Positions 1-64,000 of a stretch of 64,000 nt of DNA are shown here, piece after piece. Position 1 is the first letter of the stretch, and the number at the start of each line of letters is the position of its first letter. The stretch comes from Patulibacter minatonensis DSM 18081. Its GTDB lineage: Bacteria; Actinomycetota; Thermoleophilia; Solirubrobacterales; Solirubrobacteraceae. Made by a program: the position numbers and the translations under genes. The notes under the pieces were generated by a model, which was not told the origin of the DNA, made no database searches, and was given only the letters and a program-made list of their open reading frames with translations. Where the stretch lies: contig NZ_KI912613.1 in the NCBI RefSeq assembly GCF_000519325.1, forward strand, positions 2,145,261 through 2,209,260, written 5' to 3'.

Positions 1-1123
1 GTCCGGCCTCGTCGAGCGCCGCCGCCGCGTCCGCGTCCCGGTCGGCGCCCCCGGCCGCGGCCGCCAGGTGCCACGCGCGGAGCCGGTGGTCGTCGGTCGT
101 CGCGGCGAGCACCGCGTGGGTCCGGGCGCGGTCGGCGTCGGGGGACGCGTGGTACGCGGCGGCGCGGACGAGCGCGTGGCGGAAGCGGATGACGTCGCCG
201 TCGAGCCGCAGGATGCCGCTGCGCTCCGCCGGTCCCAGCGCGGACTCCGCGATCCCGAGCGCGGCCAGGGCCCGGAGCAGCCACGCGACCGGGTCGTGGT
301 CCATCGCCGCCGCGACGCCCAGCGCGCGGCGGCTGTCGTCGGGCAGGCCGGCGATCTCCTGCGCGAAGGCGCGCTCGAGGGCGGGCCCGGATCGCGGGGG
401 CCCGTCGAGCGGGGCACGACCACCGCGCTGCTCGACCGTCAGGAGGCGGGGGAGCTCCAGCAGCGCCAGCGGGTTGCCGCCCGCGGTCCGCAGCAGGTCG
501 CCGGCCAGGGCCGGCGGGAGGTCCGCCGCGTCGCGCGCCATCAGGACGCGGGCGGCGGGCTCGTCGAGCGGGGGGAGCACGTGCTGGTCGAGCCGGGCGG
601 TCTCGGCGTCTCCGCGCGGGGTGCGCGTGGTCGCGAGGAGCGCGATCCGGAGTCCGGCCACGCGCCGGGCGACGAAGAGCAGCGCCTCCCGCGATCCGGC
701 GTCGACCCACTGGAGGTCGTCGACCACGACGACGACCGGCGCCCGGACGGCGGCCTCGCGCAGCAGCCCGAGCAGCGCGGCGGGCACCGCGAAGCGGTCG
801 TGCGGGCTCGGCGGCTCGAGGCCCAGCGCCGAGGCGAGCGCACGCTGCTGCGCGTCGGGCAGCAGGTCGAGCAGCGGCACGACGGGCGCGGTCAGCGTCC
901 GCAGCACCGCGAACGGCAGCGGCGCCTGCGACTCCACGCCGGTCGCCCGCAGGACCGAGCAGCCCCGGGCGCGCTCGGCGGCGACGTCGGCGAGCGCGGT
1001 CTTGCCGACCCCTGGGTCGCCGCGGAGGATCAGCGCCGACCCGCGGGCCGCGCGGACGGCCGCGAGCCGCTCGTCGATGACGCCGAGCTCGCGGTCCCGG
1101 CCGATGAGGGGCTGCGCCGCCAC
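1..1123 (-). CDS. LAL-type ATP-binding regulator, C-terminal part cut off by window edge
   Basis: N-terminal ~374 residues of a large ATP-binding transcriptional regulator of the LuxR/LAL (MalT-like) class. The frame stays open to the window edge. Visible: a leading 'LIGRDREL' segment, Walker A GDPGVGKT at about residues 31-38, Walker B as a run of valines ending VDDLQWVD, and a 'GGNPLALLELPRLL' sensor-like segment, the usual order of the AAA-type domain. The C-terminal HTH expected in this family lies outside the window, so assignment to the LuxR group rests on the ATPase domain and on the intact paralogue next door. Start chosen: GTG at 1121-1123, preceded by CAGACT and a 6-nt gap, as in several leaderless starts here. 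It lies 64 nt downstream of the second LAL gene in the same direction, so the two may be co-transcribed. Confidence 0.85.
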   Translation of the reverse strand, partial: MAAQPLIGRDRELGVIDERLAAVRAARGSALILRGDPGVGKTALADVAAERARGCSVLRATGVESQAPLPFAVLRTLTAPVVPLLDLLPDAQQRALASALGLEPPSPHDRFAVPAALLGLLREAAVRAPVVVVVDDLQWVDAGSREALLFVARRVAGLRIALLATTRTPRGDAETARLDQHVLPPLDEPAARVLMARDAADLPPALAGDLLRTAGGNPLALLELPRLLTVEQRGGRAPLDGPPRSGPALERAFAQEIAGLPDDSRRALGVAAAMDHDPVAWLLRALAALGIAESALGPAERSGILRLDGDVIRFRHALVRAAAYHASPDADRARTHAVLAATTDDHRLRAWHLAAAAGGADRDADAAAALDEAG

Positions 1124-1187
1124 CGGCCCAGTCTGCGGTCCCGGACCGGTGGAGCGCAAGCGGGTCGAGGGAGTCCCCCGGTCCCGA

Positions 1188-3929
1188 TCAGGCGGCGCGG
1201 TCCTCGGCGAAGAACGTCGCCAGCTGCGTCCGCGAGCGCAGCCCGAGCTTGCGGTAGATCGCGCTCAGGTGGTGCTCGACGGTCTTCGGGCTGAGGAACA
1301 GCGCGGAGCCGACCTCGCGGTTCGTCCGCCCGTCGGCCACGAGCATCGCGATCTGCAGCTCGCGGGCGCTGAGCTCGTCCACCGCCGGGGCGTCGGCGGC
1401 CGGGACCGCGGCGGCGCCGCCGGCGCGCAGCTCGTCGCGCGCCCGCTCGGCCCACGGCGTCGCCCCGAGCCGCTCGAACGACGCGAGCGCCCGTTCCACG
1501 GGCACGCGGGCGTCGCCGCGCCGGCGGGCCCGCCGGAGCCGCTCGCCGATCACGAGCAGCGTGCGCGCGTGCTCGAACGGCAGGTCGACCCGGGCGTGGT
1601 GCCCGAGCGCGACCGACGCCGTGGCGTCGACCTCGTCGTCCGGGGCGAGCAGGACCCGGCCGCGGGCGACGACGGCACGGGCCCACGCGGTGTCCGACCG
1701 CTCCGCGGCGTCCGCCAGGACCGCGGTCGCGGCCCGCGCGTCGTCGGTCCGGCCGACGCGCACGAGCGCCTCGACGTGGTCGGCCGCGAACATCGTCAGC
1801 GTCGGCTGCGGCAGGTCGCGCGCGAGCACCGCCGCCCGGTCGAGGGCCACCACCGCCTCGGCGGGCAGCCCGGCGGACAGCTCGCAGAACCCGAGCGCCG
1901 AGGTCGCCCACAGCGCGATCGCGTCGGCGCCCGCGGCGTCGGCCATCGCCAGGGCCTCCTTCCCGGAGCGGCGGGCCTCGTCGAAGCGCCCGCGTCCGGC
2001 CTCGGCCCGCGCGAGCGCCGGGAGGGCCGCGGCGAGCACCCCGTGCTGGCCGGTCTCCCGCGACAGGGAGACCGCCTCGGCGGCGTCGGCGAGCGCCGCC
2101 CGCCAGCGACCGCGCCGCCAGCCGACGTGGGACCGCACCGCCAGCGGATAGCCGAGCCGCCCGGCCGCGCCGGCCCGCCGGGCCCGCGTCACGAGGCGAT
2201 CGATCGTCTGCTCGGCCCGGTCGAACCGCTCGACCCACGCCGAGCAGAGCGCGCCCATGGCGACGACCTCGGCGAGCTCCAGCGGGTGGTCGCCGGAGCG
2301 CAGGAGCGGCTCTGCCGCGCCCAGCAGCTCGCGGGCCTCGGCGCCGTGGCCGAGCGCCGCGTGGCCCTCGCCGCAGATCAGGGTCGCGAGCATCGCCAGG
2401 TCGTCGGCCACGCCCGTGGCGTGGTCGCGCGCACGCCGGCCGGTGTCGATCAGCGCGTCCATGTCGCCGGTGTACATGTGCGCGAGGGCGGCCTGGACCA
2501 GGGCCCCGGCCGCCGCGGCGCGGTCCCCGGTCCCGAGCTCCGCCGCGGCGCACGCCTCCAGCAGCCGGACGCCCTCGGCGGGGCGCCCGCCCCGGACGTC
2601 GAGCTCGGCCTCCACGCGGTCCGCCGCACGCCGGACGCCGGGGTCGTCGGCGGTCGCCGCGGCGATCAGGTCGCGCGCCTCCGCGTCGTGGCCGGCGAGG
2701 GCGTGCGCGGACGCCGCGAGGAGCCGGCGGCGTGCGCGCTCGGCGGACGCGGGGGAGAGCTCGGCGGCCCGCTCGGCGGCGTGCGCGGCATCGCCGGACG
2801 CCCCGCGCCCCGTGGCGTCCCGGGCGACGGCCTCGAGCGCGGCGGCGGCCGCCTCGTCGGTGCCGGTGACGGCGGACGACAGGTGCCACGCCCGCCGGGC
2901 CGGGTGCGGCGTCGCCGCGGCGAGGGCGGCGTGCGCGGCGCGACGCTCGACGGTCGGCTCGCCGTGGTACGCGGCCGAGGCCAGCAGCGGGTGCCGGAAG
3001 ACGGGCTCCGCGTCGGCCCCGTCGACCACGAGGCCCGCGGACCGGGCGGGGTCGAGCGCGCCGGCGGACAGGTCCAGGCCGGCCAGCGCCGCGGGCAGCT
3101 CGGCGCCGGAGGCCGGACCCCGGGCGGCGAGGAGGCAGAGCGCGCGCCGCGTCGGCTCGGGCAGCGCGGCGAGCTGGCGGGCGAAGATCGCGCGGACGCC
3201 CTCCCGCGCGGCCAGCGGGGTCCGCAGCGGCACGCGCCCGTCGCGCTGCTCCCGGGCCAGGCCGCGCGGCAGCTCCCGCAACGCCAGCGGGTTGCCGGCC
3301 GCGGCTTCGAGCACCGAGGTCAGGACGGCGGGCGCGAGCGTCCCGGCGACCGCCCGCGCCGCCGCGTCGTCGAGGCCGCCCAGCATCAGCCGCTCCAGCC
3401 CGGGCCGGTCGAAGCGGCGGTCGGCGGGCAGGCCGTCCCGGGTGGCGATCAGCACGCCGACCCCCTCCGCCTCGAGGCGCGGGCAGACGAACAGCAGCGC
3501 CTCGCGGGACGCCTCGTCGAGCCACTGCGCGTCGTCGACGACGAGGAGCGTCGGCCCCTCGTCGGCCACGGCGCCGAGCAGCGCCAGGAACGCCGCCGAC
3601 ACCGCGACGGTCTCGCCCGGCGATGTCGCCGATCCGAGCGCGAACGCCGCCCCGAGGGCCGCGGCGTCGGCGGGCGCCAGGCGGTCGCGGAGCTCCAGCA
3701 CCGGCGCGGCGAGGTCGAGCAGCGCGGCGTGGGGGATGTGGGTCTCGGCCTCGTGCCCGATCGTCCGCAGCACCCGGACCCCGTCGGCCTCTGCGACGGC
3801 GGCGTCGAGCAGCGCCGACTTGCCGATCCCGGCGGGGCCCTCGAGCAGCAGGGCGAAGCTCCGCCCGTCCGCGAGGCCGGCGGTCCGCTCGCGCAGCAGC
3901 TCGCGTTCGGTGACCCTCCCGTGCAGCAC
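1188..3929 (-). CDS. LAL-type LuxR regulator with AAA ATPase domain
   Basis: 913-residue one-component regulator in which an ATPase/sensor module controls a C-terminal LuxR DNA-binding domain. Walker A GPAGIGKS at residues 31-38, Walker B LLVVDDAQW near 150-158, a 'GNPLALRELPRGL' segment near 220, a long alanine-rich helical (TPR-like) middle, and a LuxR HTH in the last ~70 residues (LSARELQIAMLVADGRTNREV, then SPKTVEHHLSAIYRKL). Length fits the family (~900 aa). Start: GTG at 3927-3929, 7 nt after TAGCCT (3937-3942), giving a probable leaderless transcript. It is divergent from the DHA2 efflux pump 74 nt away, which is a candidate target. The inducer cannot be inferred. Confidence 0.92.
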   Translation of the reverse strand: MLHGRVTERELLRERTAGLADGRSFALLLEGPAGIGKSALLDAAVAEADGVRVLRTIGHEAETHIPHAALLDLAAPVLELRDRLAPADAAALGAAFALGSATSPGETVAVSAAFLALLGAVADEGPTLLVVDDAQWLDEASREALLFVCPRLEAEGVGVLIATRDGLPADRRFDRPGLERLMLGGLDDAAARAVAGTLAPAVLTSVLEAAAGNPLALRELPRGLAREQRDGRVPLRTPLAAREGVRAIFARQLAALPEPTRRALCLLAARGPASGAELPAALAGLDLSAGALDPARSAGLVVDGADAEPVFRHPLLASAAYHGEPTVERRAAHAALAAATPHPARRAWHLSSAVTGTDEAAAAALEAVARDATGRGASGDAAHAAERAAELSPASAERARRRLLAASAHALAGHDAEARDLIAAATADDPGVRRAADRVEAELDVRGGRPAEGVRLLEACAAAELGTGDRAAAAGALVQAALAHMYTGDMDALIDTGRRARDHATGVADDLAMLATLICGEGHAALGHGAEARELLGAAEPLLRSGDHPLELAEVVAMGALCSAWVERFDRAEQTIDRLVTRARRAGAAGRLGYPLAVRSHVGWRRGRWRAALADAAEAVSLSRETGQHGVLAAALPALARAEAGRGRFDEARRSGKEALAMADAAGADAIALWATSALGFCELSAGLPAEAVVALDRAAVLARDLPQPTLTMFAADHVEALVRVGRTDDARAATAVLADAAERSDTAWARAVVARGRVLLAPDDEVDATASVALGHHARVDLPFEHARTLLVIGERLRRARRRGDARVPVERALASFERLGATPWAERARDELRAGGAAAVPAADAPAVDELSARELQIAMLVADGRTNREVGSALFLSPKTVEHHLSAIYRKLGLRSRTQLATFFAEDRAA

Positions 3930-4003
3930 GGCACGGAGGCTAGTGCCCGGGCGCGAGGGACCTCCCCGATGTGGGCCGAACGGCGGTCGCGCACCCTCGG
4001 GGC

Positions 4004-5476
4004 ATGTCGACTCCCACCTCCGCCTCGCGCGGTCCGGCCCGTGCCGCGCCGGGGCCCCGAACCCATCCGCGCGCGACGATCGCCGTCGCCTGCGTCGCCG
4101 TCACGATGCTGATGCTCGACATCAGCGTCATCAACACGGCGCTCAGCGACATCGCCGCCGGCCTGCGCACCGACCTGACCGGGCTGCAGTGGGTGATCGA
4201 CGCGTACACGCTCCCCCTCGCCGCGACCGTCCTGACCGCCGGCGCCCTGGCCGACCGGCTCGGGCGGCGCCGGGTCTTCCTCGTCGGGCTCGTCCTCTTC
4301 GCCGTCGCGTCCGCCGCGTGCGCGACGGCGGGCAGCATCGGGGCGTTGGTCGCCGCCCGCGCCGTGCAGGGTCTCGGCGCGGCGATCCTCTTCGCGACCG
4401 CGCTCGCGCTGATCGCCCAGGCCGCGCCGTCGGCCGAGCAGCGCGCGAAGGCCCTCGCCGTCTTCGGCGCCGCGATCGGCGGGGCGTTCGCGATCGGCCC
4501 GTTCGTCGGCGGCGGGCTGACGGAGCTGCTCGGCTGGCGGGCGATCTTCTGGATCAACGTGCCGATCGGCCTCGTCGGCCTGGTCGTCGCACTGCGCCGC
4601 GTCGGCGAGAGCCGGGACGAGCACGCCCGCGCCGTCGACTGGCCCGGCCAGGTCGCGCTCGTCGGCGGTCTGTTCCTCCTCGTCCTCGGGCTGCTGCGCG
4701 GCAACGAGGACGGCTGGACCAGCGGCGGGATCCTCGCGACGATGGCCGGCGCCGTCCTGCTGCTCGTCCTGTTCGCCGCGATCCAGGCGCGGTCGTCCCG
4801 GCCGATGCTCCCGCTCGGTCTGTTCCGCGACCGCGCGTTCGTGGGCGCCCAGGTCGCCGTCGCGGGGATCTCCTGCTCGTTCTTCGCGCTGTTCCTCTAC
4901 CTGACGCTCTACCTCCAGAGCGTCCTCGGCCTCTCGCCGCTGCAGACCGGTCTCGTCTATCTGCCGGGCACGCTGGCGATGTTCGTCGTCTCGGGCCTCA
5001 CCGCGAACGCGGGGCCCCGGTTCCCGCCGGCGCGCCTCGCCACGATCGGCCTGGCGCTGGTCGCCGTCGGCCTCGCGGCGCTGCTGGTCGCGGACGAGGA
5101 CTCGTCGTGGACCGCGGTCATGCCCGGGGTCGTGCTCACCTGCGTCGGGACCGGACTCTTCAACCCGGCGTCGGGAGCGCTCGCGCTGAACGCGCTCCCC
5201 GAGCACCAGAGCGGCCTGGCGTCGGGAGCCAACGACCTCTTCCGGCAGGCCGGGATCGCGATCGGCATCGCCGCGCTCGGCACGCTGGTGCCGGCGGCCG
5301 ACGCGCTCGGTGGCGAGCCGGAGCGCTACGTCGACGGCTTCCACGACGCGGTCGTGGTCGCCAGCGCACTCGCCGCGCTCGCGGCGGTCGCGACCTGGGC
5401 GCTCCTGCGGCGCCGCCGGAGCGACTCGCCGGAGGGCGCTCAGTCGATGCGGGTGACGACGACGACCGCCTCGTAG
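4004..5476 (+). CDS. MFS transporter, DHA2 (14-TMS) drug-efflux family
   Basis: 490-residue proton-driven exporter. Family signs: first helix 'VTMLMLDISVINTALSDI' (motif D1-like), 'GLQWVIDAYTLPLAA', motif A as GALADRLGRRRVFLVG, motif C-like 'GAAIGGAFAIGPFVGGGL' after helix 5, and 'WRAIFWINVPIGL', typical of EmrB/QacA-type pumps; about 14 hydrophobic segments. Start: ATG at 4004 is preferred over an in-frame GTG at 3971 because the extra residues add nothing conserved; CACCCT lies 6 nt before this ATG. Divergent from the LAL regulator. The 3' end overlaps the convergent secreted-protein gene by 37 bp. Substrate unknown. Confidence 0.92.
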   Translation: MSTPTSASRGPARAAPGPRTHPRATIAVACVAVTMLMLDISVINTALSDIAAGLRTDLTGLQWVIDAYTLPLAATVLTAGALADRLGRRRVFLVGLVLFAVASAACATAGSIGALVAARAVQGLGAAILFATALALIAQAAPSAEQRAKALAVFGAAIGGAFAIGPFVGGGLTELLGWRAIFWINVPIGLVGLVVALRRVGESRDEHARAVDWPGQVALVGGLFLLVLGLLRGNEDGWTSGGILATMAGAVLLLVLFAAIQARSSRPMLPLGLFRDRAFVGAQVAVAGISCSFFALFLYLTLYLQSVLGLSPLQTGLVYLPGTLAMFVVSGLTANAGPRFPPARLATIGLALVAVGLAALLVADEDSSWTAVMPGVVLTCVGTGLFNPASGALALNALPEHQSGLASGANDLFRQAGIAIGIAALGTLVPAADALGGEPERYVDGFHDAVVVASALAALAAVATWALLRRRRSDSPEGAQSMRVTTTTAS

Positions 5477-6216
5477 GTCGTGCAGGAGCGCCACGTGCCG
5501 CGGGTGCTCCGGCACCCGGCGCCCCGGGAGACCTTGCGCGCGAAGCGGGCCTGCGCCCCGGGCGCCAGACGCCCGATCCTGCGGGCCGCGCCCCGGAACC
5601 GGGTCCGCTCGAGCGTCGGCTGGGGCGACCCGAGCGGCACCCCGTCGGGCGTGCCCGCCGAGCAGTTGCGGAGGACGACCTCGCTTGGAGCCACGCCGGC
5701 GACGACCAGCGCGCCCCGCACGAGCGTCGCCGTGAGGACCCCGCGGCCGGCCGCGGGCGCGCACGCCTTCCGCCCCACGACGTCGGGGATCGCGGGGCCG
5801 CACGGCCCGAACTCGCTCAGCGGCCCGCACGGGGTGCAGTCCGGGGTCGCCCCGACGGCGTGGATCCGGTAGTCGATCTTCCGGCTGACGTCCATCCGCG
5901 CCCCGCCGTTCCCGGTCGTGCCGCCGATCGCACCGACGCGGGCGATCCGCTGGTACGTGAACCCGGTCCGTGTGGACACGCGGGCACGGACGGTGCCGTC
6001 CGCCGCGACCCAGGCGGAGCACGGCTTCGGGTGGCCGGCGCCGCGGGAGGTCAACAGCTCGGTCGCGACCATCGCGCCGGTCGCGCTGTAGGACGCGCCC
6101 CTGGCGGTCGCGACGCAGGGTCCCGCGACGGCGAGGGCCGCGGCCGCGGGCACGGGGACGCGGATCGTGGAGGGAGCGCGCGGGAACCGGCGCGGGGCGG
6201 TGGTGGCGGAGGTCAT
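5440..6216 (-). CDS. secreted hypothetical protein
   Basis: 258-residue protein of unknown function. The N-terminus (MTSATTAPRRFPRAPSTIRV followed by PVPAAAALAVAGPCVATA) looks like a Sec signal peptide with a short hydrophobic core, so the mature protein is probably extracytoplasmic. The body carries several cysteines (CTPCGPL, FGPCGP, a C-terminal CxxTRGTWRSC pattern) that could form disulfides. Start: ATG at 6214-6216; an in-frame upstream extension to 6375 would put 53 arginine/cysteine-rich residues before the signal peptide and overlap the Rieske gene. No catalytic motif recognised. It converges on the efflux-pump gene with a 37-bp overlap of coding ends. Confidence 0.7.
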   Translation of the reverse strand: MTSATTAPRRFPRAPSTIRVPVPAAAALAVAGPCVATARGASYSATGAMVATELLTSRGAGHPKPCSAWVAADGTVRARVSTRTGFTYQRIARVGAIGGTTGNGGARMDVSRKIDYRIHAVGATPDCTPCGPLSEFGPCGPAIPDVVGRKACAPAAGRGVLTATLVRGALVVAGVAPSEVVLRNCSAGTPDGVPLGSPQPTLERTRFRGAARRIGRLAPGAQARFARKVSRGAGCRSTRGTWRSCTTYEAVVVVTRID

Positions 6217-6292
6217 GCCCGCCACGATCGAGGGGTGCGCGCCGCGGGACATCGGGGGACTCCCCCGGCCGCCGGCGCGGCCTCGTCGACGC

Positions 6293-6712
6293 TCAGGCGT
6301 CGAGGTCGGCGGCGAGCCGCACGTACAGCAGGCCGTCGCGCACCAGCGCGTCGTGCATGCGGACCGGCGGGCCACCGTCGGCGTCGGCGCCGCTCCAGGA
6401 GTCGATGCTCCAGCGGTGGTCCGGGCACGTCAGGTGACCGTCGACGACCTCGCCCTCGAACGGGTCGAGGTGGTCGTGGTAGCAGCCGCGGTCGGCCGCG
6501 ACGAAGCGGTCGCCGATGTTGAAGATCGCGAGCTCGCGGCCCGACACGAACGCGTGGCGCCCGCCGCGGACGGGCACGTCCGCGGCGACGCCGACGAGGC
6601 GGAAGCCGTCGAGCAACAGCGACGCACCGGCACCGGGGGCCATGCCGTGCTCGGCGGGGACGGGCACGCTCCGCGGGGCGTCGGGGAGCGAGGCGAAGGA
6701 CTTCTCGATCAC
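6293..6712 (-). CDS. Rieske [2Fe-2S] domain protein
   Basis: 139-residue single-domain Rieske-type iron-sulfur protein. Cluster-binding pattern is complete: C-Y-H, sixteen residues, then C-P-D-H (two Cys and two His), followed by 'WSIDSWSG'. The N-terminal half resembles the ferredoxin component of ring-hydroxylating dioxygenases or NirD-like proteins (GRELAIFNIGDRFVAADRGC). There is no signal peptide or oxygenase domain, so a soluble electron carrier is likely, but no partner oxygenase or reductase lies nearby. Start: GTG at 6710-6712. It lies upstream of, and in line with, the secreted-protein gene (76-nt gap). Confidence 0.85.
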   Translation of the reverse strand: MIEKSFASLPDAPRSVPVPAEHGMAPGAGASLLLDGFRLVGVAADVPVRGGRHAFVSGRELAIFNIGDRFVAADRGCYHDHLDPFEGEVVDGHLTCPDHRWSIDSWSGADADGGPPVRMHDALVRDGLLYVRLAADLDA

Positions 6713-6866
6713 TGCACACCAGGGTACGCGGCGAGGCGGGTGGAGCGGTTGGACCGGTGGCGCAACGCGCGTCGGCGACCTTGTCCCGCGGGGGTCGACC
6801 GCACGGGGCGCCCGCGCGTCGGGACGGGCCGCGGTGCGGAGCCGCGCACGACCATCCTGTCCGCGC

Positions 6867-7544
6867 TCAGTTCACCGCGCCGGAGAACGCGATCCGCATG
6901 CGGTCGCCGCTGGCCTTCCCGGTCACCGAGGTCACCGAGATCGACGGGTCCTGGAAGACGGTCACCGCGACCGGGATCGGCAGGCCCTCGGCCGCGACCT
7001 GCACCGCGCCGTCGGTCGCCGCCACCGCCGCGTTGACCGTCTGGCGGCCGAGCAGCGGGAGGTCCACCGTCACCGCGAAGCGCGGGGCGCCGTCCGGCCC
7101 GGGGGCGATCGCCTTCAGCGTGCTGCCCTCCACCGGCACCAGCGACGTCAGCGACTTGATGGAGAGCGACGCGGTGGCCCGGACCTGCTCGTCCTTGACG
7201 ATCACGTGGAGGTCGCGGAGCGTCAGGCCCTGCACCTGGACCTGCCCCACGCGCGCGTCGACCTCGTCGACCTTCTTCGCGTCCTTCAGCAGCTCGCCCA
7301 GCGGCGCGTCCTGCGTGCCCGTCGCGATCGTCGGCGTGTCGACGTCGACGCGGTCGGCCTTCCCGGTGAGGAGCTTCGTCCACGACCCCGTCACCGAGAC
7401 CTTCGCGCTGTCGTCGCCGATCCGGTCGCGGACCCGGTCCTTCGCCGCGCTCCGGGCGATCCCCGGGAGCACGAGCAGCGCGACGATCAGGAGGACCACG
7501 AGCCCCGCGACGACGCCGCCCACGATCTTCTGCGTCCTGGGCGT
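6867..7544 (-). CDS. DUF2993 / LmeA-like lipid-binding protein
   Basis: 225-residue membrane-anchored protein of the DUF2993 family, whose mycobacterial member LmeA binds phospholipids and supports mannan elongation in the cell envelope. One N-terminal membrane segment (VVAGLVVLLIVALLVLPGIA) is followed by an extracytoplasmic beta-rich region with the family features: paired strands 'KVSVTGSWTKLLTGKADRV', a region on inner derivatives ('LTLRDLHVIVKDEQV') and a C-terminal 'DPSISVTSVTG'. Start: GTG at 7542-7544, chosen over GTG 7560-7562 because GGAG lies 9 nt upstream; longer in-frame extensions are arginine-rich and implausible. Exact role unproven. Confidence 0.8.
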   Translation of the reverse strand, partial: TPRTQKIVGGVVAGLVVLLIVALLVLPGIARSAAKDRVRDRIGDDSAKVSVTGSWTKLLTGKADRVDVDTPTIATGTQDAPLGELLKDAKKVDEVDARVGQVQVQGLTLRDLHVIVKDEQVRATASLSIKSLTSLVPVEGSTLKAIAPGPDGAPRFAVTVDLPLLGRQTVNAAVAATDGAVQVAAEGLPIPVAVTVFQDPSISVTSVTGKASGDRMRIAFSGAVN

Positions 7545-7815
7545 CACGAGACTCCGCTCCACATGCGGGCCATCGTACGCACCGCAGGTAAGAGCGTGCC
7601 TAACGCACACACGACCGGCGCGCGGCGATCCGCGACGGCGCGGGGGGCTCGCCGCGGACGCGCGCCGGGGCGGCCGGGACCGGGGGTCCCCGGGCCGTCG
7701 CGGGGATCGGTGAACACGTCCGTCCGGGCCGCGCCCACGACGGTGACGCGATCGGGTAGAACGACGGCAGACCGGTCGTCGTCCGACGACCGACATCCGA
7801 CCCCGGAGCGCAACC

Positions 7816-8097
7816 GTGCCGACCTACGTCCTGCTCACCCGACTGTCCCCCGACGGCGTGCAGACGATCAAGAACAACCCGCACCGCATCCGCGAGGTCA
7901 ACAAGGAGGTCGAGGCGCTCGGCGGCACCGTGACCGCGCAGTGGGCCGTGCTCGGGCAGTACGACTTCGTCAACGTCGTCGAGGCGCCGGACGAGCAGAC
8001 CATCGCCCGGGTCTCCCTCGAGCTGTCCTCGCGCGGCACCGGCAGCTTCGAGACGCTGACGGCGATCCCCGTCGACGACTTCATCGCTGGCATTTGA
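7816..8097 (+). CDS. GYD-domain protein
   Basis: 93-residue small protein of the GYD family (dimeric alpha/beta ferredoxin-like fold). The signature region is 'AVLGQYDFVNVVEAPDEQT' (Q-Y-D in place of G-Y-D), preceded by 'YVLLTRLSPDGVQTIK' and ending 'GSFETLTAIPVDDF', all typical of the family. GTG start at 7816 has GGAG 7 nt upstream. It stands alone between a DUF2993 gene on the other strand and a secreted-protein gene. Biochemical role of the family is not established. Confidence 0.88.
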   Translation: MPTYVLLTRLSPDGVQTIKNNPHRIREVNKEVEALGGTVTAQWAVLGQYDFVNVVEAPDEQTIARVSLELSSRGTGSFETLTAIPVDDFIAGI

Positions 8098-8239
8098 TCC
8101 GCCCCTCGCGGCCCCCGTCCCCGGGCGGTCGTGAGGGTTCGGTGAGAGGGAGCTCCCACCGGGGTGGCCGCGCCCGGATCTGCGTTACCGTCGAGCGTCC
8201 GCCGGACACCCGTCCGCGGAGCATCGACACCAGATCCAC

Positions 8240-9721
8240 GTGCCTCTCTCGCCCTTCACCCGCCCTCGACGGACCGCCGCCGCCCTCTCGGCCGCGACGG
8301 CCCTCGGTCTCGCCCTTCCCGCGGTCGCCGCCGCGGACTGGTCCTCGGGCGTGGAGCTCGACACCGGCGTCGGGGTCACCGGCCTGACCGTCGACCAGGC
8401 GGGGGCCCGCATCGTCGGGGCCCGCGGGTCCGACAGCAAGAAGCGCGTCAACACGCACCTGATGGGCGTCGACGCCGACGGCAGCGCCGGCGCGCTGCGG
8501 ACCGCGGCCGGCATCGTCCAGGATCCCGTCAACTACGACGGCGACGGCGTCCTCTGGGCCCGGCAGACGTCGATCGGCACCGTCAGGCGGACGGTGCCCA
8601 ACGGCAAGGGCGGGTCCAAGAGCCTGACCCTCACGAACTACCGCCTCGGCGTCTCCGCCGGGAAGACCGCGTCGGTCACGATGGGTACCGCCCGCCCGTT
8701 CGGCACGGCCGTCCTCGACGAGCCCGCGAAGATCGCCGGCAACCCGAAGGGCAGCGTCGTGATGGCGTGGAGCGACGTCGGCGACGACGGCGTCGTCCGC
8801 GTCTACGCGTCCTGGCGCAAGGGCGAGGGCAAGGCCACCAAGGTCACGCTCAGCAAGCCGCGCAAGATCAGTACGTCGAAGTCCAGCCGCCTCCTCGCCG
8901 TCGCCGCGGGCGCCGGCGGGCGCGCCGTCCTCGTCTACCAGACCGGTGCGAGCGACTCGACGCGCCGGCTCTACGCCCGCTCGCTCTCGATGGGCCGGAA
9001 CGAGCTCGGCAAGCCGCAGACGCTGCGCCGTGGCGGACCCGGGTTCCCCAACGCGACCGCGTCCATCGGCGGCAAGGGCCGCGCCGTCGTGGCGTGGGGC
9101 GAGCAGGACTCCGCGACCGAACGGACGAAGCCGTACGTCGTCCGCGCGACGACCCGCGACACCGACAAGAGCCGGTTCTCCGTCCCGAAGCCGATCGACA
9201 AGGGCGGGACCACCGTCCGCGCACCGGGCGGCGCGCTCGTCTCCACGATCGACGGCGCCGGCCGGCCGACGGTCGCGTGGAGCCAGCAGGTCGGCAGCGT
9301 CGCCGACGGCACCGCCCACGACATCCCGCGCGTGGCCGAGGGCGACGCCACCGGCGCGCTCGGCACCCCGCGCGACATCGCCGCCGCCGGCCGCGTGCAC
9401 GGCATCGCGTCGTCGGACAAGACGGGCACCACCGGCCTCGTCCTCGTCCGGGAGCAGGAGCGCCCGATCGGCGGCTCCAACGGCGACCGCGGCGTCGCGG
9501 TCCAGGCCGCCTTCCGGCCCGCCGGTGGGACCCTCGCGGCCCCCGAGAACATCGACCAGTTCACCGACGAGCAGCTGCTCGACCGCAGCAACGCGTTCGG
9601 CTCCGCCGCCATCGGTGCGCTCCCCGACGGCACGTTCACCGTCGCGTGGACCAGGGCCGAGATCGTCAAGGGCAAGCTCCGCGCGTCGGCGCTCTTCAGC
9701 GACCGCACCGCGGCCCCGTAG
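8240..9721 (+). CDS. secreted hypothetical protein
   Basis: 493-residue exported protein of unknown function. Residues 1-33 (RPRRTAAALSAATALGLALP then AVAAADW) form a clear signal peptide with an AxA cleavage site. The rest is a repeated beta-strand pattern of 'VVMAWSDVGDDGVVRVYASW', 'RAVVAWGEQDSATE', 'PTVAWSQQVG' and 'FTVAWTRAEI', recurring every 40-90 residues, consistent with a beta-propeller or sialidase-like repeat fold outside the cell. No Asp-box or catalytic residues recognised. GTG start at 8240. The gene is followed at 96 nt by purD on the same strand, but purD has its own -10. Confidence 0.75.
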   Translation: MPLSPFTRPRRTAAALSAATALGLALPAVAAADWSSGVELDTGVGVTGLTVDQAGARIVGARGSDSKKRVNTHLMGVDADGSAGALRTAAGIVQDPVNYDGDGVLWARQTSIGTVRRTVPNGKGGSKSLTLTNYRLGVSAGKTASVTMGTARPFGTAVLDEPAKIAGNPKGSVVMAWSDVGDDGVVRVYASWRKGEGKATKVTLSKPRKISTSKSSRLLAVAAGAGGRAVLVYQTGASDSTRRLYARSLSMGRNELGKPQTLRRGGPGFPNATASIGGKGRAVVAWGEQDSATERTKPYVVRATTRDTDKSRFSVPKPIDKGGTTVRAPGGALVSTIDGAGRPTVAWSQQVGSVADGTAHDIPRVAEGDATGALGTPRDIAAAGRVHGIASSDKTGTTGLVLVREQERPIGGSNGDRGVAVQAAFRPAGGTLAAPENIDQFTDEQLLDRSNAFGSAAIGALPDGTFTVAWTRAEIVKGKLRASALFSDRTAAP

Positions 9722-9817
9722 CACCCGGCCGGGCGGCACGGCGGTGGCGCGCCGACGCTCCGTCCGGGCCGCGTCACCGCCCGGCGGTGCGCCCCGCGCG
9801 CCGGTAGCGTGCCGGGC

Positions 9818-11113
9818 ATGCCGAAGGTTCTCGTCGTCGGTGCGGGAGGTCGCGAGCACGCGATCGTCCGCGCGCTCCTCCGCACCGCCGCCGAGGCCCC
9901 GGAGGTCCACGCGGCACCCGGCAACCCCGGGATCGCCGCCGACGCGCAGGTCCACGACGTCGCCGCCGACGACGTCCCGGGGCTCGTCGCGCTGGCGCAG
10001 GGGCTGGCGGTCGACCTCGTCGTCGTCGGTCCTGAGGTGCCGCTCGTCGCCGGCCTCGTCGACGCGCTGCGCGATGCCCGGATCCCGGCCTTCGGGCCGA
10101 CCGCCGCCGCCGCGCGCCTGGAGGGCTCCAAGGCGTTCGCCAAGGAGATCATGATCGCCGCCGGCGTCCCGACCGCCGGGTACGAGACCGTCACGACCGT
10201 CGACGCCGGGATGGCCGCGGTCACGGGGTACCCCGTCGTCCTGAAGTACGACGGCCTCGCCGCCGGGAAGGGCGTCGTCATCGCCGAGGACGAGGAGACG
10301 GCCCGCGCGACCCTCGTCGACATGCTCGAGGACCACCAGTTCGGCGACGCGGCAGTCGTCGTCGAGGAGTTCCTCGGCGGCGAGGAGGTCTCGCTGCTCG
10401 CGATCTGCGACGGCGTCCGCGCGATCCCGCTCGCCCCCGCCCAGGACTACAAGCGGATCTTCGAGGGCGACCTCGGCCCGAACACCGGCGGGATGGGCAG
10501 CTACTCGCCGGTCGTCGGCGTCGACGCGGCCCGCGCCCGGGAGATCTCCGCGGCGGTGCACCAGCCCGTCGTCGACGAGCTCGCGCGCCGCGGCACCCCG
10601 TTCACCGGGGTCCTCTACGCCGGCCTGATGGTCGACGACGAGGCGGGCACCGTGAAGGTCCTCGAGTACAACACCCGCTTCGGCGACCCCGAGACCCAGG
10701 CCGTCCTGCCGCGGCTGCAGAGCGACCTGCTCGCGCTCTCCGCCGCCGCCGCCGGCGGTCCGGAGGCGACCCCCGGCGGACTGGAGGGCGTCGAGCTGCG
10801 GTGGGACCCGCGCTGGGCGGTCACGCTGGTCCTGGCGTCGCGCGGCTACCCGTCGTCGCCCCGCACCGGCGACGTCATCAAGGGGCTCGGCAGCACGCCC
10901 GGCTCCGTCGAGGTCACGCACGCCGGCACGGCGATCGACGAGCAGGGCCGCACCGTCACCGCCGGTGGCCGGGTCCTGAACGTCACCGCGCTCGGGGAGT
11001 CGCCGTCGAGCGCCCGGCAGGCGGCCTACGCGACCGCGCAGGGCGTGCTCTTCGACGGCCGGCAGCTCCGGCGCGACATCGCGGAGCGGGCCGTGGAGCG
11101 CTTCGAGGGCTGA
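9818..11113 (+). CDS. purD: phosphoribosylamine-glycine ligase (GAR synthetase)
   Basis: 431-residue ATP-grasp enzyme for the second step of purine synthesis: phosphoribosylamine + glycine + ATP to GAR. Diagnostic segments in order: VLVVGAGGREHAI at the N-terminus, 'APGNPGI', 'VVVGPEVPL', 'GPTAAAARLEGSKAFAKE', ATP-grasp 'YPVVLKYDGLAAGKGV', 'GPNTGGMGSYSP' and 'VLEYNTRFGDPETQ'. Length fits the family (~425). Start: ATG at 9818, exactly 7 nt after TAGCGT (9805-9810), suggesting a leaderless message and arguing against the GTG at 9809. Other pur genes in the window are unlinked (purB, purC, purSQL). Confidence 0.97.
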   Translation: MPKVLVVGAGGREHAIVRALLRTAAEAPEVHAAPGNPGIAADAQVHDVAADDVPGLVALAQGLAVDLVVVGPEVPLVAGLVDALRDARIPAFGPTAAAARLEGSKAFAKEIMIAAGVPTAGYETVTTVDAGMAAVTGYPVVLKYDGLAAGKGVVIAEDEETARATLVDMLEDHQFGDAAVVVEEFLGGEEVSLLAICDGVRAIPLAPAQDYKRIFEGDLGPNTGGMGSYSPVVGVDAARAREISAAVHQPVVDELARRGTPFTGVLYAGLMVDDEAGTVKVLEYNTRFGDPETQAVLPRLQSDLLALSAAAAGGPEATPGGLEGVELRWDPRWAVTLVLASRGYPSSPRTGDVIKGLGSTPGSVEVTHAGTAIDEQGRTVTAGGRVLNVTALGESPSSARQAAYATAQGVLFDGRQLRRDIAERAVERFEG

Positions 11114-11135
11114 GCCCGCCGGCACGGGCGGCGGG

Positions 11136-11173
11136 GCCGGCCCGCCCCGGCGAGGCCGCCCCGGCGGGCCGGC
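11136..11173 (+). terminator. GC-rich hairpin after purD
   Basis: Inverted repeat GCCGGCCCGCC (11136-11146) / GGCGGGCCGGC (11163-11173), an 11-bp perfect stem with a 16-nt loop, starting 22 nt after the purD stop. There is no T-run, so it is a stem-only candidate as usual in very GC-rich genomes. Confidence 0.5.
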
Positions 11174-11305
11174 ACACCGGCGGACGGCGGGGTCGCGATG
11201 GACCGGTGCCTGCACCGAACGTGACGCGTTGCCGCTCACGGTATGCGGTGAACGGTGTACAACGTCGGGGTTCCCACCCCCCCCGAACCGAATCGAGGTC
11301 GAGCC

Positions 11306-12748
11306 ATGCGGCTCAAGCGCCTGTGCACCTTCCCGAACGTCGTCGCCTGCGTGGTCCTGTTCTTCGTCCTCGGCGGTGACGCCGCCGCGAAGGAGGCGTC
11401 GAAGCTGATCACGGGGAAGCAGGTCAAGGACCGATCACTGACGGCCAAGGACGTCAAGAACGCCACGCTGACCGGCAAGCAGATCAAGAGCCGGTCGGTC
11501 CAGACCTCCGACATCGCGAAGAACGCGATCACGGGCGCCGAGGTCAAGGACGGGTCGCTCGGCCCGGCGGACTTCTCCGGCTCGGTCGCCGGCCCGGCGG
11601 GGGCGAAGGGCGAGCCCGGGGCGAAGGGCGAGAAGGGCGACACCGGGGCGAAGGGCGACAAGGGCGACACCGGGGCGCCCGGACCGACGGGGCAGATCCA
11701 GGGCGCGACCGCGGGCGGCGACCTGACCGGCACCTTCCCGAACCCGGCCATCGGCAACGGGGCCGTGACGGGCGCGAAGATCGCCACGTCGACGGTCACC
11801 GGGGCGAACCTGAAGCTGCCGTTCGCGGTGGCGAGCGCCGAGCAGCTGTCCCCGCTGTCGGTCACGAGCTCCGCGAACAGCGACGACCCGGTGGTGTCCT
11901 CCGTCTCCACCAGCACCCAGGCGATCAAGCCGGCGCTGTACGGCGAGGTCAACAGCATCTTCGCCAACTTCGGGACCGCGGGCGTGTACGGCAAGAGCGC
12001 CGGCACCGGTGGCTACGCCGGTCTGTTCTACTCGAGCAACGCCGCCGGCAACGGCCCCGCGCTCCTGGCGCTCACCGAGGGCAACGGCAACGGCATCACC
12101 ACGAACGCCGGCAGCAGCGGCGACGGCATCGAGTCCTCGGTCGACGGCAACGGCAACGCGGTCTTCGGATTCACGCCGAACTTCGGGACGGGCCGTGCCG
12201 CGCGCTTCGCGAACTTCAACACGAGCAACACGAACGCGCCCCTCCGCGTCGACCAGGCGAGCACGGGGAGCATCGCCGAGTTCCGCGCGAGCAACGCGAA
12301 CGTGGCCCGGATCAACGCGGCCGGCAGGGGCTTCTTCAACGGCGGCACCCAGACCGGTGGCGCCGACCTGGCCGAGGTCGTGCCGACCTGCGGCCCGCGT
12401 CCCGTCCCCGGCCAGGTCGTCGAGATCGACCCGCGGACGCCCGACTGCTTCCGCCTCGCCCGCACCGCCGGCAGCACCCTCGTCGCGGGCGTCGTCTCGA
12501 CGGAGCCGGGCGTGACGCTCGGCGCCGACGAGGACGACGCCCTCGGGCCGCAGCTGGCGCTCGCCGGACGCGTGCCGGTCGGCGTCACGGGCCGGGTGCG
12601 CATCGGCGACCTCCTCGTCGCCTCGTCGACGCCGGGGCGGGCGCAGCGCGGCGGTGCCGACCCCGCGGCCGGATCGGTCATCGGCAAGGCCCTGGGCACG
12701 AGCGACGGGGCGAGCGGGCGCGTGACGATGCTCGTGCAGCCCCGCTGA
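11306..12748 (+). CDS. collagen-like surface/secreted protein
   Basis: 480-residue exported protein. An N-terminal membrane/signal segment (FPNVVACVVLFFVLGGDAAA, residues ~9-28) precedes a lysine-rich region with imperfect ~10-residue repeats (LTGKQIKSRSVQTSDI). A short collagen-like stretch of about ten Gly-X-Y triplets (GAKGEPGAKGEKGDTGAKGD) follows, then an Asn/Ser/Gly-rich middle. The C-terminal ~120 residues (from GGADLAEVVP) resemble the end domain of bacterial tail-fibre/adhesin-like proteins, with 'GVVSTEPGVTLG' and 'GRVRIGDLLVASSTPGRA'. ATG at 11306 has GAGG upstream and is preferred to a GTG at 11255. The likely role is structural or adhesive at the cell surface (inference). Confidence 0.82.
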   Translation: MRLKRLCTFPNVVACVVLFFVLGGDAAAKEASKLITGKQVKDRSLTAKDVKNATLTGKQIKSRSVQTSDIAKNAITGAEVKDGSLGPADFSGSVAGPAGAKGEPGAKGEKGDTGAKGDKGDTGAPGPTGQIQGATAGGDLTGTFPNPAIGNGAVTGAKIATSTVTGANLKLPFAVASAEQLSPLSVTSSANSDDPVVSSVSTSTQAIKPALYGEVNSIFANFGTAGVYGKSAGTGGYAGLFYSSNAAGNGPALLALTEGNGNGITTNAGSSGDGIESSVDGNGNAVFGFTPNFGTGRAARFANFNTSNTNAPLRVDQASTGSIAEFRASNANVARINAAGRGFFNGGTQTGGADLAEVVPTCGPRPVPGQVVEIDPRTPDCFRLARTAGSTLVAGVVSTEPGVTLGADEDDALGPQLALAGRVPVGVTGRVRIGDLLVASSTPGRAQRGGADPAAGSVIGKALGTSDGASGRVTMLVQPR

Positions 12749-13039
12749 CGGGCCGGCGGACGCCGCCCGGCCGTGGCGCACGAGGGCCCGGGCCGGACGC
12801 GGCGGTCCGGGCGTCGGGGTCCGCCGGCTCGTCGTGGGCCGGCGGTCGTCCGGCTGCGGCGCGGCCGTGGGGCGCCCGGATGGTGCCCGGACCACATCGC
12901 GGCGCACCAGGACGGTTCGAGAAGACCGTTCCCGCACGGCACGCGCGGCGTAGCGTGCTCGTGCGGGACACCCCGCCGCCGTCCCCGGCCGGGGCACCGC
13001 GGCCACCCGCCGCCCTCCGACCCCAGCCCAGGAGCTCCC

Positions 13040-14227
13040 GTGCCGCTCGATCCCACCACCCTCGACGGCGTCCTGCAGCGGGCCGTGGCCGAAGGGCGGA
13101 TCCCCGGCGTCGCCGCCGTCGTCACCGATCGCGACGGGACCCTCTACGAGGGCGTGGCCGGCGTGCTGCAGGAGGGTGGGGCACCGGTCGACGCGCGGAC
13201 GATCTTCCGGTACGCGTCGTGCACGAAGGCCCTGGCGAGCGTCGCGGCGCTCCAGCTCCTCGAGCAGGGGCGCTTCGGGCTCGAGGACGACGTCGCGACC
13301 CACCTCCCCGAGTTCGGTGAGCTCCAGGTCCTCGACCACTTCGACGGCGACACGCCGGTCCTCCGCGCGCCGTCGCGGCCGCCCGTCGTGCGGGAGCTGA
13401 TGACGCACAGCACCGGGGTCACCTACTTCTTCACGAACGCGAAGATCGCCCGCTTCCACGAGGTCACCGGCATCCCGCACGTCCTCACCGGCGACAAGGC
13501 GGCGCTCACGAAGGTTCCGCTCGCCGCGGACCCCGGGACCGTCTGGGACTACGGCACGAACACCGACTGGCTCGGACTGCTGGTGGAGCACCTGAGCGGC
13601 CAGACCCTCGACGCGTACCTCGCGGAGCACGTGCTCGGGCCGCTCGGGATGGACGACGTGACGTTCTCCCCGACCGACGAGCAGCGCGCGCGGACGATGC
13701 CCGTCCACATGCGGACCCCCGAAGGCGGGCTGGTGGCGACCGAGCTCGACCTGGTGCCGTCGCCGGACTGGTGGCCCGGTGGGCACGGTCTCTTCGGCAC
13801 CGCGTCCGCGTACGGCCGGCTGATCCGGGCGCTCCTGCGCGGCGGGGAGCTCGACGGCGTCCGCATCCTCCGCGAGGAGACCGTCGAGCTGGCGTTCTCC
13901 GACCACCTCGCCGGCGTCCCGATGCCCGCGGACGGCATCACGAGCGCCGCGCCCGAGTTCAGCAACGACGTCCCGGCGCTGCCCTTCGCGCAGACGTGGG
14001 GCCTCGGCTTCCACCTGACGCTCGAGGACGTCCCCGGCATGCGCCGCGCGGGCACCGGCGACTGGGCCGGCCTGTTCAACCTCTACTACTGGATCGACCG
14101 CGGCACCGGCGTCGGCGGCATGCTCCTGACGCAGGTCCTCCCGTTCTTCGACGCGGGGGTGGTCCAGACGTTCGTGGAGCTCGAGGCGACAGTCTACGCG
14201 CGGGTCGGCGCGGTCGAGACGGCCTGA
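13040..14227 (+). CDS. serine hydrolase of the beta-lactamase/esterase (class C-like) family
   Basis: 395-residue serine hydrolase of the penicillin-binding-protein/beta-lactamase fold; such proteins act as esterases or peptidases. SxxK motif 'YASCTKALAS' near residue 59 supplies the nucleophile Ser and Lys; 'WDYGTNTDWLGLLVEHLSG' carries the YxN-type second motif; 'GGHGLFGTASAYGRL' matches the usual C-terminal region. No signal peptide, so it is probably cytoplasmic. Start: GTG at 13040 with AGGAG 5 nt upstream; longer in-frame extensions are low-complexity. TAGCGT at 12951-12956 could be the -10 of a ~75-nt leader. The 291-nt gap before the gene shows nothing else. Confidence 0.87.
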   Translation: MPLDPTTLDGVLQRAVAEGRIPGVAAVVTDRDGTLYEGVAGVLQEGGAPVDARTIFRYASCTKALASVAALQLLEQGRFGLEDDVATHLPEFGELQVLDHFDGDTPVLRAPSRPPVVRELMTHSTGVTYFFTNAKIARFHEVTGIPHVLTGDKAALTKVPLAADPGTVWDYGTNTDWLGLLVEHLSGQTLDAYLAEHVLGPLGMDDVTFSPTDEQRARTMPVHMRTPEGGLVATELDLVPSPDWWPGGHGLFGTASAYGRLIRALLRGGELDGVRILREETVELAFSDHLAGVPMPADGITSAAPEFSNDVPALPFAQTWGLGFHLTLEDVPGMRRAGTGDWAGLFNLYYWIDRGTGVGGMLLTQVLPFFDAGVVQTFVELEATVYARVGAVETA

Positions 14228-14341
14228 TCGGCAGGGCGGCCCGCTCGAACGGCGGGCGCGGGCGGACGCCGGCGACGACCGCGCGCCGCCGGCGGTCCGA
14301 CGTCACGCGCGGGCGGGCCCGCACCCGCCAGACTTCCCCGG

Positions 14342-14920
14342 GTGACCACGCCCGATGACCGCCCGCGCGCCCGCACCGTCTCGAGCCGCGAGGCCTACCG
14401 GAACCCGTGGATGGTGCTGCGCGAGGACGTCATCGAACGGCCCCACCCCGACGGGGTCCCGCGCCCCGGGCTCTACGCGGTCGTGATGAAGCCCCATTCC
14501 GCCGTCGTCGTGCCGTTCGACGGCGACGTCGTCCACCTCGTCGGCCAGCACCGGTACCCGATCGACCGCTGGTCGTGGGAGTTCCCCCAGGGGGCGCACC
14601 ACGGGGAGGACGACGACCAGGACCACGAGGCGGTGGCCCGGGGCGAGCTGGAGGAGGAGACGGGGTTCGTCGCCGGGACCATGCGCCGGCTCGGCGACCT
14701 CGCCTTCGCGCCGGGGATGTCGGACCAGCTCTTCACCGCCTGGCTCGCGACCGACCTGCGGGCCGGCGAGCCGACGCCGGACGCCGAGGAGGAGGGCATG
14801 CTCCGCCACCGCACGGTCACCCCCGGCGAGCTCGACGCGATGGTCCGCGGCGGCGAGGTCGTCGACGCCGCGACCGTCGCCACGTGGCACCTGGCGCGCC
14901 CGTGGATCGGCGACGACTGA
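14342..14920 (+). CDS. NUDIX hydrolase
   Basis: 192-residue NUDIX protein resembling ADP-ribose/nucleoside-diphosphate-sugar pyrophosphatases: 'YRNPWMVLREDVIERP', 'VVMKPHSAVVVPFDGDVVHL', 'QHRYPIDRWSWEFPQG'. The Nudix box spans about residues 84-107 (G...E...ARGELEEETGF). The metal-binding Glu residues are present, but the canonical Arg before Glu-Leu is shifted by one (A-R-G-E-L), a variant also seen in other members. GTG start at 14342 is preceded by CAGACT and a 7-nt gap. Substrate cannot be specified. Confidence 0.88.
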   Translation: MTTPDDRPRARTVSSREAYRNPWMVLREDVIERPHPDGVPRPGLYAVVMKPHSAVVVPFDGDVVHLVGQHRYPIDRWSWEFPQGAHHGEDDDQDHEAVARGELEEETGFVAGTMRRLGDLAFAPGMSDQLFTAWLATDLRAGEPTPDAEEEGMLRHRTVTPGELDAMVRGGEVVDAATVATWHLARPWIGDD

Positions 14921-15002
14921 GGCGCGTCGCCGGCGCGTCGCCCGACGGTGCGGGCCGGACGCGCCGAACCCCGCCGCGGGTGCGCCCGGACGACCGCGAC
15001 CG

Positions 15003-16097
15003 TCAATCGGGCAGCCGCGCCGCGAACAGCGGCGCCGGGACGTCCGGGTCGTCGGCGTCGGAGACCAGCAGCACGTCGATGCTGCCGAGCGACGGGTTGT
15101 AGGTCGCGTCGACGCCCTCGAGCTTGATCGTCCGGTCCTCGAGGGGGATCAGGGAGAGCAGCTCGCCGGCCGCGGAGATCACCCCGACAGCGGAGCCCGC
15201 GATCACGTTCTGCACGGGCGAGCCGTCCGGGCCCTCGCCGGCCGCGGTGAACACGAGCCGGCCCTCCGGATCGCCGCTGACCGCGTCGAGGTCGGTGAAG
15301 TCGATCTTCACGTCGTGGGTCCCGCCGTCGTGCTCGACGGGGAGGTGCCCGAGGTCGTACTCGTGGAAGCCTTGGAGCTCGAGCTCGCCGACCGAGAGGT
15401 CCGTGTAGAGCGACTCCAGGACCTCGCCGAGGTCGAGGAAGATCAGGAGGTTCTTCGCCGGCTCCCCGTCGTCGTCGATCGAGTTGCCGCGCTGGGCGAG
15501 CACGAGCGACTGCCCATAGACCGCCATCCCCTCGATGTTCAGCTCGCCGGTGATGGCGTCGCCCTGCTCGAGCGAGTCGTGCAGCGCCTCGAGCGAGACC
15601 TTCGCCGGCAGCCCCGCGATGTGGCCGTCCTCGTCGAGCGAGTAGACGACGCAGGTGGAGCGCCGGAAGCCCTCCCAGCTCATGCCGCCGGACCCCGACA
15701 TCATCAGGAGGCCGTGCGGGAACCGCCGGAGGATCTCGGCGCGCTCGGGGTGCTCGAGCGCCTCGACGTGCTCGCGCAGCACGAGGGTCAGGGCCTCGAA
15801 GTCGGCCTTCTTCGACGCACGCTCCTTCGGGTCGACCGGCAGGACTCCGGGAATGATCCGCTCCGCGAACCCGGGCTGCAGCAGGTCGGCGTCCTCGTGC
15901 CGGCGCAGCGCCTCCATGACCGGTGCGGGGTCGAGGTCGAACTCGGCGACGCTCGCCTGGTCGTCACCGACGGAGTAGAGCCGGCCGCCCGACCACGCCG
16001 TTCCCGACGCGGCCGAGAGGAACGGCGGGTCGTTCGGCTGCGGGTTCACGACGCGGTGCTCGCCCAGGCGGATGACGCGGAGGGCGGGCTCAGGCAT
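15003..16097 (-). CDS. hypothetical protein, propeller-like (possible DUF6929-type)
   Basis: 364-residue protein without a signal peptide. Strand-turn repeats, and segments such as 'FLSAASGTAWSGGRLYSVGD', 'LNIEGMAVYGQSLVLAQRGN' and 'LEGVDATYNPSLGSIDVLLV', recall phytase-like or esterase-like beta-propellers in which Glu/Gly-Met motifs recur once per blade. I recognise no catalytic residues, and the DUF label is only an impression from pattern. Start: ATG at 16095-16097, the first Met before 'PEPALRVIRLGEHRVVNP'. It lies 179 nt downstream of the malic enzyme on the same strand, and nothing recognisable is in that gap. Confidence 0.7.
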   Translation of the reverse strand: MPEPALRVIRLGEHRVVNPQPNDPPFLSAASGTAWSGGRLYSVGDDQASVAEFDLDPAPVMEALRRHEDADLLQPGFAERIIPGVLPVDPKERASKKADFEALTLVLREHVEALEHPERAEILRRFPHGLLMMSGSGGMSWEGFRRSTCVVYSLDEDGHIAGLPAKVSLEALHDSLEQGDAITGELNIEGMAVYGQSLVLAQRGNSIDDDGEPAKNLLIFLDLGEVLESLYTDLSVGELELQGFHEYDLGHLPVEHDGGTHDVKIDFTDLDAVSGDPEGRLVFTAAGEGPDGSPVQNVIAGSAVGVISAAGELLSLIPLEDRTIKLEGVDATYNPSLGSIDVLLVSDADDPDVPAPLFAARLPD

Positions 16098-16276
16098 GCG
16101 ACGGCGACGGGGCGGCGGGACAGGGGAACATGGGTCGCCCGTACCCCGTCCACCTCCCGGCGACGAGCGGTTCGGCGCGCGGTGATGCGACCGCGCCGCC
16201 CGCCGCGGACGACGGCGGGTCGTCATGGGGGCGACGGCGGGTCGGTCCGCGCTGGCTGTCCCGGGGCGGCGGCGGG

Positions 16277-17986
16277 TCAGTCCGCGTAGACCGGCTCCCA
16301 GCGCGCCCGGGCGATGCGGTCGCGGAGGTCGTCGTCGTCGCGGTGCGGGGCGACGCCGTCCTCCACCGCGGCCTTCGCGACCGCGAGCGCCACGGTGTCC
16401 GCGACGTCGCGCAGCGCCGCGATCGGCGGCAGCAGCGTGCCGTGCGGGTCGGTCAGCGCGGGGGACAGCGACCCGAGGGACCGGGCCGCCGCGCGCAGCA
16501 TCGGGTCGGTCACCCTGGCGGCCTGCGCCGCGACGACGCCCATGCCCACCGCGGGGAAGACGTAGACGTTGTTGGACTGCGCGACCTTCACCGCGCGCCC
16601 CTCGTACTCGACGTCCGGGAACGGCGAGCCCGTCGCCATCAGCACGCGGCCCTTCGTCCAGCGCATGAGGTCCCGCGGGTCCGCCTCGGCACGCGCGGTC
16701 GGGTTCGACAGCGGCAGGATGATCGGCCGCTCCACGTGGGAGGCCATCTCGCGGACGACCTCCTCGGTGAACGCCCCGCGCGCGGTGGACAGACCGATCA
16801 ACGCGGTCGGGCGGACCCCGCGGACGACCTCGGCGAGCCCGGCGCCGGGACCGAACGGGCCGATCGCGTGCGGCAGCGCGCCCTGACCGTCGTGGGCGGT
16901 GCTCCCGCGCGGCGCGGGGCCCGAGGGCACGGCACCGCCCGCGTCGTCGCGCGCGTAGACCCGCTGGGCGTCGGTCAGGTCGGTGCGGTCCGCCGTCAAC
17001 AGGCCGTCGATGTCGACGATCCAGAACCGGCGGCGGGCGTCCTCCGGCGTCAGGCCCTCCTCGACCATCGCCGCGCGGATCTCGTCGGCGACGCCGATCG
17101 CGGCCGAGCCGGCGCCGAGGATCACCACGCGCTGCTCCTCGAGCGGCTGCCCGGCGACGTTCACGGCCCCGATCAGCGCGCCGAGCGCGACGGCGGCGGT
17201 GCCCTGGATGTCGTCGTTGAACGTGCAGATCCGGTCGCGGTACCGGTCGAGCAGCGGTCGGGCGTTCGTCGACGCGAAGTCCTCCCACTGGACGAGCACG
17301 CCGGGCAGCTCGTTCTCGACCGCCGTGACGAACTGCTCCACGAAGTCGTCGTACTCCTGGCCCTCGACGCGCTCGTGGCGCCACCCGAGGTACCCGGGGT
17401 CGTCGATGCGGTCCTGGTTGTTCGTGCCGACGTCGAGGACGATCGGCAGCGTCCGGCCGGGGTTCAGGCCGCCGATCGCCGTGTAGAGGGCGAGCTTGCC
17501 GATCGGGATGCCGAGCCCGCCGGCGCCCTGGTCGCCCAGGCCGAGGATGCGCTCGCCGTCGGTGACGACGATGACGTCGACGTCCTTCTGTCGCCGGTTG
17601 CGCAGGAGCTCCGGCAGGCGGTCGCGCATCGGGTAGGACAGCGTCAGGCCGCGCGGGCGCCGGAACAGCCGGTGGAACCGCTGGCAGGCCAGGCCGACCG
17701 TGGGCGTGTAGACGATCGGCAGCACCTCCTCCAGGTGGTTCACGAGCAGCCGGTAGAAGAGGACGATGTTCGTGTCCTGCAGCTCGCGCAGGTTCACGTA
17801 CTTGTCGATGTCGCTCCGGCGGCGGCAGAAGACCTCGTACGACCGCCGGACCTGCTCGTCGAGCGTCTCGATCGCCGGGGGCAGCAGCCCGTCGAGCCCG
17901 AGCACGCGCCGCTGCTCGGCGGTGAACGCGGTGCCCCGGTTGCGGAGGGGGTCCTCGAGGATCTGCGGGTACTGCACCGACGCCAT
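16277..17986 (-). CDS. NAD(P)-dependent malic enzyme
   Basis: 569-residue malic enzyme (oxidative decarboxylation of L-malate to pyruvate + CO2 with reduction of NAD or NADP). Length and architecture match the large SfcA/MaeA type (~565 aa). Signatures: N-terminal 'NRGTAFTAEQR', 'LPIVYTPTVG' holding the catalytic Tyr, 'GERILGLGDQGAGGLGIPIGKLALY' region with the catalytic Lys, metal-site 'FNDDIQGTAAVALGAL', NAD-binding 'VVILGAGSAAIGVADEI' and 'IILPLSNPTARAEA'. Start: ATG at 17984-17986, 6 nt after TAGGTT (17993-17998), a leaderless-type start. The upstream 444-nt gap to the divergent glycerophosphodiesterase holds a 61-bp tandem repeat array. Confidence 0.95.
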   Translation of the reverse strand: MASVQYPQILEDPLRNRGTAFTAEQRRVLGLDGLLPPAIETLDEQVRRSYEVFCRRRSDIDKYVNLRELQDTNIVLFYRLLVNHLEEVLPIVYTPTVGLACQRFHRLFRRPRGLTLSYPMRDRLPELLRNRRQKDVDVIVVTDGERILGLGDQGAGGLGIPIGKLALYTAIGGLNPGRTLPIVLDVGTNNQDRIDDPGYLGWRHERVEGQEYDDFVEQFVTAVENELPGVLVQWEDFASTNARPLLDRYRDRICTFNDDIQGTAAVALGALIGAVNVAGQPLEEQRVVILGAGSAAIGVADEIRAAMVEEGLTPEDARRRFWIVDIDGLLTADRTDLTDAQRVYARDDAGGAVPSGPAPRGSTAHDGQGALPHAIGPFGPGAGLAEVVRGVRPTALIGLSTARGAFTEEVVREMASHVERPIILPLSNPTARAEADPRDLMRWTKGRVLMATGSPFPDVEYEGRAVKVAQSNNVYVFPAVGMGVVAAQAARVTDPMLRAAARSLGSLSPALTDPHGTLLPPIAALRDVADTVALAVAKAAVEDGVAPHRDDDDLRDRIARARWEPVYAD

Positions 17987-18129
17987 GCCCAGAACCTAGT
18001 GCGCCCCGGCCACGATCCCGGTCCCGCCCGGTGACGGCCCACCCGGCCGGGGACCCTGTGGTCGTTGTGGTCGCGGGGCGGGCGCCCGGAGGACCGTCGC
18101 CGAGCGCGCGGGCGACGAGAGGTGCGAGC

Positions 18130-18299
18130 GATGCGGCGTCGGCCCGTCGGACGGTCCATGCGCGCATCGGTCGGCCCGGCGGGCGGCAGCGATGCGGCGT
18201 CGGCCCGTCGGACGGTCCATGCGCGCATCGGTCGGCCCGGCGGGCGGCAGCGATGCGGCGTCGGCCCGTCGGACGGTCCATGCGCGCATCGGTCGGCCC
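18130..18299. repeat. array 1: 61-bp tandem repeat, 2.8 copies
   Basis: Three units start with GATGCGG at 18130, 18191 and 18252, spaced exactly 61 bp; the copies look identical, and the third stops short at ~18299. Each unit holds the perfect palindrome ATGCGCGCAT and an outer GATGCG...CGCATC inverted repeat enclosing CCGTC/GACGG arms. The array sits in the 444-nt gap between the divergent malic enzyme and glycerophosphodiesterase genes. The rest of that gap shows nothing beyond the malic enzyme -10. Confidence 0.95.
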
Positions 18300-18430
18300 T
18301 CGGCACGCGCGCGACGGCCCCGTCCCGTCCGTCGGGTCACGAAACCCCTGCGTATGGCGTTCACACGGGGACCACGGGCCGGTCACCGCGCGGTGACATC
18401 CGGGCGGGCGCGGGGGCGCACCCTGGGACC

Positions 18431-19189
18431 ATGGCCGGTCTTCCCCCGCTCTACGCGCACCGCTTCGGGCGCGACAAGGGCCCCGACTCCTCGCGCAGGG
18501 CCCTGCGCCGCACCCTCGCCGGCGCCGTCGACGGCCTGGAGACCGACGTCTGCCTGACGTCCGACGACGAGCTCGCGCTGATCCACGACCCGTGGTTGAC
18601 GCTGGGCACGACGGCGAAGGGCTGGGCCCATGAGACCCCGTGGGAGCCCACGCTGCGCGACTGCTTCCTCCGCGACCGCCACGGCGTGAAGACCGCCCAG
18701 ACCCCGATGCTCCTGCAGGAGCTGTGGGACGCCGTGCCGAACGGCATGCCCCTGCAGCTCGAGGTCAAGTCCCACGGCGACCCGGAGCTCGCCGCCCGTT
18801 CCGCCGAGGCGATCTGCGACGCGCTCCAGGCCCGGCCCGAGCGCCACGGCGTCGAGGTCATCTCCTTCCACGGCATCGCCTGCGAGGTCGCCGCCGCGCG
18901 CGGTGAGGACGCCCGCCTCGTCGTCTGGTCCGACATCCCCGCCCGGGCCCTCCTGGACTGGGCGATCCACCACGGCGTCGGCGGCGTCTGCGTCGAGCCC
19001 CAGATCCTCCACCCGCGCCTGGTCGACGACCTGCGCTCCGGGGGCCTGAGCGTCACGAGCGGCACCATCAACGAGCTGGAGCTCGCCCGCCGCGTCGCGT
19101 CCCTCGGCGTCGACGCGATCACGAGCGACCGTCCGGGCGTCCTCCGCGCCGCCGACGTGGCGGAGCACGCCGAGGTGCTGGCGGGCTGA
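18431..19189 (+). CDS. glycerophosphodiester phosphodiesterase
   Basis: 252-residue cytoplasmic GDPD-family enzyme hydrolysing glycerophosphodiesters to glycerol-3-phosphate and an alcohol. Family motifs: N-terminal 'LYAHRFGRDKGPDSS' (HR of the HR-G motif), 'AVDGLETDVCLTSDDELALI' with the metal-binding Glu and Asp, catalytic 'HDPWL', 'MPLQLEVKSHGD' (E-x-K) and the C-terminal 'LGVDAITSDRPG'. TIM-barrel length fits. Start: ATG at 18431, with CACCCT 6 nt before it. Array 1 lies upstream and array 2 downstream. No transporter for glycerophosphodiesters is nearby. Confidence 0.9.
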   Translation: MAGLPPLYAHRFGRDKGPDSSRRALRRTLAGAVDGLETDVCLTSDDELALIHDPWLTLGTTAKGWAHETPWEPTLRDCFLRDRHGVKTAQTPMLLQELWDAVPNGMPLQLEVKSHGDPELAARSAEAICDALQARPERHGVEVISFHGIACEVAAARGEDARLVVWSDIPARALLDWAIHHGVGGVCVEPQILHPRLVDDLRSGGLSVTSGTINELELARRVASLGVDAITSDRPGVLRAADVAEHAEVLAG

Positions 19190-19238
19190 GGCCCGGCGGG
19201 GCGGTCGCCGCCGGGGCGGGCGGGCCGGCGGGCGCGGG

Positions 19239-19464
19239 GCCGCGGATTCCTGCCGTCCGCCGGCAACGATCCGCAGCACCACCCGCGCAGGCGCCGGCCG
19301 CCGCGGATTCCTGCCGTCCGCCGGCAACGATCCGCAGCACCACCCGCGCAGGCGCCGGCCGCCGCGGATTCCTGCCGTCCGCCGGCAACGATCCGCAGCA
19401 CCACCCGCGCAGGCGCCGGCCGCCGCGGATTCCTGCCGTCCGCCGGCAACGATCCGCAGCACCA
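19239..19464. repeat. array 2: 61-bp tandem repeat with hairpin core, 3.7 copies
   Basis: Units begin with GCGGATTCC at 19242, 19303, 19364 and 19425: period exactly 61 bp, and complete copies appear identical. Each core folds as an outer stem (GCGGAT / ATCCGC), an internal mismatch, and an inner stem (TGCCG / CGGCA). It fills most of the 415-nt gap between the glycerophosphodiesterase and the AbiEi/DUF559 gene; the flanks (19190-19238, 19465-19604) show nothing else. Core shared with array 3. Confidence 0.95.
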
Positions 19465-19604
19465 GCCCCGCCGGAGTCGTCGGCGCGGTCGTTCGCCCGC
19501 GGACCTGCCGTCGGCGTGCCTCGGTGCGAGATCGGAGCGGGTTCAGTGCGGTATCGGCACTGCTGGACACCCACGTTCCGCGACGGGACGAGCAAGATCG
19601 AGGC

Positions 19605-20519
19605 ATGGACGACGCACGTCTCGCTCGACTCGCCGCCCGGCAGGGAGGGGTCTTCACGAGCGCGCAGATGAACGCCTGCGGCCTGAGTCCCTCCGGGGCG
19701 CGCCATCGCGTTCGGACGAGCCGCGTGTTCCGGGTTCGGAGGGCGGCCTACACGCTGAGCCCGCACCACGACGCGTTGACCGACCTGTGGGCCGTGATCC
19801 TCACGATCGACCCCGGGCGAGGGTGCCTGAGCCACTGGACCGCCGCCTGGATGCACCGGATGTGGCGGGCGACGGGCAGCCCGATCCACATGTCGGTGGT
19901 CGGTTCCGGCGGCCGCCGACTGCCCGGTGTCGTCGTCCACGCCCCGCGCATCCTCCTGCCGGACGACGTCGTGGAGGTCCGAGGGCTCCCGGTGACCAGC
20001 GCCGGCCGGACCGTCCTCGACGTCGCCGCGAGAGCCGGCGACGACACCGTCCGGCGCCTGATCCGGGAGGGTGAGGTCCAGGGACTCCTCCCCGCCGGCG
20101 AGATGCTCCGGGTGGTCGCGGCGCACCCGAACCACCCGGGCGCGGGCCGCGTGCGGCGGGTGGATCCCGGCACACCCGCGGATGCGCTCGGGCAGACGAC
20201 CCTGGAGGACGAGCTCGACGCCTTGATCCGCGAGCTGCCGATGCCCGCGCCCGAGCGTCAACTCACGGTGCGGGGTGCCTCGGGTGCCTGGTACCACCTC
20301 GACTTCGGGTGGGGAACGGCGCGGCTCGCTGCGGAGGCCGACGGTCGATCGGTTCACGAGCGTGCGTCGGCGCTCGAGAGCGACCGGTTCCGGGACAACG
20401 ATCTCGCGGCAGTCGGCTGGTTGACGATGAGGTTCACGGACCGCCAGCTCCGCCGTGGTCGCGCGGACGCGGGACGCCAGCTCGTCGCGGCCATGGCGGA
20501 TCGAGGAACGTCCGCATGA
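19605..20519 (+). CDS. AbiEi-like N-terminal domain plus DUF559-type nuclease-like C-terminus
   Basis: 304-residue protein of a type common as stand-alone genes in actinobacteria. N-terminal ~45 residues (ARLAARQGGVFTSAQMNACG, then SPSGARHRVR and VFRVRRAAYTL) match the winged-helix domain of AbiEi-type antitoxins of type IV toxin-antitoxin systems. The C-terminal ~80 residues resemble DUF559/Vsr-like endonuclease folds: 'YHLDFGWGTARLAAEADG' supplies Asp and Glu-x-Asp, followed by H-E-R and 'DRFRDNDLAAVGWLTMRFT'. No AbiEii toxin gene is adjacent, so a toxin-antitoxin role is unsupported. Start: ATG at 19605, with CAAGAT 6 nt upstream. The gene is bracketed by repeat arrays 2 and 3, which share a core sequence. 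Confidence 0.82.
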   Translation: MDDARLARLAARQGGVFTSAQMNACGLSPSGARHRVRTSRVFRVRRAAYTLSPHHDALTDLWAVILTIDPGRGCLSHWTAAWMHRMWRATGSPIHMSVVGSGGRRLPGVVVHAPRILLPDDVVEVRGLPVTSAGRTVLDVAARAGDDTVRRLIREGEVQGLLPAGEMLRVVAAHPNHPGAGRVRRVDPGTPADALGQTTLEDELDALIRELPMPAPERQLTVRGASGAWYHLDFGWGTARLAAEADGRSVHERASALESDRFRDNDLAAVGWLTMRFTDRQLRRGRADAGRQLVAAMADRGTSA

Positions 20520-20559
20520 TTCGACACCCCGGGGTCGGGGTCGGGGTCGGCCCCGGTTG

Positions 20560-20845
20560 CTGCGGATTCCTGCGGCCCGGCGGCGGCGAGCCGCAGCACG
20601 AGGCGCAACGCAGCTGGCTGTTGCGGATTCCTGCGGCCCGGCGGCGGCGATCCGCAGCACGAGGCGCAACGCAGCTGGCTGTTGCGGATTCCTGCCGCCT
20701 GACGGCAGCGATCCGCAGCGTCACTCGCGTCGGCGCCGGCTGCTGCAGGTTCCTGCCGCTTGACGGCAGCGATCCGCAGCGTCACTCGCGTCGGCGCCGG
20801 CTGCTGCAGGTTCCTGCCGCCTGACGACAACGATCCGCAGCACTC
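20560..20845. repeat. array 3: 61-bp diverged tandem repeat, ~4.6 copies
   Basis: Cores start at 20562, 20623, 20684, 20745 and 20806, each 61 bp apart. Units 1-2 are almost identical; units 3-4 share another variable tail (TCACTCGCGTCGGCGCC); unit 5 is truncated. The ~39-bp core (GCGGATTCCTGC...GATCCGCAGC) is that of array 2, and stem positions often change in pairs (for example TGCCG/CGGCA to TGCGG/CGGCG). It occupies the 542-nt gap between the AbiEi/DUF559 gene and purB; 20846-21061 shows nothing recognisable. Confidence 0.95.
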
Positions 20846-21061
20846 GGCGCCCGCCCGCGCCCGCCCGCGCCGTTCGCTCTCGTTCACCCGCCGACGCCGT
20901 CCACGGCACGGTCCACCCGCGCGCGACCTACCAGGCGGTCTCCGGAACCGGCAAGGCCGCGGTCGACGAGCTGTCGCCGACCTCGGGTCCGCGCACGGCC
21001 GCCACCCCGCTCACCACCCCGGAACGCCCGCCCCCACGGCGATCCGCGAGAATCGCCCGCG

Positions 21062-22342
21062 ATGATCCCGCGCTACACCCGCCCCGAGATCGGTGCCGTC
21101 TGGACCGACGACGCGAAGTTCGAGTCGTGGCGGGAGGTCGAGGTCGCCGCGTGCGAGGAGATGGCCGGCCCGACGGAGGACGATCTCGTCGCGATCCGCA
21201 AGGCGACCTTCACCGCGCAGGCGGTCCACGACCGCGAGAAGATCACCGACCACGACGTCGCCGCGTTCGTGGACGTGCTGTCCGCCGACGCCGGTCCCGG
21301 CGGCCGCTGGATCCACTACGGCCTGACGTCCTCCGACGTCCTCGACACCGCGCTGGCGCTGCAGATCCGCAAGGCCGGCGAGATCCTCGTCCGCGGGGCC
21401 CACGAGGTCGCCGAGACGCTGGCGACGAAGGCCCGCGAGCACGTCCACACCGTCTGCGTCGGCCGCACGCACGGCGTGCACGCCGAGCCGACGACGTTCG
21501 GCATCAAGCTCGCCGGCTTCGCCTTCGAGGCCGACCGCAATGCGAAGCGCCTCGAGGCCGCGTTCGCGCAGGTCGCCGTCGGCGCGCTGTCCGGCGCGGT
21601 CGGCACGTACGCCGCGACGTCGCCGGAGTTCGAGGAGCGGGTCCTCACGCGCCTGGGTCTCGAGCGGGAGCTCATGTCCACGCAGGTCATCCCGCGCGAC
21701 CGCCACGCCGAGCTGCTGCAGGCGATCTCGCTCGCCGGCGCCGGCCTCGAGCGCCTGGCCACCGAGATCCGCCACCTGCAGCGGACGGAGGTGCGCGAGG
21801 CCGAGGAGCCGTTCAAGAAGGGCCAGAAGGGCTCCTCCGCGATGCCCCACAAGCGCAACCCGATCACGACGGAGCGCATCACCGGCCTCGCCCGCGTCCT
21901 CCGCGGCTACGCCCAGGCGGGCGTCGAGAACGTCGCCCTCTGGCACGAGCGCGACATCTCCCACTCCGGTGCCGAGCGCGTGATCCTGCCCGACGCCACC
22001 ATCGCGCTCGACTACATGCAGTCGCTCGCCACCCGCGTCGTCTCGGGCCTCGTCGTCCACGAGGACCGGATGCTCGAGAACCTGCAGCTGACCTCCGGCG
22101 CCCTGTTCTCCCAGCGCCTGCTGCTCGCCCTGATCGAGACGCAGGGCCTCGTCCGCGACGAGGCGTACCGCACCGCGCAGGAGCTCGCCCAGCGCGCCTG
22201 GGACACCCGGACCCCGCTGAAGGACCTCGCCGCCGCCGACGAGCGGTGCGCGGGCCTCGACCTCGACCTCGTCTTCGACCCGAGCTTCCACACGCGCTAC
22301 GCCGACGAGATCGTCGGCCGTTTGGCGACCGCAGGGCTGTAG
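21062..22342 (+). CDS. purB: adenylosuccinate lyase
   Basis: 426-residue enzyme of the fumarase/aspartase superfamily acting twice in purine synthesis (SAICAR to AICAR, adenylosuccinate to AMP). N-terminal 'MIPRYTRPEIGAVWTDDAKF', 'WIHYGLTSSDVLDTALA' (substrate-binding Ser/Thr), catalytic 'GRTHGVHAEPTTFG', and the mobile signature loop 'GSSAMPHKRNPITTE' with the catalytic Ser are all present. Length (~430) is normal. Start ATG at 21062. Upstream is repeat array 3; downstream it converges with a HAD gene after only 14 nt. Confidence 0.97.
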   Translation: MIPRYTRPEIGAVWTDDAKFESWREVEVAACEEMAGPTEDDLVAIRKATFTAQAVHDREKITDHDVAAFVDVLSADAGPGGRWIHYGLTSSDVLDTALALQIRKAGEILVRGAHEVAETLATKAREHVHTVCVGRTHGVHAEPTTFGIKLAGFAFEADRNAKRLEAAFAQVAVGALSGAVGTYAATSPEFEERVLTRLGLERELMSTQVIPRDRHAELLQAISLAGAGLERLATEIRHLQRTEVREAEEPFKKGQKGSSAMPHKRNPITTERITGLARVLRGYAQAGVENVALWHERDISHSGAERVILPDATIALDYMQSLATRVVSGLVVHEDRMLENLQLTSGALFSQRLLLALIETQGLVRDEAYRTAQELAQRAWDTRTPLKDLAAADERCAGLDLDLVFDPSFHTRYADEIVGRLATAGL

Positions 22343-22356
22343 GTCCCGCCGCCGGC

Positions 22357-23013
22357 TCAGCCCGCCGCCCGCAGGCGCCCGGCCAGGACCTCCGCGATCC
22401 CCGCGAGGTCGTCCGCCCGGTGGTCCGGCGCGGCGCCCATCGGGCCGAGGACGGTCTCGCCGCGGGCGACCCACGCGGTGCCGAGGCCGGCGTCCGCGGC
22501 GCCGTCGACGTCGAACGCGTGCGCGGCGACCAGGACCGCCTCGTCCGGGGCGATCCCGAGCCGGTCGACGGCGTAGCGGTAGACCCGGGGATCGGGCTTG
22601 AACGCCCGGACCTCCTCGACGCCGAGGATCGCGTCGAAGCGGTCGGCGAGCCCGGCGGCCTCCAGCGTCGCCCGGCCGGCCACGGAGCCGCTGTTGGTCA
22701 GCGCGGCGATCCTCCACCCCGCGTCGCGCAGCACGTCGAGGGCGTCCGAGGCGTCGGGCCACGGCGGCAGGTGCGACGCGCGCTCGACCGCCGCCTCGAC
22801 GCCCGCCGGGTCCAGCCCGTGGCGCCCGGCCGTGGTCTCCAGCGCGCCGCGCACGTGCTCGGACAGCGGGCGGAACCGGCCGAGGATCGTGTCGATCATC
22901 GCCGTCCCGATCGCGTCCCGGAGGATCCCCGGGCCGAGGTCGGGCCGGCCCCACGGCTCGCCGAGCGCCGACGGATCGGTCAGCGTGCCGTTGACGTCGA
23001 AGACGATGAACAC
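22357..23013 (-). CDS. HAD-superfamily hydrolase, haloacid dehalogenase type II-like
   Basis: 218-residue HAD hydrolase. Motif I is 'FDVNGTLTD' (nucleophile Asp-6; the usual second acid is Asn), motif II 'IAALTNSG', motif III Lys in 'VRAFKPDPRVY', motif IV region 'VLVAAHAFDVDGAADAGL'. Both the Asn in motif I and the 'AAHAFDVDGA' loop are characteristic of L-2-haloacid dehalogenases rather than phosphatases, which replace the phosphatase acid. Substrate unproven. GTG start at 23011-23013 follows TAGCGT (23020-23025) by 6 nt, a leaderless-type start. Confidence 0.85.
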   Translation of the reverse strand: MFIVFDVNGTLTDPSALGEPWGRPDLGPGILRDAIGTAMIDTILGRFRPLSEHVRGALETTAGRHGLDPAGVEAAVERASHLPPWPDASDALDVLRDAGWRIAALTNSGSVAGRATLEAAGLADRFDAILGVEEVRAFKPDPRVYRYAVDRLGIAPDEAVLVAAHAFDVDGAADAGLGTAWVARGETVLGPMGAAPDHRADDLAGIAEVLAGRLRAAG

Positions 23014-23090
23014 GGTCCGACGCTACCCCGCTCCGGGTGACGGCACCCGGCCCGCCCCGGACCGCGGGCCCGGAGCGGTCGCGGGGGCGC

Positions 23091-23537
23091 TCACGCCCCG
23101 TCCGACAGCCCCGGATCGATCAGCGCCTGCCGCGACTCCGGGTCGATCCGCTTGCGCAGGTGCGCGGGGGAGACGTCGAGGACGAGCTCCACCGTGGGGC
23201 GGACCCGGCCCTCGATCAGGTGCCCGCCGTGCGCCGTGCCGTCGCCCTTGCCGAGGACGACGTGGGCGTGGACGACGGGCTCGTCGTCCTGCAGCGCGAC
23301 GTCGCCCTGCAGCGACAGCACCTCGACCTGCTCGTCGATCGGGATCCGGCGGTAGTCCTTCGCCTCCCAGTCCAGCCAGCCGACGACCGCGGACGAGAAC
23401 GCGCCGACGGCCGTGAACCGGGCGGCCGTGATGCCCGCACCACGCACGTGCTCGGTCATCGCGGCGACGAGCTCGTCGCCGGTCTCGAACACGAGGAGGA
23501 CGCTCGAGCCGTCGGGGGTCAGGGGCGTCGCGCGCAT
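23091..23537 (-). CDS. PPC/DUF296 domain protein
   Basis: 148-residue single PPC (plants and prokaryotes conserved) domain protein. Bacterial members form trimers and carry no AT-hook; some plant homologues bind DNA. Diagnostic stretch: 'VLLVFETGDELVAAMTEHVR', 'ARFTAVGAFSSAVVGWLDW', 'EVEVLSLQGDVALQDDEPVV', 'HAHVVLGKGDGTAHGGHL', with the conserved His-x-His and Gly-Gly-His residues. Start: ATG at 23535-23537, preceded by CACCGT and 6 nt. The C-terminal tail (AHLRKRIDPESRQALI) is an extra ~20 residues. Confidence 0.82.
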   Translation of the reverse strand: MRATPLTPDGSSVLLVFETGDELVAAMTEHVRGAGITAARFTAVGAFSSAVVGWLDWEAKDYRRIPIDEQVEVLSLQGDVALQDDEPVVHAHVVLGKGDGTAHGGHLIEGRVRPTVELVLDVSPAHLRKRIDPESRQALIDPGLSDGA

Positions 23538-23905
23538 GGCGGGACGGTGCCCGTCGGTCCCGATGGCGAAACCGGGCCCGCCCGACGGTGCGGCGTCGGT
23601 CGCGTGGGCCGGCGGTCGGGCCGTCACGACGACGCGCGCAGCCCGATCGCGTCGGCCTGCCGGCGACCACCCCACGACGACGGGGGCCACGGCCCTCCCG
23701 GCCGCGACCCCCGCGTGTCCCGTGGCGCGCGCGTGCCGCCGCGACGCGCCGGCCGGCGGGGCCGCGGTCCTCCGGCCACGGCCCGCCCCGCGCGGACCGT
23801 GGCCGGGCGGCGACCGCACACCGGCCCGGGGCGCTCCGACCGGAGAGGTCGGACCGCTCCGGACCGGGCACGGCGTCGACCGCCGGGCCCGGATCCGCGC
23901 CCCGG
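23538..23905. other. 368-bp intergenic region with one hairpin
   Basis: No convincing gene. The only structure seen is TCCGACC (23835-23841) / GGTCGGA (23847-23853), a 7-bp stem with a 5-nt loop, positioned to terminate the minus-strand membrane-protein gene that ends at 23906. Confidence 0.5.
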
Positions 23906-24304
23906 TCAGCGGACCAGGTGCTCCTCCCGGTGCGCGGCGGGCGACGACACCTCGAGGGCGTGGACGACCCGCTCGGTGCGGAGCTCGTGGATCACGAGGC
24001 CGAGGGCGCCGAGGGCGGCGTAGGCGATGCCGACCACGAGGGTGACGTCGAGGAGCGTCCCGGCGCTCCAGGCGAAGCTCGCGACGACGGCGAAGACGCC
24101 CAGCACGGCGGTGAGGGCGTCGACGCCGCGGTGGGCCTCGCCCCGCGCGGTGTCGTACGCCCCGTAGGCGCCGGCGAGGGCGGTGAGCACGCCCACGGCG
24201 AACAGCCACCACTGGGCGGCCCCGGAGCCGACGCCCTGGCTGACGACGGCCAGGAAGGACCCGAGGGTGAAGACGCTGAGATCGGACGCGAAGCGACGGA
24301 TCAT
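23906..24304 (-). CDS. small integral membrane protein
   Basis: 132-residue protein with four predicted membrane segments (around FTLGSFLAVVSQGVG, WWLFAVGVLTALAGAYG, ALTAVLGVFAVVASFAW and LLDVTLVVGIAYAALGALGL) and a charged C-terminus. Family not recognised; the layout recalls SPW-type membrane proteins but the SPW motif is absent. Start: ATG at 24302-24304 with AAGG 7 nt upstream; the promoter (TTGACA, 17 nt, TACCTT) lies just beyond, which excludes longer starts. It is divergent from an ArsR regulator whose probable operator overlaps this promoter, so ArsR-type repression is likely (inference). Confidence 0.78.
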   Translation of the reverse strand: MIRRFASDLSVFTLGSFLAVVSQGVGSGAAQWWLFAVGVLTALAGAYGAYDTARGEAHRGVDALTAVLGVFAVVASFAWSAGTLLDVTLVVGIAYAALGALGLVIHELRTERVVHALEVSSPAAHREEHLVR

Positions 24305-24337
24305 GGGACGACCTTTCGTATTGACGTTGATCGATGT

Positions 24338-24397
24338 CCTTGGTCCAAGGTAGCGCTGGTATCGAATGTTGTCAATATCGAGCGGGCTCGATACCGT
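24338..24397. promoter_or_regulatory. back-to-back promoters and operators for ArsR gene and membrane-protein gene
   Basis: AT-richer than its surroundings. Minus strand: -35 TTGACA (24370-24375), 17-nt spacer, -10 TACCTT (24347-24352). Plus strand: -35 TTGTCA (24369-24374), 17-nt spacer, -10 TACCGT (24392-24397), 7 nt before the ArsR GTG. The two -35s are the same heptamer TTGTCAA read on opposite strands. Palindrome CCTTGGTCCAAGG (24338-24350) overlaps the minus -10, and GGTATCGA/TCGATACC arms (24358-24365, 24388-24395) bracket the -35. Confidence 0.75.
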
Positions 24398-24404
24398 GGC
24401 GCCC

Positions 24405-24734
24405 GTGGCGTTGCCGTTCCTCCATCGCGCGGGCCCCCTGACCGACGCGCCGCTCGCCGACGAGGACGCCGTCGAGCTCGCGCGGCTGCTGCACGCGCTC
24501 GCCAACGAGCAGCGGCTGAAGATCGTCAGCCTGCTCCTGCATCACCCGCAGCGGGCGATGAACGGGGGCGAGATCCAGGCGGCGCTCGGGCTCAGCCAGC
24601 CGACGACGAGCCACCACCTGGCGCGCCTGGCGAAGGCCGGGCTGCTCGAGCGCGAGCGCGACGGCAGCTTCGTCCGCTTCCGCGTCGCGTCGGTCGCGTT
24701 CGAGCGGCTGCGCGGCGTGTTCGCCGAGGGCTGA
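24405..24734 (+). CDS. ArsR-family HTH transcriptional regulator
   Basis: 109-residue winged-helix repressor of the ArsR/SmtB class. Core: 'ELARLLHALANEQRLKIVSL', then 'EIQAALGLSQPTTSHHLARL' as the HTH, 'AKAGLLERERDGSFVRFRV' as the wing. No cysteine metal site is visible, so the signal is probably not a thiol-bound metal. Start: GTG at 24405, because TACCGT (24392-24397) sits exactly 7 nt upstream with a TTGTCA -35, and because family members begin just before 'LPFLHRAGPL'; an ATG at 24366 would lie upstream of that promoter's start point. It probably represses the divergent membrane-protein gene and itself. Confidence 0.88.
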   Translation: MALPFLHRAGPLTDAPLADEDAVELARLLHALANEQRLKIVSLLLHHPQRAMNGGEIQAALGLSQPTTSHHLARLAKAGLLERERDGSFVRFRVASVAFERLRGVFAEG

Positions 24735-24863
24735 CGGCGAGGCCCCGCTGCCGGACGCCGCGCGAGCGCATCGAGGACGACGGAGGCGGGTCACCCCGCG
24801 CGGCCCGTCGAGGTTCACCACCGGGCCACCTCCGCGGGGAGCCGCCCCCGTAGCGTCTCCGGG

Positions 24864-25571
24864 ATGGAGGGGGAGCCGGCGTCGCGACGCCCCACGTTGG
24901 TGGTCGGGCTCCTCGCCGTGGCGCTGACCGCGATCCTCGTCGTCCTCGCCCTGCAGGTCCCGGAGCTCCACGACGCGCTCCGTCACGTCCTCGACGGCGA
25001 CACCGGCGCGCTCCGGACCCAGCTGCGCGACCTCGGTGTCTGGGGCGCGCTGGTGCTCGTCGTCCTCGTCCTGCTGCACACCGTGATCCCGTACCCGGCC
25101 GAGCTCGCCCTCGCGGTCGCGGGGTACGTCTACGGGTTCTGGATCGGCGTGCCGCTGATGCTCGTCTCGTGGCTCCTGACCGGCCTCCTGGGCTACGCGC
25201 TCGGCCGGTCGATCGGCGCGCCGGCGGCCCGCCGGCTGCTGGGAGCCACGCGGGTCGACCGGATGGCCGCGATGCTCGAGAACGCCGGGGCCTACCCGCT
25301 GCTGGCGTCGCGGCTGGTGCCGATCGTGCCGTTCACGCTGGCGAGCGTCGTGCCCGGCGCCCTGCGGGTCCCCCTGCGGCGCTTCGCGTGGACCACGGTC
25401 GTCGGCTACGTGCCGATGACGTGCGTCGTCGTCCTTCTCGGCGGCAGGCTGGAGCACCTCTCGCTCGGCGACCCGCTCCTGTGGCTGGCGGTGGCCGCGG
25501 TGATCGGGCTGCTGGTCGTCGCGCGGCCGGTCCTGCGACGCGTCGAGCGCCGCGCGGTCCGATCCTCGTAG
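24864..25571 (+). CDS. VTT (TVP38/TMEM64, DedA-like) membrane protein
   Basis: 235-residue polytopic membrane protein of the VTT/SNARE-associated family; relatives act in lipid scrambling or carrier recycling, but the role of this branch is not fixed. Motifs: 'LHTVIPYPAELALAVAGYVY', 'GLLGYALGRSIGAPAARRL', 'LLASRLVPIVPFTLASVVPG' and 'YVPMTCVVVLLGG', which include the re-entrant proline-rich loops and conserved Arg of the family. ATG at 24864 follows TAGCGT (24851-24856) by 7 nt. The stop codon overlaps the -10 of the next gene. Confidence 0.9.
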   Translation: MEGEPASRRPTLVVGLLAVALTAILVVLALQVPELHDALRHVLDGDTGALRTQLRDLGVWGALVLVVLVLLHTVIPYPAELALAVAGYVYGFWIGVPLMLVSWLLTGLLGYALGRSIGAPAARRLLGATRVDRMAAMLENAGAYPLLASRLVPIVPFTLASVVPGALRVPLRRFAWTTVVGYVPMTCVVVLLGGRLEHLSLGDPLLWLAVAAVIGLLVVARPVLRRVERRAVRSS

Positions 25572-25582
25572 GCTCCGGCCCG

Positions 25583-26287
25583 ATGGCCGACGATCCGCTC
25601 CTTCCGCTCGCTCCCCGTCAGCTCCGGGTACTCGGGGCGGCGATCGGCTCGTCCGTCGCCGCGTACCGCCCGAAGGCCGGCTCCGACCGCCTGCCGCGCG
25701 TCCCCGAGCAGGTGCTCGTGGCGCTCGTCGGCGAGCTGCGGGCCGAGCTCGACCCCCAGCGCTCGTCGCCGGGGCGCGTCCACGCCCACGCCCGCGTGGC
25801 GACCCGGGCGGCGGTGCCCGGGGCGTTCGGTGCCCCGGGCCTGATCCCGACCGAGGTCGTGGGGCTCGTCGAGCAGGCCCGCGCCGGGGTGGCGGCGGCG
25901 GTCGACCGCGCACCGCACCGCTCCGACGCCGCGATCGCCGGCGATCTGCTGATCGCCTGGGGGCTCCTGGACGACGCCGCCCAGGCGGACGCGATCGCCG
26001 ACGGCAGCAGCGAGCGGTCGCTGCTGGACGCCCTCGTCGTGCGGGGCGGCCAGCTGCTCCGCGACGCCGTGCCGGAGCGGTGGACGCCGTGGTCGACCCT
26101 CCGGCTGCTCTGGCGGATGCGGCAGCTGCCGGGGCTCCGTCAGCGGTTCTCGGCCAAGGGCCTCCGGTCGCGCGGGCTGCGGGCGATCCCGGTCCTCGGC
26201 GCCGTGCCGTCGGCGGTCGGCTCGTGGCGCGAGATGACCGCGTTCCAGCACCGGCTCTCGACGCACCACCGAGCGATCGGCCTCTGA
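25583..26287 (+). CDS. hypothetical protein
   Basis: 234-residue soluble, mostly helical protein that I cannot place. Conspicuous segments: 'LRVLGAAIGSSVAAYRPKAG', 'RVHAHARVATRAAVPGAFGA', 'PTEVVGLVEQARAGVAAAVD' and a basic C-terminus (FSAKGLRSRGLRAIPVLGAV). Start: ATG at 25583, 8 nt after TAGGCT (25569-25574); this hexamer includes the stop codon of the VTT gene, so the gene may have its own promoter within the end of its neighbour. It converges on the GH2 gene. Confidence 0.7.
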   Translation: MADDPLLPLAPRQLRVLGAAIGSSVAAYRPKAGSDRLPRVPEQVLVALVGELRAELDPQRSSPGRVHAHARVATRAAVPGAFGAPGLIPTEVVGLVEQARAGVAAAVDRAPHRSDAAIAGDLLIAWGLLDDAAQADAIADGSSERSLLDALVVRGGQLLRDAVPERWTPWSTLRLLWRMRQLPGLRQRFSAKGLRSRGLRAIPVLGAVPSAVGSWREMTAFQHRLSTHHRAIGL

Positions 26288-26290
26288 GGG

Positions 26291-26326
26291 CGACCGGGGG
26301 CTGCGGCGCCCGCCCCGCCCCGGTCG
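26291..26326. terminator. hairpin between convergent genes
   Basis: CGACCGGGG (26291-26299) / CCCCGGTCG (26318-26326): 9-bp perfect stem, 18-nt loop, three nt after the plus-strand stop and ten nt from the minus-strand stop. Position suits a bidirectional terminator; no T-run. Confidence 0.5.
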
Positions 26327-26336
26327 GCGGCGGGGC

Positions 26337-28295
26337 TCAGCGCCCGTACTTGGAGCGGACGGGCGCCCCGACGGCCCAGGTGCTGCCGTCGAGCCGGTTG
26401 CGCGCCGAGTACCAGACCGGCTTGGGCTTGCCGTAGTAGGTCAGGAGGCCCTTGCGGTGGATGCCGTCCTTCTTGGCGAACTTCGACGGCGTGCCGCCCG
26501 TCCAGCCCGGCTTGATCCCGAACTCGCGGACGGTCCAGTAGAGCGCCCCCGACAGGTCCTTGCGCGAGTCGATGACGTTCATGATCCGGTTGAAGTACAC
26601 GTTCTGGAACTGCAGCGTGCCCTTCTTCGTCCTCGCGCCGTTGCGGACGCCCTCGGCCCCCATCTCGGTGATGGCCATCGCGGCGGCGGGGTACTGCTTG
26701 CGGATCCGCGTCAGGAACGGCGCGAAGTCCTTGAAGCGTCCGGTGGAGTGCCCGGGGCGCCCGTCGTACCAGCCGAAGTACGTGTTCAGGCCGAGCACCG
26801 GGAACGCCCCGTACGCCTGCTGCGCCGGGTAGCCCGGGTAGTTGACGAGGTCGATCGCCGCGGGCACGGTCGGGTCGAGGGCCTGCGTGTCCGACCGGGC
26901 CTTCGCGAGGTAGTCGACGGCGCCCTGGTGCTTGTCGATGACCGGGGAGAGCTCGTTGGCGACGGAGTGCACGATCACCGACGGGTGGTTCCGGCTGGCG
27001 ATCACCGCGCGCTGGTTCGACCGCAGGGCGCGCTCGCGCAGGCCCGGGTCGTCGAGGCGGGTGGTGCTCTGGTAGATCGGCGCCTGCGACCAGACCATGA
27101 TGCCGGCGCGGTCCAGCGCCGAGAGGAGGCGCTCGTCCAGCGTGTAGTGGGCGCGCGTGACGTTGGCCTTGACGTCCTCGAGGTCCTGCACGATGCGCTG
27201 GACGTCGGCGTCGCTGAGGCCCGCGCCGCGGCCGGGGAGGTCCTCCTGGATCGACCCGCCGCGGAGTCGCAGCTCGCGCCCGTTGAGCTGGAGTCGCGAC
27301 CCGACCGCCGTGACGGAGCGGAAGCCGATGCGGCGCACGATCCGCTGCTCGATCGACGTGCCGGAGACGAGCTCGATCGTCGCGGTGTAGAGCACCGGCG
27401 AGGACGGCGACCAGAGCCGCGCGCGGGGCGCGGGCACGTCGACGGAGACGCTGCGCTGCGCCCCGCCGCCGACCGTGCCGAGGTCGCGGTCGTCGGCCGC
27501 CAGCTGCTGGCCCTTGTCGTCGGTGAGCGTGACGCGGGCGCGCAGCGGCAGGGCCGCACCGGTGCGGTTCTGCACGTCGGCGCGGACCCGCACCGAGCGG
27601 TCGCAGACGTCCGGGCCCGTGCACGTGGCGGCGCCCTGGACGGCCGGGTCGACCGTGTTCAGGTGCGCGCGCGGGACGAGGGTGACGGGTCGGACGATGC
27701 CCGTCCAGTTCCACCAGCCCTCCGACAGCGGGCTGGGCCGGCGGCCGTCGACGCGGACCACCACCGTGACCGTCCTGCCCGCGCTGTCCTGCGGCAGCTC
27801 GACCTCGAACGGCGAGTACGGGTCGTCGTTCTGCACGAGCTCGCGGCCGTCGAGGTAGACCGACGCGATGCGGCGGACGCCCTCGAAGCGCAGCGCCCAG
27901 GTCGATCCCGCGTCGGCGGCGGGGACCTGGAGCTGCCGCTTGTACCACCAGACCGAGCCCGCGTAGCTGGCGGGGGTCGGCTGCGGCTGCGTGACGTCGG
28001 GGATCGCGACGGCCGTCCACCCGGCGCCGGCACCGCTGGGTCGCGCGGCGGCGACCCCGTCGTCGGCGGGGTCCTGCACGCGGCTCCACCCCGACGCCAG
28101 CGACTGCGCGTCGGGCGGGACGCGGCCACCCGCCGGCCCGGTGACCGGGGCCAGCAGGTCGCCGAGCGGGTTGCCCGTCGACCCGGCGGCGCCGTTCGCC
28201 GATCCGGCCCGCAGCGCGAGCAGCGCCAGCAGCACCAGGACCCCGAACGTGGCGGTCGCGATGAGGAGTCGGCGCGCGGCGGGAACGCGCCGCAT
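26337..28295 (-). CDS. glycoside hydrolase family 2 protein (beta-galactosidase/glucuronidase-like), membrane-anchored
   Basis: 652-residue GH2 enzyme with an N-terminal signal anchor (LLIATATFGVLVLLALLALR), so it acts outside the membrane. Domain order: jelly-roll sugar-binding domain (~95-205: 'WYKRQLQVPA', 'RFEGVRRIASVYLDG', 'GWWNWTGIVRPVTL'), Ig-like domain (~235-325), TIM barrel from 'LNGRELRLRGGSIQEDLPGR'. Catalytic acid/base Glu-448 in 'NHPSVIVHSVANE' and nucleophile Glu-544 in 'AMAITEMGAEG'. Start: ATG at 28293-28295; a second ATG 36 nt upstream is possible. Substrate not predictable; no sugar transporter adjoins. It lies 146 nt downstream of the binding-lipoprotein gene on the same strand. 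Confidence 0.88.
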   Translation of the reverse strand: MRRVPAARRLLIATATFGVLVLLALLALRAGSANGAAGSTGNPLGDLLAPVTGPAGGRVPPDAQSLASGWSRVQDPADDGVAAARPSGAGAGWTAVAIPDVTQPQPTPASYAGSVWWYKRQLQVPAADAGSTWALRFEGVRRIASVYLDGRELVQNDDPYSPFEVELPQDSAGRTVTVVVRVDGRRPSPLSEGWWNWTGIVRPVTLVPRAHLNTVDPAVQGAATCTGPDVCDRSVRVRADVQNRTGAALPLRARVTLTDDKGQQLAADDRDLGTVGGGAQRSVSVDVPAPRARLWSPSSPVLYTATIELVSGTSIEQRIVRRIGFRSVTAVGSRLQLNGRELRLRGGSIQEDLPGRGAGLSDADVQRIVQDLEDVKANVTRAHYTLDERLLSALDRAGIMVWSQAPIYQSTTRLDDPGLRERALRSNQRAVIASRNHPSVIVHSVANELSPVIDKHQGAVDYLAKARSDTQALDPTVPAAIDLVNYPGYPAQQAYGAFPVLGLNTYFGWYDGRPGHSTGRFKDFAPFLTRIRKQYPAAAMAITEMGAEGVRNGARTKKGTLQFQNVYFNRIMNVIDSRKDLSGALYWTVREFGIKPGWTGGTPSKFAKKDGIHRKGLLTYYGKPKPVWYSARNRLDGSTWAVGAPVRSKYGR

Positions 28296-28441
28296 CGGTG
28301 GGCCTGATGAAGGGACGATGCCCACGATCATGCCGGATGCGGCACCCGCGCGACGCCGATCGTCCGTCCCGGGGCCCGGAGGGCCGCGCGGACGGACCCG
28401 CGCAGCGGCTCCGGCCCCGCGGGAGGGTGGGGCCGACCGGC

Positions 28442-29473
28442 CTACTGCGCCGGCGGGACCTTCGTCGCGGGGTCGCCGTCGACCGCGGCGACGAGCTGCG
28501 GCACGACCTGCTTCAACAGGTACGGCCGGCTCAGCGGGCTGTTGTAGCCCAGGGCGCCGGCGAACGCGTCGGTGGCCTTCACGTTGATGACGCGGCCCTC
28601 CTTCACGGCCTTCAGCCGCTGGTAGAGCGGGTCGTCGAGGATGCCCTTCTCGTCGTCCGAGATCAGCACGAGGACGTCCTGGTCGAGGACGTCGAGCCGC
28701 TCGCGACTGATGTTGTCCTCCTGGTAGTCCTTGCCGTTGACCTTCGGCGTGACGAAGCCGAGGTCGGTGAAGAACTGCTGGCGCAGGTCGTCGTCTCCGA
28801 GGTTGAAGAGCGTGCCGCCGGACTCGAACGCCACGGTCAGCTTCCTGCCCGCGAACTCCGGGTGGGCCTTCTTCGCGTCGTCGAACTGCCGGTCGACGTC
28901 CGCGACGACCTCCTTCGCCCTCGTCTCGCGCCCGAGCGCCTTCCCCGTGTCGAGCAGCTGGCGGTCCCACGGGACGGCACCCTCGCCGAAGTCCTTCGTC
29001 TGCGCGATCGTCGGGGCGATCCCGCTGAGCTTGCCGTACATGCCCTTGTCGATGAACGAGTAGATCCCGAGGATCACGTCGGGCCGGGCCGCGGCGAGCT
29101 TCTCGATGTCGATGTCCGTCGAGCCGATGTACTGCGGCGTCGGGTCGCTGTCCGCTCCGGGCGCCCACGGACGGGTCTTGAACGGGAAGTCGCCGATGAA
29201 CTCGCGGACGGCGACCGGCTTGACGCCGAGGGCCAGCGCGAAGTCCTGCTCGTTGAAGCCGGCCGTCGCGACGCGCTCCGGGGCGGCCTTCACGGTCGTC
29301 GTGCCGAACGTGTGGGTGATCGTCACCGGGAAGGGGCCCGGCGCGTCGGCGGAGGCCGTCGTCCCGGCGGTGGTCCCGGCGCCGCCGGCGGTCGTCGAGG
29401 CGTCGTCGTCGGAGCCGCAGGCCGCGAGGGTGAGCGCGGACAGCACGGCCGCGACTGCGTGGGAAAAGCGCAT
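28442..29473 (-). CDS. siderophore-type iron ABC transporter substrate-binding lipoprotein
   Basis: 343-residue binding protein of the FepB/FhuD (PeriBP_2, cluster A/8) type. Lipobox L-A-A-C at residues ~16-19 followed by a Thr/Ala/Gly-rich linker; body starts 'VTITHTFGTTTVKAAPERV', then 'TAGFNEQDFALALGVKPVAV', 'KLAAARPDVILGIYSFI', and the last lobe 'LVLISDDEKGILDDPLYQRL' and 'VINVKATDAFAGALGYNSPL'. It would capture ferric siderophores outside the membrane. No permease or ATPase gene is adjacent, so this is an orphan component. ATG at 29471-29473 follows TAGGGT (29480-29485) by 6 nt; the TTAGG-like bases there belong to this -10 rather than to a clear IdeR box. Confidence 0.9.
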   Translation of the reverse strand: MRFSHAVAAVLSALTLAACGSDDDASTTAGGAGTTAGTTASADAPGPFPVTITHTFGTTTVKAAPERVATAGFNEQDFALALGVKPVAVREFIGDFPFKTRPWAPGADSDPTPQYIGSTDIDIEKLAAARPDVILGIYSFIDKGMYGKLSGIAPTIAQTKDFGEGAVPWDRQLLDTGKALGRETRAKEVVADVDRQFDDAKKAHPEFAGRKLTVAFESGGTLFNLGDDDLRQQFFTDLGFVTPKVNGKDYQEDNISRERLDVLDQDVLVLISDDEKGILDDPLYQRLKAVKEGRVINVKATDAFAGALGYNSPLSRPYLLKQVVPQLVAAVDGDPATKVPPAQ

Positions 29474-29725
29474 CAGGTGACCCTAACAGTGACGCGCTCC
29501 GGGTGGCGCGTCGCCGCTCGTCGGGCGCTCGGTCGCCGAGCCGGACCCCGGCGCGGACCGGCCGCGCACGGAGGTCGCGACGGCGGGGCGCCGGGCCATC
29601 GGCAGCGGGTGTCCAGGCCGCACGACCGGACCCGACCCCGTTCCTGCCGGGGCGGGGCGGGCCGGATGCGACACTCGCCCCACGGGCCGGCGCTCCGCCG
29701 GCCACCCACCCAGACGGAGGACCCC

Positions 29726-30484
29726 ATGGCTGACGACCGGACCGTGAAGAACGCGCAGCGCCTGAAGGAGCTGCACGGCGGCGGAGGGACGCTGGTCCTG
29801 CCGACCGTGTGGGACGTCTGGTCGGCGAAGGTCGCCGTCGACGCCGGCTTCGACGCGCTCACGATCGGCAGCCACCCGCTGGCCGACTCGCGCGGCGCGA
29901 AGGACAACGAGGGTCAGACGCTCGACGAGGTCCTGACGGCCGTCCGGCCGATCATCGCGGCCGTCGACGTGCCGATCTCCGTCGACCTCGAGGCCGGCTA
30001 CGGCGCCGACCCGAAGGACCTGATCGCCGGGCTGATCGACGTCGGCGGCGCGGGCCTGAACCTCGAGGACACCGTGCACTCCGAGGGCGGGCGCGTCCGC
30101 ACGACGGAGGAGCACGCCGCGTACATCGGCGGCCTGCGGGCGGCGGCGGACGACGCCGGCGTGCCGATCGTCGTCAACGGCCGCACGGACCTCTTCGCGC
30201 ACGCCGAGGACCCCAAGTCGGTGCTGGACGAGGCGATCGAGCGGCTGAAGGCCCTCGTGGCCGCGGGGGCCGACACGGTCTACCCCGTGAAGATCCACGA
30301 CGACGACGAGCTGATCTCCGCCGTCGTGCAGGCCATCGACGTGCCGGTGAACATCACGGCGTTCCCCGGGAAGTCCTCGCTGGAGCACCTGAAGGGGCTC
30401 GGCGTCGGCCGCGTCTCGTACGGCCCGCTGCTCCAGCTCGCGCTCACCGAGCACACGCAGGAGCTGCTGGCGCGCTGGAAGTAG
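29726..30484 (+). CDS. isocitrate lyase/PEP mutase superfamily protein
   Basis: 252-residue TIM-barrel protein of the PEP mutase/isocitrate lyase superfamily (group that includes methylisocitrate lyase, oxaloacetate decarboxylase and carboxyPEP mutase). Recognisable: 'LVLPTVWDVWSAKVAVDAGF', 'DALTIGSHPLADSRGAKD', metal-binding 'VDVPISVDLEAGYGADP', 'GAGLNLEDTVHSEGG' and 'GVPIVVNGRTDLFA'. The isocitrate lyase KKCGH motif is absent (the loop reads K-D-N-E-G-Q-T), so it is not a glyoxylate-cycle lyase. Exact reaction uncertain. ATG at 29726 has GGAGG 5 nt upstream. Confidence 0.88.
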   Translation: MADDRTVKNAQRLKELHGGGGTLVLPTVWDVWSAKVAVDAGFDALTIGSHPLADSRGAKDNEGQTLDEVLTAVRPIIAAVDVPISVDLEAGYGADPKDLIAGLIDVGGAGLNLEDTVHSEGGRVRTTEEHAAYIGGLRAAADDAGVPIVVNGRTDLFAHAEDPKSVLDEAIERLKALVAAGADTVYPVKIHDDDELISAVVQAIDVPVNITAFPGKSSLEHLKGLGVGRVSYGPLLQLALTEHTQELLARWK

Positions 30485-30533
30485 GGGTGCGGGGCCCGCC
30501 CCGAGCGCCTCGGGTGGGGAGCGCGCCGGACCT

Positions 30534-30556
30534 CGGCGGGCTCGTGGCACCCGCCG
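30534..30556. terminator. hairpin between convergent genes
   Basis: CGGCGGG (30534-30540), 9-nt loop, CCCGCCG (30550-30556), seven nt from the stop of the minus-strand YunG-like gene and ~50 nt after the plus-strand gene. Stem only, no T-run. Confidence 0.45.
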
Positions 30557-30562
30557 GCGGAG

Positions 30563-31054
30563 TCAGTGCCAGTGGCCCTCGGCGGACGGCCCGACGTCGG
30601 TCTCGTCGTCCGCGCCGACGGCCGCCGCGTCCTGGGCGATCGGGTTCGGCGGCAGGTCGATCTCGACGCCGAGGATCGTGCCGACGCGGCCCGCCAGCAG
30701 GTGCGCGCGCTGGGGGTCGCCGTCGATCACGGGCTCGGTGACGATCTCCGGCCCGAGACCCTCGCCGTCGAGGAACTGGTCGAACGAGAAGTCGACCTGC
30801 TCGCCGGAGGGGAGGACGTTCCAGGCGTGGCCGTCGGGGGTGCGCTCGCCGTCGCGGTCGAGCACGGTGGCGATCACGATGTCGCCGCCGTAGAGGGCCC
30901 GGATGACGAGGGCCGAGACGGCGCACTGGCCGAGCGCGGGGTTCTCGGGCGACCAGCTGTGCGGATCGTCGGAGGTCTCCATCGACCAGGACGCGCGGAG
31001 CGCCTGCTCGACGTCGGCGAGGGCCGGGAGCGCGTTCGTGGGGGAGGGAGCCAT
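30563..31054 (-). CDS. YunG-family protein
   Basis: 163-residue protein matching the pattern of Bacillus YunG-type proteins: 'ALRASWSMETSDDPHSWSPE', 'NPALGQCAVSALVIRALYGG', then a His in 'DGHAWNVLPSG' and Asp in 'QVDFSFDQF'. Cys, His and Asp in that order and spacing suggest a papain/transglutaminase-like triad; the family's activity is unknown to me. Acidic C-terminal tail. Start: ATG at 31052-31054; the in-frame extension to 31210 is arginine-rich and unlikely. It is divergent from the acyl-CoA dehydrogenase pair. Confidence 0.72.
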   Translation of the reverse strand: MAPSPTNALPALADVEQALRASWSMETSDDPHSWSPENPALGQCAVSALVIRALYGGDIVIATVLDRDGERTPDGHAWNVLPSGEQVDFSFDQFLDGEGLGPEIVTEPVIDGDPQRAHLLAGRVGTILGVEIDLPPNPIAQDAAAVGADDETDVGPSAEGHWH

Positions 31055-31233
31055 AACGGCATGGTCACACGGACGACGGGTACGGCGTGTGCGCACGGCA
31101 CACGGGGGCGACGGCCGGGCCCCGCCCTCCGACCCAGGTCGTAGCCTGGGGGCGACCCGGTCGGCGCCCCTGCGCCGCCCGGCCGGCGCGGGGCGACCCT
31201 CCCGGAGCACGCACCACCCACCGAGGAGCAGCC

Positions 31234-32418
31234 GTGGACCTGACCTTCACCCCCGAGCAGCTGGCCTTCCGGGACGAGCTGCGGGCCTGGCTGGCCGAGC
31301 ACGGACCGGCCGGGTCGCTGGGCGAGGAGCCGGACGACGAGGACGAGTCCTGGGAGTGGCGCCGCGAGTGGCAGCGCACGCTCTCCGAGGGCGGCTGGGC
31401 CGGCGTCCACTGGCCGAAGGAGGTCGGCGGTCGCGGTGCGTCCCTGACCGAGACGGCGATCTTCTTCGAGGAGCTCGGGCGCTCCGGCTCGCCGCTGCCC
31501 GCCGACGTCCTCGGGATCCTGCTCGCGGGCCCGACGCTGATGTCGTGGGGCGACGACGCGCAGCAGGAGCGCCTGCTGCCGACGATCCTCTCCGCCGACG
31601 AGACCTGGTGCCAGGGGTTCTCCGAGCCCGACGCCGGCTCGGACTTCGCCGCCGTCAAGACGCGCGCGGTGAAGGCGGACCCGGACGACCCGGACTCCGA
31701 CTGGCTGATCACCGGCCAGAAGGTGTGGACCTCCGGGGCGCAGTACGCGAAGTGGTGCATGCTCGTCGCGCGGACGGGTGACGGTCGCGGAGGTCAGGAG
31801 CCCGGTGCCAAGAAGCACCAGGGCCTCACGTACTTCGTGCTCGACATGGAGCAGGAGGAGGTCGACGTCCGGCCGCTCGTGCAGATCACCGGCTCGCCGG
31901 AGTTCAACGAGCTGTTCCTCACCGACGCGCGGGTGCCGCAGTCGATGGTCGTCGGCGGGGTCGGCAACGGCTGGAAGGTCGCGCTGACCACCCTCATGAA
32001 CGAGCGCGCCGGTCTGGCGTTCTTCCTCCAGGTCCGGCTGCGGCAGGCGCTCGACCGCCTCGTCGCGGTCGCGCAGGAGAACGGGAGCTCGGAGGACCCG
32101 GTCATCAGCGACCGGCTCGCCGACCTGCACCTGCGCACCGAGGCGCTGCGGCTGATGGCCTGGAAGGGCCTGACGGCGATCGAGCAGTACGGCCAGCCGG
32201 GCCCCGAGGGCTCGCTGACGAAGTGGCTGTGGAGCGAGACGAACCAGCTGCTCGTGCAGCTCGCGGTCGACGTCGTCGGCGCGGAGGCGCTGACCGCCGA
32301 CTCCCGGTGGGGCTACGAGCTGCTGCGTGCGCGCGGCAACTCGATCGAGGGCGGCACCACCGAGATCCAGAAGACCATCATCGCCGAGCGCGTGCTCGGC
32401 CTTCCCCGCGCGAGCTAG
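31234..32418 (+). CDS. acyl-CoA dehydrogenase, catalytic-type subunit
   Basis: 394-residue FAD-dependent acyl-CoA dehydrogenase. N-terminal 'LTFTPEQLAFRDELRAWLAE', FAD/substrate loop 'WCQGFSEPDAGSDFAAVKTR', 'DWLITGQKVWTSGAQYAKW' and the C-terminal 'GNSIEGGTTEIQKTIIAERV', in which Glu of I-E-G-G-T is in the position of the catalytic base of medium-chain enzymes. GTG start at 31234 with GAGGAG upstream; TAGCCT at 31142-31147 may be the -10 of an ~80-nt leader. A second, atypical ACAD gene follows after 9 nt; the two probably form a mixed complex. Confidence 0.92.
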   Translation: MDLTFTPEQLAFRDELRAWLAEHGPAGSLGEEPDDEDESWEWRREWQRTLSEGGWAGVHWPKEVGGRGASLTETAIFFEELGRSGSPLPADVLGILLAGPTLMSWGDDAQQERLLPTILSADETWCQGFSEPDAGSDFAAVKTRAVKADPDDPDSDWLITGQKVWTSGAQYAKWCMLVARTGDGRGGQEPGAKKHQGLTYFVLDMEQEEVDVRPLVQITGSPEFNELFLTDARVPQSMVVGGVGNGWKVALTTLMNERAGLAFFLQVRLRQALDRLVAVAQENGSSEDPVISDRLADLHLRTEALRLMAWKGLTAIEQYGQPGPEGSLTKWLWSETNQLLVQLAVDVVGAEALTADSRWGYELLRARGNSIEGGTTEIQKTIIAERVLGLPRAS

Positions 32419-32427
32419 GAGCCGGAC

Positions 32428-33582
32428 ATGCGATTCGACCTCTCCGAGGACCAGCAGGAGATCCAGCGCGCGGCCCGCGACCTGCTCGGCGGCCGGGCGA
32501 CGTTCGCGCAGCTGCGGACCGTCGTGGCAGAGAAGGACGCCGAGCCCACCGGCATGCCGGACCTCTCCCGCACGCCGGGCGAGGACGCCGCGCTGACCGC
32601 CGAGCTCGCGGAGCTCGGCTGGACCGGGATCGCGATCCCGGAGGAGCACGGCGGCCAGGGGCTCGGGCTCGTCGAGCTCTGCGCGATCACCGAGGAGCTC
32701 GGGTACGCCGTCGCGGCCGTCCCGTACCTCGGCACGGTCACGGCAGCGCTCGTCGTCCAGCACGAGGGCACCGAGGACCAGCGCGGCGACTGGCTCCCGC
32801 ACCTCGCGTCCGGGCAGCTGCGCGGCGCGACGACCTACACCGGCGACCGCGTCCCCGTGCCCGGCGCGACCGACGCGGCGCTGCTGCTCGTCGGCGACCC
32901 GCACGGTGGCCCGGCGGCGCTCTACGCCCCGGGTGCCGGCATCGCGGAGGACGCCGAGGCCGTCGACCCGACGCGCGGCCACGGCCGCATCCCGATCCCG
33001 GAGCTCGACCCGGAGGAGGAGCTCAACCCGCGCGGCGAGTGGCTCGGCGGCACGCCGACGCCGTCGGGTGCGGGCTTCGACCGCGCGGCGGTCGTCGTGG
33101 CCGCCGAGCTCGTCGGCGTGGTCCAGCGCGCGCTCGACATGACGGTCGCGTACGTGAAGGAGCGCAGGCAGTTCGGCGTGCCGGTCGGCTCGTTCCAGGC
33201 CGTGCAGCACGGCGCGGCGCAGATGCTCCGCGACGTCGCGATGGCCCGCGTCCTGACGTACAACGCCGCGTGGACCGCCGACGCGCTGTCCGCCGCGGAG
33301 GACGAGGGCGAACGTGCCCGCCTGGCGGCCGAGCTGCCGGTCGCCGCGGCGATGGCGAAGGCCGCGGCCTCCGACGCCGGGCGCACGGTGACGGCCGCCG
33401 CGGTCCAGCTCCACGGCGGCATCGGCTTCACGTGGGAGGCGGACGTCCACTGGCTGCTCAAGCGCGCGCAGGTCGACGCGGCGCTGCTCGGCGGTGCCGG
33501 GCACCACCGCCGACGGATCGCGACCCGCACGTCGTCGGTCCCGGTCCCCGAGCCGACGGCGGACGAGCCGGCGACCGACTGA
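32428..33582 (+). CDS. acyl-CoA dehydrogenase-like subunit lacking the catalytic Glu
   Basis: 384-residue ACAD-fold protein. N-terminal helices ('FDLSEDQQEIQRAARDLLGG', 'ELGWTGIAIPEEHGGQGLGL') and C-terminal helices ('YVKERRQFGVPVGSFQAVQH', 'VTAAAVQLHGGIGFTWEADV') are typical. The middle beta domain lacks the T-E-P-x-A-G-S-D loop, and the position of the catalytic Y-E-G-T reads L-L-G-G-A-G. That is the pattern of the non-catalytic partner in heteromeric ACADs such as the mycobacterial FadE28/FadE29-type complexes. ATG at 32428 has AGGAG 6 nt upstream; only 9 nt separate it from the catalytic-type gene. Substrate unknown. Confidence 0.9.
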   Translation: MRFDLSEDQQEIQRAARDLLGGRATFAQLRTVVAEKDAEPTGMPDLSRTPGEDAALTAELAELGWTGIAIPEEHGGQGLGLVELCAITEELGYAVAAVPYLGTVTAALVVQHEGTEDQRGDWLPHLASGQLRGATTYTGDRVPVPGATDAALLLVGDPHGGPAALYAPGAGIAEDAEAVDPTRGHGRIPIPELDPEEELNPRGEWLGGTPTPSGAGFDRAAVVVAAELVGVVQRALDMTVAYVKERRQFGVPVGSFQAVQHGAAQMLRDVAMARVLTYNAAWTADALSAAEDEGERARLAAELPVAAAMAKAAASDAGRTVTAAAVQLHGGIGFTWEADVHWLLKRAQVDAALLGGAGHHRRRIATRTSSVPVPEPTADEPATD

Positions 33583-33624
33583 CGGTCCGGTCCGCCCGCA
33601 CCCGGGGCCGGGAGCGCCGGACCG
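33583..33624. terminator. hairpin directly after the ACAD pair
   Basis: CGGTCCGG (33583-33590) / CCGGACCG (33617-33624): 8-bp stem beginning at the base after the stop codon, with a 26-nt GC-rich loop, between convergent genes. No T-run. Confidence 0.45.
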
Positions 33625-33662
33625 CGGGTGGTGCCGGTCCGTCCCGGGGCCGGATCCGGCGG

Positions 33663-34547
33663 TCAGCCGCGTGCCGCGAGCACGGCCGTCCCGTCCGCGC
33701 CCGCGTGCTCACCGCCGGTCGCGCGGTCGAGGACCTCGTGCGCGTCGTCGCCCGGGTGGGCGACCAGGGTCTCGATCGACGCCGTGAGGTCGTGGCGCCG
33801 GCGGAGGCGGGCGTGCCATCCGGCCGACAGCGGCAGCGCGGCGCGGCGGACGGCATCGTCCTCGACGCCGGGGAGGAGCACGACGAACCGGTCGGCGCCG
33901 TGGCGGCCCGTGACGGCGTCCTCGGCGACCAGCTGCTCGACGAGGTGCGCGGTCTCCTGCAGCACGTCGCCGTCGCGGTCGCCCGTGAGGTGGATCGGCC
34001 GCGACGGGTCGGTGGCGTGGACGTGGAGCGAGATCAGGCCGACCGGGCCGTCGACGAGCAGCTCCTCGAGGCGGTGGGCCAGCAGGCGGCGGTTCGCGAG
34101 TCCCGTCAGGCCGTCGCGGTCCGCGCGGTGGTGCTGCGCGCGCTCGGCCTCGCGACGGCGCGTCACGTCGGTGTGGACGACGACCGCGCCGACGCCGTCG
34201 ACGCCGATCGTCGACGCGCGGAGGTGGAACCAGCGGACCGCGCGGCCCCGTCCGCGTGAGTACTCGACCTCGAAGGTGTCGCGCTCGCCCGACAGGACCG
34301 AGCGCACGCCCGCGGCGATGGCGCGGGACTGGGCGTCGCCCGAGGCGGCGCTGGACAGCGGGTCCTGGTCGTGGCGGCCGCGGTCCGCGTCGTCCGCGTC
34401 CGCCTGCTCCGACGCCCGGCGCGCACGGTTGACGTGCAGCACGCGTCCGCCGGGCCCGAGCAGGGTGACCTGCTCGCCCATCGCGTCGACGGCGGTGCGG
34501 AGGGCCTCGAGGCTCGAGGCGTCGGTGGGGAGCGTGGGTGCGGACAT
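33663..34547 (-). CDS. PAS domain plus degenerate GGDEF domain protein
   Basis: 294-residue signalling protein. Residues ~15-145 form a PAS-like sensor ('EQVTLLGPGGRVLHVNRARR', 'FEVEYSRGRGRAVRWFHLRA', 'AVVVHTDVTRRREAERAQ'), followed by a diguanylate-cyclase fold starting 'ADRDGLTGLANRRLLAHRLE'. The active-site motif GG[DE]EF is G-A-D-R-F ('TGRHGADRFVVLLPG'), so the second Gly and the Glu needed for metal/GTP binding are changed; diguanylate cyclase activity is improbable. No EAL domain. Start: ATG at 34545-34547. Probably a ligand-binding or interaction module. Confidence 0.82.
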   Translation of the reverse strand: MSAPTLPTDASSLEALRTAVDAMGEQVTLLGPGGRVLHVNRARRASEQADADDADRGRHDQDPLSSAASGDAQSRAIAAGVRSVLSGERDTFEVEYSRGRGRAVRWFHLRASTIGVDGVGAVVVHTDVTRRREAERAQHHRADRDGLTGLANRRLLAHRLEELLVDGPVGLISLHVHATDPSRPIHLTGDRDGDVLQETAHLVEQLVAEDAVTGRHGADRFVVLLPGVEDDAVRRAALPLSAGWHARLRRRHDLTASIETLVAHPGDDAHEVLDRATGGEHAGADGTAVLAARG

Positions 34548-34654
34548 GGGACGTGGGTGCTGCGGTGCGGGACGCCGGGGCGACCTCGTCGTCCGGTGGA
34601 GCACCACCGGGCGTCCATACCCCGGAGCCGGAGCTCGCATGCGGGGCGACGGAC

Positions 34655-34681
34655 GCGCATCGGGGTTCCTGGCCGATGCGC
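34655..34681. terminator. 9-bp stem hairpin upstream of the GGDEF-like gene
   Basis: GCGCATCGG (34655-34663), 9-nt loop GGTTCCTGG, CCGATGCGC (34673-34681): perfect stem in the 298-nt gap between the LysR gene end (34846) and the GGDEF-like start. Could end the LysR transcript. The stem sequence resembles part of repeat array 1 and the loop contains the TTCCTG seen in arrays 2-3. Confidence 0.5.
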
Positions 34682-34845
34682 GGTGGGTCCAGCCTAGCGT
34701 CCGCGCGGATCGGCGTCGACGGGTCCCCACGGACGTCGGGTGATCATCCGGATCGGGTTGCGATCGTGCGGCTTGGCCGGGGCGGCCCGGCGCACCGGCG
34801 GCCGTCCGGTCGACCACCGCGCCGGCGGTCCGGCCGGCCGGCGCG

Positions 34846-35778
34846 TCAGGCCTCGGGGCCCGGCGCGATCTCGCTCGCCAGCCACCGCCACAGCTGCCGC
34901 GCGGGCTCGGCGCCGGCGCCCGGGACGTTCGTGCGCGGGCGGCGACGGACCGCGCGCAGCTCGCGCCGCAGGTCGGCGCCGCGGACGCTGCGGATGACGA
35001 GCGACCCCGCGTCGACCTCGTGCGCGACCGCGAGGGGGGAGAGGAGGGAGAAGCCGCCCCCGCCGGCGACCGAGCGCTTGACGGTCTCGAGGCTCTGGGC
35101 CTCCAGCGCGGGCTCGAGGCGGACGCCGGCCTTGGCGAGCGCGTCCTCGGCGACCGTGCGCGTCCCGGACGCGGGCTCGCGCGTGATCCACGGCTCGCCG
35201 ACGAGCTCCCGGACCGCGATCGTGCGGCGCGCCGCCCAGCGGTGGTCGGCGGCGACGACCGCGACGAGCTCGTCGCGGCCGAGGACGAGCGTCTCGAGGC
35301 CCGTGGCCTCCCCGCCGTGCTCGACGAAGCCCAGGTCGGCGTCGCCCTCGCGGACGGCCTCGAGGACCGCGGGGGAGTTGCTGATCCGCATCGTCGGGTG
35401 GAACGACGCGCCGGTGCGTCGGTGGGCGGCCAGCCAGTCCGGGAGCAGGTACTCGCCGACCGTGTGGCTCGCCGTGATCCGCAGCGTCTCGTGCCGCGCC
35501 GACCGCTCCGCGCGCAGCAGCTCGGTCGCGCGACGCAGGGTCTCGAGCGCCCGGCGGGCCTCCGGGTAGAGCGACCCGCCCGGCGCGGTCGGCCGCACGC
35601 CGTAGCGGCCCCGCTCGAGCAGCACCGTGCCGAGCTGCGCCTCGAGCCGCGCGATCCGCTTCGTGACGGCCGACTGCGTCAGGTCCAGCGCGTCGGCGGC
35701 GCCGCCCATGGTGCCCGCCTCGATCGCCGCGACGAACGCTTCGAGGTCGTGCGTCGAGGGCAGGATCGGACGCTGCAT
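34846..35778 (-). CDS. LysR-type transcriptional regulator
   Basis: 310-residue LysR regulator. N-terminal HTH 'DLEAFVAAIEAGTMGGAADA' then 'LTQSAVTKRIARLEAQLGTV'; effector domain from ~90 ('ETLRITASHTVGEYLLPDWL', 'VREGDADLGFVEHGG', 'ELVAVVAADHRWAARRTIAV', 'WITREPASGTRTVAEDAL') as in the CysB/CysL-like effector fold. Start: ATG at 35776-35778, 7 nt after TACACT (35786-35791); a GTG one codon earlier is possible. It is followed 66 nt upstream on the same strand by a second LysR gene. Target not evident. Confidence 0.92.
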   Translation of the reverse strand: MQRPILPSTHDLEAFVAAIEAGTMGGAADALDLTQSAVTKRIARLEAQLGTVLLERGRYGVRPTAPGGSLYPEARRALETLRRATELLRAERSARHETLRITASHTVGEYLLPDWLAAHRRTGASFHPTMRISNSPAVLEAVREGDADLGFVEHGGEATGLETLVLGRDELVAVVAADHRWAARRTIAVRELVGEPWITREPASGTRTVAEDALAKAGVRLEPALEAQSLETVKRSVAGGGGFSLLSPLAVAHEVDAGSLVIRSVRGADLRRELRAVRRRPRTNVPGAGAEPARQLWRWLASEIAPGPEA

Positions 35779-35844
35779 CACCCGCAGTGTATGCCTGCTG
35801 GGAATGGGTGTCGCGGGTGGGTGGACGGCTGCACGGGGGGGTCG

Positions 35845-36780
35845 TCAGGCCCCGGCGGCGACGCCCTCGCCGAGTCCGCCGACCGCCCGGTACGCCGACG
35901 CGGCGTCGCCGAGCGCGGTGACCATCGCCGCGTCGACGGCCGAGCCCGCCCGGGTCTCCAGCGTCATCGCGACGATCCGGCGCACGATGTGGGCGTCGAG
36001 CGGCCGGACGACGATGTCGGCGCGACGGCCCGTCAGCGCGAGCTCCGGGATCATCGCTGCCGCGAGGCCCGCGGCGACGAGGCCGAGCGCCGCGCCGTAG
36101 TCGTCGACGTCGTAGGAGCGCTCGGGCGTGAACCCCTCCTGCTCGCACGCGTAGAGGACGACCTCGCAGTCCGGGCACGTCGTCGGGGTCCCGATGATCA
36201 GCTGCTCGCCGGCCAGCGCGGAGACGGGGACCTCGTCGAGGTCCGCGAGCGGGTGGTCCGGCGGCAGCGCGATGAGGAACGGGTCGTCGATCAGCGGCTC
36301 CGCGCGGACGCCGGGCGGTGGGGTGCGCGCGAGGCCCATGCTCGAGACGGCGACGTCGAGCAGGCCCTGCGTCAGGAGCTCCTGGGCGGGGCCGGGCTCG
36401 ACGAGCGAGAAGTCGACCTGGACGTCCGGGTGCCGGTCGCCGAACGTGCGCAGCGCCGACGGGACGAACGACGCGATCGTGCTCGGGAACGCGGACACGC
36501 GCACCCGGCCGCCGCGCAGGCTCGCGATCGCCTCCATCTCCGCCTGCGCGGCGTCGACGCGCGAGAGGATGTCCTCGGCGTGGCGCAGGAGGGCCTCGCC
36601 GGACGCGGTCAGGCGGGCACCGCGCGGCGTGCGCTCGACGAGGGCCTGGCCGGCCTGGCGCTCGAGCATCGCGAGCTGCCGCGAGACGGCCGGCTGGGTG
36701 TAGTCCAGGGCGTCCGCCGCCGCGGAGATCGACCCGCGGCGGGCGACCTCCCGCAGGACCCGGAGGTGCAGGAGCTCCAT
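35845..36780 (-). CDS. LysR-type transcriptional regulator
   Basis: 311-residue LysR regulator. HTH 'LRVLREVARRGSISAAADAL' and 'YTQPAVSRQLAMLERQAGQA'; effector domain with 'GGRVRVSAFPSTIASFVPSA', 'QGLLDVAVSSMG', 'LIALPPDHPLADLDEVPVSA' and 'IGTPTTCPDCEVVLYACEQE', whose paired cysteines near residue 205 could sense redox or thiol ligands (inference). ATG at 36778-36780 follows TACCCT (36788-36793) by 7 nt. Divergent from a small hypothetical gene; two identical-type palindromes lie between them. Confidence 0.92.
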   Translation of the reverse strand: MELLHLRVLREVARRGSISAAADALDYTQPAVSRQLAMLERQAGQALVERTPRGARLTASGEALLRHAEDILSRVDAAQAEMEAIASLRGGRVRVSAFPSTIASFVPSALRTFGDRHPDVQVDFSLVEPGPAQELLTQGLLDVAVSSMGLARTPPPGVRAEPLIDDPFLIALPPDHPLADLDEVPVSALAGEQLIIGTPTTCPDCEVVLYACEQEGFTPERSYDVDDYGAALGLVAAGLAAAMIPELALTGRRADIVVRPLDAHIVRRIVAMTLETRAGSAVDAAMVTALGDAASAYRAVGGLGEGVAAGA

Positions 36781-36826
36781 GCCTCCGAGGGTAGGGCGCC
36801 CCGGAGGTGCCGTCCATGCGCATCGG

Positions 36827-36879
36827 GCATGGGCCCCATGCGGCGCGCGGGGACCCCTCGGGGCGCATGGCCGCCATGC
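36827..36879. promoter_or_regulatory. paired palindromic sites in LysR divergent region
   Basis: Two copies of GCATGG-NNN-CCATGC: GCATGG GCC CCATGC at 36827-36841 and GCATGG CCG CCATGC at 36865-36879, centres 38 bp apart, each followed by GG. They lie 47-100 nt upstream of the LysR start and ~77-130 nt upstream of the divergent gene, a fitting place for a LysR recognition/activation pair. Confidence 0.65.
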
Positions 36880-36955
36880 GGAGGTGCGATGGAGAACACG
36901 GCCCGGAACGCGCACCGTGGAGGTCACCGGAACCCCGGCCGAAAGGACCACCCCC

Positions 36956-37381
36956 GTGACCACCCCGACCTCCGCTCCCCTCGACGCCTTCCTCCGCGGC
37001 GTCGACCGCCGTGCCGAGCTCCACGCCGGCCTGCTGGCCGGCGGCCGGCGCCGGCCGGACGAGCAGTTCGAGCTCCGGCCCGCCCTCCCCGGCGACACCG
37101 CGGTCCTGAACGCGATCGCCCTCCGCGACGGCGTCCCGGTGCCGCCCGGTCCGCTCCTGCTCGCCGAGGCCGCCGGGGTCCCGATCGCGGCGATCGGCCT
37201 GGAGAACCGCCGGATGATCGCCGACCCGACGTGGCCCACCGATCGCGCGATCGACGCGCTGCAGGCCGCCGCGGCCGAGCACCCGCGGTGGCCCGGAAGG
37301 CTGCGCCGGATGCGGGCCGCGCTGCAGGGCCTGTCCGGGCGCGCCGGCCGGCGCGACGCGCGCGGCGCCGTGGTGCGCTGA
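36956..37381 (+). CDS. hypothetical protein divergent from LysR
   Basis: 141-residue soluble protein of unknown function with an Arg-rich second half. Visible: 'RAELHAGLLAGGRRRPDEQF', 'ELRPALPGDTAVLNAIALRD', 'LLLAEAAGVPIAAIGLENRR'. The last two recall the first strands of GNAT acetyltransferases ('LRPA...D...', 'LLLAE..G..IA'), but the acetyl-CoA loop is missing, so I do not assign it. GTG start at 36956 with AAAGG ~10 nt upstream. It may be the target of the divergent LysR regulator. Confidence 0.65.
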   Translation: MTTPTSAPLDAFLRGVDRRAELHAGLLAGGRRRPDEQFELRPALPGDTAVLNAIALRDGVPVPPGPLLLAEAAGVPIAAIGLENRRMIADPTWPTDRAIDALQAAAAEHPRWPGRLRRMRAALQGLSGRAGRRDARGAVVR

Positions 37382-37438
37382 CGCGACGACCGGCCGCTGG
37401 GTGCGAGGCCGGCGCGGGCGGCCGCGGCAGCCCGCGCC

Positions 37439-38152
37439 TCAGCCGCCGGGCTCCGGTGCGGGTTTCGTCGCGTGCCGGGTGCTCGCGCGCGTCGGCTCGT
37501 GCGATGCGGCCTCGCCGCCCGGCACCCGGGACCCCGGCCCCGGGGCGGGGGCGACCGTCGCCGCGACCGCGTCGCCGTGGCCGTGGTCGCCGTGGGCGTG
37601 CATGCGCTCCATCAGGAGCGCCTTCTGCGAGAGCCAGTCGATGAACGACAGGGCGACGGCGGAGACGATGAACGCCATGTGGATGATCGTCTGCCACATC
37701 ATCACGTCGTTGGAGGGCCCACCCGGCTCCCCGGCCTCGATGAACGTCTTCAGCAGGTGGACCGACGAGATGCCGATGATCGACATCGCCAGCTTGACCT
37801 TCAGCACGTTCGGGTTGACGTGCGAGAGCCACTCGGGCTGGTCGGGGTGACCCGCCATCCGGATGCGCGACACGAAGGTCTCGTAGCCGCCGATGATCAC
37901 CATGATCAGGAGGTTGGCGATCATCACGACGTCGACGAGGCCGAGGACGATCAGCATGATCTCCGCCTCGCTCAGGCTGCTGAAGTCGACGACGAGGTGC
38001 TTGAGCTCCTTCATGAACTTCGCCACGTAGACGCCCTGCGCGACGATCAGTCCCAGGTACAGCGGGGCCTGGAGCCAGCGGCTGAAGAAGATGGTCCCGC
38101 CGATGTACCGGCCGAAGCCGCCGTCGTGCGGGGTGGGGGTCGGGGTGCTCAC
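37439..38152 (-). CDS. UPF0114 (YqhA-like) membrane protein
   Basis: 237-residue protein of the UPF0114/YqhA family, function unknown. About four membrane segments ('[20 protein letters not shown]', '[20 protein letters not shown]', '[20 protein letters not shown]', '[20 protein letters not shown]') with the family-typical '[20 protein letters not shown]' and '[20 protein letters not shown]'. Unusual: after the last helix a His-rich tail ([11 protein letters not shown]) and a Pro/Ala-rich extension of ~45 residues, not part of the core family, could bind metal. GTG start at 38150-38152. Confidence 0.88.
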
Positions 38153-38337
38153 GGGTCTGGAGGTCGTCCTGTGCGTGGGTCGGGGTACGGCGGGAACCGC
38201 GGCCGCGGAGTATCGCCCCGGCGCCTGAAGCGAGCGTCAAGACGCCGAACGGGCGGTATCGTGCCAGATGAGCGGCAAGGTGCCGTGCGTGCCCGCGGGT
38301 CGATCCGTCCGGTCCGCGGACGGGTAGCCTGCCCGCC

Positions 38338-39258
38338 GTGAGCAGCCTCGACGCCCTCCGACTCGTCGCCCGCGGCAAGGTCCGGGACATCTACGACGTC
38401 GGGGACGGCCGGCTCCTGCTCGTCGCCTCGGACCGGATCTCCACCTACGACGCGGTCCACCCGAACTCGATCCCCGGGAAAGGCGCGGTCCTGACGGGCG
38501 TCTCGGCGTTCTGGTTCGACCAGACCGCCCACATCGTCCCCAACCACGTCGTCAGCTACACCGACGGCGTCCCGGTGGAGGCCCGCGGTCGCGGCGTCGT
38601 CGTCCGGAGGCTCACGATGCTGCCGATCGAGGCGGTCGTCCGCGGGCACATCACCGGCTCGGCGTGGACGGACTACCTCGCGACCGGCGTCGTCTCCGGC
38701 ATCGAGCTGCCCGCCGGGCTGAAGGAGAGCCAGGAGCTCCCCGTGCCGCTCTTCACCCCGTCGACGAAGGCGGACGTCGGGGACGGGCACGACGAGGCGA
38801 TCGACTTCGCCCGGGCCGCCGAGCTGCTCGCACCGCTGGCGGAGGACGGCGACGGCGACGCCCTGGCCACCCGCGTCCGCGAGGCCGCGGTCGCCCTGTT
38901 CCGCCACGCCCACGAGCACGCGCGCTCCCGCGGCGTGATCCTCGCCGACACGAAGTTCGAGTTCGGCCTGGACCCCGAGACCGGGCAGCTCGTCCTCGGC
39001 GACGAGGCGCTGACGCCCGACTCCTCCCGCTACTGGCCCGCTGACGGCTTCGAGGTCGGCACGACCCCGCCGTCGTTCGACAAGCAGTACGTCCGCGACT
39101 GGGCGACCGCGTCGGGCTGGGACAAGACCCCGCCCGCGCCGGCGATCCCCGACGACGTCGTCGCCGGCACCCGCGAGCGCTACGCCGAGGCGTACGAGCG
39201 GATCACCGGCGAGCCGCTGTCCGCCTGGTACGAGCGGACGGGCGCCGGGACGGGCTGA
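38338..39258 (+). CDS. purC: phosphoribosylaminoimidazole-succinocarboxamide synthase (SAICAR synthetase)
   Basis: 306-residue enzyme joining CAIR and aspartate with ATP in purine synthesis. Motifs: 'ARGKVRDIYDVGDGRLLLVA', 'SDRISTYDAVHPNSIPGKGA', 'PIEAVVRGHITGSAWTDY', 'LFTPSTKADVGDGHDEAI', 'VILADTKFEFGLDPETGQLV' and 'DEALTPDSSRYWP'. The length matches the long (yeast/actinobacterial) form. Start: GTG at 38338, exactly 7 nt after TAGCCT (38325-38330), so the transcript is probably leaderless. Product is the substrate of PurB encoded 16 kb upstream. Confidence 0.97.
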   Translation: MSSLDALRLVARGKVRDIYDVGDGRLLLVASDRISTYDAVHPNSIPGKGAVLTGVSAFWFDQTAHIVPNHVVSYTDGVPVEARGRGVVVRRLTMLPIEAVVRGHITGSAWTDYLATGVVSGIELPAGLKESQELPVPLFTPSTKADVGDGHDEAIDFARAAELLAPLAEDGDGDALATRVREAAVALFRHAHEHARSRGVILADTKFEFGLDPETGQLVLGDEALTPDSSRYWPADGFEVGTTPPSFDKQYVRDWATASGWDKTPPAPAIPDDVVAGTRERYAEAYERITGEPLSAWYERTGAGTG

Positions 39259-39283
39259 GGCCCGCGGCGCGATCCCGGCGGCG

Positions 39284-39649
39284 TCACGCGACGGGATCGC
39301 CCAGGAGGAAGATCTCCACGGCGACGTCGGGCTCGATGTTGTTCGTGCTCATGAACGCCGAGATCTCCCGGCCGGTGATCTCGGAGACCCGCGCGTTGAC
39401 CCGCTCGCGCATCGTCGCCTGGTAGGCCGAGCGCACCGCCAGGACCTCGTCCGTGAAGCCCGCCTTGACGAGCTCCTGTTCGCCGACCGACAGGGTGTTC
39501 GAAAGGAACACGACGATGGATTCCGGGCTCATCATCACCCGCGTCCCGACGGGGCCGCGGCCGGTGACCTCCCGGAGGCTCGCGACGACGGCGTCGGCGA
39601 TCTCCTTCCTGATCCGGGTGGTGCCGGCGGCGGGCCGTTTCGGGCTCAT
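39284..39649 (-). CDS. DUF2294 / MpsC-family protein
   Basis: 121-residue small protein of the DUF2294 family, of which Staphylococcus MpsC is a member associated with a membrane-potential-generating system. Segments: 'RIRKEIADAVVASLREVTGR', 'GPVGTRVMMSPESIVVFLSN', 'LSVGEQELVKAG', 'VSEITGREISAFMSTNNIEP' and 'VAVEIFLL'. No membrane segment, and no mpsA/mpsB partners are nearby, so function is open. ATG at 39647-39649 with GGGAG ~7 nt upstream is preferred over a longer start at 39703. It converges on purC after 25 nt. Confidence 0.85.
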   Translation of the reverse strand: MSPKRPAAGTTRIRKEIADAVVASLREVTGRGPVGTRVMMSPESIVVFLSNTLSVGEQELVKAGFTDEVLAVRSAYQATMRERVNARVSEITGREISAFMSTNNIEPDVAVEIFLLGDPVA

Positions 39650-40108
39650 CGGGTGCTCTCCCTGGCCCTCCTCGGATGATGCCGGTACGCGCGCGGAGAG
39701 CACGAGGAGCGACCGGCCACCCGATGACCGCCGCTGAGGCGGGGACCGGGTCGGAGGATCGTCCCACCTCCGTCCCCCGGCGTCGAGGGGCGGGCACCGG
39801 TCCGCCGGACGCCCGGCGTGTCAGCCGCGGGGTAGCATGCCGGACTTCAGCAGAGCGACGATCGTCTCGTCCCGCACAGAGGGCACCCGGTTCTCCCCCG
39901 ACGGCCGGCGGTCATCGCGCGCGACGTCCGACCTCGGGTCACGGTCATCCCTCGGGCGCCCACGACGAGGCGCGACACCACGGCAGTGCGAGCGAGGACC
40001 CGTCGCGACCACTTCCGCGGGGTCGCCCGACGCGACCGGAGGTCCGTCCCGCATGTTCCGCAGTCCTCAGTGCTCCGCCGTCCGACCCGGATTCCCGGGA
40101 GGTTCGCC
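39650..40108. other. 459-bp intergenic region
   Basis: Reading frames here lack conserved patterns. The only signs are a TAGCAT hexamer at 39833-39838 and, on the minus strand near 39821-39890, a short frame ending '...RDETIVALLKSGMLPRG', which looks unusually protein-like but has no convincing start. Confidence 0.4.
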
Positions 40109-40462
40109 ATGACCGGGCCGGGACCGTCGCCGGAGGACGTCCTGGTGCAGGCCCGCTCGGTGCTCGACCGCGTCGTCCTCGTCGCCGAGCGCTGGCGGGC
40201 GGGCATGGTCGGGCCCGAGGAGCTCGACGAGATCGCCCGGGCGGCCGGGGACCTCCCGGCCGCGTTCGAGCGCGCCGCCGATGGGTTCGAGGGCGCCGAC
40301 GAGCTGGAGGTCGTTCTCGCGATCCGCGACGTGGTCGGGGCGGCGCTGTCGGCGGTCGACGGCCTGTTGCGCCAGGTCGACACGTGGCGTCCGCCGACGG
40401 GTGGCGGGGCGGACGTCCCGGCGTCGCGGGACCCGGCCCGAGGGCGTCCGCCGGAGCCGTGA
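40109..40462 (+). CDS. small hypothetical protein
   Basis: 117-residue acidic, helical protein of unknown function: 'PSPEDVLVQARSVLDRVVLV', 'GMVGPEELDEIARAAGDLPA', 'LAIRDVVGAALSAVDGLLRQ'. The heptad-like spacing suggests a helical bundle. ATG at 40109 with GGGAGG 6-7 nt upstream supports this start over one at 39986. The Pro/Arg-rich end is probably disordered. It converges with a DoxX-like gene. Confidence 0.6.
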   Translation: MTGPGPSPEDVLVQARSVLDRVVLVAERWRAGMVGPEELDEIARAAGDLPAAFERAADGFEGADELEVVLAIRDVVGAALSAVDGLLRQVDTWRPPTGGGADVPASRDPARGRPPEP

Positions 40463-40507
40463 CCGACGGCGCGCGGCGGCGGTGGTCGGGCCGGACCGCG
40501 CGGGGCG

Positions 40508-40837
40508 TCAGACGTTGACGAGCACCAGCACCGCGAGCAGCGCCGTGATCGGCGCGGCCGCGGTCATCGCCGGCGCGTCCTGCGCCTTGACGTGGACCCA
40601 GGTGGCGATCGCCATCGCGACGATCATCCCGAGCGCCGCCACGATCGCCGCGCCGTCGTTCGCGAGGCCGACGAGGGCCAGGACCGCGAGGACGACCTCG
40701 ATCGCGCCGATCGGCTCGCGCAGGGTCGCGTCGATCGGCCAGCGATCGAAGTTGTCGCGGGTGAACTGGACGCCCGCGATCTTCGCCGCGCCGGCGGCGC
40801 CGAAGATCACGGCCAGGAGCACCAGGAGCACGGTCAT
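40508..40837 (-). CDS. DoxX-like membrane protein
   Basis: 109-residue four-helix membrane protein of the DoxX-like group. The family shape is clear: 'LLVLLAVIFGAAGAAKIAGV', the Arg/Asp-containing 'RDNFDRWPIDATLREPIGAI', 'VVLAVLALVGLANDGAAIVA', 'AALGMIVAMAIATWVHVKAQ'. Cellular role unknown. ATG at 40835-40837 follows TAGAGT (40844-40849) by 6 nt. It is divergent from the aldo-keto reductase, whose own -10 is ~110 nt away. Confidence 0.85.
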   Translation of the reverse strand: MTVLLVLLAVIFGAAGAAKIAGVQFTRDNFDRWPIDATLREPIGAIEVVLAVLALVGLANDGAAIVAALGMIVAMAIATWVHVKAQDAPAMTAAAPITALLAVLVLVNV

Positions 40838-40971
40838 ACGACGACTCTACCCCCGGGATCCGGCGTCTTCACGGCGCGGGGAGCCGCGGAACGGTGGTGC
40901 TGCCCGACGTCGCCGGCCCGCGGAACCTGCCTCGTCACCGCCGCCCGGCCGCACCGTCGTATGGTCGATCC

Positions 40972-42027
40972 ATGGAATTCCGCAGCCTCGGTCGCACCGG
41001 CATGCAGGTCAGCCCCCTCTGTCTGGGGGCCATGATGTTCGGGGCGTGGGGGGAGCCCGACCACGACACGTCGATCGGGATCATCCACCGCGCCCTCGAC
41101 GCCGGCATCAACTTCATCGACACGGCCGACGTCTACTCGCAGGGCGAGTCGGAGATCATCGTCGGCAAGGCCCTCGCCCAGGGGCGCCGGGACGACGTGA
41201 TCCTGGCGACGAAGTTCCACGGTCCGATGGACGTGCCGATGGGCGCGCCGGGCGGCGACCCGAACAAGAAGGGCAACTCGCGCCGCTGGGTCGTCCAGGA
41301 GGTCGAGAACTCCCTCCGCCGCCTCGGCACGGACTGGATCGACCTCTACCAGGTGCACCGCCACGACCACTGGACGGACCACGAGGAGACGCTGTCGGCG
41401 CTGACCGACCTGCGGACCCAGGGCAAGATCCGGGCGTTCGGCTGCTCGACGTACCCCGCGCACGAGGTCGTCGAGGCCCACTGGGTCTCCGAACGCCGCG
41501 GCCTCGCCCGGTACGCCACCGAGCAGCCGCCGTACTCGATCCTCGTCCGCGGCATCGAGGCGGACCTCCTGCCCGTCGCCGAGCGGCACGGCATGGGCGT
41601 GATCCCGTGGAGTCCGCTCGCGGGCGGCTGGCTGACGGGTCGCTACCGCAAGGGCCAGGAGGCGCCGAAGAGCGCCCGCGCCGAGCGGATGCCCGGGCGC
41701 TACGACCTCTCGAAGCCCGGCAACCAGGCGAAGCTCGACGCCGCCGACGCCCTGGCCGTCCTCGCCGAGGAGGCCGGCATCACCCTCGTCCACCTCGCCC
41801 TCGCGTTCGTCCTCCAGCACCCGGCGGTGACCTCGCCGATCGTCGGTCCGCGCACGATGGACCAGCTCGAGACCCAGCTCGGTGCCGTCGACGTCACCCT
41901 CACGAAGGACGTCCTCGACCGCATCGACGAGATCGTCCCGCCCGGCGTGACCCTCTCCGCCGAGGACCGGGGCTACGTGGCGCCGGCCCTGGCGGACCCG
42001 TTCCTGCGGCGGGCGCGCACGGCCTGA
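40972..42027 (+). CDS. aldo-keto reductase
   Basis: 351-residue NADPH-dependent oxidoreductase of the AKR superfamily (YghZ/Kvbeta-like length and pattern). Catalytic tetrad: Asp in 'NFIDTADVYS', Tyr in the same motif, Lys in 'DVILATKFHGP', His in 'DLYQVHRHDHW'. Cofactor region: 'GVIPWSPLAGGWLTGRYRKG' and 'VTSPIVGPRTMDQLETQLGA'. Substrate not predictable. Start: ATG at 40972, 6 nt after TATGGT (40960-40965); an upstream GTG at 40894 would precede this -10. Downstream lies repeat array 4. Confidence 0.93.
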   Translation: MEFRSLGRTGMQVSPLCLGAMMFGAWGEPDHDTSIGIIHRALDAGINFIDTADVYSQGESEIIVGKALAQGRRDDVILATKFHGPMDVPMGAPGGDPNKKGNSRRWVVQEVENSLRRLGTDWIDLYQVHRHDHWTDHEETLSALTDLRTQGKIRAFGCSTYPAHEVVEAHWVSERRGLARYATEQPPYSILVRGIEADLLPVAERHGMGVIPWSPLAGGWLTGRYRKGQEAPKSARAERMPGRYDLSKPGNQAKLDAADALAVLAEEAGITLVHLALAFVLQHPAVTSPIVGPRTMDQLETQLGAVDVTLTKDVLDRIDEIVPPGVTLSAEDRGYVAPALADPFLRRARTA

Positions 42028-42069
42028 GGGCGCGGCGCGGCGCGGCGGCAGTCGGGGTGGGGGATCGGA

Positions 42070-42191
42070 GGTCGATCCTGGTCGGAGAGCGACCATCCGC
42101 GACCACCCGCCGCGACGTGTCGGGACACAGGGTCGATCCTGGTCGGACACCGACCGTTCCTGACCGCCCGCCGCGCGCTGCACCACGGACG
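42070..42191. repeat. array 4: two 61-bp units
   Basis: GGTCGATCCTGGTCGGA starts at 42070 and again at 42131, 61 bp apart; ~42 of the first bases of each unit match with scattered changes and the tails differ. Unit 2 holds GGTCGG-ACA-CCGACC, a 6-bp stem with a 3-nt loop. It lies in the 215-nt gap between the convergent aldo-keto reductase and propeller-protein genes; nothing else is seen there. Confidence 0.85.
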
Positions 42192-42242
42192 CCGCCGGCG
42201 CGATGGGGATCGTCCGGCGAGCCGAGTCGGACGACCCGTCCG

Positions 42243-43442
42243 TCAGAACGACCGCGCGTCGTTCGGGAACGCCGCGGCGACGTCGACGGCGCTTCCGCGG
42301 GCGACGGCGCGGCCGAGGCTCCGCGCGCCCGGTGGGACGAGGTACAGGCGCTCCTCGTCGCCGTCGCCACCCTCGCGGACGGCGACCCGGCCGTCGGCGA
42401 GGACACCCAGGACGGCGAGGCTCCGCCCGTCGAGGCCGGTCAGCGAGACCCCGAGCTGTCTCGTCGACCCGTCGGCGGCGAGCGTGGCGAGGTCGAGACG
42501 CGTCACGTCGCCGGCGGCCAGCCGGTAGCGGGCGCCGAACGCGACGGCGTCCGGGGCGCCGCCGAAGGGCAGGAAGGGAACCGTCCGCCCGCCCGCGATC
42601 GGGCCCGCGGAGAGGGTGTGGACGGTCCCGTCCGGACGGAGGATGCGCGTGCGGACGCGGGAGAACCCGGGTGCGTCGTCGTCGATGTCGCGGACGTCGA
42701 GGACACCCCACACCAGTCCGGAGGAGGTCCACGTCGGCGGGGTCGGGAGCGACGTCCTCCGACCGCTGACGCGCGTGCGCTCCAGGATCCGTCCGCGCCC
42801 GTCCGGGCCGCGCACGACGAGGTCGCCGGCCGAGACCCCGTCGGTCCTCCGCGCCGTGCGGACGTACGCGACCGACGCGCCGTCCGGTGAGATCGTCGCC
42901 CCGTACTCGGAGATGAGGTCGCGGCCGACGGTGGTGCAGCGGACGACGGGCTCGACGGTGCAGCGGGCGAGAGCACCCTCGACGATCAGCACGGTCCTGC
43001 CGTCCGCCGACCACCGGGCCTCCGCGTCCCCGTAGGCGTCGTCGGCGGGGATCCGCACCGGTCGCCCGCCGGTCGTGATGGGCACGAGCGAGGCGTCCTG
43101 GTCGCCGATCACCACGAGGTGACTGCCGTCGCGGCTGAGCGCGGGGCGACCGCCGGACCGCGTGCCCGAGCTCGGAGCCGACCGCAACCAGGCGACCGTG
43201 CGGGCGGGGACGCCGGGCGCGGCCACGCGGACGCGGGAGCCCTCGGTCCACGCGAACGACGCCGGCGGACCGGCGGCGATGGTGCGCGGCAGGAGATCGG
43301 ACGTTCGAGCGACGTCGGTCGGCGCGGTCGTCTCCGGTGCAGTGCTCGCGGCGGTCGCGGTGCTCACGCAGGGAGCCGCGGCGGCGAGCCCCACCATCGA
43401 GGCGACGACCGGGAGGCCGCGGGAGAAGGAACGGAGGGTCAC
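42243..43442 (-). CDS. secreted TolB/WD40-like propeller protein
   Basis: 399-residue exported protein. Signal peptide: 'SFSRGLPVVASMVGLAAAAP' followed by CVSTATA. The body shows TolB-like strand repeats: 'GRPALSRDGSHLVVIGDQDA', 'EARWSADGRTVLIVEGALAR', 'GATISPDGASVAYVRTA', each with the S-x-D-G turn of propeller blades, and 'LPTPPTWTSSGLVWGVLDVR'. No enzyme motif; probably extracytoplasmic binding. Start: GTG at 43440-43442, with GAGG 6 nt upstream. The gene starts 10 nt after a decayed copy of itself, with which it shares the C-terminus 'AFPNDAR'. Confidence 0.75.
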   Translation of the reverse strand: MTLRSFSRGLPVVASMVGLAAAAPCVSTATAASTAPETTAPTDVARTSDLLPRTIAAGPPASFAWTEGSRVRVAAPGVPARTVAWLRSAPSSGTRSGGRPALSRDGSHLVVIGDQDASLVPITTGGRPVRIPADDAYGDAEARWSADGRTVLIVEGALARCTVEPVVRCTTVGRDLISEYGATISPDGASVAYVRTARRTDGVSAGDLVVRGPDGRGRILERTRVSGRRTSLPTPPTWTSSGLVWGVLDVRDIDDDAPGFSRVRTRILRPDGTVHTLSAGPIAGGRTVPFLPFGGAPDAVAFGARYRLAAGDVTRLDLATLAADGSTRQLGVSLTGLDGRSLAVLGVLADGRVAVREGGDGDEERLYLVPPGARSLGRAVARGSAVDVAAAFPNDARSF

Positions 43443-43452
43443 ACGCACGACC

Positions 43453-44143
43453 TCAGTATCCCCGGGCGTCGTTCGGGAAGGCCACCGCGACGTCGGCCGC
43501 GGCGCCGCTCGCCAGCGCCGGTCCGAGCCGCTGGCCGGACCGGACGAGGTGGACGGCCTGGTGGGGGTGGTCGAGGTCCCCGCCGTCGAGGCGGACCGCG
43601 AGGCGCCCGTCGGAGGTGACGCCCAGGATCGACACGTACGGTCCTTGCGATCGGTCAGCGTGACGCCGCGCGACGCGACATGGCGGCAGGCGACCGCCGG
43701 CTCGACGGTGCCGCGGGAGATGTCGTCGGTGATCGCGAGGAGGCTCCGTCCTTCGGGGACCCAGCGGATCCGCACGAACCCTTCCGCGTCGACCGGCAGC
43801 CGCACGGGAGCGCGCCCGCCGCGACGGGGACGATCGACGCGCCGAGCGGCTTGCTGACCGCGAGGTACCGGCCGTCCCCGCCGAACGTCAGGTTCAGGGC
43901 GAGCGGCCGCGGGCCCTTCAGCCGCGCGACGGTCCGCGCCGCCGCCCCGGGCGACGAGACCCGGATGCGGCGACCGTCGACCCAGGCGACCAGCGCCGGC
44001 GGTCCCGCCGGGGCGGGCGCCGCCTCGAGCTCGGTCGGGACGGTCGTGTCCGGTCCGGCGGGCGTGGCCGCCGGGGTGGCTGCGGGCGGTGTCGCAGCGG
44101 CGGGTGCGGTCCGACCGGTGGCGGGGAGCGCGAGGAGCAGCAC
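43453..44143 (-). pseudogene. decayed paralogue of the propeller protein
   Basis: Remnant of a tandem copy of the gene just downstream. Fragment 1 (from 44143) reads 'LVAWVDGRRIRVSSPGAAAR...SIVPVAAG', matching the intact protein's 'FAWTEGSRVRVAAPGVPAR...SLVPITTG'. Near 43815 the match moves to another frame ('RAPVRLPVDAEGFVRIRWVP', 'ISRGTVEPAVACRH'). Around 43670 it jumps ~190 residues ahead ('GVTLTDRKD' versus 'GVSLTGLDG'), and near 43637 it shifts frame again ('VSILGVTSDGRLAVR', ending 'VAFPNDARGY'). Two frameshifts and an internal deletion make a functional product unlikely. Confidence 0.8.
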
Positions 44144-44275
44144 GGCGCTGGTGGTGGTGGTCGCGAGGAGCGCCGCAACGGCCGGCGCTGCGGTCGATCC
44201 ACGTATGCGTACACCACATCCGCGGAGGGCGGTCGCCTCGGGGCGGCGGCCGGCGCGTGCTCGGGCGGCGGCGCC

Positions 44276-44357
44276 GCAGGAACGAACGCCGGCCGGCTCC
44301 GCGTGGCGAGGTGGCGTGCCTTGCTGCGGCCCGGGCGCAGGAACGAACGCCGGCCGG
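44276..44357. repeat. array 5: 21-bp element repeated at 61-bp spacing
   Basis: The sequence GCAGGAACGAACGCCGGCCG(G) occurs at 44276-44296 and 44337-44357, exactly 61 bp apart, while the bases between are poorly conserved. On the minus strand it reads GTTCCTGC, as in arrays 2 and 3. It lies in the 265-nt gap between the pseudogene and the lipoprotein gene; nothing else is seen there. Confidence 0.8.
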
Positions 44358-44408
44358 GGTCATCCACCGACCGGCGCGCGTCCCCGCACTCCGGCCACCG
44401 CCCCGGCG

Positions 44409-44975
44409 TCACCCCTCGCCGACGAACGCCTTCGCGAACGCGATCCGGTGCCGGACCGTCGACGCCCGGAGCTCCGACAGCCGCGTCGTGTCGCCGGCCG
44501 CCGCGGCGGTGACGGCCGCCTCGGCGTCCGCCAGGAGCGCGTCTGCGGCGGACGAGCTCTCGCCCCGGCCCTCGGCCCGGGCGATCGCCTTCCGGAGGCC
44601 GGCCTGCGTCTCCGTGAGGGCGGACTTCAGGCGCACCGCGTTGTCGGTCCCCGTGTCGAGGATCGCGACCAGCCGGTTCGACTGCAGGTCGACCGCGTCG
44701 TAGAACCGCCTCGACGGCTCGGGCTCCTCCGGGGCCGCGTCCGAGGTGGCCGTCGTCGTCCCCGGGCCGGGGATCGTGGTGCTCGAGACGGTCGTGGTGC
44801 CGTCGGAGCTCGTCGTCGACACGACGGTGCGGTCGGGGCGGATGACGGTGCGGGTCGGGGCGCTGCTCGTCGTCGCGACCGCAGCCCCGGTGGAGGTGCC
44901 GTTGTCGTCGCCCCCGCATCCGGCGAGCGTCACGAGCAGCAGACAGGGGAGGACGGCGACGGGACGAGCACGCAT
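44409..44975 (-). CDS. putative lipoprotein
   Basis: 188-residue predicted lipoprotein: basic N-terminus, hydrophobic core, lipobox L-A-G-C near residue 20 and a Thr/Ser-rich linker of ~60 residues ('TTVSSTTIPGPGTTTATSDA'). The C-terminal helical domain ('RRFYDAVDLQSNRLVAILDT', 'AVRLKSALTETQAGLRKAIA', 'ALLADAEAAVTAAAAGDTTR') looks like a helical hairpin. No family recognised. Start: ATG at 44973-44975. It is anchored on the outer face of the membrane, with the Thr-rich region probably spanning the wall. Confidence 0.78.
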   Translation of the reverse strand: MRARPVAVLPCLLLVTLAGCGGDDNGTSTGAAVATTSSAPTRTVIRPDRTVVSTTSSDGTTTVSSTTIPGPGTTTATSDAAPEEPEPSRRFYDAVDLQSNRLVAILDTGTDNAVRLKSALTETQAGLRKAIARAEGRGESSSAADALLADAEAAVTAAAAGDTTRLSELRASTVRHRIAFAKAFVGEG

Positions 44976-45027
44976 GGCGGGCACCTACCCCATCCGAGCG
45001 CCCGGGACCGGGACCGAGCGCGTCCCC

Positions 45028-46251
45028 TCACTCCGCGCGGGCCGCCACCGACCCGCCCACGCCCGCCTCGGTCCGCCCCAGCCGCGCGAACACCACCGCC
45101 AGGCCGAGCCCGACGACCACGATGATCGCCCCGACCCAGCCGACCGACGCGTACCCCAGGCCCGCGCCGATCGTGATGCCTCCGGCGGCCGGGCCGAGGG
45201 CGTTGCCGAGGTTGAAGGCGCCCTGGGCGGCGGCGGAGACGAGGGTCGGGGCCTCGTGCGCCTCGTCCATCGTGAGGGCCTGCATCGGCGTGGCGACCGT
45301 GAACGCCACGACGCCGAGGAGGAACACGAGGACGATCGCGACGACGGCGATCGACGCGAACGCCGCGAAGAGGAGCAGCACGACGATCATCAGGCTCAGC
45401 CAGGTGACGATCACGCCGAGCAGGGTCCGGCCGCGGGTGACGACGTCGACGAGGCGGGTCCCGACGACCATGCCCAGGCCGAGCACCGAGAGGACCGGCA
45501 GGACCGCGGCCTTCGAGAGCCCGGCCTCGTCGGTCATGAGCGGGGTGATGTAGCCGACGATCGCGAACGTCCCGCCGAAGCCGAAGACGATCAGGGACAG
45601 CGCGAGCCAGACCCGCGGCCGGCGGAACGCGGCGAGTTCGTTGCGCAGCGACGGGCCGGCGGTCATCGGCGGGATCAGGCGCCAGATCGCGACCATGCTG
45701 ATCACGCCGAGCACGGCGATCGCCCAGAACGACGAGCGCCAGCCGAGGTGCTGCCCGAGCAGCGTTCCGAGCGGCACGCCGACGACGTTCGACACCGCGA
45801 GGCCGGTGAACATCGTCGCGACGGCCTTGTTGCGCTGCTCGGGCGCGGCGAGGTTGCCGGCGACGACCGCGCCGACGCCGAAGAACGCGCCGTGCGGCAG
45901 GGCGGAGAGCACCCGGCTGGCGAGCAGCAGCTCGTAGTTCGGGGCGATCGCCGAGAGCAGGTTCCCGACGGTGAACACGGCCATCAGGCCGAGCAGCAGC
46001 CGGTGGCGCGCGAACCGGGTCCCGGCGGCGGTCATCAGCGGGGCGCCGATCAGCACGCCGAGCGCGTAGCCCGAGACGAGCAGGCCGGCGCGCGGGATCG
46101 AGACGTCGACCCCGTCCGCGACCTGGGGGAGGAGGCCGATGATCGTGAACTCGGTCGCCCCGATCGCGAAGGCCCCGATCGCGAGCGCGAGGATCGCGAT
46201 CGGCAGGCGCGGGGTCGCGGCGTCGGCCGTCGGGGCGGAGGCGGTGGACAT
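45028..46251 (-). CDS. MFS transporter, AraJ/DHA1-like exporter
   Basis: 407-residue 12-TMS major facilitator. First helix 'LALAIGAFAIGATEFTIIGL' followed by 'LPQVADGVDVSIPRAGLLVS' is typical of the AraJ/YdhP/NepI-type (DHA1) exporters; further motifs 'GVLIGAPLMTAAGTRFARHR' (motif A region), 'SRVLSALPHGAFFGVGAVVA' and 'WRSSFWAIAVLGVISM'. Probable sugar or small-molecule efflux. Start: ATG at 46249-46251; the in-frame extension to 46350 adds nothing conserved. It is divergent from purS, 208 nt apart. Confidence 0.9.
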   Translation of the reverse strand: MSTASAPTADAATPRLPIAILALAIGAFAIGATEFTIIGLLPQVADGVDVSIPRAGLLVSGYALGVLIGAPLMTAAGTRFARHRLLLGLMAVFTVGNLLSAIAPNYELLLASRVLSALPHGAFFGVGAVVAGNLAAPEQRNKAVATMFTGLAVSNVVGVPLGTLLGQHLGWRSSFWAIAVLGVISMVAIWRLIPPMTAGPSLRNELAAFRRPRVWLALSLIVFGFGGTFAIVGYITPLMTDEAGLSKAAVLPVLSVLGLGMVVGTRLVDVVTRGRTLLGVIVTWLSLMIVVLLLFAAFASIAVVAIVLVFLLGVVAFTVATPMQALTMDEAHEAPTLVSAAAQGAFNLGNALGPAAGGITIGAGLGYASVGWVGAIIVVVGLGLAVVFARLGRTEAGVGGSVAARAE

Positions 46252-46459
46252 CGGAGAGGACGCGGCCGCAGGACGGGCGACCACAGAGCTTGCATCGTCC
46301 CACCTCCGAAAGGGTCCCGGGGTGCCGCCGGTCACCCATTCGGCCGACACCGGGCGCCGTGGACCCAGCAGCTACCATCCGCCGCGCACGAGCGCTCGCC
46401 TCCGGCCCCGTGCTGGACGGGCGGCGCTCACTCCTCGATCCCGCAAGGACCCCGCCGCG

Positions 46460-46699
46460 ATGCCTCACGTCCGCATCCTCATCCGGCCCAAGGCCGGCAT
46501 CCTCGATCCCCAGGGGACGGCCGTCGAGCAGGCGCTGCCCCAGCTCGGCTTCGAGGGCGTGTCCGACGTCCGCATCGGCCGGCTCGTCGAGCTCGACGCC
46601 GCCGACGCGTCCGAGGTCGCGGCGATCTGCGACAAGCTCCTCGCGAACCCGCTGATCGAGGACTACGAGATCCAGGTCGACGGCGCCCCGGCGTCGTAG
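46460..46699 (+). CDS. purS: FGAM synthase subunit PurS
   Basis: 79-residue PurS, the small dimeric subunit that bridges PurQ and PurL in formylglycinamidine ribonucleotide synthase. Signature: 'VRILIRPKAGILDPQGTAVE', 'QALPQLGFEGVSDVRIGRLV', 'LLANPLIEDYEIQV'. Length is normal (~80). ATG at 46460; TACCAT at 46373-46378 could be the -10, giving a leader of ~75 nt. First gene of a tight purS - small ORF - purQ - purL cluster with overlapping ends. Confidence 0.96.
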   Translation: MPHVRILIRPKAGILDPQGTAVEQALPQLGFEGVSDVRIGRLVELDAADASEVAAICDKLLANPLIEDYEIQVDGAPAS

Positions 46700-46704
46700 C
46701 TCGC

Positions 46705-46794
46705 ATGGCCCTCCGTATCGGAGTACCGCAGTGGGGTGGGCGGGGTTCCCATCATCAGGAGCAGGGGAATGCGCGGACGGAGGTCTCGCGATGA
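46705..46794 (+). CDS. 29-codon ORF between purS and purQ that mimics the PurQ start
   Basis: ATG at 46705 is 5 nt after the purS stop; the TGA at 46792-46794 overlaps the purQ ATG (ATGA). The peptide begins M-A-L-R-I-G-V-P-Q-W, against M-R-I-G-V-P-Q-F for PurQ, and at DNA level 15 of 19 bases match (CGTATCGGAGTACCGCAGT versus AGGATCGGTGTGCCGCAGT). The rest is unrelated and hydrophilic. Placement implies translational coupling purS to ORF to purQ. It may be a partial duplication of the purQ 5' end now acting as a coupling or leader peptide, or a chance remnant. Confidence 0.5.
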   Translation: MALRIGVPQWGGRGSHHQEQGNARTEVSR

Positions 46795-47459
46795 GGATCG
46801 GTGTGCCGCAGTTCCCCGGATCCTGCGACGAGGTGGACGCGCTGCTCGCCGCCGGCCACGTCGGTGACGCCGAGCTGCTCTGGCACCGCGACCGCGACCT
46901 CAAGGGCGTCGACGCGATCGTCGTCCCCGGCGGCTTCTCCTACGGCGACTACCTGCGCGCCGGTGCCATCGCCGGGCTCAGCCCCGTGATGGACGCGATC
47001 GCCGACTTCGCCCGCGACGGCGGCCCGGTGCTCGGGATCTGCAACGGCTTCCAGGTGCTCTGCGCCGCCGGCTTGCTGCCGGGCGCGCTGCTCCAGAACC
47101 AGGACCGCCGCTTCGTGCTGCGCCAGGTCGAGCTCTCGGTCGAGACGACCGACACCGACTGGACCTCGGCCGCCGAGCCCGGTCAACTCCTCTCGATCCC
47201 CGCCAAGCACCAGTCGGGGCGCTGGTGGGCGCCGTCGGAGCTCCACGCCGAGATCGCCGACCAGGACCAGATCGTCTTCAAGTACGCCGCGGGCGGCAAC
47301 TTCAACGGTTCGCTCGACGACGTCGCCGGCGTCTGCAACGAGGGCCGCAACGTCGTCGGCCTGATGCCCCACCCCGAGCACGCGGTCGATGCGCTGACCG
47401 GTTCCACGGACGGCCTCGTCCTCTTCCGCTCGCTGCTCGAAGGAGCCACGAATGTCTGA
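46791..47459 (+). CDS. purQ: FGAM synthase glutaminase subunit PurQ
   Basis: 222-residue class I glutamine amidotransferase supplying ammonia to PurL. 'IGVPQFPGSCDEVDALLAAG', 'IVVPGGFSYGDYLRAGAIAG', nucleophile Cys in 'PVLGICNGFQVLCAAGLLPG', 'LLQNQDRRFVLRQVEL', and the His/Glu of the triad in 'VVGLMPHPEHAVD'. ATG at 46791 with GGAGG ~7 nt upstream. It overlaps the small upstream ORF by 4 nt and purL by 8 nt, so translation of the cluster is coupled. Confidence 0.96.
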   Translation: MRIGVPQFPGSCDEVDALLAAGHVGDAELLWHRDRDLKGVDAIVVPGGFSYGDYLRAGAIAGLSPVMDAIADFARDGGPVLGICNGFQVLCAAGLLPGALLQNQDRRFVLRQVELSVETTDTDWTSAAEPGQLLSIPAKHQSGRWWAPSELHAEIADQDQIVFKYAAGGNFNGSLDDVAGVCNEGRNVVGLMPHPEHAVDALTGSTDGLVLFRSLLEGATNV

Positions 47460-49983
47460 GTCCTCCGCGCTGCCCGCGCCCCGCGACCTCCCCGCCGGAG
47501 CGACCCCCGAAGGCGACGCCCCGGGCCTCGAGAACGCGAAGGCCCTCGGCCTCACCGCGTCGGAGTACGACCTCGTCGTGGAGAAGCTCGGCCGCGAGCC
47601 CGTGCAGGTCGAGCTCGCGATGTTCTCGCTGATGTGGAGCGAGCACTGCAGCTACAAGCACTCGAAGAAGCTCCTCGGCACGCTGCCGACGGAGGGCCCG
47701 GCGATCGTCCTCGGCCCCGGCGAGAACGCCGGCGCGGTCGACGTCGGCGACGGCTGGACCGTGGCCTTCAAGGTCGAGTCGCACAACCACCCCTCCGCGG
47801 TCGAGCCGTTCCAGGGTGCGGCGACCGGCGTCGGCGGCATCCTGCGCGACATCTTCGCGCTCGGCGCCCGGCCGATCGCGGTCCTCGACGCGCTGCGCTT
47901 CGGCGAGGTCGACGGCGACGTGCCGCACCCCTCGCTGGCGGCCGCGACCGACGCCACCTCCGACGGCGCGGTGCCCGGCGCGGCCTCGGCCATCGAGCCG
48001 ACCAGCGGCGTCGGCGGTGCCGGCGACACGGCCACGACGCCTGCCCCGTCGATCGGCGACGACGACGGCGAGTCCGGCCGTCGCCGGTCGCGCTTCCTGC
48101 TCGACGGCGCGGTCCGCGGCATCGGGCACTACGGCAACTCGATCGGCGTGCCGAACATCGGCGGCGACCTCTACTTCGAGGGCCCGTACGAGACGAACTG
48201 CCTCGTCAACGCGATGGCGCTCGGCCTGGTCCGCGAGGAGCGCCTGATCCGTTCCGCCGCGACCGGCGTCGGCAACGTCGTCGTGCTGTTCGGCGCCGCG
48301 ACCGGTGCCGACGGCATCGGCGGCGCGTCGGTCCTGGCCTCCGCCGAGCTCGGCGAGGACGACGCGTCCAAGCGCCCGACCGTGCAGGTCGGCGACCCCT
48401 TCGAGGAGTCCAAGCTCGTCGAGTGCTCGCTGGAGCTGCTCGAGCGCGACCTCCTGGTGTCCCTGCAGGACCTCGGCGCCGCCGGCCTGACGTCGGCCGC
48501 GTCGGAGATGGCGAGCAAGGGCGAGGTCGGACTCGACCTCGACGTCGCGCTCGTCCCGCGCCGCATGGAGGGCCTCGAGCCCTTCGAGGTCATGGTCTCC
48601 GAGTCGCAGGAGCGCATGCTCTGCGTCGTCACGCCGGACAAGGTCGACGAGGTCATCGCGGTCACGGACAAGTGGGACGTCCATGGCACCGCGATCGCCG
48701 TCGTCACCGACACCGGCAGCTTCCGGATCTTCGACGGGGACGCGTTCGTCGGCGACATGCCGATCCCGGCCCTCGTCGACGACTGCCCGCTCTACGACAT
48801 CTTCCCCGAGAAGCCGACCGCGTCGATCTACCCGGCGCCGCCGCGTCGGATCGCGGACGGCCTCGACGCCGGCGCCGCGCTCCTGGCGCTGCTCGGCTCC
48901 TCGAACATCGCCGACCGTCGTCCGCTCTTCGAGCAGTACGACTCGATCGTCCAGTCGCGCACGGTCCGCCGGCCCGGCCAGACCGACGCCGCCGTGCTGA
49001 TGGTCCCCGGTCCCGCGTCGCGGTTCTCGGTCGGGGGCGGGGCCGATGCGGGTGCCGGGCATCCGTCCGTGGCGCCCGAGGCGGGGGCTTCCGGCGACGG
49101 CACGTCCGCCGCGTCCGGACCGATCAGCGGCGTCGGCGTGTCGATCGACGGCTCCGGCCGCCGCGTCGCCGCCGACCCGTACGTCGGGACGATCTGGAAC
49201 GTCCTGGAGTGCGCCGCGAACCTCGCGTGCGTCGGCGCCGAGCCGCTCGGCCTGACGAACAACCTGAACTTCGGCAACCCCGAGAAGCCGCACATCGCGT
49301 GGCAGCTGACCGAGGCCGTCCGCGGCCTGGGCGACGCCTGTCGCGCCGTCGGCTCGCCGGTCGTCGGCGGCAACGTGTCGCTCTACAACGAGGGCACCAC
49401 CGGCCCGATCTACCCGACGCCCGTCGTCGGCATGGTCGGCAAGGTCCCCGACGTCGCGGTCACCTCGCCCGTCGGGTTCGCGTCGGAGGGCGACCTCGTC
49501 GCGCTCGCCGGCTCGTTCGCCCCGCAGCTCGCGCTGTCGGAGCTCGCGAAGCTCGAGGGCGGTGCGATCCCCGACGGCCTCCCCGACTGGGACCTCGAGC
49601 GCACCGCCGCCGCGATCGCGGCAGTCCGCGACACCGTCCGCGAGGGCAGGCTGAACAGCTGCCACGACGTCGCAGAGGGTGGCCTCGTCACCGCGCTGGC
49701 GGAGTCGGCGCTCGCCGGCGGCGTCGGCGCCACGGTCGAGCTCTCGGCCTTCGCGCCCGACGACGCCGACGGCCGCGCGTCGCTCTTCGGCGAGGCCCCC
49801 GGCGGCTTCGTCGTCACCGGCTCCGCCGAGGCGCTGGCGGTCCTCGCCGAGCGCACCGCGGTCACGGTGATCGGCACCGTCGGTGGCAGCGCGCTGTGCG
49901 TCCGCTGCGCCGACCAGGCGGTGAACGTCTCGCTGGCGGCGCTGTCGGAGGCGCACGGGGCGCTCGCGCGGCTCTTCGCGTAG
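47452..49983 (+). CDS. purL: FGAM synthase large subunit PurL (small type) with two insertions
   Basis: 843-residue PurL, converting FGAR + ATP + ammonia to FGAM with PurS and PurQ. Motifs: 'LAMFSLMWSEHCSYKHSKKL', 'VAFKVESHNHPSAVEPFQGA', 'GIGHYGNSIGVPNIGGDLYF', 'LQDLGAAGLTSAASEMASKG', 'LNFGNPEKPHIAWQL', 'SPVVGGNVSLYNEG' and 'CHDVAEGGLVTALAESALAG'. About 100 residues longer than usual small-type PurL (~740): extra low-complexity Ala/Gly/Ser/Thr segments at ~157-210 and ~527-562. The first interrupts the stretch before R-F-L-L-D-G-A-V; the second precedes 'DPYVGTIWNVLECAANL'. All catalytic regions are intact, so the enzyme should work. ATG at 47452 overlaps purQ. Confidence 0.96.
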   Translation: MSESSALPAPRDLPAGATPEGDAPGLENAKALGLTASEYDLVVEKLGREPVQVELAMFSLMWSEHCSYKHSKKLLGTLPTEGPAIVLGPGENAGAVDVGDGWTVAFKVESHNHPSAVEPFQGAATGVGGILRDIFALGARPIAVLDALRFGEVDGDVPHPSLAAATDATSDGAVPGAASAIEPTSGVGGAGDTATTPAPSIGDDDGESGRRRSRFLLDGAVRGIGHYGNSIGVPNIGGDLYFEGPYETNCLVNAMALGLVREERLIRSAATGVGNVVVLFGAATGADGIGGASVLASAELGEDDASKRPTVQVGDPFEESKLVECSLELLERDLLVSLQDLGAAGLTSAASEMASKGEVGLDLDVALVPRRMEGLEPFEVMVSESQERMLCVVTPDKVDEVIAVTDKWDVHGTAIAVVTDTGSFRIFDGDAFVGDMPIPALVDDCPLYDIFPEKPTASIYPAPPRRIADGLDAGAALLALLGSSNIADRRPLFEQYDSIVQSRTVRRPGQTDAAVLMVPGPASRFSVGGGADAGAGHPSVAPEAGASGDGTSAASGPISGVGVSIDGSGRRVAADPYVGTIWNVLECAANLACVGAEPLGLTNNLNFGNPEKPHIAWQLTEAVRGLGDACRAVGSPVVGGNVSLYNEGTTGPIYPTPVVGMVGKVPDVAVTSPVGFASEGDLVALAGSFAPQLALSELAKLEGGAIPDGLPDWDLERTAAAIAAVRDTVREGRLNSCHDVAEGGLVTALAESALAGGVGATVELSAFAPDDADGRASLFGEAPGGFVVTGSAEALAVLAERTAVTVIGTVGGSALCVRCADQAVNVSLAALSEAHGALARLFA

Positions 49984-50158
49984 TCGCGGGGCTCCTGCGT
50001 GGCGGAGCACCGTCGCGTCACAGGAGGGCTCGTCCTCCTCGAGGTACGTGGCCGTCGGAGCGTCGCCACGGACGCATCGTGGCGGGTCTCCACTAGGTCC
50101 GTGAGGAAGTCGTGAGGGTGGCCCTGCGAGGGGCGAAGGCGAGAGCTACGGTCGAGGC

Positions 50159-51727
50159 ATGTCCCGTCCCGAGAATCCCCTGCCCCGACGTCCGCTCCGG
50201 CGAGCGCTGGTCGTCGTGATCGGCCTGTTGGCCGGCGCGGCCGGTGCTGCCCCGGCGTCCGCCGCCCCGAAGCCCGTCCCCTGTACGACGTCCGGCGCCC
50301 ACCACGACTGCCAGTGGCGGGTCCCCGGCAACGGCACCACCGGCGGCGCGCCGGTCCTCGCGTCGAACGGGACGCGGGTCGGATACCTGCACCAGGGCAA
50401 GAACTGGGTGCTGTGCCAGCGCACCGGCCGCCGCGACAAGGACGGCTCGTACTTCAACAACGTCTGGGGCTACACGACGGCGGACAACGGCAAGAAGGGC
50501 TGGGTCAACGCGCTCTGGGCCCACGGCGGCGACAACGACGGGGCGTTCTCCGGCACCCCGCAGTGCAGCGCGTCGTACGGCTCGCCCCCCGGAGCGACCT
50601 CGACCCCGGCACCCCCCAACAAGCCCGCGCCGGCCCCGACGAACCCTGCCCCGCCGGCGACCCCCGCCCCGACGGGCGGAGGGCCCGCGCAGGTCCCGTG
50701 CTCGTCGATCGGCAAGGGCCGGCACTCCTGCAACTGGCGCGTCGCCGGGAACGGGAAGTCGGGCGGCACGCCGGTCCTGAACGGTGCGGGCAAGCGGATC
50801 GGCTACCTGCACCAGGGCTCGAACTGGATCCTCTGCCAGCGAACCGGGCGCGAGGAGTCGCTCGGTGGGTCGAAGAACAACGTCTGGGGGTACACCACCG
50901 CCGACAACGGCAAGAAGGGCTGGGCGAACGCGCTCTGGGCCCGCGGCGGAGCGAACGACGGTGGGTTCTCCGGTACGCCGCAGTGCGGTGCGAAGTACGG
51001 GGCGCCGCCGAGCACCGGCGCGACGACCGCACCGGCTCCGCCGAAGGCCCAGGCCCCGTCCGCCGACTCGTGCGCCCACACGCGTGAGGGACAGACGGCG
51101 ACGCTCTCGTACTCGTACTACGAGACCCGCCAGCACGTGATCCTGCCCGGCAACGTGGCGCAGGCGCCGGCGACGAAGAACGACGCGAAGCCGTCCCACC
51201 ACGCGTTCGGGACGATCACCGTCGGTGCCGACGCGTGCAAGTCGCCGAAGGGCTGGCGCTTGGGGAAGACGGTCAACGTCCGCGAGCACGCGAAGGGTCT
51301 CTACCCCGACTCGAGCGGCAAGGCGACCATCATCGGCTCCGGGGCCGCCCGCGGCTGGGGCCTGGGCATCATCGGCTTCAACAACGGATCCTTCGACGTG
51401 CAGTACACCGCCTGCCACGAGACCGGCGGGGGTTGGCCGATCGTCGAGGCGATCGTGACGTTCCCGCTCAAGGGCCTGCCCTACAAGGCGGCGCTCGCGA
51501 AGTTCGGTCTCGGCAAGCTGATCCCGGAGCCCGGGATCGAGTGCGAGAACGTCGGTACCGCGAGGGTCACGCTGTCGGCGGACCGCAACGGCAAGCTCGT
51601 CGCCCGATCCCAGGACCTCACCTTCGGCGAGACCCTGAAGCGGACGCTCGATGACCCGCACAAGCCGGGCGACTACCACGAGCAGACGAAGTCGCCCGAG
51701 AACCCGAAGGTCCGCGTCACGGGCTGA
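50159..51727 (+). CDS. secreted protein with two SH3-like repeats
   Basis: 522-residue exported protein. Signal peptide: 'RRALVVVIGLLAGAAGAAPA' ending SAA. Two copies of a ~95-residue module (about residues 41-137 and 180-280): 'GYLHQGKNWVLCQRTG', 'NNVWGYTTADNGKKGWVNAL' and 'GGDNDGAFSGTPQC', each with four cysteines, as in bacterial SH3/peptidoglycan-associated repeats. They are joined by a Pro/Ala/Thr linker and followed by a ~220-residue C-terminal domain ('RTREGQT'-like start, 'GWGLGIIGFNNGSFDVQYTA'). Probably wall-associated; activity unknown. ATG at 50159 follows TACGGT (50147-50152) by 6 nt. The 175-nt gap from purL contains a weak CGTGGC/GCCACG hairpin. Confidence 0.75.
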   Translation: MSRPENPLPRRPLRRALVVVIGLLAGAAGAAPASAAPKPVPCTTSGAHHDCQWRVPGNGTTGGAPVLASNGTRVGYLHQGKNWVLCQRTGRRDKDGSYFNNVWGYTTADNGKKGWVNALWAHGGDNDGAFSGTPQCSASYGSPPGATSTPAPPNKPAPAPTNPAPPATPAPTGGGPAQVPCSSIGKGRHSCNWRVAGNGKSGGTPVLNGAGKRIGYLHQGSNWILCQRTGREESLGGSKNNVWGYTTADNGKKGWANALWARGGANDGGFSGTPQCGAKYGAPPSTGATTAPAPPKAQAPSADSCAHTREGQTATLSYSYYETRQHVILPGNVAQAPATKNDAKPSHHAFGTITVGADACKSPKGWRLGKTVNVREHAKGLYPDSSGKATIIGSGAARGWGLGIIGFNNGSFDVQYTACHETGGGWPIVEAIVTFPLKGLPYKAALAKFGLGKLIPEPGIECENVGTARVTLSADRNGKLVARSQDLTFGETLKRTLDDPHKPGDYHEQTKSPENPKVRVTG

Positions 51728-51816
51728 TACGCGGGGCCCGCCGTGCTCCGTCCGATCCGGCGGAGTGCGGTCCGGGCCCGCTCGGACAGGCGGAGCGGGA
51801 GGAGGCCACCGACGGG

Positions 51817-52539
51817 TCAGGCGTGCAGCAGCACCGGGGCCGCGACGCAGGGCCACTGGCCCTCGACGCGCTCCGGGCGGCCCTGCGCCGCGAAGTACTC
51901 CTCGAGCGACGCGGCCTGCTCGGCGGCCCAGCCGACCTGCAGGCGGTGGAGCTCCGCGAGCTCGGTGCCGCCGATGTCGATCATCGACGTCGCCATCCGC
52001 CACGCCACGCGGGCGGCGGCCAGGGCGTCGGCGTTCGCGTCGTGTGCGTCGACCAGCGGCACCCGGTGGTGCTCGCAGACGGCGGTCAGGGTCCGGCGAC
52101 CGCGGCGGTAGCGGTCGACCTGCTTGTCGATCACGAACGGGTCGACGACCAGGAGGCGCTCCGCCCCGCCGATGCGATCGACGAGCGGCACCAGGCCGTA
52201 CCGGCGGGCCTCGCGGTCGAGGATCGTCAGATCGAACCGGGCGTTGAACGCGATGATCGGGACGCCGGCGAGCTGCTGGGCGGCGAGGAGCGCCGTGAGC
52301 TGCTCGATCGCCTCGGCCGGATCCTGCCCGTCGCGACGCGCCTGCGCGGTCGTGATGCCGTGGACCGCGCTGGCGCCCTCGGGGATCTCGACGCCGGGGT
52401 CGACGAGCCACGAGCGCGACGCCGTCGGCTCGCCACCGCCGACGATGCTGACGGCGGCGGTGACCACGCGGTCGTGCTCGACGTCGATGCCCGTCGTCTC
52501 GATGTCGAACGCCGCGAGGCGCCGGGTGTGCCAACTCAT
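51817..52539 (-). CDS. DEDDh 3'-5' exonuclease (DnaQ-like)
   Basis: 240-residue exonuclease of the DnaQ/RNase T superfamily. ExoI 'RLAAFDIETTGIDVEHDRVV' (Asp, Glu), ExoII 'GVPIIAFNARFDLTILDREA' (Asp), ExoIII 'RVPLVDAHDANADALAAARV' (His, Asp), so all five DEDDh residues are present. The C-terminal ~60 residues ('LQVGWAAEQAASLEEYFAAQ') are an extra helical region. It resembles actinobacterial stand-alone proofreading/repair exonucleases. ATG at 52537-52539 follows TACCTT (52547-52552) by 7 nt; upstream in-frame starts lie beyond this -10. Confidence 0.9.
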   Translation of the reverse strand: MSWHTRRLAAFDIETTGIDVEHDRVVTAAVSIVGGGEPTASRSWLVDPGVEIPEGASAVHGITTAQARRDGQDPAEAIEQLTALLAAQQLAGVPIIAFNARFDLTILDREARRYGLVPLVDRIGGAERLLVVDPFVIDKQVDRYRRGRRTLTAVCEHHRVPLVDAHDANADALAAARVAWRMATSMIDIGGTELAELHRLQVGWAAEQAASLEEYFAAQGRPERVEGQWPCVAAPVLLHA

Positions 52540-52710
52540 CCAGGCGAAGGTAGCGCCGGGGTCGGACGGCGCTCGGGGCGGCGGGCTTCTCACGTGAACC
52601 TCCCGATCCGACGACTTTCGTGATCGGATGTCGAGGACGTCGGGTCGGCTCCGCTCCTCGGGTGAAGGGCCCCGACGAGCGAGGCCCGAACCCCCCCGAA
52701 GGAGACCCCC

Positions 52711-53139
52711 ATGCCGAAGTTCCTGATCCTCAAGCACTACCGCGGTGGCCCGGAGCCCCACCACCCGTTCCCGCCGATGGACCAGTGGGACCCGAAGGAC
52801 GTCGAGGCGCACATCGAGTTCCAGCGCCAGGTCGTGAAGATGCTGGAGGACGCCGGCGAGTTCGTCGACGCCCAGGCGCTCACCCCGACCCGCACCTGGG
52901 TCCGGTACGGCGGCCCCGACGCCGCTCCGGTGACGACCGACGGCCCGCACCCGGAGACCAGCGACCTCGTCGCCGGGTACTTCATGATCGACGTCGAGTC
53001 GCACGAGCGGGCGCTCGAGATCGCGGCGTTCGCGTCCTCGGAGCCCGGCCCCGGCGGCGAGCCGCTGTACGAGTGGCTCGACGTCCGCGAGGTCATGGCG
53101 CCGCTCCCCGACCCGTGCCACGGGGGCGGCACCGCATGA
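52711..53139 (+). CDS. YCII-related domain protein
   Basis: 142-residue dimeric alpha/beta protein of the YCII/DGPF family. Motifs: 'MPKFLILKHYRGGPEPHHPF', 'MLEDAGEFVDAQALTPTRTW', 'DGPHPETSDLVAGYFMIDVE' (the D-G-P-x motif) and 'ALEIAAFASSEPGPGGEPLY', where the conserved E-x-R-P reads E-P-L-Y. Function generally unknown; members often sit beside ECF sigma factors, but none is present here. ATG at 52711. It overlaps the next gene (ATGA), so the two are translationally coupled. Confidence 0.87.
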   Translation: MPKFLILKHYRGGPEPHHPFPPMDQWDPKDVEAHIEFQRQVVKMLEDAGEFVDAQALTPTRTWVRYGGPDAAPVTTDGPHPETSDLVAGYFMIDVESHERALEIAAFASSEPGPGGEPLYEWLDVREVMAPLPDPCHGGGTA

Positions 53140-53573
53140 AGATCGAGCGGATGGAGCACGTCGGCGTCGTGGTCGAGGACCTCGACGCCGCGAAGGCGTT
53201 CTTCGTCGCGCTCGGGCTGGAGGTCCAGGGCGAGGCGACGGTCGAGGGCGCCTGGGTCGGCCGGGTCATCGGCCTGACGGACGTCCGATCGGACATCGTG
53301 ATGCTCGAGACCCCGGGCGGCGACGGCCGGCTCGAGCTCACGCGGTTCCACGCCCCGGCGGCGGTCGACGGGGACCCCGCCGGGCCGTCCAACGCCACCG
53401 GGCTCCGGCACGTCACCTTCCGGGTCGACGACGTGGACCTCGCCCTCGACCGGGTGCGGCCCCACGGGGCGGAGCTCGTGGGCACCGTGGAGCGCTACGG
53501 CGAGACCATCCGGCTCTGTTACGTGCGGGGCCCGGAAGGGATCATCGTCGAGCTGGCGGAGTCCAAGGGCTGA
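53136..53573 (+). CDS. VOC-family (glyoxalase/dioxygenase fold) protein
   Basis: 145-residue vicinal-oxygen-chelate protein: two beta-alpha-beta-beta-beta modules, 'RMEHVGVVVEDLDAAKAFFV', 'DVRSDIVMLETPGGDGRLEL', 'NATGLRHVTFRVDDVDLALD' and 'IRLCYVRGPEGIIVELAE'. Metal ligands His (module 1), His (module 2) and the C-terminal Glu are in place, so metal binding is plausible. Actual reaction unknown. Overlaps the YCII gene by 4 nt. A strong hairpin follows the stop. Confidence 0.88.
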   Translation: MKIERMEHVGVVVEDLDAAKAFFVALGLEVQGEATVEGAWVGRVIGLTDVRSDIVMLETPGGDGRLELTRFHAPAAVDGDPAGPSNATGLRHVTFRVDDVDLALDRVRPHGAELVGTVERYGETIRLCYVRGPEGIIVELAESKG

Positions 53574-53577
53574 GTCG

Positions 53578-53604
53578 TCGAGCGTCCGCATTGCGGACGC
53601 TCGA
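53578..53604 (+). terminator. 12-bp perfect hairpin after the YCII-VOC pair
   Basis: TCGAGCGTCCGC (53578-53589), loop ATT, GCGGACGCTCGA (53593-53604), starting 4 nt after the stop codon and followed by a T-rich stretch (TGTCCTCGTT). The most terminator-like structure in the window; an operator for the next gene is the alternative. Confidence 0.7.
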
Positions 53605-53687
53605 TGTCCTCGTTCGTGCATACAGTGGAAACCACACCGATCGACCGTCGCGGCGGGCGATCCCACCCCCGCACGAGAGGCTGCACC

Positions 53688-54062
53688 ATGGACTTCAAGC
53701 TCGAGCTCATCCTCGTCCCCGTCGGCGACGTCGACCGGGCCAAGGCGTTCTACGTCGACCGCGCCGGGTTCGTCCTCGATCACGACCACGCGATCTCCGA
53801 CGAGCTGCGGTTCGTGCAGCTGACGCCCCCCGGGTCGGCGTGCTCGATCGCGATCGGGACGGGGGTCTCCCCGATGGAGCCCGGCACGATGCAGGGCCTG
53901 CAGCTCGTCGTCGACGACATCGAGGCCGCACGTACCGAGCTGCTCGGGCGCGGTGTCGAGGTCTCCGAGGTCGACGACCAGCCGTGGAGCCGGTTCGTGT
54001 ACTTCAAGGATCCCGACGGCAACGGCTGGTCGGTCCAGGAGATCGCGACCCCGGAGGGCTGA
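53688..54062 (+). CDS. VOC-family protein
   Basis: 124-residue glyoxalase/bleomycin-resistance-fold protein: 'KLELILVPVGDVDRAKAFYV', 'FVQLTPPGSACSIAIGTG', 'MQGLQLVVDDIEAARTELLG', 'RFVYFKDPDGNGWSVQEI' (the common D-P-D-G-N-G signature with the C-terminal Glu). The first-module ligand position is Glu/Leu rather than His. ATG at 53688 with GAGAGG ~9 nt upstream. It is separated from the previous VOC gene by the hairpin, so probably expressed from its own promoter (a CATACAGT stretch near 53623). Confidence 0.87.
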   Translation: MDFKLELILVPVGDVDRAKAFYVDRAGFVLDHDHAISDELRFVQLTPPGSACSIAIGTGVSPMEPGTMQGLQLVVDDIEAARTELLGRGVEVSEVDDQPWSRFVYFKDPDGNGWSVQEIATPEG

Positions 54063-54146
54063 GGGGACGGGCCGCCGGCTCGCGCGGCGGACCCGGCGCC
54101 CTGGCGGGCCCGGGATCCGCGCCGCGGGGCGGGCGCCGCCCGCGTC

Positions 54147-55318
<1,172 letters not shown>

Positions 55319-55322
<4 letters not shown>

Positions 55323-56494
55323 GCGAGGTGCCCTCCGACGCGGCGCCGTCCGGACAGCAGGCCCTTGGCGATGGTGCGGCGCTGGATCTCGTCGGTGCCC
55401 TCGAAGATCCGCCAGAGCCGCGCCTCGCGGTACCAGCGCTCGATCGGCATCTCCTTCGTGTAGCCCATGCCGCCGTGGATCTGCATCACGCGGTCGACGA
55501 TGCGGCCCGCGGCGGTGGCGCCGCCGAGCTTGGCGAGGGAGGAGGCGTGGCGGGCGTCGAGGCCCTGGTCGATGCTCCACGCGGCGACGAGGACGGGCCA
55601 GCGGATCGCCTCGAGGTCGAGCTCGCAGTCGGCGAGCATCGTCTGGATCATCTGGTGCTCGCCGATCGGCACGCCGAACGTCTCGCGCTGCCCGGCGTAC
55701 TCGATCGCCATCGTCAGCAGCCGCTCCGCCGCACCGATCGCCCGCGAGGGGATGACATAGCGTCCGCGGCCGATCCACTCCATCGCGAGCTTGAAGCCCT
55801 CCCCGACCTCACCGAGCACGTTGGCGTGCGGGACGCGCACGCCGTCGAAGCTCATCGACGCCGGGGTGGAGGGGCCCATCGTGTGGATCGGCGAGGACTC
55901 CCACCCCATCGACCGGTCCACGAGGAACGCGGTGAACCCGCCGCGGTGCCCCTTCTCCGCGTCGGTCACCGCGATGACGATCGAGAAGTCCGCCTCCACG
56001 CCCTTGGTGATGAACGTCTTCTCGCCGTCCAGCACCCAGTGGTCGCCGTCCTGCTTGGCGCGCATCCGGATCGCGGTCGCGTCGGAGCCGGCGTTCGGCT
56101 CGGTGATCGCGAAGCACGACACCCGGTCCCCGGCGAGCGTGGGCTTGAGGAACTCCTCCTGCTGCGCGGCGGTCGCGCGGAAGAGGATGTTGTCGGCCTC
56201 ACCACCGAAGACGAACGGCACGAAGGTGCGCCCGACCTCGGTCCACAGCAGGCTCTGCGTGACCGCGGGGAGCGCGGCCCCGCCGAACGCCTCCGGGGTG
56301 CCGATGCCCCAGAACCCGAACTCCTGCGCCTTGCTCTGCAGCGCGCGCAGGTCCTCGGCCGGGAGGCCCTTCTCGCCGCGATGCTCGCGCGCGAGGACGT
56401 CGTTCTCCAGCGGCATCACCTCGCGGGCGATGAAGTCCCGGGCGGTGTCGCGGATCGCCTGCTGGTCGTCCGAGAGGGAGAAGTCGAGGGTCAT
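55319..56494 (-). CDS. acyl-CoA dehydrogenase
   Basis: 391-residue FAD-dependent acyl-CoA dehydrogenase: 'LSDDQQAIRDTARDFIAREV', 'VSCFAITEPNAGSDATAIRM', 'WVLDGEKTFITKGVEADFSI', 'YAGQRETFGVPIGEHQMIQT', 'QIHGGMGYTKEMPIERWYRE', then 'RIFEGTDEIQRRTIAKGL'. The position matching the MCAD Glu (F-E-G-T) is occupied by Glu. ATG at 56492-56494 overlaps the SDR gene stop by 4 nt, and its own stop overlaps the GCDH start by 4 nt: a tight three-gene operon. Confidence 0.92.
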
Positions 56495-57252
56495 CGGAGG
56501 CCGCCGTCGATCGCCAGGGTCTGGCCGGTCACGTGGCGTGCGTCGTCGCTGGCGAGGAACGCGATCACGGACGCGACGTCCTCCGGCTGCCCGACGCGCC
56601 GCAGCGGCGTGCGCTCCGCGGTCGAAGCCTCGAGCTCGGCGGGGTCGAGGCCCTGCCGGCGTGCGGTCGCGCGCGTCATGTCGGTGGCGATGTAGCCCGG
56701 GGCGACGGCGTTCACGCGGATCCCGAACGGCCCGAGCTCGAGCGCCATCGTCGCCGTGAGGCCCTTGATGCCGGCCTTCGCCGCGGCGTAGTTGGACTGG
56801 CCACGATTGCCCAGCGCCGACCGGCTCGACAGGCTCACGACCGCACCCGACTTCGCCTTGACCATGTGCCTCTGCACCGCTTGCGTGCAGAGGAACACGG
56901 ACTTCAGGTTCACGTCGATGACGGCGTCCCAGTCGTCCTCGCTCAGGCGGAACAACAGGTCGTCGCGGGTGATCCCCGCGTTGTTGACCAGCACGTCGAT
57001 CCGACCGTGGTGGTCGATCACCTCGGAGATCGCGCGTTCGACGTCGTCGCGGCTGGAGACGTCGGCCTGCACCGCCCACGCGCTGCCACCCGCGTCGACC
57101 AACGGGGCCGCGACGGCCTTCGCGGCGTCGAGCTCCCGGTCGAGGAGGACGACGGTCGCGCCCTCGGACGTCAGCCGCCGGGCGACGGCGGCCCCGATGC
57201 CCCCTGCGGCACCGGTCACGAGCGCCACGCGCTCCGCGAATCTTGCGGACAT
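56491..57252 (-). CDS. short-chain dehydrogenase/reductase (FabG-like)
   Basis: 253-residue classical SDR. Cofactor site 'ERVALVTGAAGGIGAAVARR', 'DVLVNNAGITRDDLLFRLSE', catalytic Ser in 'GAVVSLSSRSALG', Tyr/Lys in 'NYAAAKAG', 'FGIRVNAVAPGYIATDMT', C-terminal 'VTGQTLAIDGGL'. Likely a 3-hydroxyacyl-CoA dehydrogenase/reductase given its operon with two acyl-CoA dehydrogenases, though a FabG role is possible. ATG at 57250-57252. A near-perfect palindrome 30 nt upstream probably controls the operon. Confidence 0.92.
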   Translation of the reverse strand: MSARFAERVALVTGAAGGIGAAVARRLTSEGATVVLLDRELDAAKAVAAPLVDAGGSAWAVQADVSSRDDVERAISEVIDHHGRIDVLVNNAGITRDDLLFRLSEDDWDAVIDVNLKSVFLCTQAVQRHMVKAKSGAVVSLSSRSALGNRGQSNYAAAKAGIKGLTATMALELGPFGIRVNAVAPGYIATDMTRATARRQGLDPAELEASTAERTPLRRVGQPEDVASVIAFLASDDARHVTGQTLAIDGGLR

Positions 57253-57281
57253 CCTGCTCCTCCGGACTTCGGGAATCCGAC

Positions 57282-57299
57282 CCCTACTGGCCGGTAGGG
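57282..57299. promoter_or_regulatory. palindromic operator upstream of the SDR-ACAD-GCDH operon
   Basis: CCCTACTGGCCGGTAGGG, an 18-bp palindrome with one mismatched pair, just downstream of a minus-strand TAGCAT hexamer (57302-57307) and 30 nt before the SDR ATG. Position and shape fit a TetR-type repressor site; no TetR gene is in the window. Confidence 0.6.
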
Positions 57300-57404
57300 C
57301 GATGCTACCCCGCGGCACCCGGAGCCAGGAGAACGATCACGGCGGTTCGTCCCGACGAGGGGGTTGCGGGGAAGTCGCAGCGAGCGATGGTGGGGGGCGT
57401 GGGG

Positions 57405-58223
57405 TCAGAGGAGCCCGTCCCTGGCGGCGCCCCAGGCGGTCGGGACGGTCGGGCGGAACCCGAGCTCGCGGGCGAGGGTCGCGTCCATGCGACCGGCCCA
57501 CGGGTTCGCGAGGGGCTCGGCCGAGCCCTCGATCGGGTCCCCGCCGAGCTCGGTCATCTCGAGGACGGTCAGCGGGGCGTCGTCGGCGACGTTCACGATG
57601 CGGCCGTCCATCGCACCCGTGAGCGCGAGCGTGATCGCGGCCGCGACGTCGCGGTGGTGGGCGACCGAGTAGCTGTTCGCCGGGTGCAGGCCGAAGCGCG
57701 GGGCGAGCTCGGTCATCGACGCCAGGTGGCCGTCGCCCTCGCCGTAGACGAACGGCAGGCGCAGGATCGACCACGTCAGCCCGCTCTCGCGGAGGTGGTC
57801 CTCGGCGGCCAGCTTGCTCGCCGGGTAGGCGGCGGTCGGGGAGCACGCGTCGCCCTCCCGGCTCGGTCGCGAGGTCGAGTGGTCATAGACGTTGCCCGTG
57901 CTGGTCATCACGAGCCGCGCGGCGGGAGCCGCCGCATGGACGGCGGTCACGAGGTTCCTGGTGCCCTCGAGGTTCACCCGCCAGATGGCGTCCTCGTCGG
58001 GGGTGCGGAAGAGCGCGCCGAGGTGGACGACGGCATCGACGCCGTCGGCCGCCGCACGGAGTGCGTCGGGGTCATCCAGGTCCCCCCGGAACGCGGTCGC
58101 ACCGCTCGGCAGGTCGGTGTCGCGCCGGACGAGCGCACGGCAGTCGTGGCCGGCGTCGACGAGGCGGGGCAGCAGGCGCGAGCCGACGAGCCCGGTGGCG
58201 CCGGTGAGGAGGAGGGTCGGCAT
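57405..58223 (-). CDS. NAD-dependent epimerase/dehydratase-type extended SDR
   Basis: 272-residue extended SDR. 'MPTLLLTGATGLVGSRLLPR' carries the Rossmann G-x-x-G-x-x-G; 'VDAVVHLGALFRTPDEDAIW', 'RLVMTSTGNVYD', 'AAYPASKLAAEDHLRESGLT' holds the catalytic Tyr-x-x-x-Lys; 'SILRLPFVYGEGDGHLASM' follows. Substrate unknown. Start: ATG at 58221-58223 with AGGA 5 nt upstream; the longer start at 58244 would fall within the operator. It is divergent from a MarR regulator with a 31-bp palindrome between, so MarR-controlled expression is likely. Confidence 0.9.
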   Translation of the reverse strand: MPTLLLTGATGLVGSRLLPRLVDAGHDCRALVRRDTDLPSGATAFRGDLDDPDALRAAADGVDAVVHLGALFRTPDEDAIWRVNLEGTRNLVTAVHAAAPAARLVMTSTGNVYDHSTSRPSREGDACSPTAAYPASKLAAEDHLRESGLTWSILRLPFVYGEGDGHLASMTELAPRFGLHPANSYSVAHHRDVAAAITLALTGAMDGRIVNVADDAPLTVLEMTELGGDPIEGSAEPLANPWAGRMDATLARELGFRPTVPTAWGAARDGLL

Positions 58224-58234
58224 TTTGATCCTAT

Positions 58235-58265
58235 CGCTGATCATCAGTAATTCTGACGATCAGCG
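58235..58265. promoter_or_regulatory. 31-bp palindromic operator between MarR and epimerase genes
   Basis: CGCTGATC / GATCAGCG arms (58235-58242, 58258-58265) around inner TCAG/CTGA arms and an AATT centre; nearly every position is symmetric. TAGACT (58272-58277), 6 nt before the marR ATG, and TAGGAT (minus strand, 58228-58233) flank it. Fits autoregulation by the MarR protein and control of the divergent epimerase. Confidence 0.75.
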
Positions 58266-58283
58266 TAGCACTAGACTCGGGCG

Positions 58284-58730
58284 ATGCCCAGCGACGAAGA
58301 TCTCGGTCCGCAGCTGAGTGGTCGTCTCGGCTACCTGCTCAAGCGCGCGCACCTCGGCCTCGCGGAGCTGCACGAGGAGGTCCTCGCGCCGTTCGGGGTC
58401 AGCGACCGGGAGCTCGCGATCCTCCTGCTGCTCGACGGCCGCGAGCCCGAGTCGCAGCAGCAGCTGGCGCACCGGCTCGGCGTCGACCGGACGACGATGG
58501 TCGCGCTGATCGACGCCCTCGAGCGCAAGGAGCTCGTGGCGCGCCGTCCCGATCCGGCCGACCGCCGACGCAACGTCATCGCCCTGACGGACGCGGGGCA
58601 GCAGACGCGACGCGACGCGACCAGGGCCAGCGACGAGGCCGAGCGGCGTCTCCTGCACGACCTCGACGACGCGGAGGCCGATCGGTTCCGCGCCCTCCTG
58701 CGACGCGTCGCGCGGCCCCGCCGCGACTGA
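58284..58730 (+). CDS. MarR-family transcriptional regulator
   Basis: 148-residue winged-helix repressor: 'RLGYLLKRAHLGLAELHEEV', 'VSDRELAILLLLDGREPESQ', 'QQLAHRLGVDRTTMVALIDA', wing 'LVARRPDPADRRRNVIALTD', with the conserved D-x-R-x-R-x-x-x-x-x-L-T. MarR proteins bind palindromes and release them on binding phenolic or similar ligands. ATG at 58284 follows TAGACT by 6 nt (leaderless type). Divergent from the epimerase across a 31-bp palindrome. Confidence 0.93.
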   Translation: MPSDEDLGPQLSGRLGYLLKRAHLGLAELHEEVLAPFGVSDRELAILLLLDGREPESQQQLAHRLGVDRTTMVALIDALERKELVARRPDPADRRRNVIALTDAGQQTRRDATRASDEAERRLLHDLDDAEADRFRALLRRVARPRRD

Positions 58731-58796
58731 CGCGCCGGTCCGGCGGGGCGCGACCTCGGGCGACGCGTCTCCCCGCGCGCCGGTGACCCTCGAGGC

Positions 58797-59174
58797 TCAG
58801 ACCCAGAAGTCCGGGACCCGGATCGTGTCGCCGCTCGGTGCCTTCCGTCCCCCGACGCACAGGAGCTCCAGGCCGTCGTCGCCCGCCTCGAACGCCCGCA
58901 CGACCGGCGGCGCGACCCGCACGACGTCCCCGGCGACGACGTCGACGATCTCGTCGTCGAGCTTCGCGCGGCCGGAACCGGCGACGACGACGTAGACCTC
59001 CTCCTGCTCGCGGTGCGCGTGGCCGAACGGCATCCGCTTGCCCGGCGCGTAGGTGAAGCGGCTGACGCCGAGGTCCTTCGAGCCGACGGCGTTCCGGGAG
59101 AACCGCCACTGCATGTCGGCATCGGTGCTGCGGTCCTGCAGGTCCGCGAAGTTCTTCCTCGTCCAGTCCGCCAT
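58797..59174 (-). CDS. cupin-domain protein
   Basis: 125-residue single-domain cupin. Motif 1 'GHAHREQEEVYVVVAGSGRA' has the two His and the Glu of the metal site; motif 2 around 'VAGDVVRVAPPVVRAFEAGD' lacks the usual His (P-P-V-V-R), so metal binding may be incomplete. No enzymatic role can be assigned. ATG at 59172-59174. It is divergent from the DJ-1/PfpI gene 69 nt away. Confidence 0.87.
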   Translation of the reverse strand: MADWTRKNFADLQDRSTDADMQWRFSRNAVGSKDLGVSRFTYAPGKRMPFGHAHREQEEVYVVVAGSGRAKLDDEIVDVVAGDVVRVAPPVVRAFEAGDDGLELLCVGGRKAPSGDTIRVPDFWV

Positions 59175-59243
59175 CCCCGGATCCTCGCCGACGCGGGGCC
59201 GCCGCGGCTGGGAACGGGCCTCGACGTCTGCGATCGTCGCCCC

Positions 59244-59840
59244 ATGCCGGCGACGAAGCACATCGGGATCCTGCTCTTCGACGACGTCGAGGAGCTCGAC
59301 GCGGTCGGGCCGTGGGAGGTCCTCGCGTTCTGGACGCGGACCTTCCCGGACGACGGCTGGAGCGTCTCCTGCATCGCCCGCGAGGCGGGACCGGTGCGGT
59401 GCGCGAAGGGCCTGACGATCCACGCCCACCACGCGATCGACGACGCGCCGCCGCTCGACGTCCTCGTGCACCCCGGCGGGCAGGGGACCCGGCCGCAGCT
59501 CCGCGACGAGGCGCACCTGGACTGGCTGCGCGCCGCCCGCCGCGAGGTCCCGCTCCTGACGAGCGTCTGCACCGGATCGCTGTCCTACGCCGCCGCCGGG
59601 CTCCTCACCGGGCGCCCGGCGACCACGCACCACGGCGCGCTCGGCCTGCTTGCGGAGCTCGACCCGACGATCGACGTCCGCCCCGACGACCGCTTCGTCG
59701 ACGACGGCGACGTCATCACCTCCGCCGGGGTCTCCGCGGGCATCGACATGGCGCTGCACCTCGTCGCCCGCCTGGGGAGCCCGGATCGCGCGCGCGAGGT
59801 CCGGCGGGGCATCCAGTACGACCCGCAGCCGCCCGTCTGA
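59244..59840 (+). CDS. DJ-1/PfpI family protein
   Basis: 198-residue class I glutamine amidotransferase-like protein of the DJ-1/PfpI superfamily. 'IGILLFDDVEELDAVGPWEV', 'DVLVHPGGQGTRPQL', nucleophile Cys in the elbow 'PLLTSVCTGSLSYAAAGLLT', then 'ATTHHGALGLLAEL' and 'DVITSAGVSAGIDMALHLVA'. The pattern is that of isonitrile hydratase-type (InhA-like) members and AraC-regulator N-domains; no HTH follows. ATG at 59244. Substrate unknown. The 231-nt gap to the next gene shows nothing recognisable. Confidence 0.9.
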   Translation: MPATKHIGILLFDDVEELDAVGPWEVLAFWTRTFPDDGWSVSCIAREAGPVRCAKGLTIHAHHAIDDAPPLDVLVHPGGQGTRPQLRDEAHLDWLRAARREVPLLTSVCTGSLSYAAAGLLTGRPATTHHGALGLLAELDPTIDVRPDDRFVDDGDVITSAGVSAGIDMALHLVARLGSPDRAREVRRGIQYDPQPPV

Positions 59841-60071
59841 GGGCCGCCGCGGCCCGCCACCGCGTACACCCGCGACCCGCCGGGCTTGGACGGGGCGACC
59901 ACGCGGCGGCGCCCGGCGTGCGGTGGGATGGAGATGAGCCGACCGGTGCCCGCGCGCCGCGTCACCGTCGATGCCCCGCACGCCCGCCACGACCCTCTCC
60001 GAACCACCGTCCACCCCGGGCGGCGCTCCGCGTGCGGGGGCGGCCGGCGGCCCGGCCCGCGGAGCGACGGG

Positions 60072-62384
60072 ATGACCGTGGCGCCCGCGGACGACCGCGT
60101 GGGCGAGGCGGACGGCGGGACGACCGCCGTCGTCTTCCCGCGCACGAAGTTCCACCGACCACCGGCCCGTGACGAGCACGTGCCCCGCGAGCTGCTGCTC
60201 GACCGCATCGACCGCAGCGGCGCCCGGATGCTCTCCGTCACCGCGCCGCCGGGCTTCGGCAAGAGCACGCTCCTGGCGCAGTGGGCCGCCACCCGGGAGG
60301 ACCCGGCGCGCAGCGCGTGGGTCTCCGTCGACGCGGACGACCGCGGCGCGCGCCTGTGGGCCGCGGTCCTGGCGGCGCTGCGGCCGGTCCTCGGCGACGC
60401 GCTCGACGACGCGTTGCGGGCGTCGACGGCCCCCGATGCCGACCTGCGCGACGACGTGCTGGTCGCCCTGCTCGACGCGCTGGCGGCGACGGACGAGCCC
60501 GTCGCGCTCGTCCTCGACGACGTCCACGTCGTGCTCGACGACCAGCGCACCCGGTCGAGCGTCGACTGGGTGCTCGACCGCCTGCCCGACCCGCACGCCG
60601 TCGCGCTCGGCTCGCGGCGCACCGCGGACCTGCGGGCGCTCGGTCGCAGAAGGGTCCGCGGGGAGCTGTTCGAGGTCCGGACCGACGAGCTGCGGTTCGA
60701 CCGCGACGAGAGCGCCGCGTTCGTCCGTGACGGCCTCGGGCTCGACCTCGACGACGACGCGCTGGACGTCCTCGGCGACCGCGTCGAGGGGTGGCCCGCG
60801 GCGCTCTACCTCGCCGCGCTCCGGGTCCGGATGGGCGAGCCGATCGCCGAGCTCCTCGGCGGCAGCCTCGGCCGGGGTGACGAGGAGCTCTTCGGCGGCC
60901 TGGCGGACGAGGTGCTCGCGTCCTGGCCGCCCCACCACCGGCGCTTCGTCCGCGAGGCGTCGATCCTGCCGCGGTTCACCGCCGACCTCTGCGTCCGCAC
61001 GCTCGGCGGCGACCCCGACGAGACGCGTCAGGCGTTCCGGGAGCTCACGCGCACGTCGCTCCTCCTGATCCCGCTGGACCGCGGCCGCACGTGGTTCCGC
61101 TGCCACCACCTGCTGCGCGACGTCCTCCGCGGCCGGCTCGAGGACGAGGAGCCCGAGCGGGCCCGCGAGCTCCACGTGCGCGCCGGAGCGTGGCTGGAGA
61201 GCGAGGGCGGCGAGAGCGAGCTCTACGAGGCGCTCGAGCACTACCTGGCGGCGCGCAGCTGGGAACCCGCGGCCGAGCTCCTGGCCACCCACGCGCTCCG
61301 CCTCGTCGGCTTCGGGGTCCTCGCCGCCCGCGCCCGCGACTGGCTCGCCCGGTTCCCGCCCGAGCTGCGGCACCGCGACGCGCGCCTCGCGTACGTGGCG
61401 GCCCTCGTCGCGGCGGTCGACGGCGACCGCGCCGGCCGCGACGCCTGGCTCTCGAGCGGCGCCGAGGCCGGGTGGGACGGCCCGATGCCCGACGGCACCG
61501 CGTCCTACGCCCTGGCGGCGGACGCCCTCACCGCGCTGGTCTGCTTCGACGACGTCGGGACCGCGCTGGCCGCCGGCGCCCGGGTCCTCGACGCGCTGCC
61601 CCGCGCCGCGCCGGCCCGATCCGCCGTCGAGGCCGCGACCGCCTGGCACGAGCTGCTGCGCGGCCACCTCGACGCCGCGGAGGCCCTGGCCTACCGCGCG
61701 CTCGCCGGGCAGGAGCTGCTGCCGGCGGTCGGCCTGCCGCTCGTCGGCCCGCTCTCGGCCGCCGTCGTCGCCCTCGTGGCGCTCGACCGCGGGGACGTCG
61801 ACGTCGCCGCCGGGTACGTCGCCGACGCGGAGACCGCGCTCCAGCACGGGCCGCTCCGCACCGCCCCGCAGGCCCTCCCGGTCGTGGCCGCCCGCGCCCG
61901 CCTGGCGCTCGTCCACGGTCGCAGCGGCGACGCCGTCCTCCTCTGCCGCGCCGGGCTCGAGCACGCGCGCGGCTGGCGCGACCCGTCGCTGATGGTCCCG
62001 GCGCTCCTCGTCGAGCTGGCCCGGGCGTGCACGGCGGAGGGCGACCACGACGGGGCGGCGGAGGCCCTGCGCGAGGCCCGGGAGCGCGTCGACCCGGCGC
62101 GCGACCCCGGCGCGCTGCGGGCCTCGATCGCCGCGCTCCCGGCGGGCCGGCAGGTCCGTGCCGCGGGGAGCGGCGCCGAGCTCAGCGAGCGCGAGCTCGA
62201 CGTCCTGCGCGCGCTCGCCGGGTCGGGCAGCCTGCGCGACGTCGCCGCCGGGCTCCGCGTGTCGCACAACACCGTGAAGACCCACGCGCGCACGCTCTAC
62301 GCGAAGCTCGGCGTGGCCTCGCGGGCCGACGCCGTCGCCGCGGGCCGGGAGCTCGGTCTGCTCGGACGAGGGGGGCGGCCGTGA
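60072..62384 (+). CDS. MalT-like LuxR transcriptional regulator
   Basis: 770-residue ATP-dependent regulator of the MalT/LAL class. 'FPRTKFHRPPARDEHVPREL' is the typical start; Walker A 'TAPPGFGKSTLLAQW', Walker B 'PVALVLDDVHVVLDDQRT', 'GWPAALYLAALRV', a winged-helix/TPR middle ('FRCHHLLRDVLRGRLEDEEP'), then the LuxR HTH at the C-terminus: 'LSERELDVLRALAGSGSLRD', 'RVSHNTVKTHARTLYAKLGV'. ATG at 60072 with GGAG 7 nt upstream; the extension to 59886 is low-complexity. Overlaps the receiver gene by 4 nt (GTGA), linking it to a phosphorelay. Confidence 0.93.
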   Translation: MTVAPADDRVGEADGGTTAVVFPRTKFHRPPARDEHVPRELLLDRIDRSGARMLSVTAPPGFGKSTLLAQWAATREDPARSAWVSVDADDRGARLWAAVLAALRPVLGDALDDALRASTAPDADLRDDVLVALLDALAATDEPVALVLDDVHVVLDDQRTRSSVDWVLDRLPDPHAVALGSRRTADLRALGRRRVRGELFEVRTDELRFDRDESAAFVRDGLGLDLDDDALDVLGDRVEGWPAALYLAALRVRMGEPIAELLGGSLGRGDEELFGGLADEVLASWPPHHRRFVREASILPRFTADLCVRTLGGDPDETRQAFRELTRTSLLLIPLDRGRTWFRCHHLLRDVLRGRLEDEEPERARELHVRAGAWLESEGGESELYEALEHYLAARSWEPAAELLATHALRLVGFGVLAARARDWLARFPPELRHRDARLAYVAALVAAVDGDRAGRDAWLSSGAEAGWDGPMPDGTASYALAADALTALVCFDDVGTALAAGARVLDALPRAAPARSAVEAATAWHELLRGHLDAAEALAYRALAGQELLPAVGLPLVGPLSAAVVALVALDRGDVDVAAGYVADAETALQHGPLRTAPQALPVVAARARLALVHGRSGDAVLLCRAGLEHARGWRDPSLMVPALLVELARACTAEGDHDGAAEALREARERVDPARDPGALRASIAALPAGRQVRAAGSGAELSERELDVLRALAGSGSLRDVAAGLRVSHNTVKTHARTLYAKLGVASRADAVAAGRELGLLGRGGRP

Positions 62385-62758
62385 GCCTCGGCGACCGGAC
62401 CGTGATGGTGGTCGAGGACCACCAGTTCCAGCGGCTGACGATGCTCCAGATCCTCGCGAACCTCGGGGCCGGGGAGATCCTCGAGGCCGCCGACGGCGAG
62501 GGGGCGCTCGAACTCGTCGACGGTGGGCAGGTCCCGGACGTCGTGCTCTGCGACCTCGACATGCCGGGGATCGACGGGGTCGCGTTCCTCCGCGAGCTCG
62601 TCGCCCGCGGCGTCGCCGCCGACGTCGTGATCGTCTCCGGGCTCGAGGGCGACCGCCTGGCCGCGGCGGAGGCCGAGACCCGCGCGGCCGGCGTCCTGCT
62701 GCGCGGCACGATCGTCAAGCCGCTGACCGCCCGCCGCCTGCTGTCGGTGCTGTCGTGA
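62381..62758 (+). CDS. stand-alone response-regulator receiver protein
   Basis: 125-residue REC domain without output domain. Acidic pair in 'VMVVEDHQFQRLTMLQILAN', phospho-acceptor Asp in 'PDVVLCDLDMPGIDGVAFLR' (about residue 57), Ser in 'VVIVSGLEG', Lys in 'LRGTIVKPLTARRLL'. Resembles RocR/PvrR-type receivers at the N-terminus, but the EAL domain is absent. GTG start at 62381 overlaps the MalT-like stop and its own stop overlaps the kinase start, both by 4 nt. Confidence 0.92.
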   Translation: MSLGDRTVMVVEDHQFQRLTMLQILANLGAGEILEAADGEGALELVDGGQVPDVVLCDLDMPGIDGVAFLRELVARGVAADVVIVSGLEGDRLAAAEAETRAAGVLLRGTIVKPLTARRLLSVLS

Positions 62759-64000
62759 GCCCGTCCGGCCGCCGCGCCCCGTCCATCCGCCAGGCGCTCG
62801 GCGGGCTGCTCGGGATCGTCGTCGTGCTCGCCGTCGCGCTCCTCTTCGTCACGGTGCTGCAGCTGCGCACCGCGAACGACCGGACGACGGCCGAGCAGTC
62901 GCGGATGACGTCGTTCCGGCTCGCCGACCAGATGCGGCAGACGTCCAACGACCTGACGCGGATGGTCCGCCTCTACGTCTCGACCGGCCAGCCGCGGTAC
63001 CGCGGCTACTACGACCAGATCCTCGCGATCCGTGCCGGCGAGGCACCGCGGCCGGTGCACTACGACTCGTCGTTCTGGGACCGCGTGCTGTCCCGCGGGT
63101 CGAAGGGGATCGCGACCGGCCCGCCGGTCTCGCTCAGCGAGCTGATGCGCCGAGCGCACTTCTCGACCGAGGAGTTCCGGGCGCTCGGCGCCTCGCTCGA
63201 CGCCTCCAACGCGCTGGCGACGACCGAGCTGCAGGTCATGACCCGCGTGGCGCCGCGGATCCGGCGCGGCGTCGACGCGGACTACGCCCGCGACGTGCGC
63301 GGGCAGTACCGACGTCTGGTGGACGCCGAGTACCACCTGATGAAGGACCGGATCATGGAGGCGATCGAGCGGTTCACGAGCGTCGTCGACCGCCGCACCG
63401 GCGCCCGCGCCGACGCGCTCCAGGCCCGCACCAACCGGCTGCTCGTCGCGCAGGGCTCGCTCCTCGCGCTCCTCGTCCTGGCGTTCGCGTTCGTCCTCGC
63501 CTACTCGGCCCGCGCCGTCGTCCGGCCGCTCGGGCGCCTCACCGCCGTCGCCCGCCGCATCCGCCAGGGCGACTGGTCGGAGCGCGCGACCCCGGCCGAG
63601 GGCGTCCGCGAGCTGCGGCAGCTCGCCGGCGACTTCGACGAGATGGCCGACGCCGTCCAGCGCGACCAGAGCGACCTCCTGCGCGCCCGCGAGGCCGCGG
63701 AGACCGCCGACCGCGCGAAGTCGGCGTTCCTGGCGATGGTCTCCCACGAGCTCCGCACGCCGCTGGTCGCCGTCACGGGCACCCTCGAGGTCCTCGCCCT
63801 CGACGAGCTCGAGGACCGCCAGCGCGAGCTCGTCGACGTGGCGCTGCGCTCCGCGTCGACCCTCCTGGCGGTGATCGGCGACGTCCTCGACTTCTCGAAG
63901 ATCGAGTCCGGCCACCTCGACCTCGATCCGCGTCCGGTGGTCGTCGGACGGGTCGTCGAGGAGCTCGCCGCGCAGTACCGCCACACCGCCTCGGCGAAGG
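62755..64000 (+). CDS. membrane sensor histidine kinase, cut by window edge
   Basis: First 415 residues of a histidine kinase; no stop before the window ends. TM1 at ~17-38 (LLGIVVVLAVALLFVTVLQL), an extracytoplasmic helical sensor region ('NDLTRMVRLYVSTGQPRYRG', 'EYHLMKDRIMEAIERFTSVV') to ~225, TM2 at ~228-252 (LLALLVLAFAFVLAYSARAV), HAMP ('RPLGRLTAVARRIRQGDWSE') and HisKA with phospho-acceptor His-331 in 'AFLAMVSHELRTPLVAVTG', then 'VIGDVLDFSKIESGHL'. The remaining ATPase part, and possibly receiver or HPt domains, lie outside. GTG start overlaps the receiver gene; the two are the likely phosphotransfer pair. Confidence 0.92.
   Translation, partial: MSPSGRRAPSIRQALGGLLGIVVVLAVALLFVTVLQLRTANDRTTAEQSRMTSFRLADQMRQTSNDLTRMVRLYVSTGQPRYRGYYDQILAIRAGEAPRPVHYDSSFWDRVLSRGSKGIATGPPVSLSELMRRAHFSTEEFRALGASLDASNALATTELQVMTRVAPRIRRGVDADYARDVRGQYRRLVDAEYHLMKDRIMEAIERFTSVVDRRTGARADALQARTNRLLVAQGSLLALLVLAFAFVLAYSARAVVRPLGRLTAVARRIRQGDWSERATPAEGVRELRQLAGDFDEMADAVQRDQSDLLRAREAAETADRAKSAFLAMVSHELRTPLVAVTGTLEVLALDELEDRQRELVDVALRSASTLLAVIGDVLDFSKIESGHLDLDPRPVVVGRVVEELAAQYRHTASAK

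Follow-up and report, generated by a model that had tools for sequence, protein, structure and literature searches.

Across the order to which Patulibacter minatonensis belongs, genes whose products join an AbiEi-like domain to a DUF559 nuclease domain are associated with palindromes. We consider it rather probable that gene and palindromes form a pair of the REP/RAYT kind, built around an unrelated, non-HuH nuclease; recognition and mobilisation of the palindromes by the protein are what we infer from their arrangement. Besides the palindrome of the window, described below, five other flanking palindromes were counted or sampled (those of G007, of G002, of the paralogous loci L096 and L097, and of genus g41), and dispersed copies were found for all five. 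The gene appears to stay mostly fixed in place while the palindromes spread. It is not an obvious transposon, because it lies at conserved places (beside groEL; between the GDPD and purB genes) and because a tblastn search with the window protein found no homologue in plasmids or phages.

The window locus and its protein

The window is a stretch of 64,000 nucleotides from Patulibacter minatonensis DSM 18081, whose genome is a single contig of 5.52 Mb. TRF called three tandem arrays in it, each with a period of exactly 61 bp (Table 1). As the preliminary description had stated, arrays 2 and 3 share a core in the same orientation and bracket an AbiEi/DUF559 gene; the TRF calls, the hairpin positions and the Pfam matches agree on this. 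All units of the two arrays are on the forward strand. The consensus of the 39-nt hairpin in the two arrays is GCTGCGGATTCCTGCCG-N5-CGGCANCGATCCGCAGC, followed by a 22-nt linker. The copies in array 2 had been described as identical and those in array 3 as diverged, and this too is borne out: the hairpins of array 2 do not differ, whereas array 3 mixes two hairpin subtypes and two linkers. Array 1 belongs to another hairpin family, which has a relative elsewhere in the genome (L011:3991-4157). No partner gene was found for this family, and array 1, which has the same period, is probably one more dispersed array of this general kind. Elsewhere in the window, at 11605-11677, there is a 27-bp tandem repeat, GAAGGGCGACACCGGGGCGAAGGGCGA, one frame of which could give a collagen-like KGDTGAKGD repeat.

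Table 1. Positions of the arrays, genes and predicted protein halves at the window locus
Feature	Position	Strand	Description
Array 1	18127-18299	-	TRF array; other 61-bp hairpin family, outer stem CGATGCG/CGCATCG
GDPD gene	18431-19189		Neighbour of the AbiEi_4-DUF559 gene
Array 2	19239-19484	+	Four identical 39-nt hairpins (19239-19277, 19300-19338, 19361-19399, 19422-19460), 22-nt linker; TRF 19239-19471, 61 bp x 3.8, 98% match
AbiEi_4 + DUF559 gene	19605-20519	+	304 aa; between arrays 2 and 3
Array 3	20559-20841	+	Five diverged 39-nt hairpins (starts 20559, 20620, 20681, 20742, 20803), period 61 bp; TRF 20546-20843, 61 bp x 4.9, 86% match
Adenylosuccinate lyase gene	21062-22342		Neighbour of the AbiEi_4-DUF559 gene
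AbiEi-like half	residues ~1-190		Predicted; Pfam, PADLOC, structure model, PDB comparison
Vsr/I-Bth0305I-like nuclease half	residues ~196-302		Predicted; Pfam, structure model, PDB comparison

The predicted protein is made of an AbiEi-like half and a nuclease half resembling Vsr and I-Bth0305I. In Pfam, AbiEi_4 (E 4.5e-7) and DUF559 score above the cut-off and MTES_1575 below it; the PADLOC models for AbiEi match residues 4-171, the best with E 8.7e-26. A structure model built from seven homologues (mean pLDDT 80.6, pTM 0.60) was compared with the PDB. The N-terminal part (residues 1-195) corresponds to the AbiEi antitoxin 6y8q (Z 13.1), and residues 198-302 match the catalytic domain of I-Bth0305I (Z 13.7), 3hrl (Z 13.4) and Vsr (Z 9.9), the I-Bth0305I and Vsr matches spanning about 97-101 residues. 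E201, D202, D233, E244, D246 and H251 are invariant in the seven homologues and are candidate catalytic residues. The C-terminal half thus resembles Vsr, the EDxHD homing endonuclease I-Bth0305I and DUF559 nucleases both in fold and in its acidic and histidine residues; unlike them, it is fused to an AbiEi-like half and tied to palindrome families. Nothing around the window gene points to an intron or intein. AbiEi_4-DUF559 proteins are a large family without an assigned function. A Vsr-like DUF559 protein of Caulobacter has a genetic link to DNA damage (PMC12907096).

Matched palindromes beside homologous genes

A 36-base pattern for the window core, allowing up to three mismatches, has 29 matches in the genome; they are not due to chance, because the reversed control pattern has none. 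Besides arrays 2 and 3 the core occurs at ten further sites, usually as a 61-bp tandem, and the linkers vary from site to site while the period stays at 61. It is absent from all of 40 relatives, seven of them in the same genus. The window family is therefore both dispersed and species-specific. The preliminary description had named two findings that would count against a tie between gene and arrays, a core scattered through the genome apart from such genes and a gene conserved without arrays. The first is what we observe, in that an AbiEi-DUF559 gene adjoins none of the ten other sites. The second is not borne out in any simple form, because the syntenic orthologue in G007 has arrays on both sides as well, though with a different core.

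This orthologue (62% identity) keeps the order GDPD-gene-purB. Its core has 89 matches on about 18 contigs of G007, a count made on both strands in which a near-symmetric hairpin may appear twice, and no match in seven other genomes of the genus. All 50 array spacings are exactly 60 bp (some units again being counted on both strands), and linker identity is 79% within arrays against 43% between arrays. The homologue in G002 is likewise bracketed by a core of its own, confined to G002, and this copy sits away from the GDPD/purB site; the GDPD neighbour gene is absent from relatives other than G007 and G002, and in G002 it lies near a contig end. In total, five of seven close homologues in the genus are bracketed by hairpin arrays of 60-61 bp (once 72 bp), each with its own core; in two genus members, G001 and G005, a hairpin array or strong palindrome is present at just one flank. 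Many of the relatives' genomes are fragmented.

The same arrangement is found among paralogues. The two closest in the window genome (at 782307 and 3506878; loci L096 and L097) show 60% and 53% identity and are each flanked on both sides by 60- or 61-bp arrays of a hairpin of their own. Relatives of these hairpins lie elsewhere in the stretches read, for one in L015 and L009 and for the other in L018. A scan of genome contigs with the window protein returned only two remote relatives. Gene plus flanking arrays thus recurs, both in other species and in paralogues, and because it does so, the two ideas put forward at the outset, an accessory unit and repeats that are targets or by-products of the nuclease, are both live.

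We then turn to the order as a whole, where 232 genomes were searched with a profile built from the seven homologues. Homologues were taken in list order, together with further listed ones, their flanks unseen beforehand, and 89 had usable flanks. Matched sequence within 300 bp on both sides was present at 16 of these 89 unselected homologues, as against one of 80 distal control pairs given the same test 500-800 bp away, the single positive there being a real array (Fisher p = 2e-4); a random-window control gave 0.5%. The matched pairs are hairpin-shaped in the cases read. Four of the 16 belong to the window's own genus, and the bracketed genes are scattered over the protein tree rather than forming one clade. 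In four out of five sampled homologues a matched palindrome pair was undetected.

A bracketed homologue stands beside groEL in two genera, g41 and g43 (L112, L120, L121, L127). At these groEL-linked loci the palindrome pair varies between species and the two sides stay alike, so that they change in step; in L112, and also in L119, a 49-nt palindrome is identical at 49 of 49 positions on the two sides. Within g41, which belongs to another family, six carriers (G073, G068, G077, G079, G075 and G074; L261-L278) have one 49-nt palindrome with a species-specific inner stem. This palindrome, which flanks the groEL-linked gene, reaches copy numbers of 107, 85, 59, 50, 36 and 29 in the carriers and is missing from six other g41 genomes. 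By crude gene calls, 17 scored copies comprise seven between convergent genes, seven between co-directional genes and three possibly inside ORFs. In G077, a hairpin-rich genome, the groEL-linked homologue contains a single in-frame stop, and just one of its flanks has a palindrome.

Paired changes in the inner stem had been cited in the preliminary description as a sign of conserved structure in the window family. Pairing holds in 86% of cells among the 26 distinct units, but covariation (0.110, against 0.104 +/- 0.011 in shuffles) is no better than chance, so the claim is weak for this family and the structural argument for paired stems rests on others. In g41, inner-stem covariation is strong, at 0.222 against 0.091 +/- 0.011, with none of 500 shuffles as high. 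Only this inner-stem value is free of selection, because the search pattern fixes the outer stem; the G007 alignment was left out of the evidence, its units having been selected with a paired pattern.

Known systems and competing explanations

REP sequences are short palindromes, mostly intergenic, species-specific and present in many copies, beside a partner that behaves like a single-copy, fixed gene (PMC8266576, PMC3116915). The present palindromes resemble those of REP/RAYT systems (TnpA-REP; REPtrons, REPINs) in being species-specific, intergenic, dispersed and also found flanking a partner gene. The partner, however, differs: an AbiEi-like winged helix-turn-helix with a Vsr/EDxHD-type nuclease takes the place of the HuH/Y1 RAYT enzyme. 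A further difference lies in the tandem arrays, whose period is exactly 60-61 bp and whose linkers vary with the locus. At the foot of REP/RAYT palindromes there is also a conserved tetranucleotide, usually GTAG; read by eye, the foot of the window units inspected has no GTAG, and GTAG is not constant at the foot in G007 or g41. A search for Y1_Tnp found no match in the whole window genome and was positive in control genomes. Membership of the RAYT/REP family was rejected, because the genome has no HuH enzyme and the palindromes no GTAG foot. The more general bacterial repeats of the MIRU, BOX and ERIC type are short, intergenic and sometimes tandem; the present repeats, unlike those, go with one particular family of neighbouring genes and differ between species.

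If the REP/RAYT-like reading is right, the AbiEi-like half would bind the palindrome, by analogy with AbiEi, which binds the 23-N3-23 repeats of its operator. The break would then be made by the nuclease half, in the palindrome or next to it, and palindromes would be copied or duplicated during repair. In the window genus, the same process may duplicate the palindrome together with about 21-22 bp of adjacent DNA, which would yield the exact 60/61-bp tandem arrays. Stated at its fullest, the reading is that REP-like palindromes have a second class, served by AbiEi_4-DUF559 proteins as dedicated nucleases in place of a HuH enzyme: each protein would recognise its own palindrome through the AbiEi-like half, cut through the Vsr/EDxHD half, and thereby spread and homogenise the palindromes, in one genus expanding them into 60-61-bp arrays; on this fuller version our judgement is evenly divided. 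Several observations count against a REP/RAYT-like pair: no matched pair was detected at most sampled homologues, the upstream-only cases suit a plain operator, covariation in the window family equals that of shuffles, and the G077 homologue carries its in-frame stop.

The chief rival is autoregulation alone. On this view the protein binds the palindrome upstream of its gene as an operator of the AbiEi type, and the copies downstream and elsewhere in the genome are common repeats, spread by other machinery, that happen to share the operator sequence or to be its source. AbiEi does repress its own promoter, through an extended 23-N3-23 inverted repeat upstream of its gene (PMC3985639), and the palindromes seen here, at 39-50 bp, have nearly the length of that operator. 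Several homologues have a strong palindrome upstream only, 4-76 bp from the gene, and upstream palindromes are enriched near homologues (20%, against 5% in a far control). An operator, however, would not lead one to expect the matched downstream copy found at 16 of the 89 homologues. Downstream hairpins are enriched too (17% against 3% in the far control), and none of 14 scored intergenic copies lies between divergent genes, where promoters would be. We therefore regard autoregulation alone as unlikely.

Two further explanations we think improbable. In one, the hairpins are transcription terminators or stabilisers of mRNA 3' ends that slippage has multiplied in tandem, with the gene as just one neighbour among many. 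Many arrays do lie between convergent genes or directly after stop codons, and the stems are highly stable; but no U-run follows them, some palindromes lie 0-40 bp upstream of start codons, Rfam has no match in the window, and terminators would not be expected to have sequences particular to one species and matched to the nuclease gene nearby. In the other, which we judge equally improbable, palindrome, gene and palindrome move whole as a composite element with the palindromes as its ends, dispersed copies being MITE-like remnants of internal deletion. The identity of the end palindromes in L112 and L119 would fit, as would different sites in different species (the G002 copy) and the three paralogous units of the window genome. 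Long-conserved loci such as the groEL-linked ones of g41 and g43, with a palindrome pair that changes in step, look more like a fixed gene, however; none was found in plasmids or phages, and multi-copy near-identical units were not seen.

It is very improbable indeed that the gene, as an AbiEi antitoxin, makes up an accessory unit of type IV toxin-antitoxin or abortive infection beside which the arrays are incidental: the N-terminal half is AbiEi-like by profile and fold, as the PADLOC match attests, but the AbiEii nucleotidyltransferase toxin gene, with which AbiEi is bicistronic in AbiE systems, does not adjoin the window gene (its neighbours being GDPD and adenylosuccinate lyase), and AbiE lacks the C-terminal nuclease half, the second palindrome downstream and the many dispersed copies.

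These data suggest that gene and repeats form a system of a kind not described before, similar to REP/RAYT but with an unrelated enzyme. To our knowledge, HuH RAYT proteins are the only enzyme class tied to the spread of short bacterial chromosomal palindromes. No paper linking DUF559 or AbiEi to such repeats was found in the literature searched, subscription literature lying outside it. If the REP/RAYT-like reading is true, the layout of a fixed nuclease gene plus dispersed palindromes arose more than once, and a family now named only AbiEi antitoxin-like or DUF559 gains a testable function; such genes, where annotated as parts of toxin-antitoxin or defence systems, may be neither. For RAYT itself, the mechanism of palindrome spread is still open (PMC8266576).

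Gain of dispersed arrays

Empty sites were found for two dispersed arrays of the window genome; none was resolved for gene plus arrays as a whole unit. For the array in L018:4965-5175, both G007 and G001 lack an array in the orthologous intergenic DNA. The corresponding site in G002 was ruled out as an empty one, because it is occupied by hairpins of the family found in G002 itself. The array in L018:6155-6440 has no counterpart at the orthologous site in G007. At a third site, in L021, the alignment with relatives is too diverged to read. Exact insertion junctions and any target duplication are unreadable, because the intergenic DNA compared has diverged.

Array density was compared in two relatives. 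G001 has arrays of its own, with a 59-bp hairpin unit (GTTCCGGCT...AGCCGGAAC), at L213:18267-18694 and L215:16510-16726; their sequence differs from that beside the G001 copy of the gene. At least two arrays thus occur in 200 kb of G001, as against no convincing array in 200 kb of G004, which is without a close homologue. Small as the sample is, this agrees with a model in which the gene drives the palindromes.

Our census of arrays in the window genome covered a sample of 400 kb. A further hairpin family, GATGGTCGGTATCCGACC, forms 62-72-bp tandem arrays at L011:9299-9475, L021:6637-6885 and L024:2809-2977, and at all three sites a crude gene finder places convergent genes on both sides.
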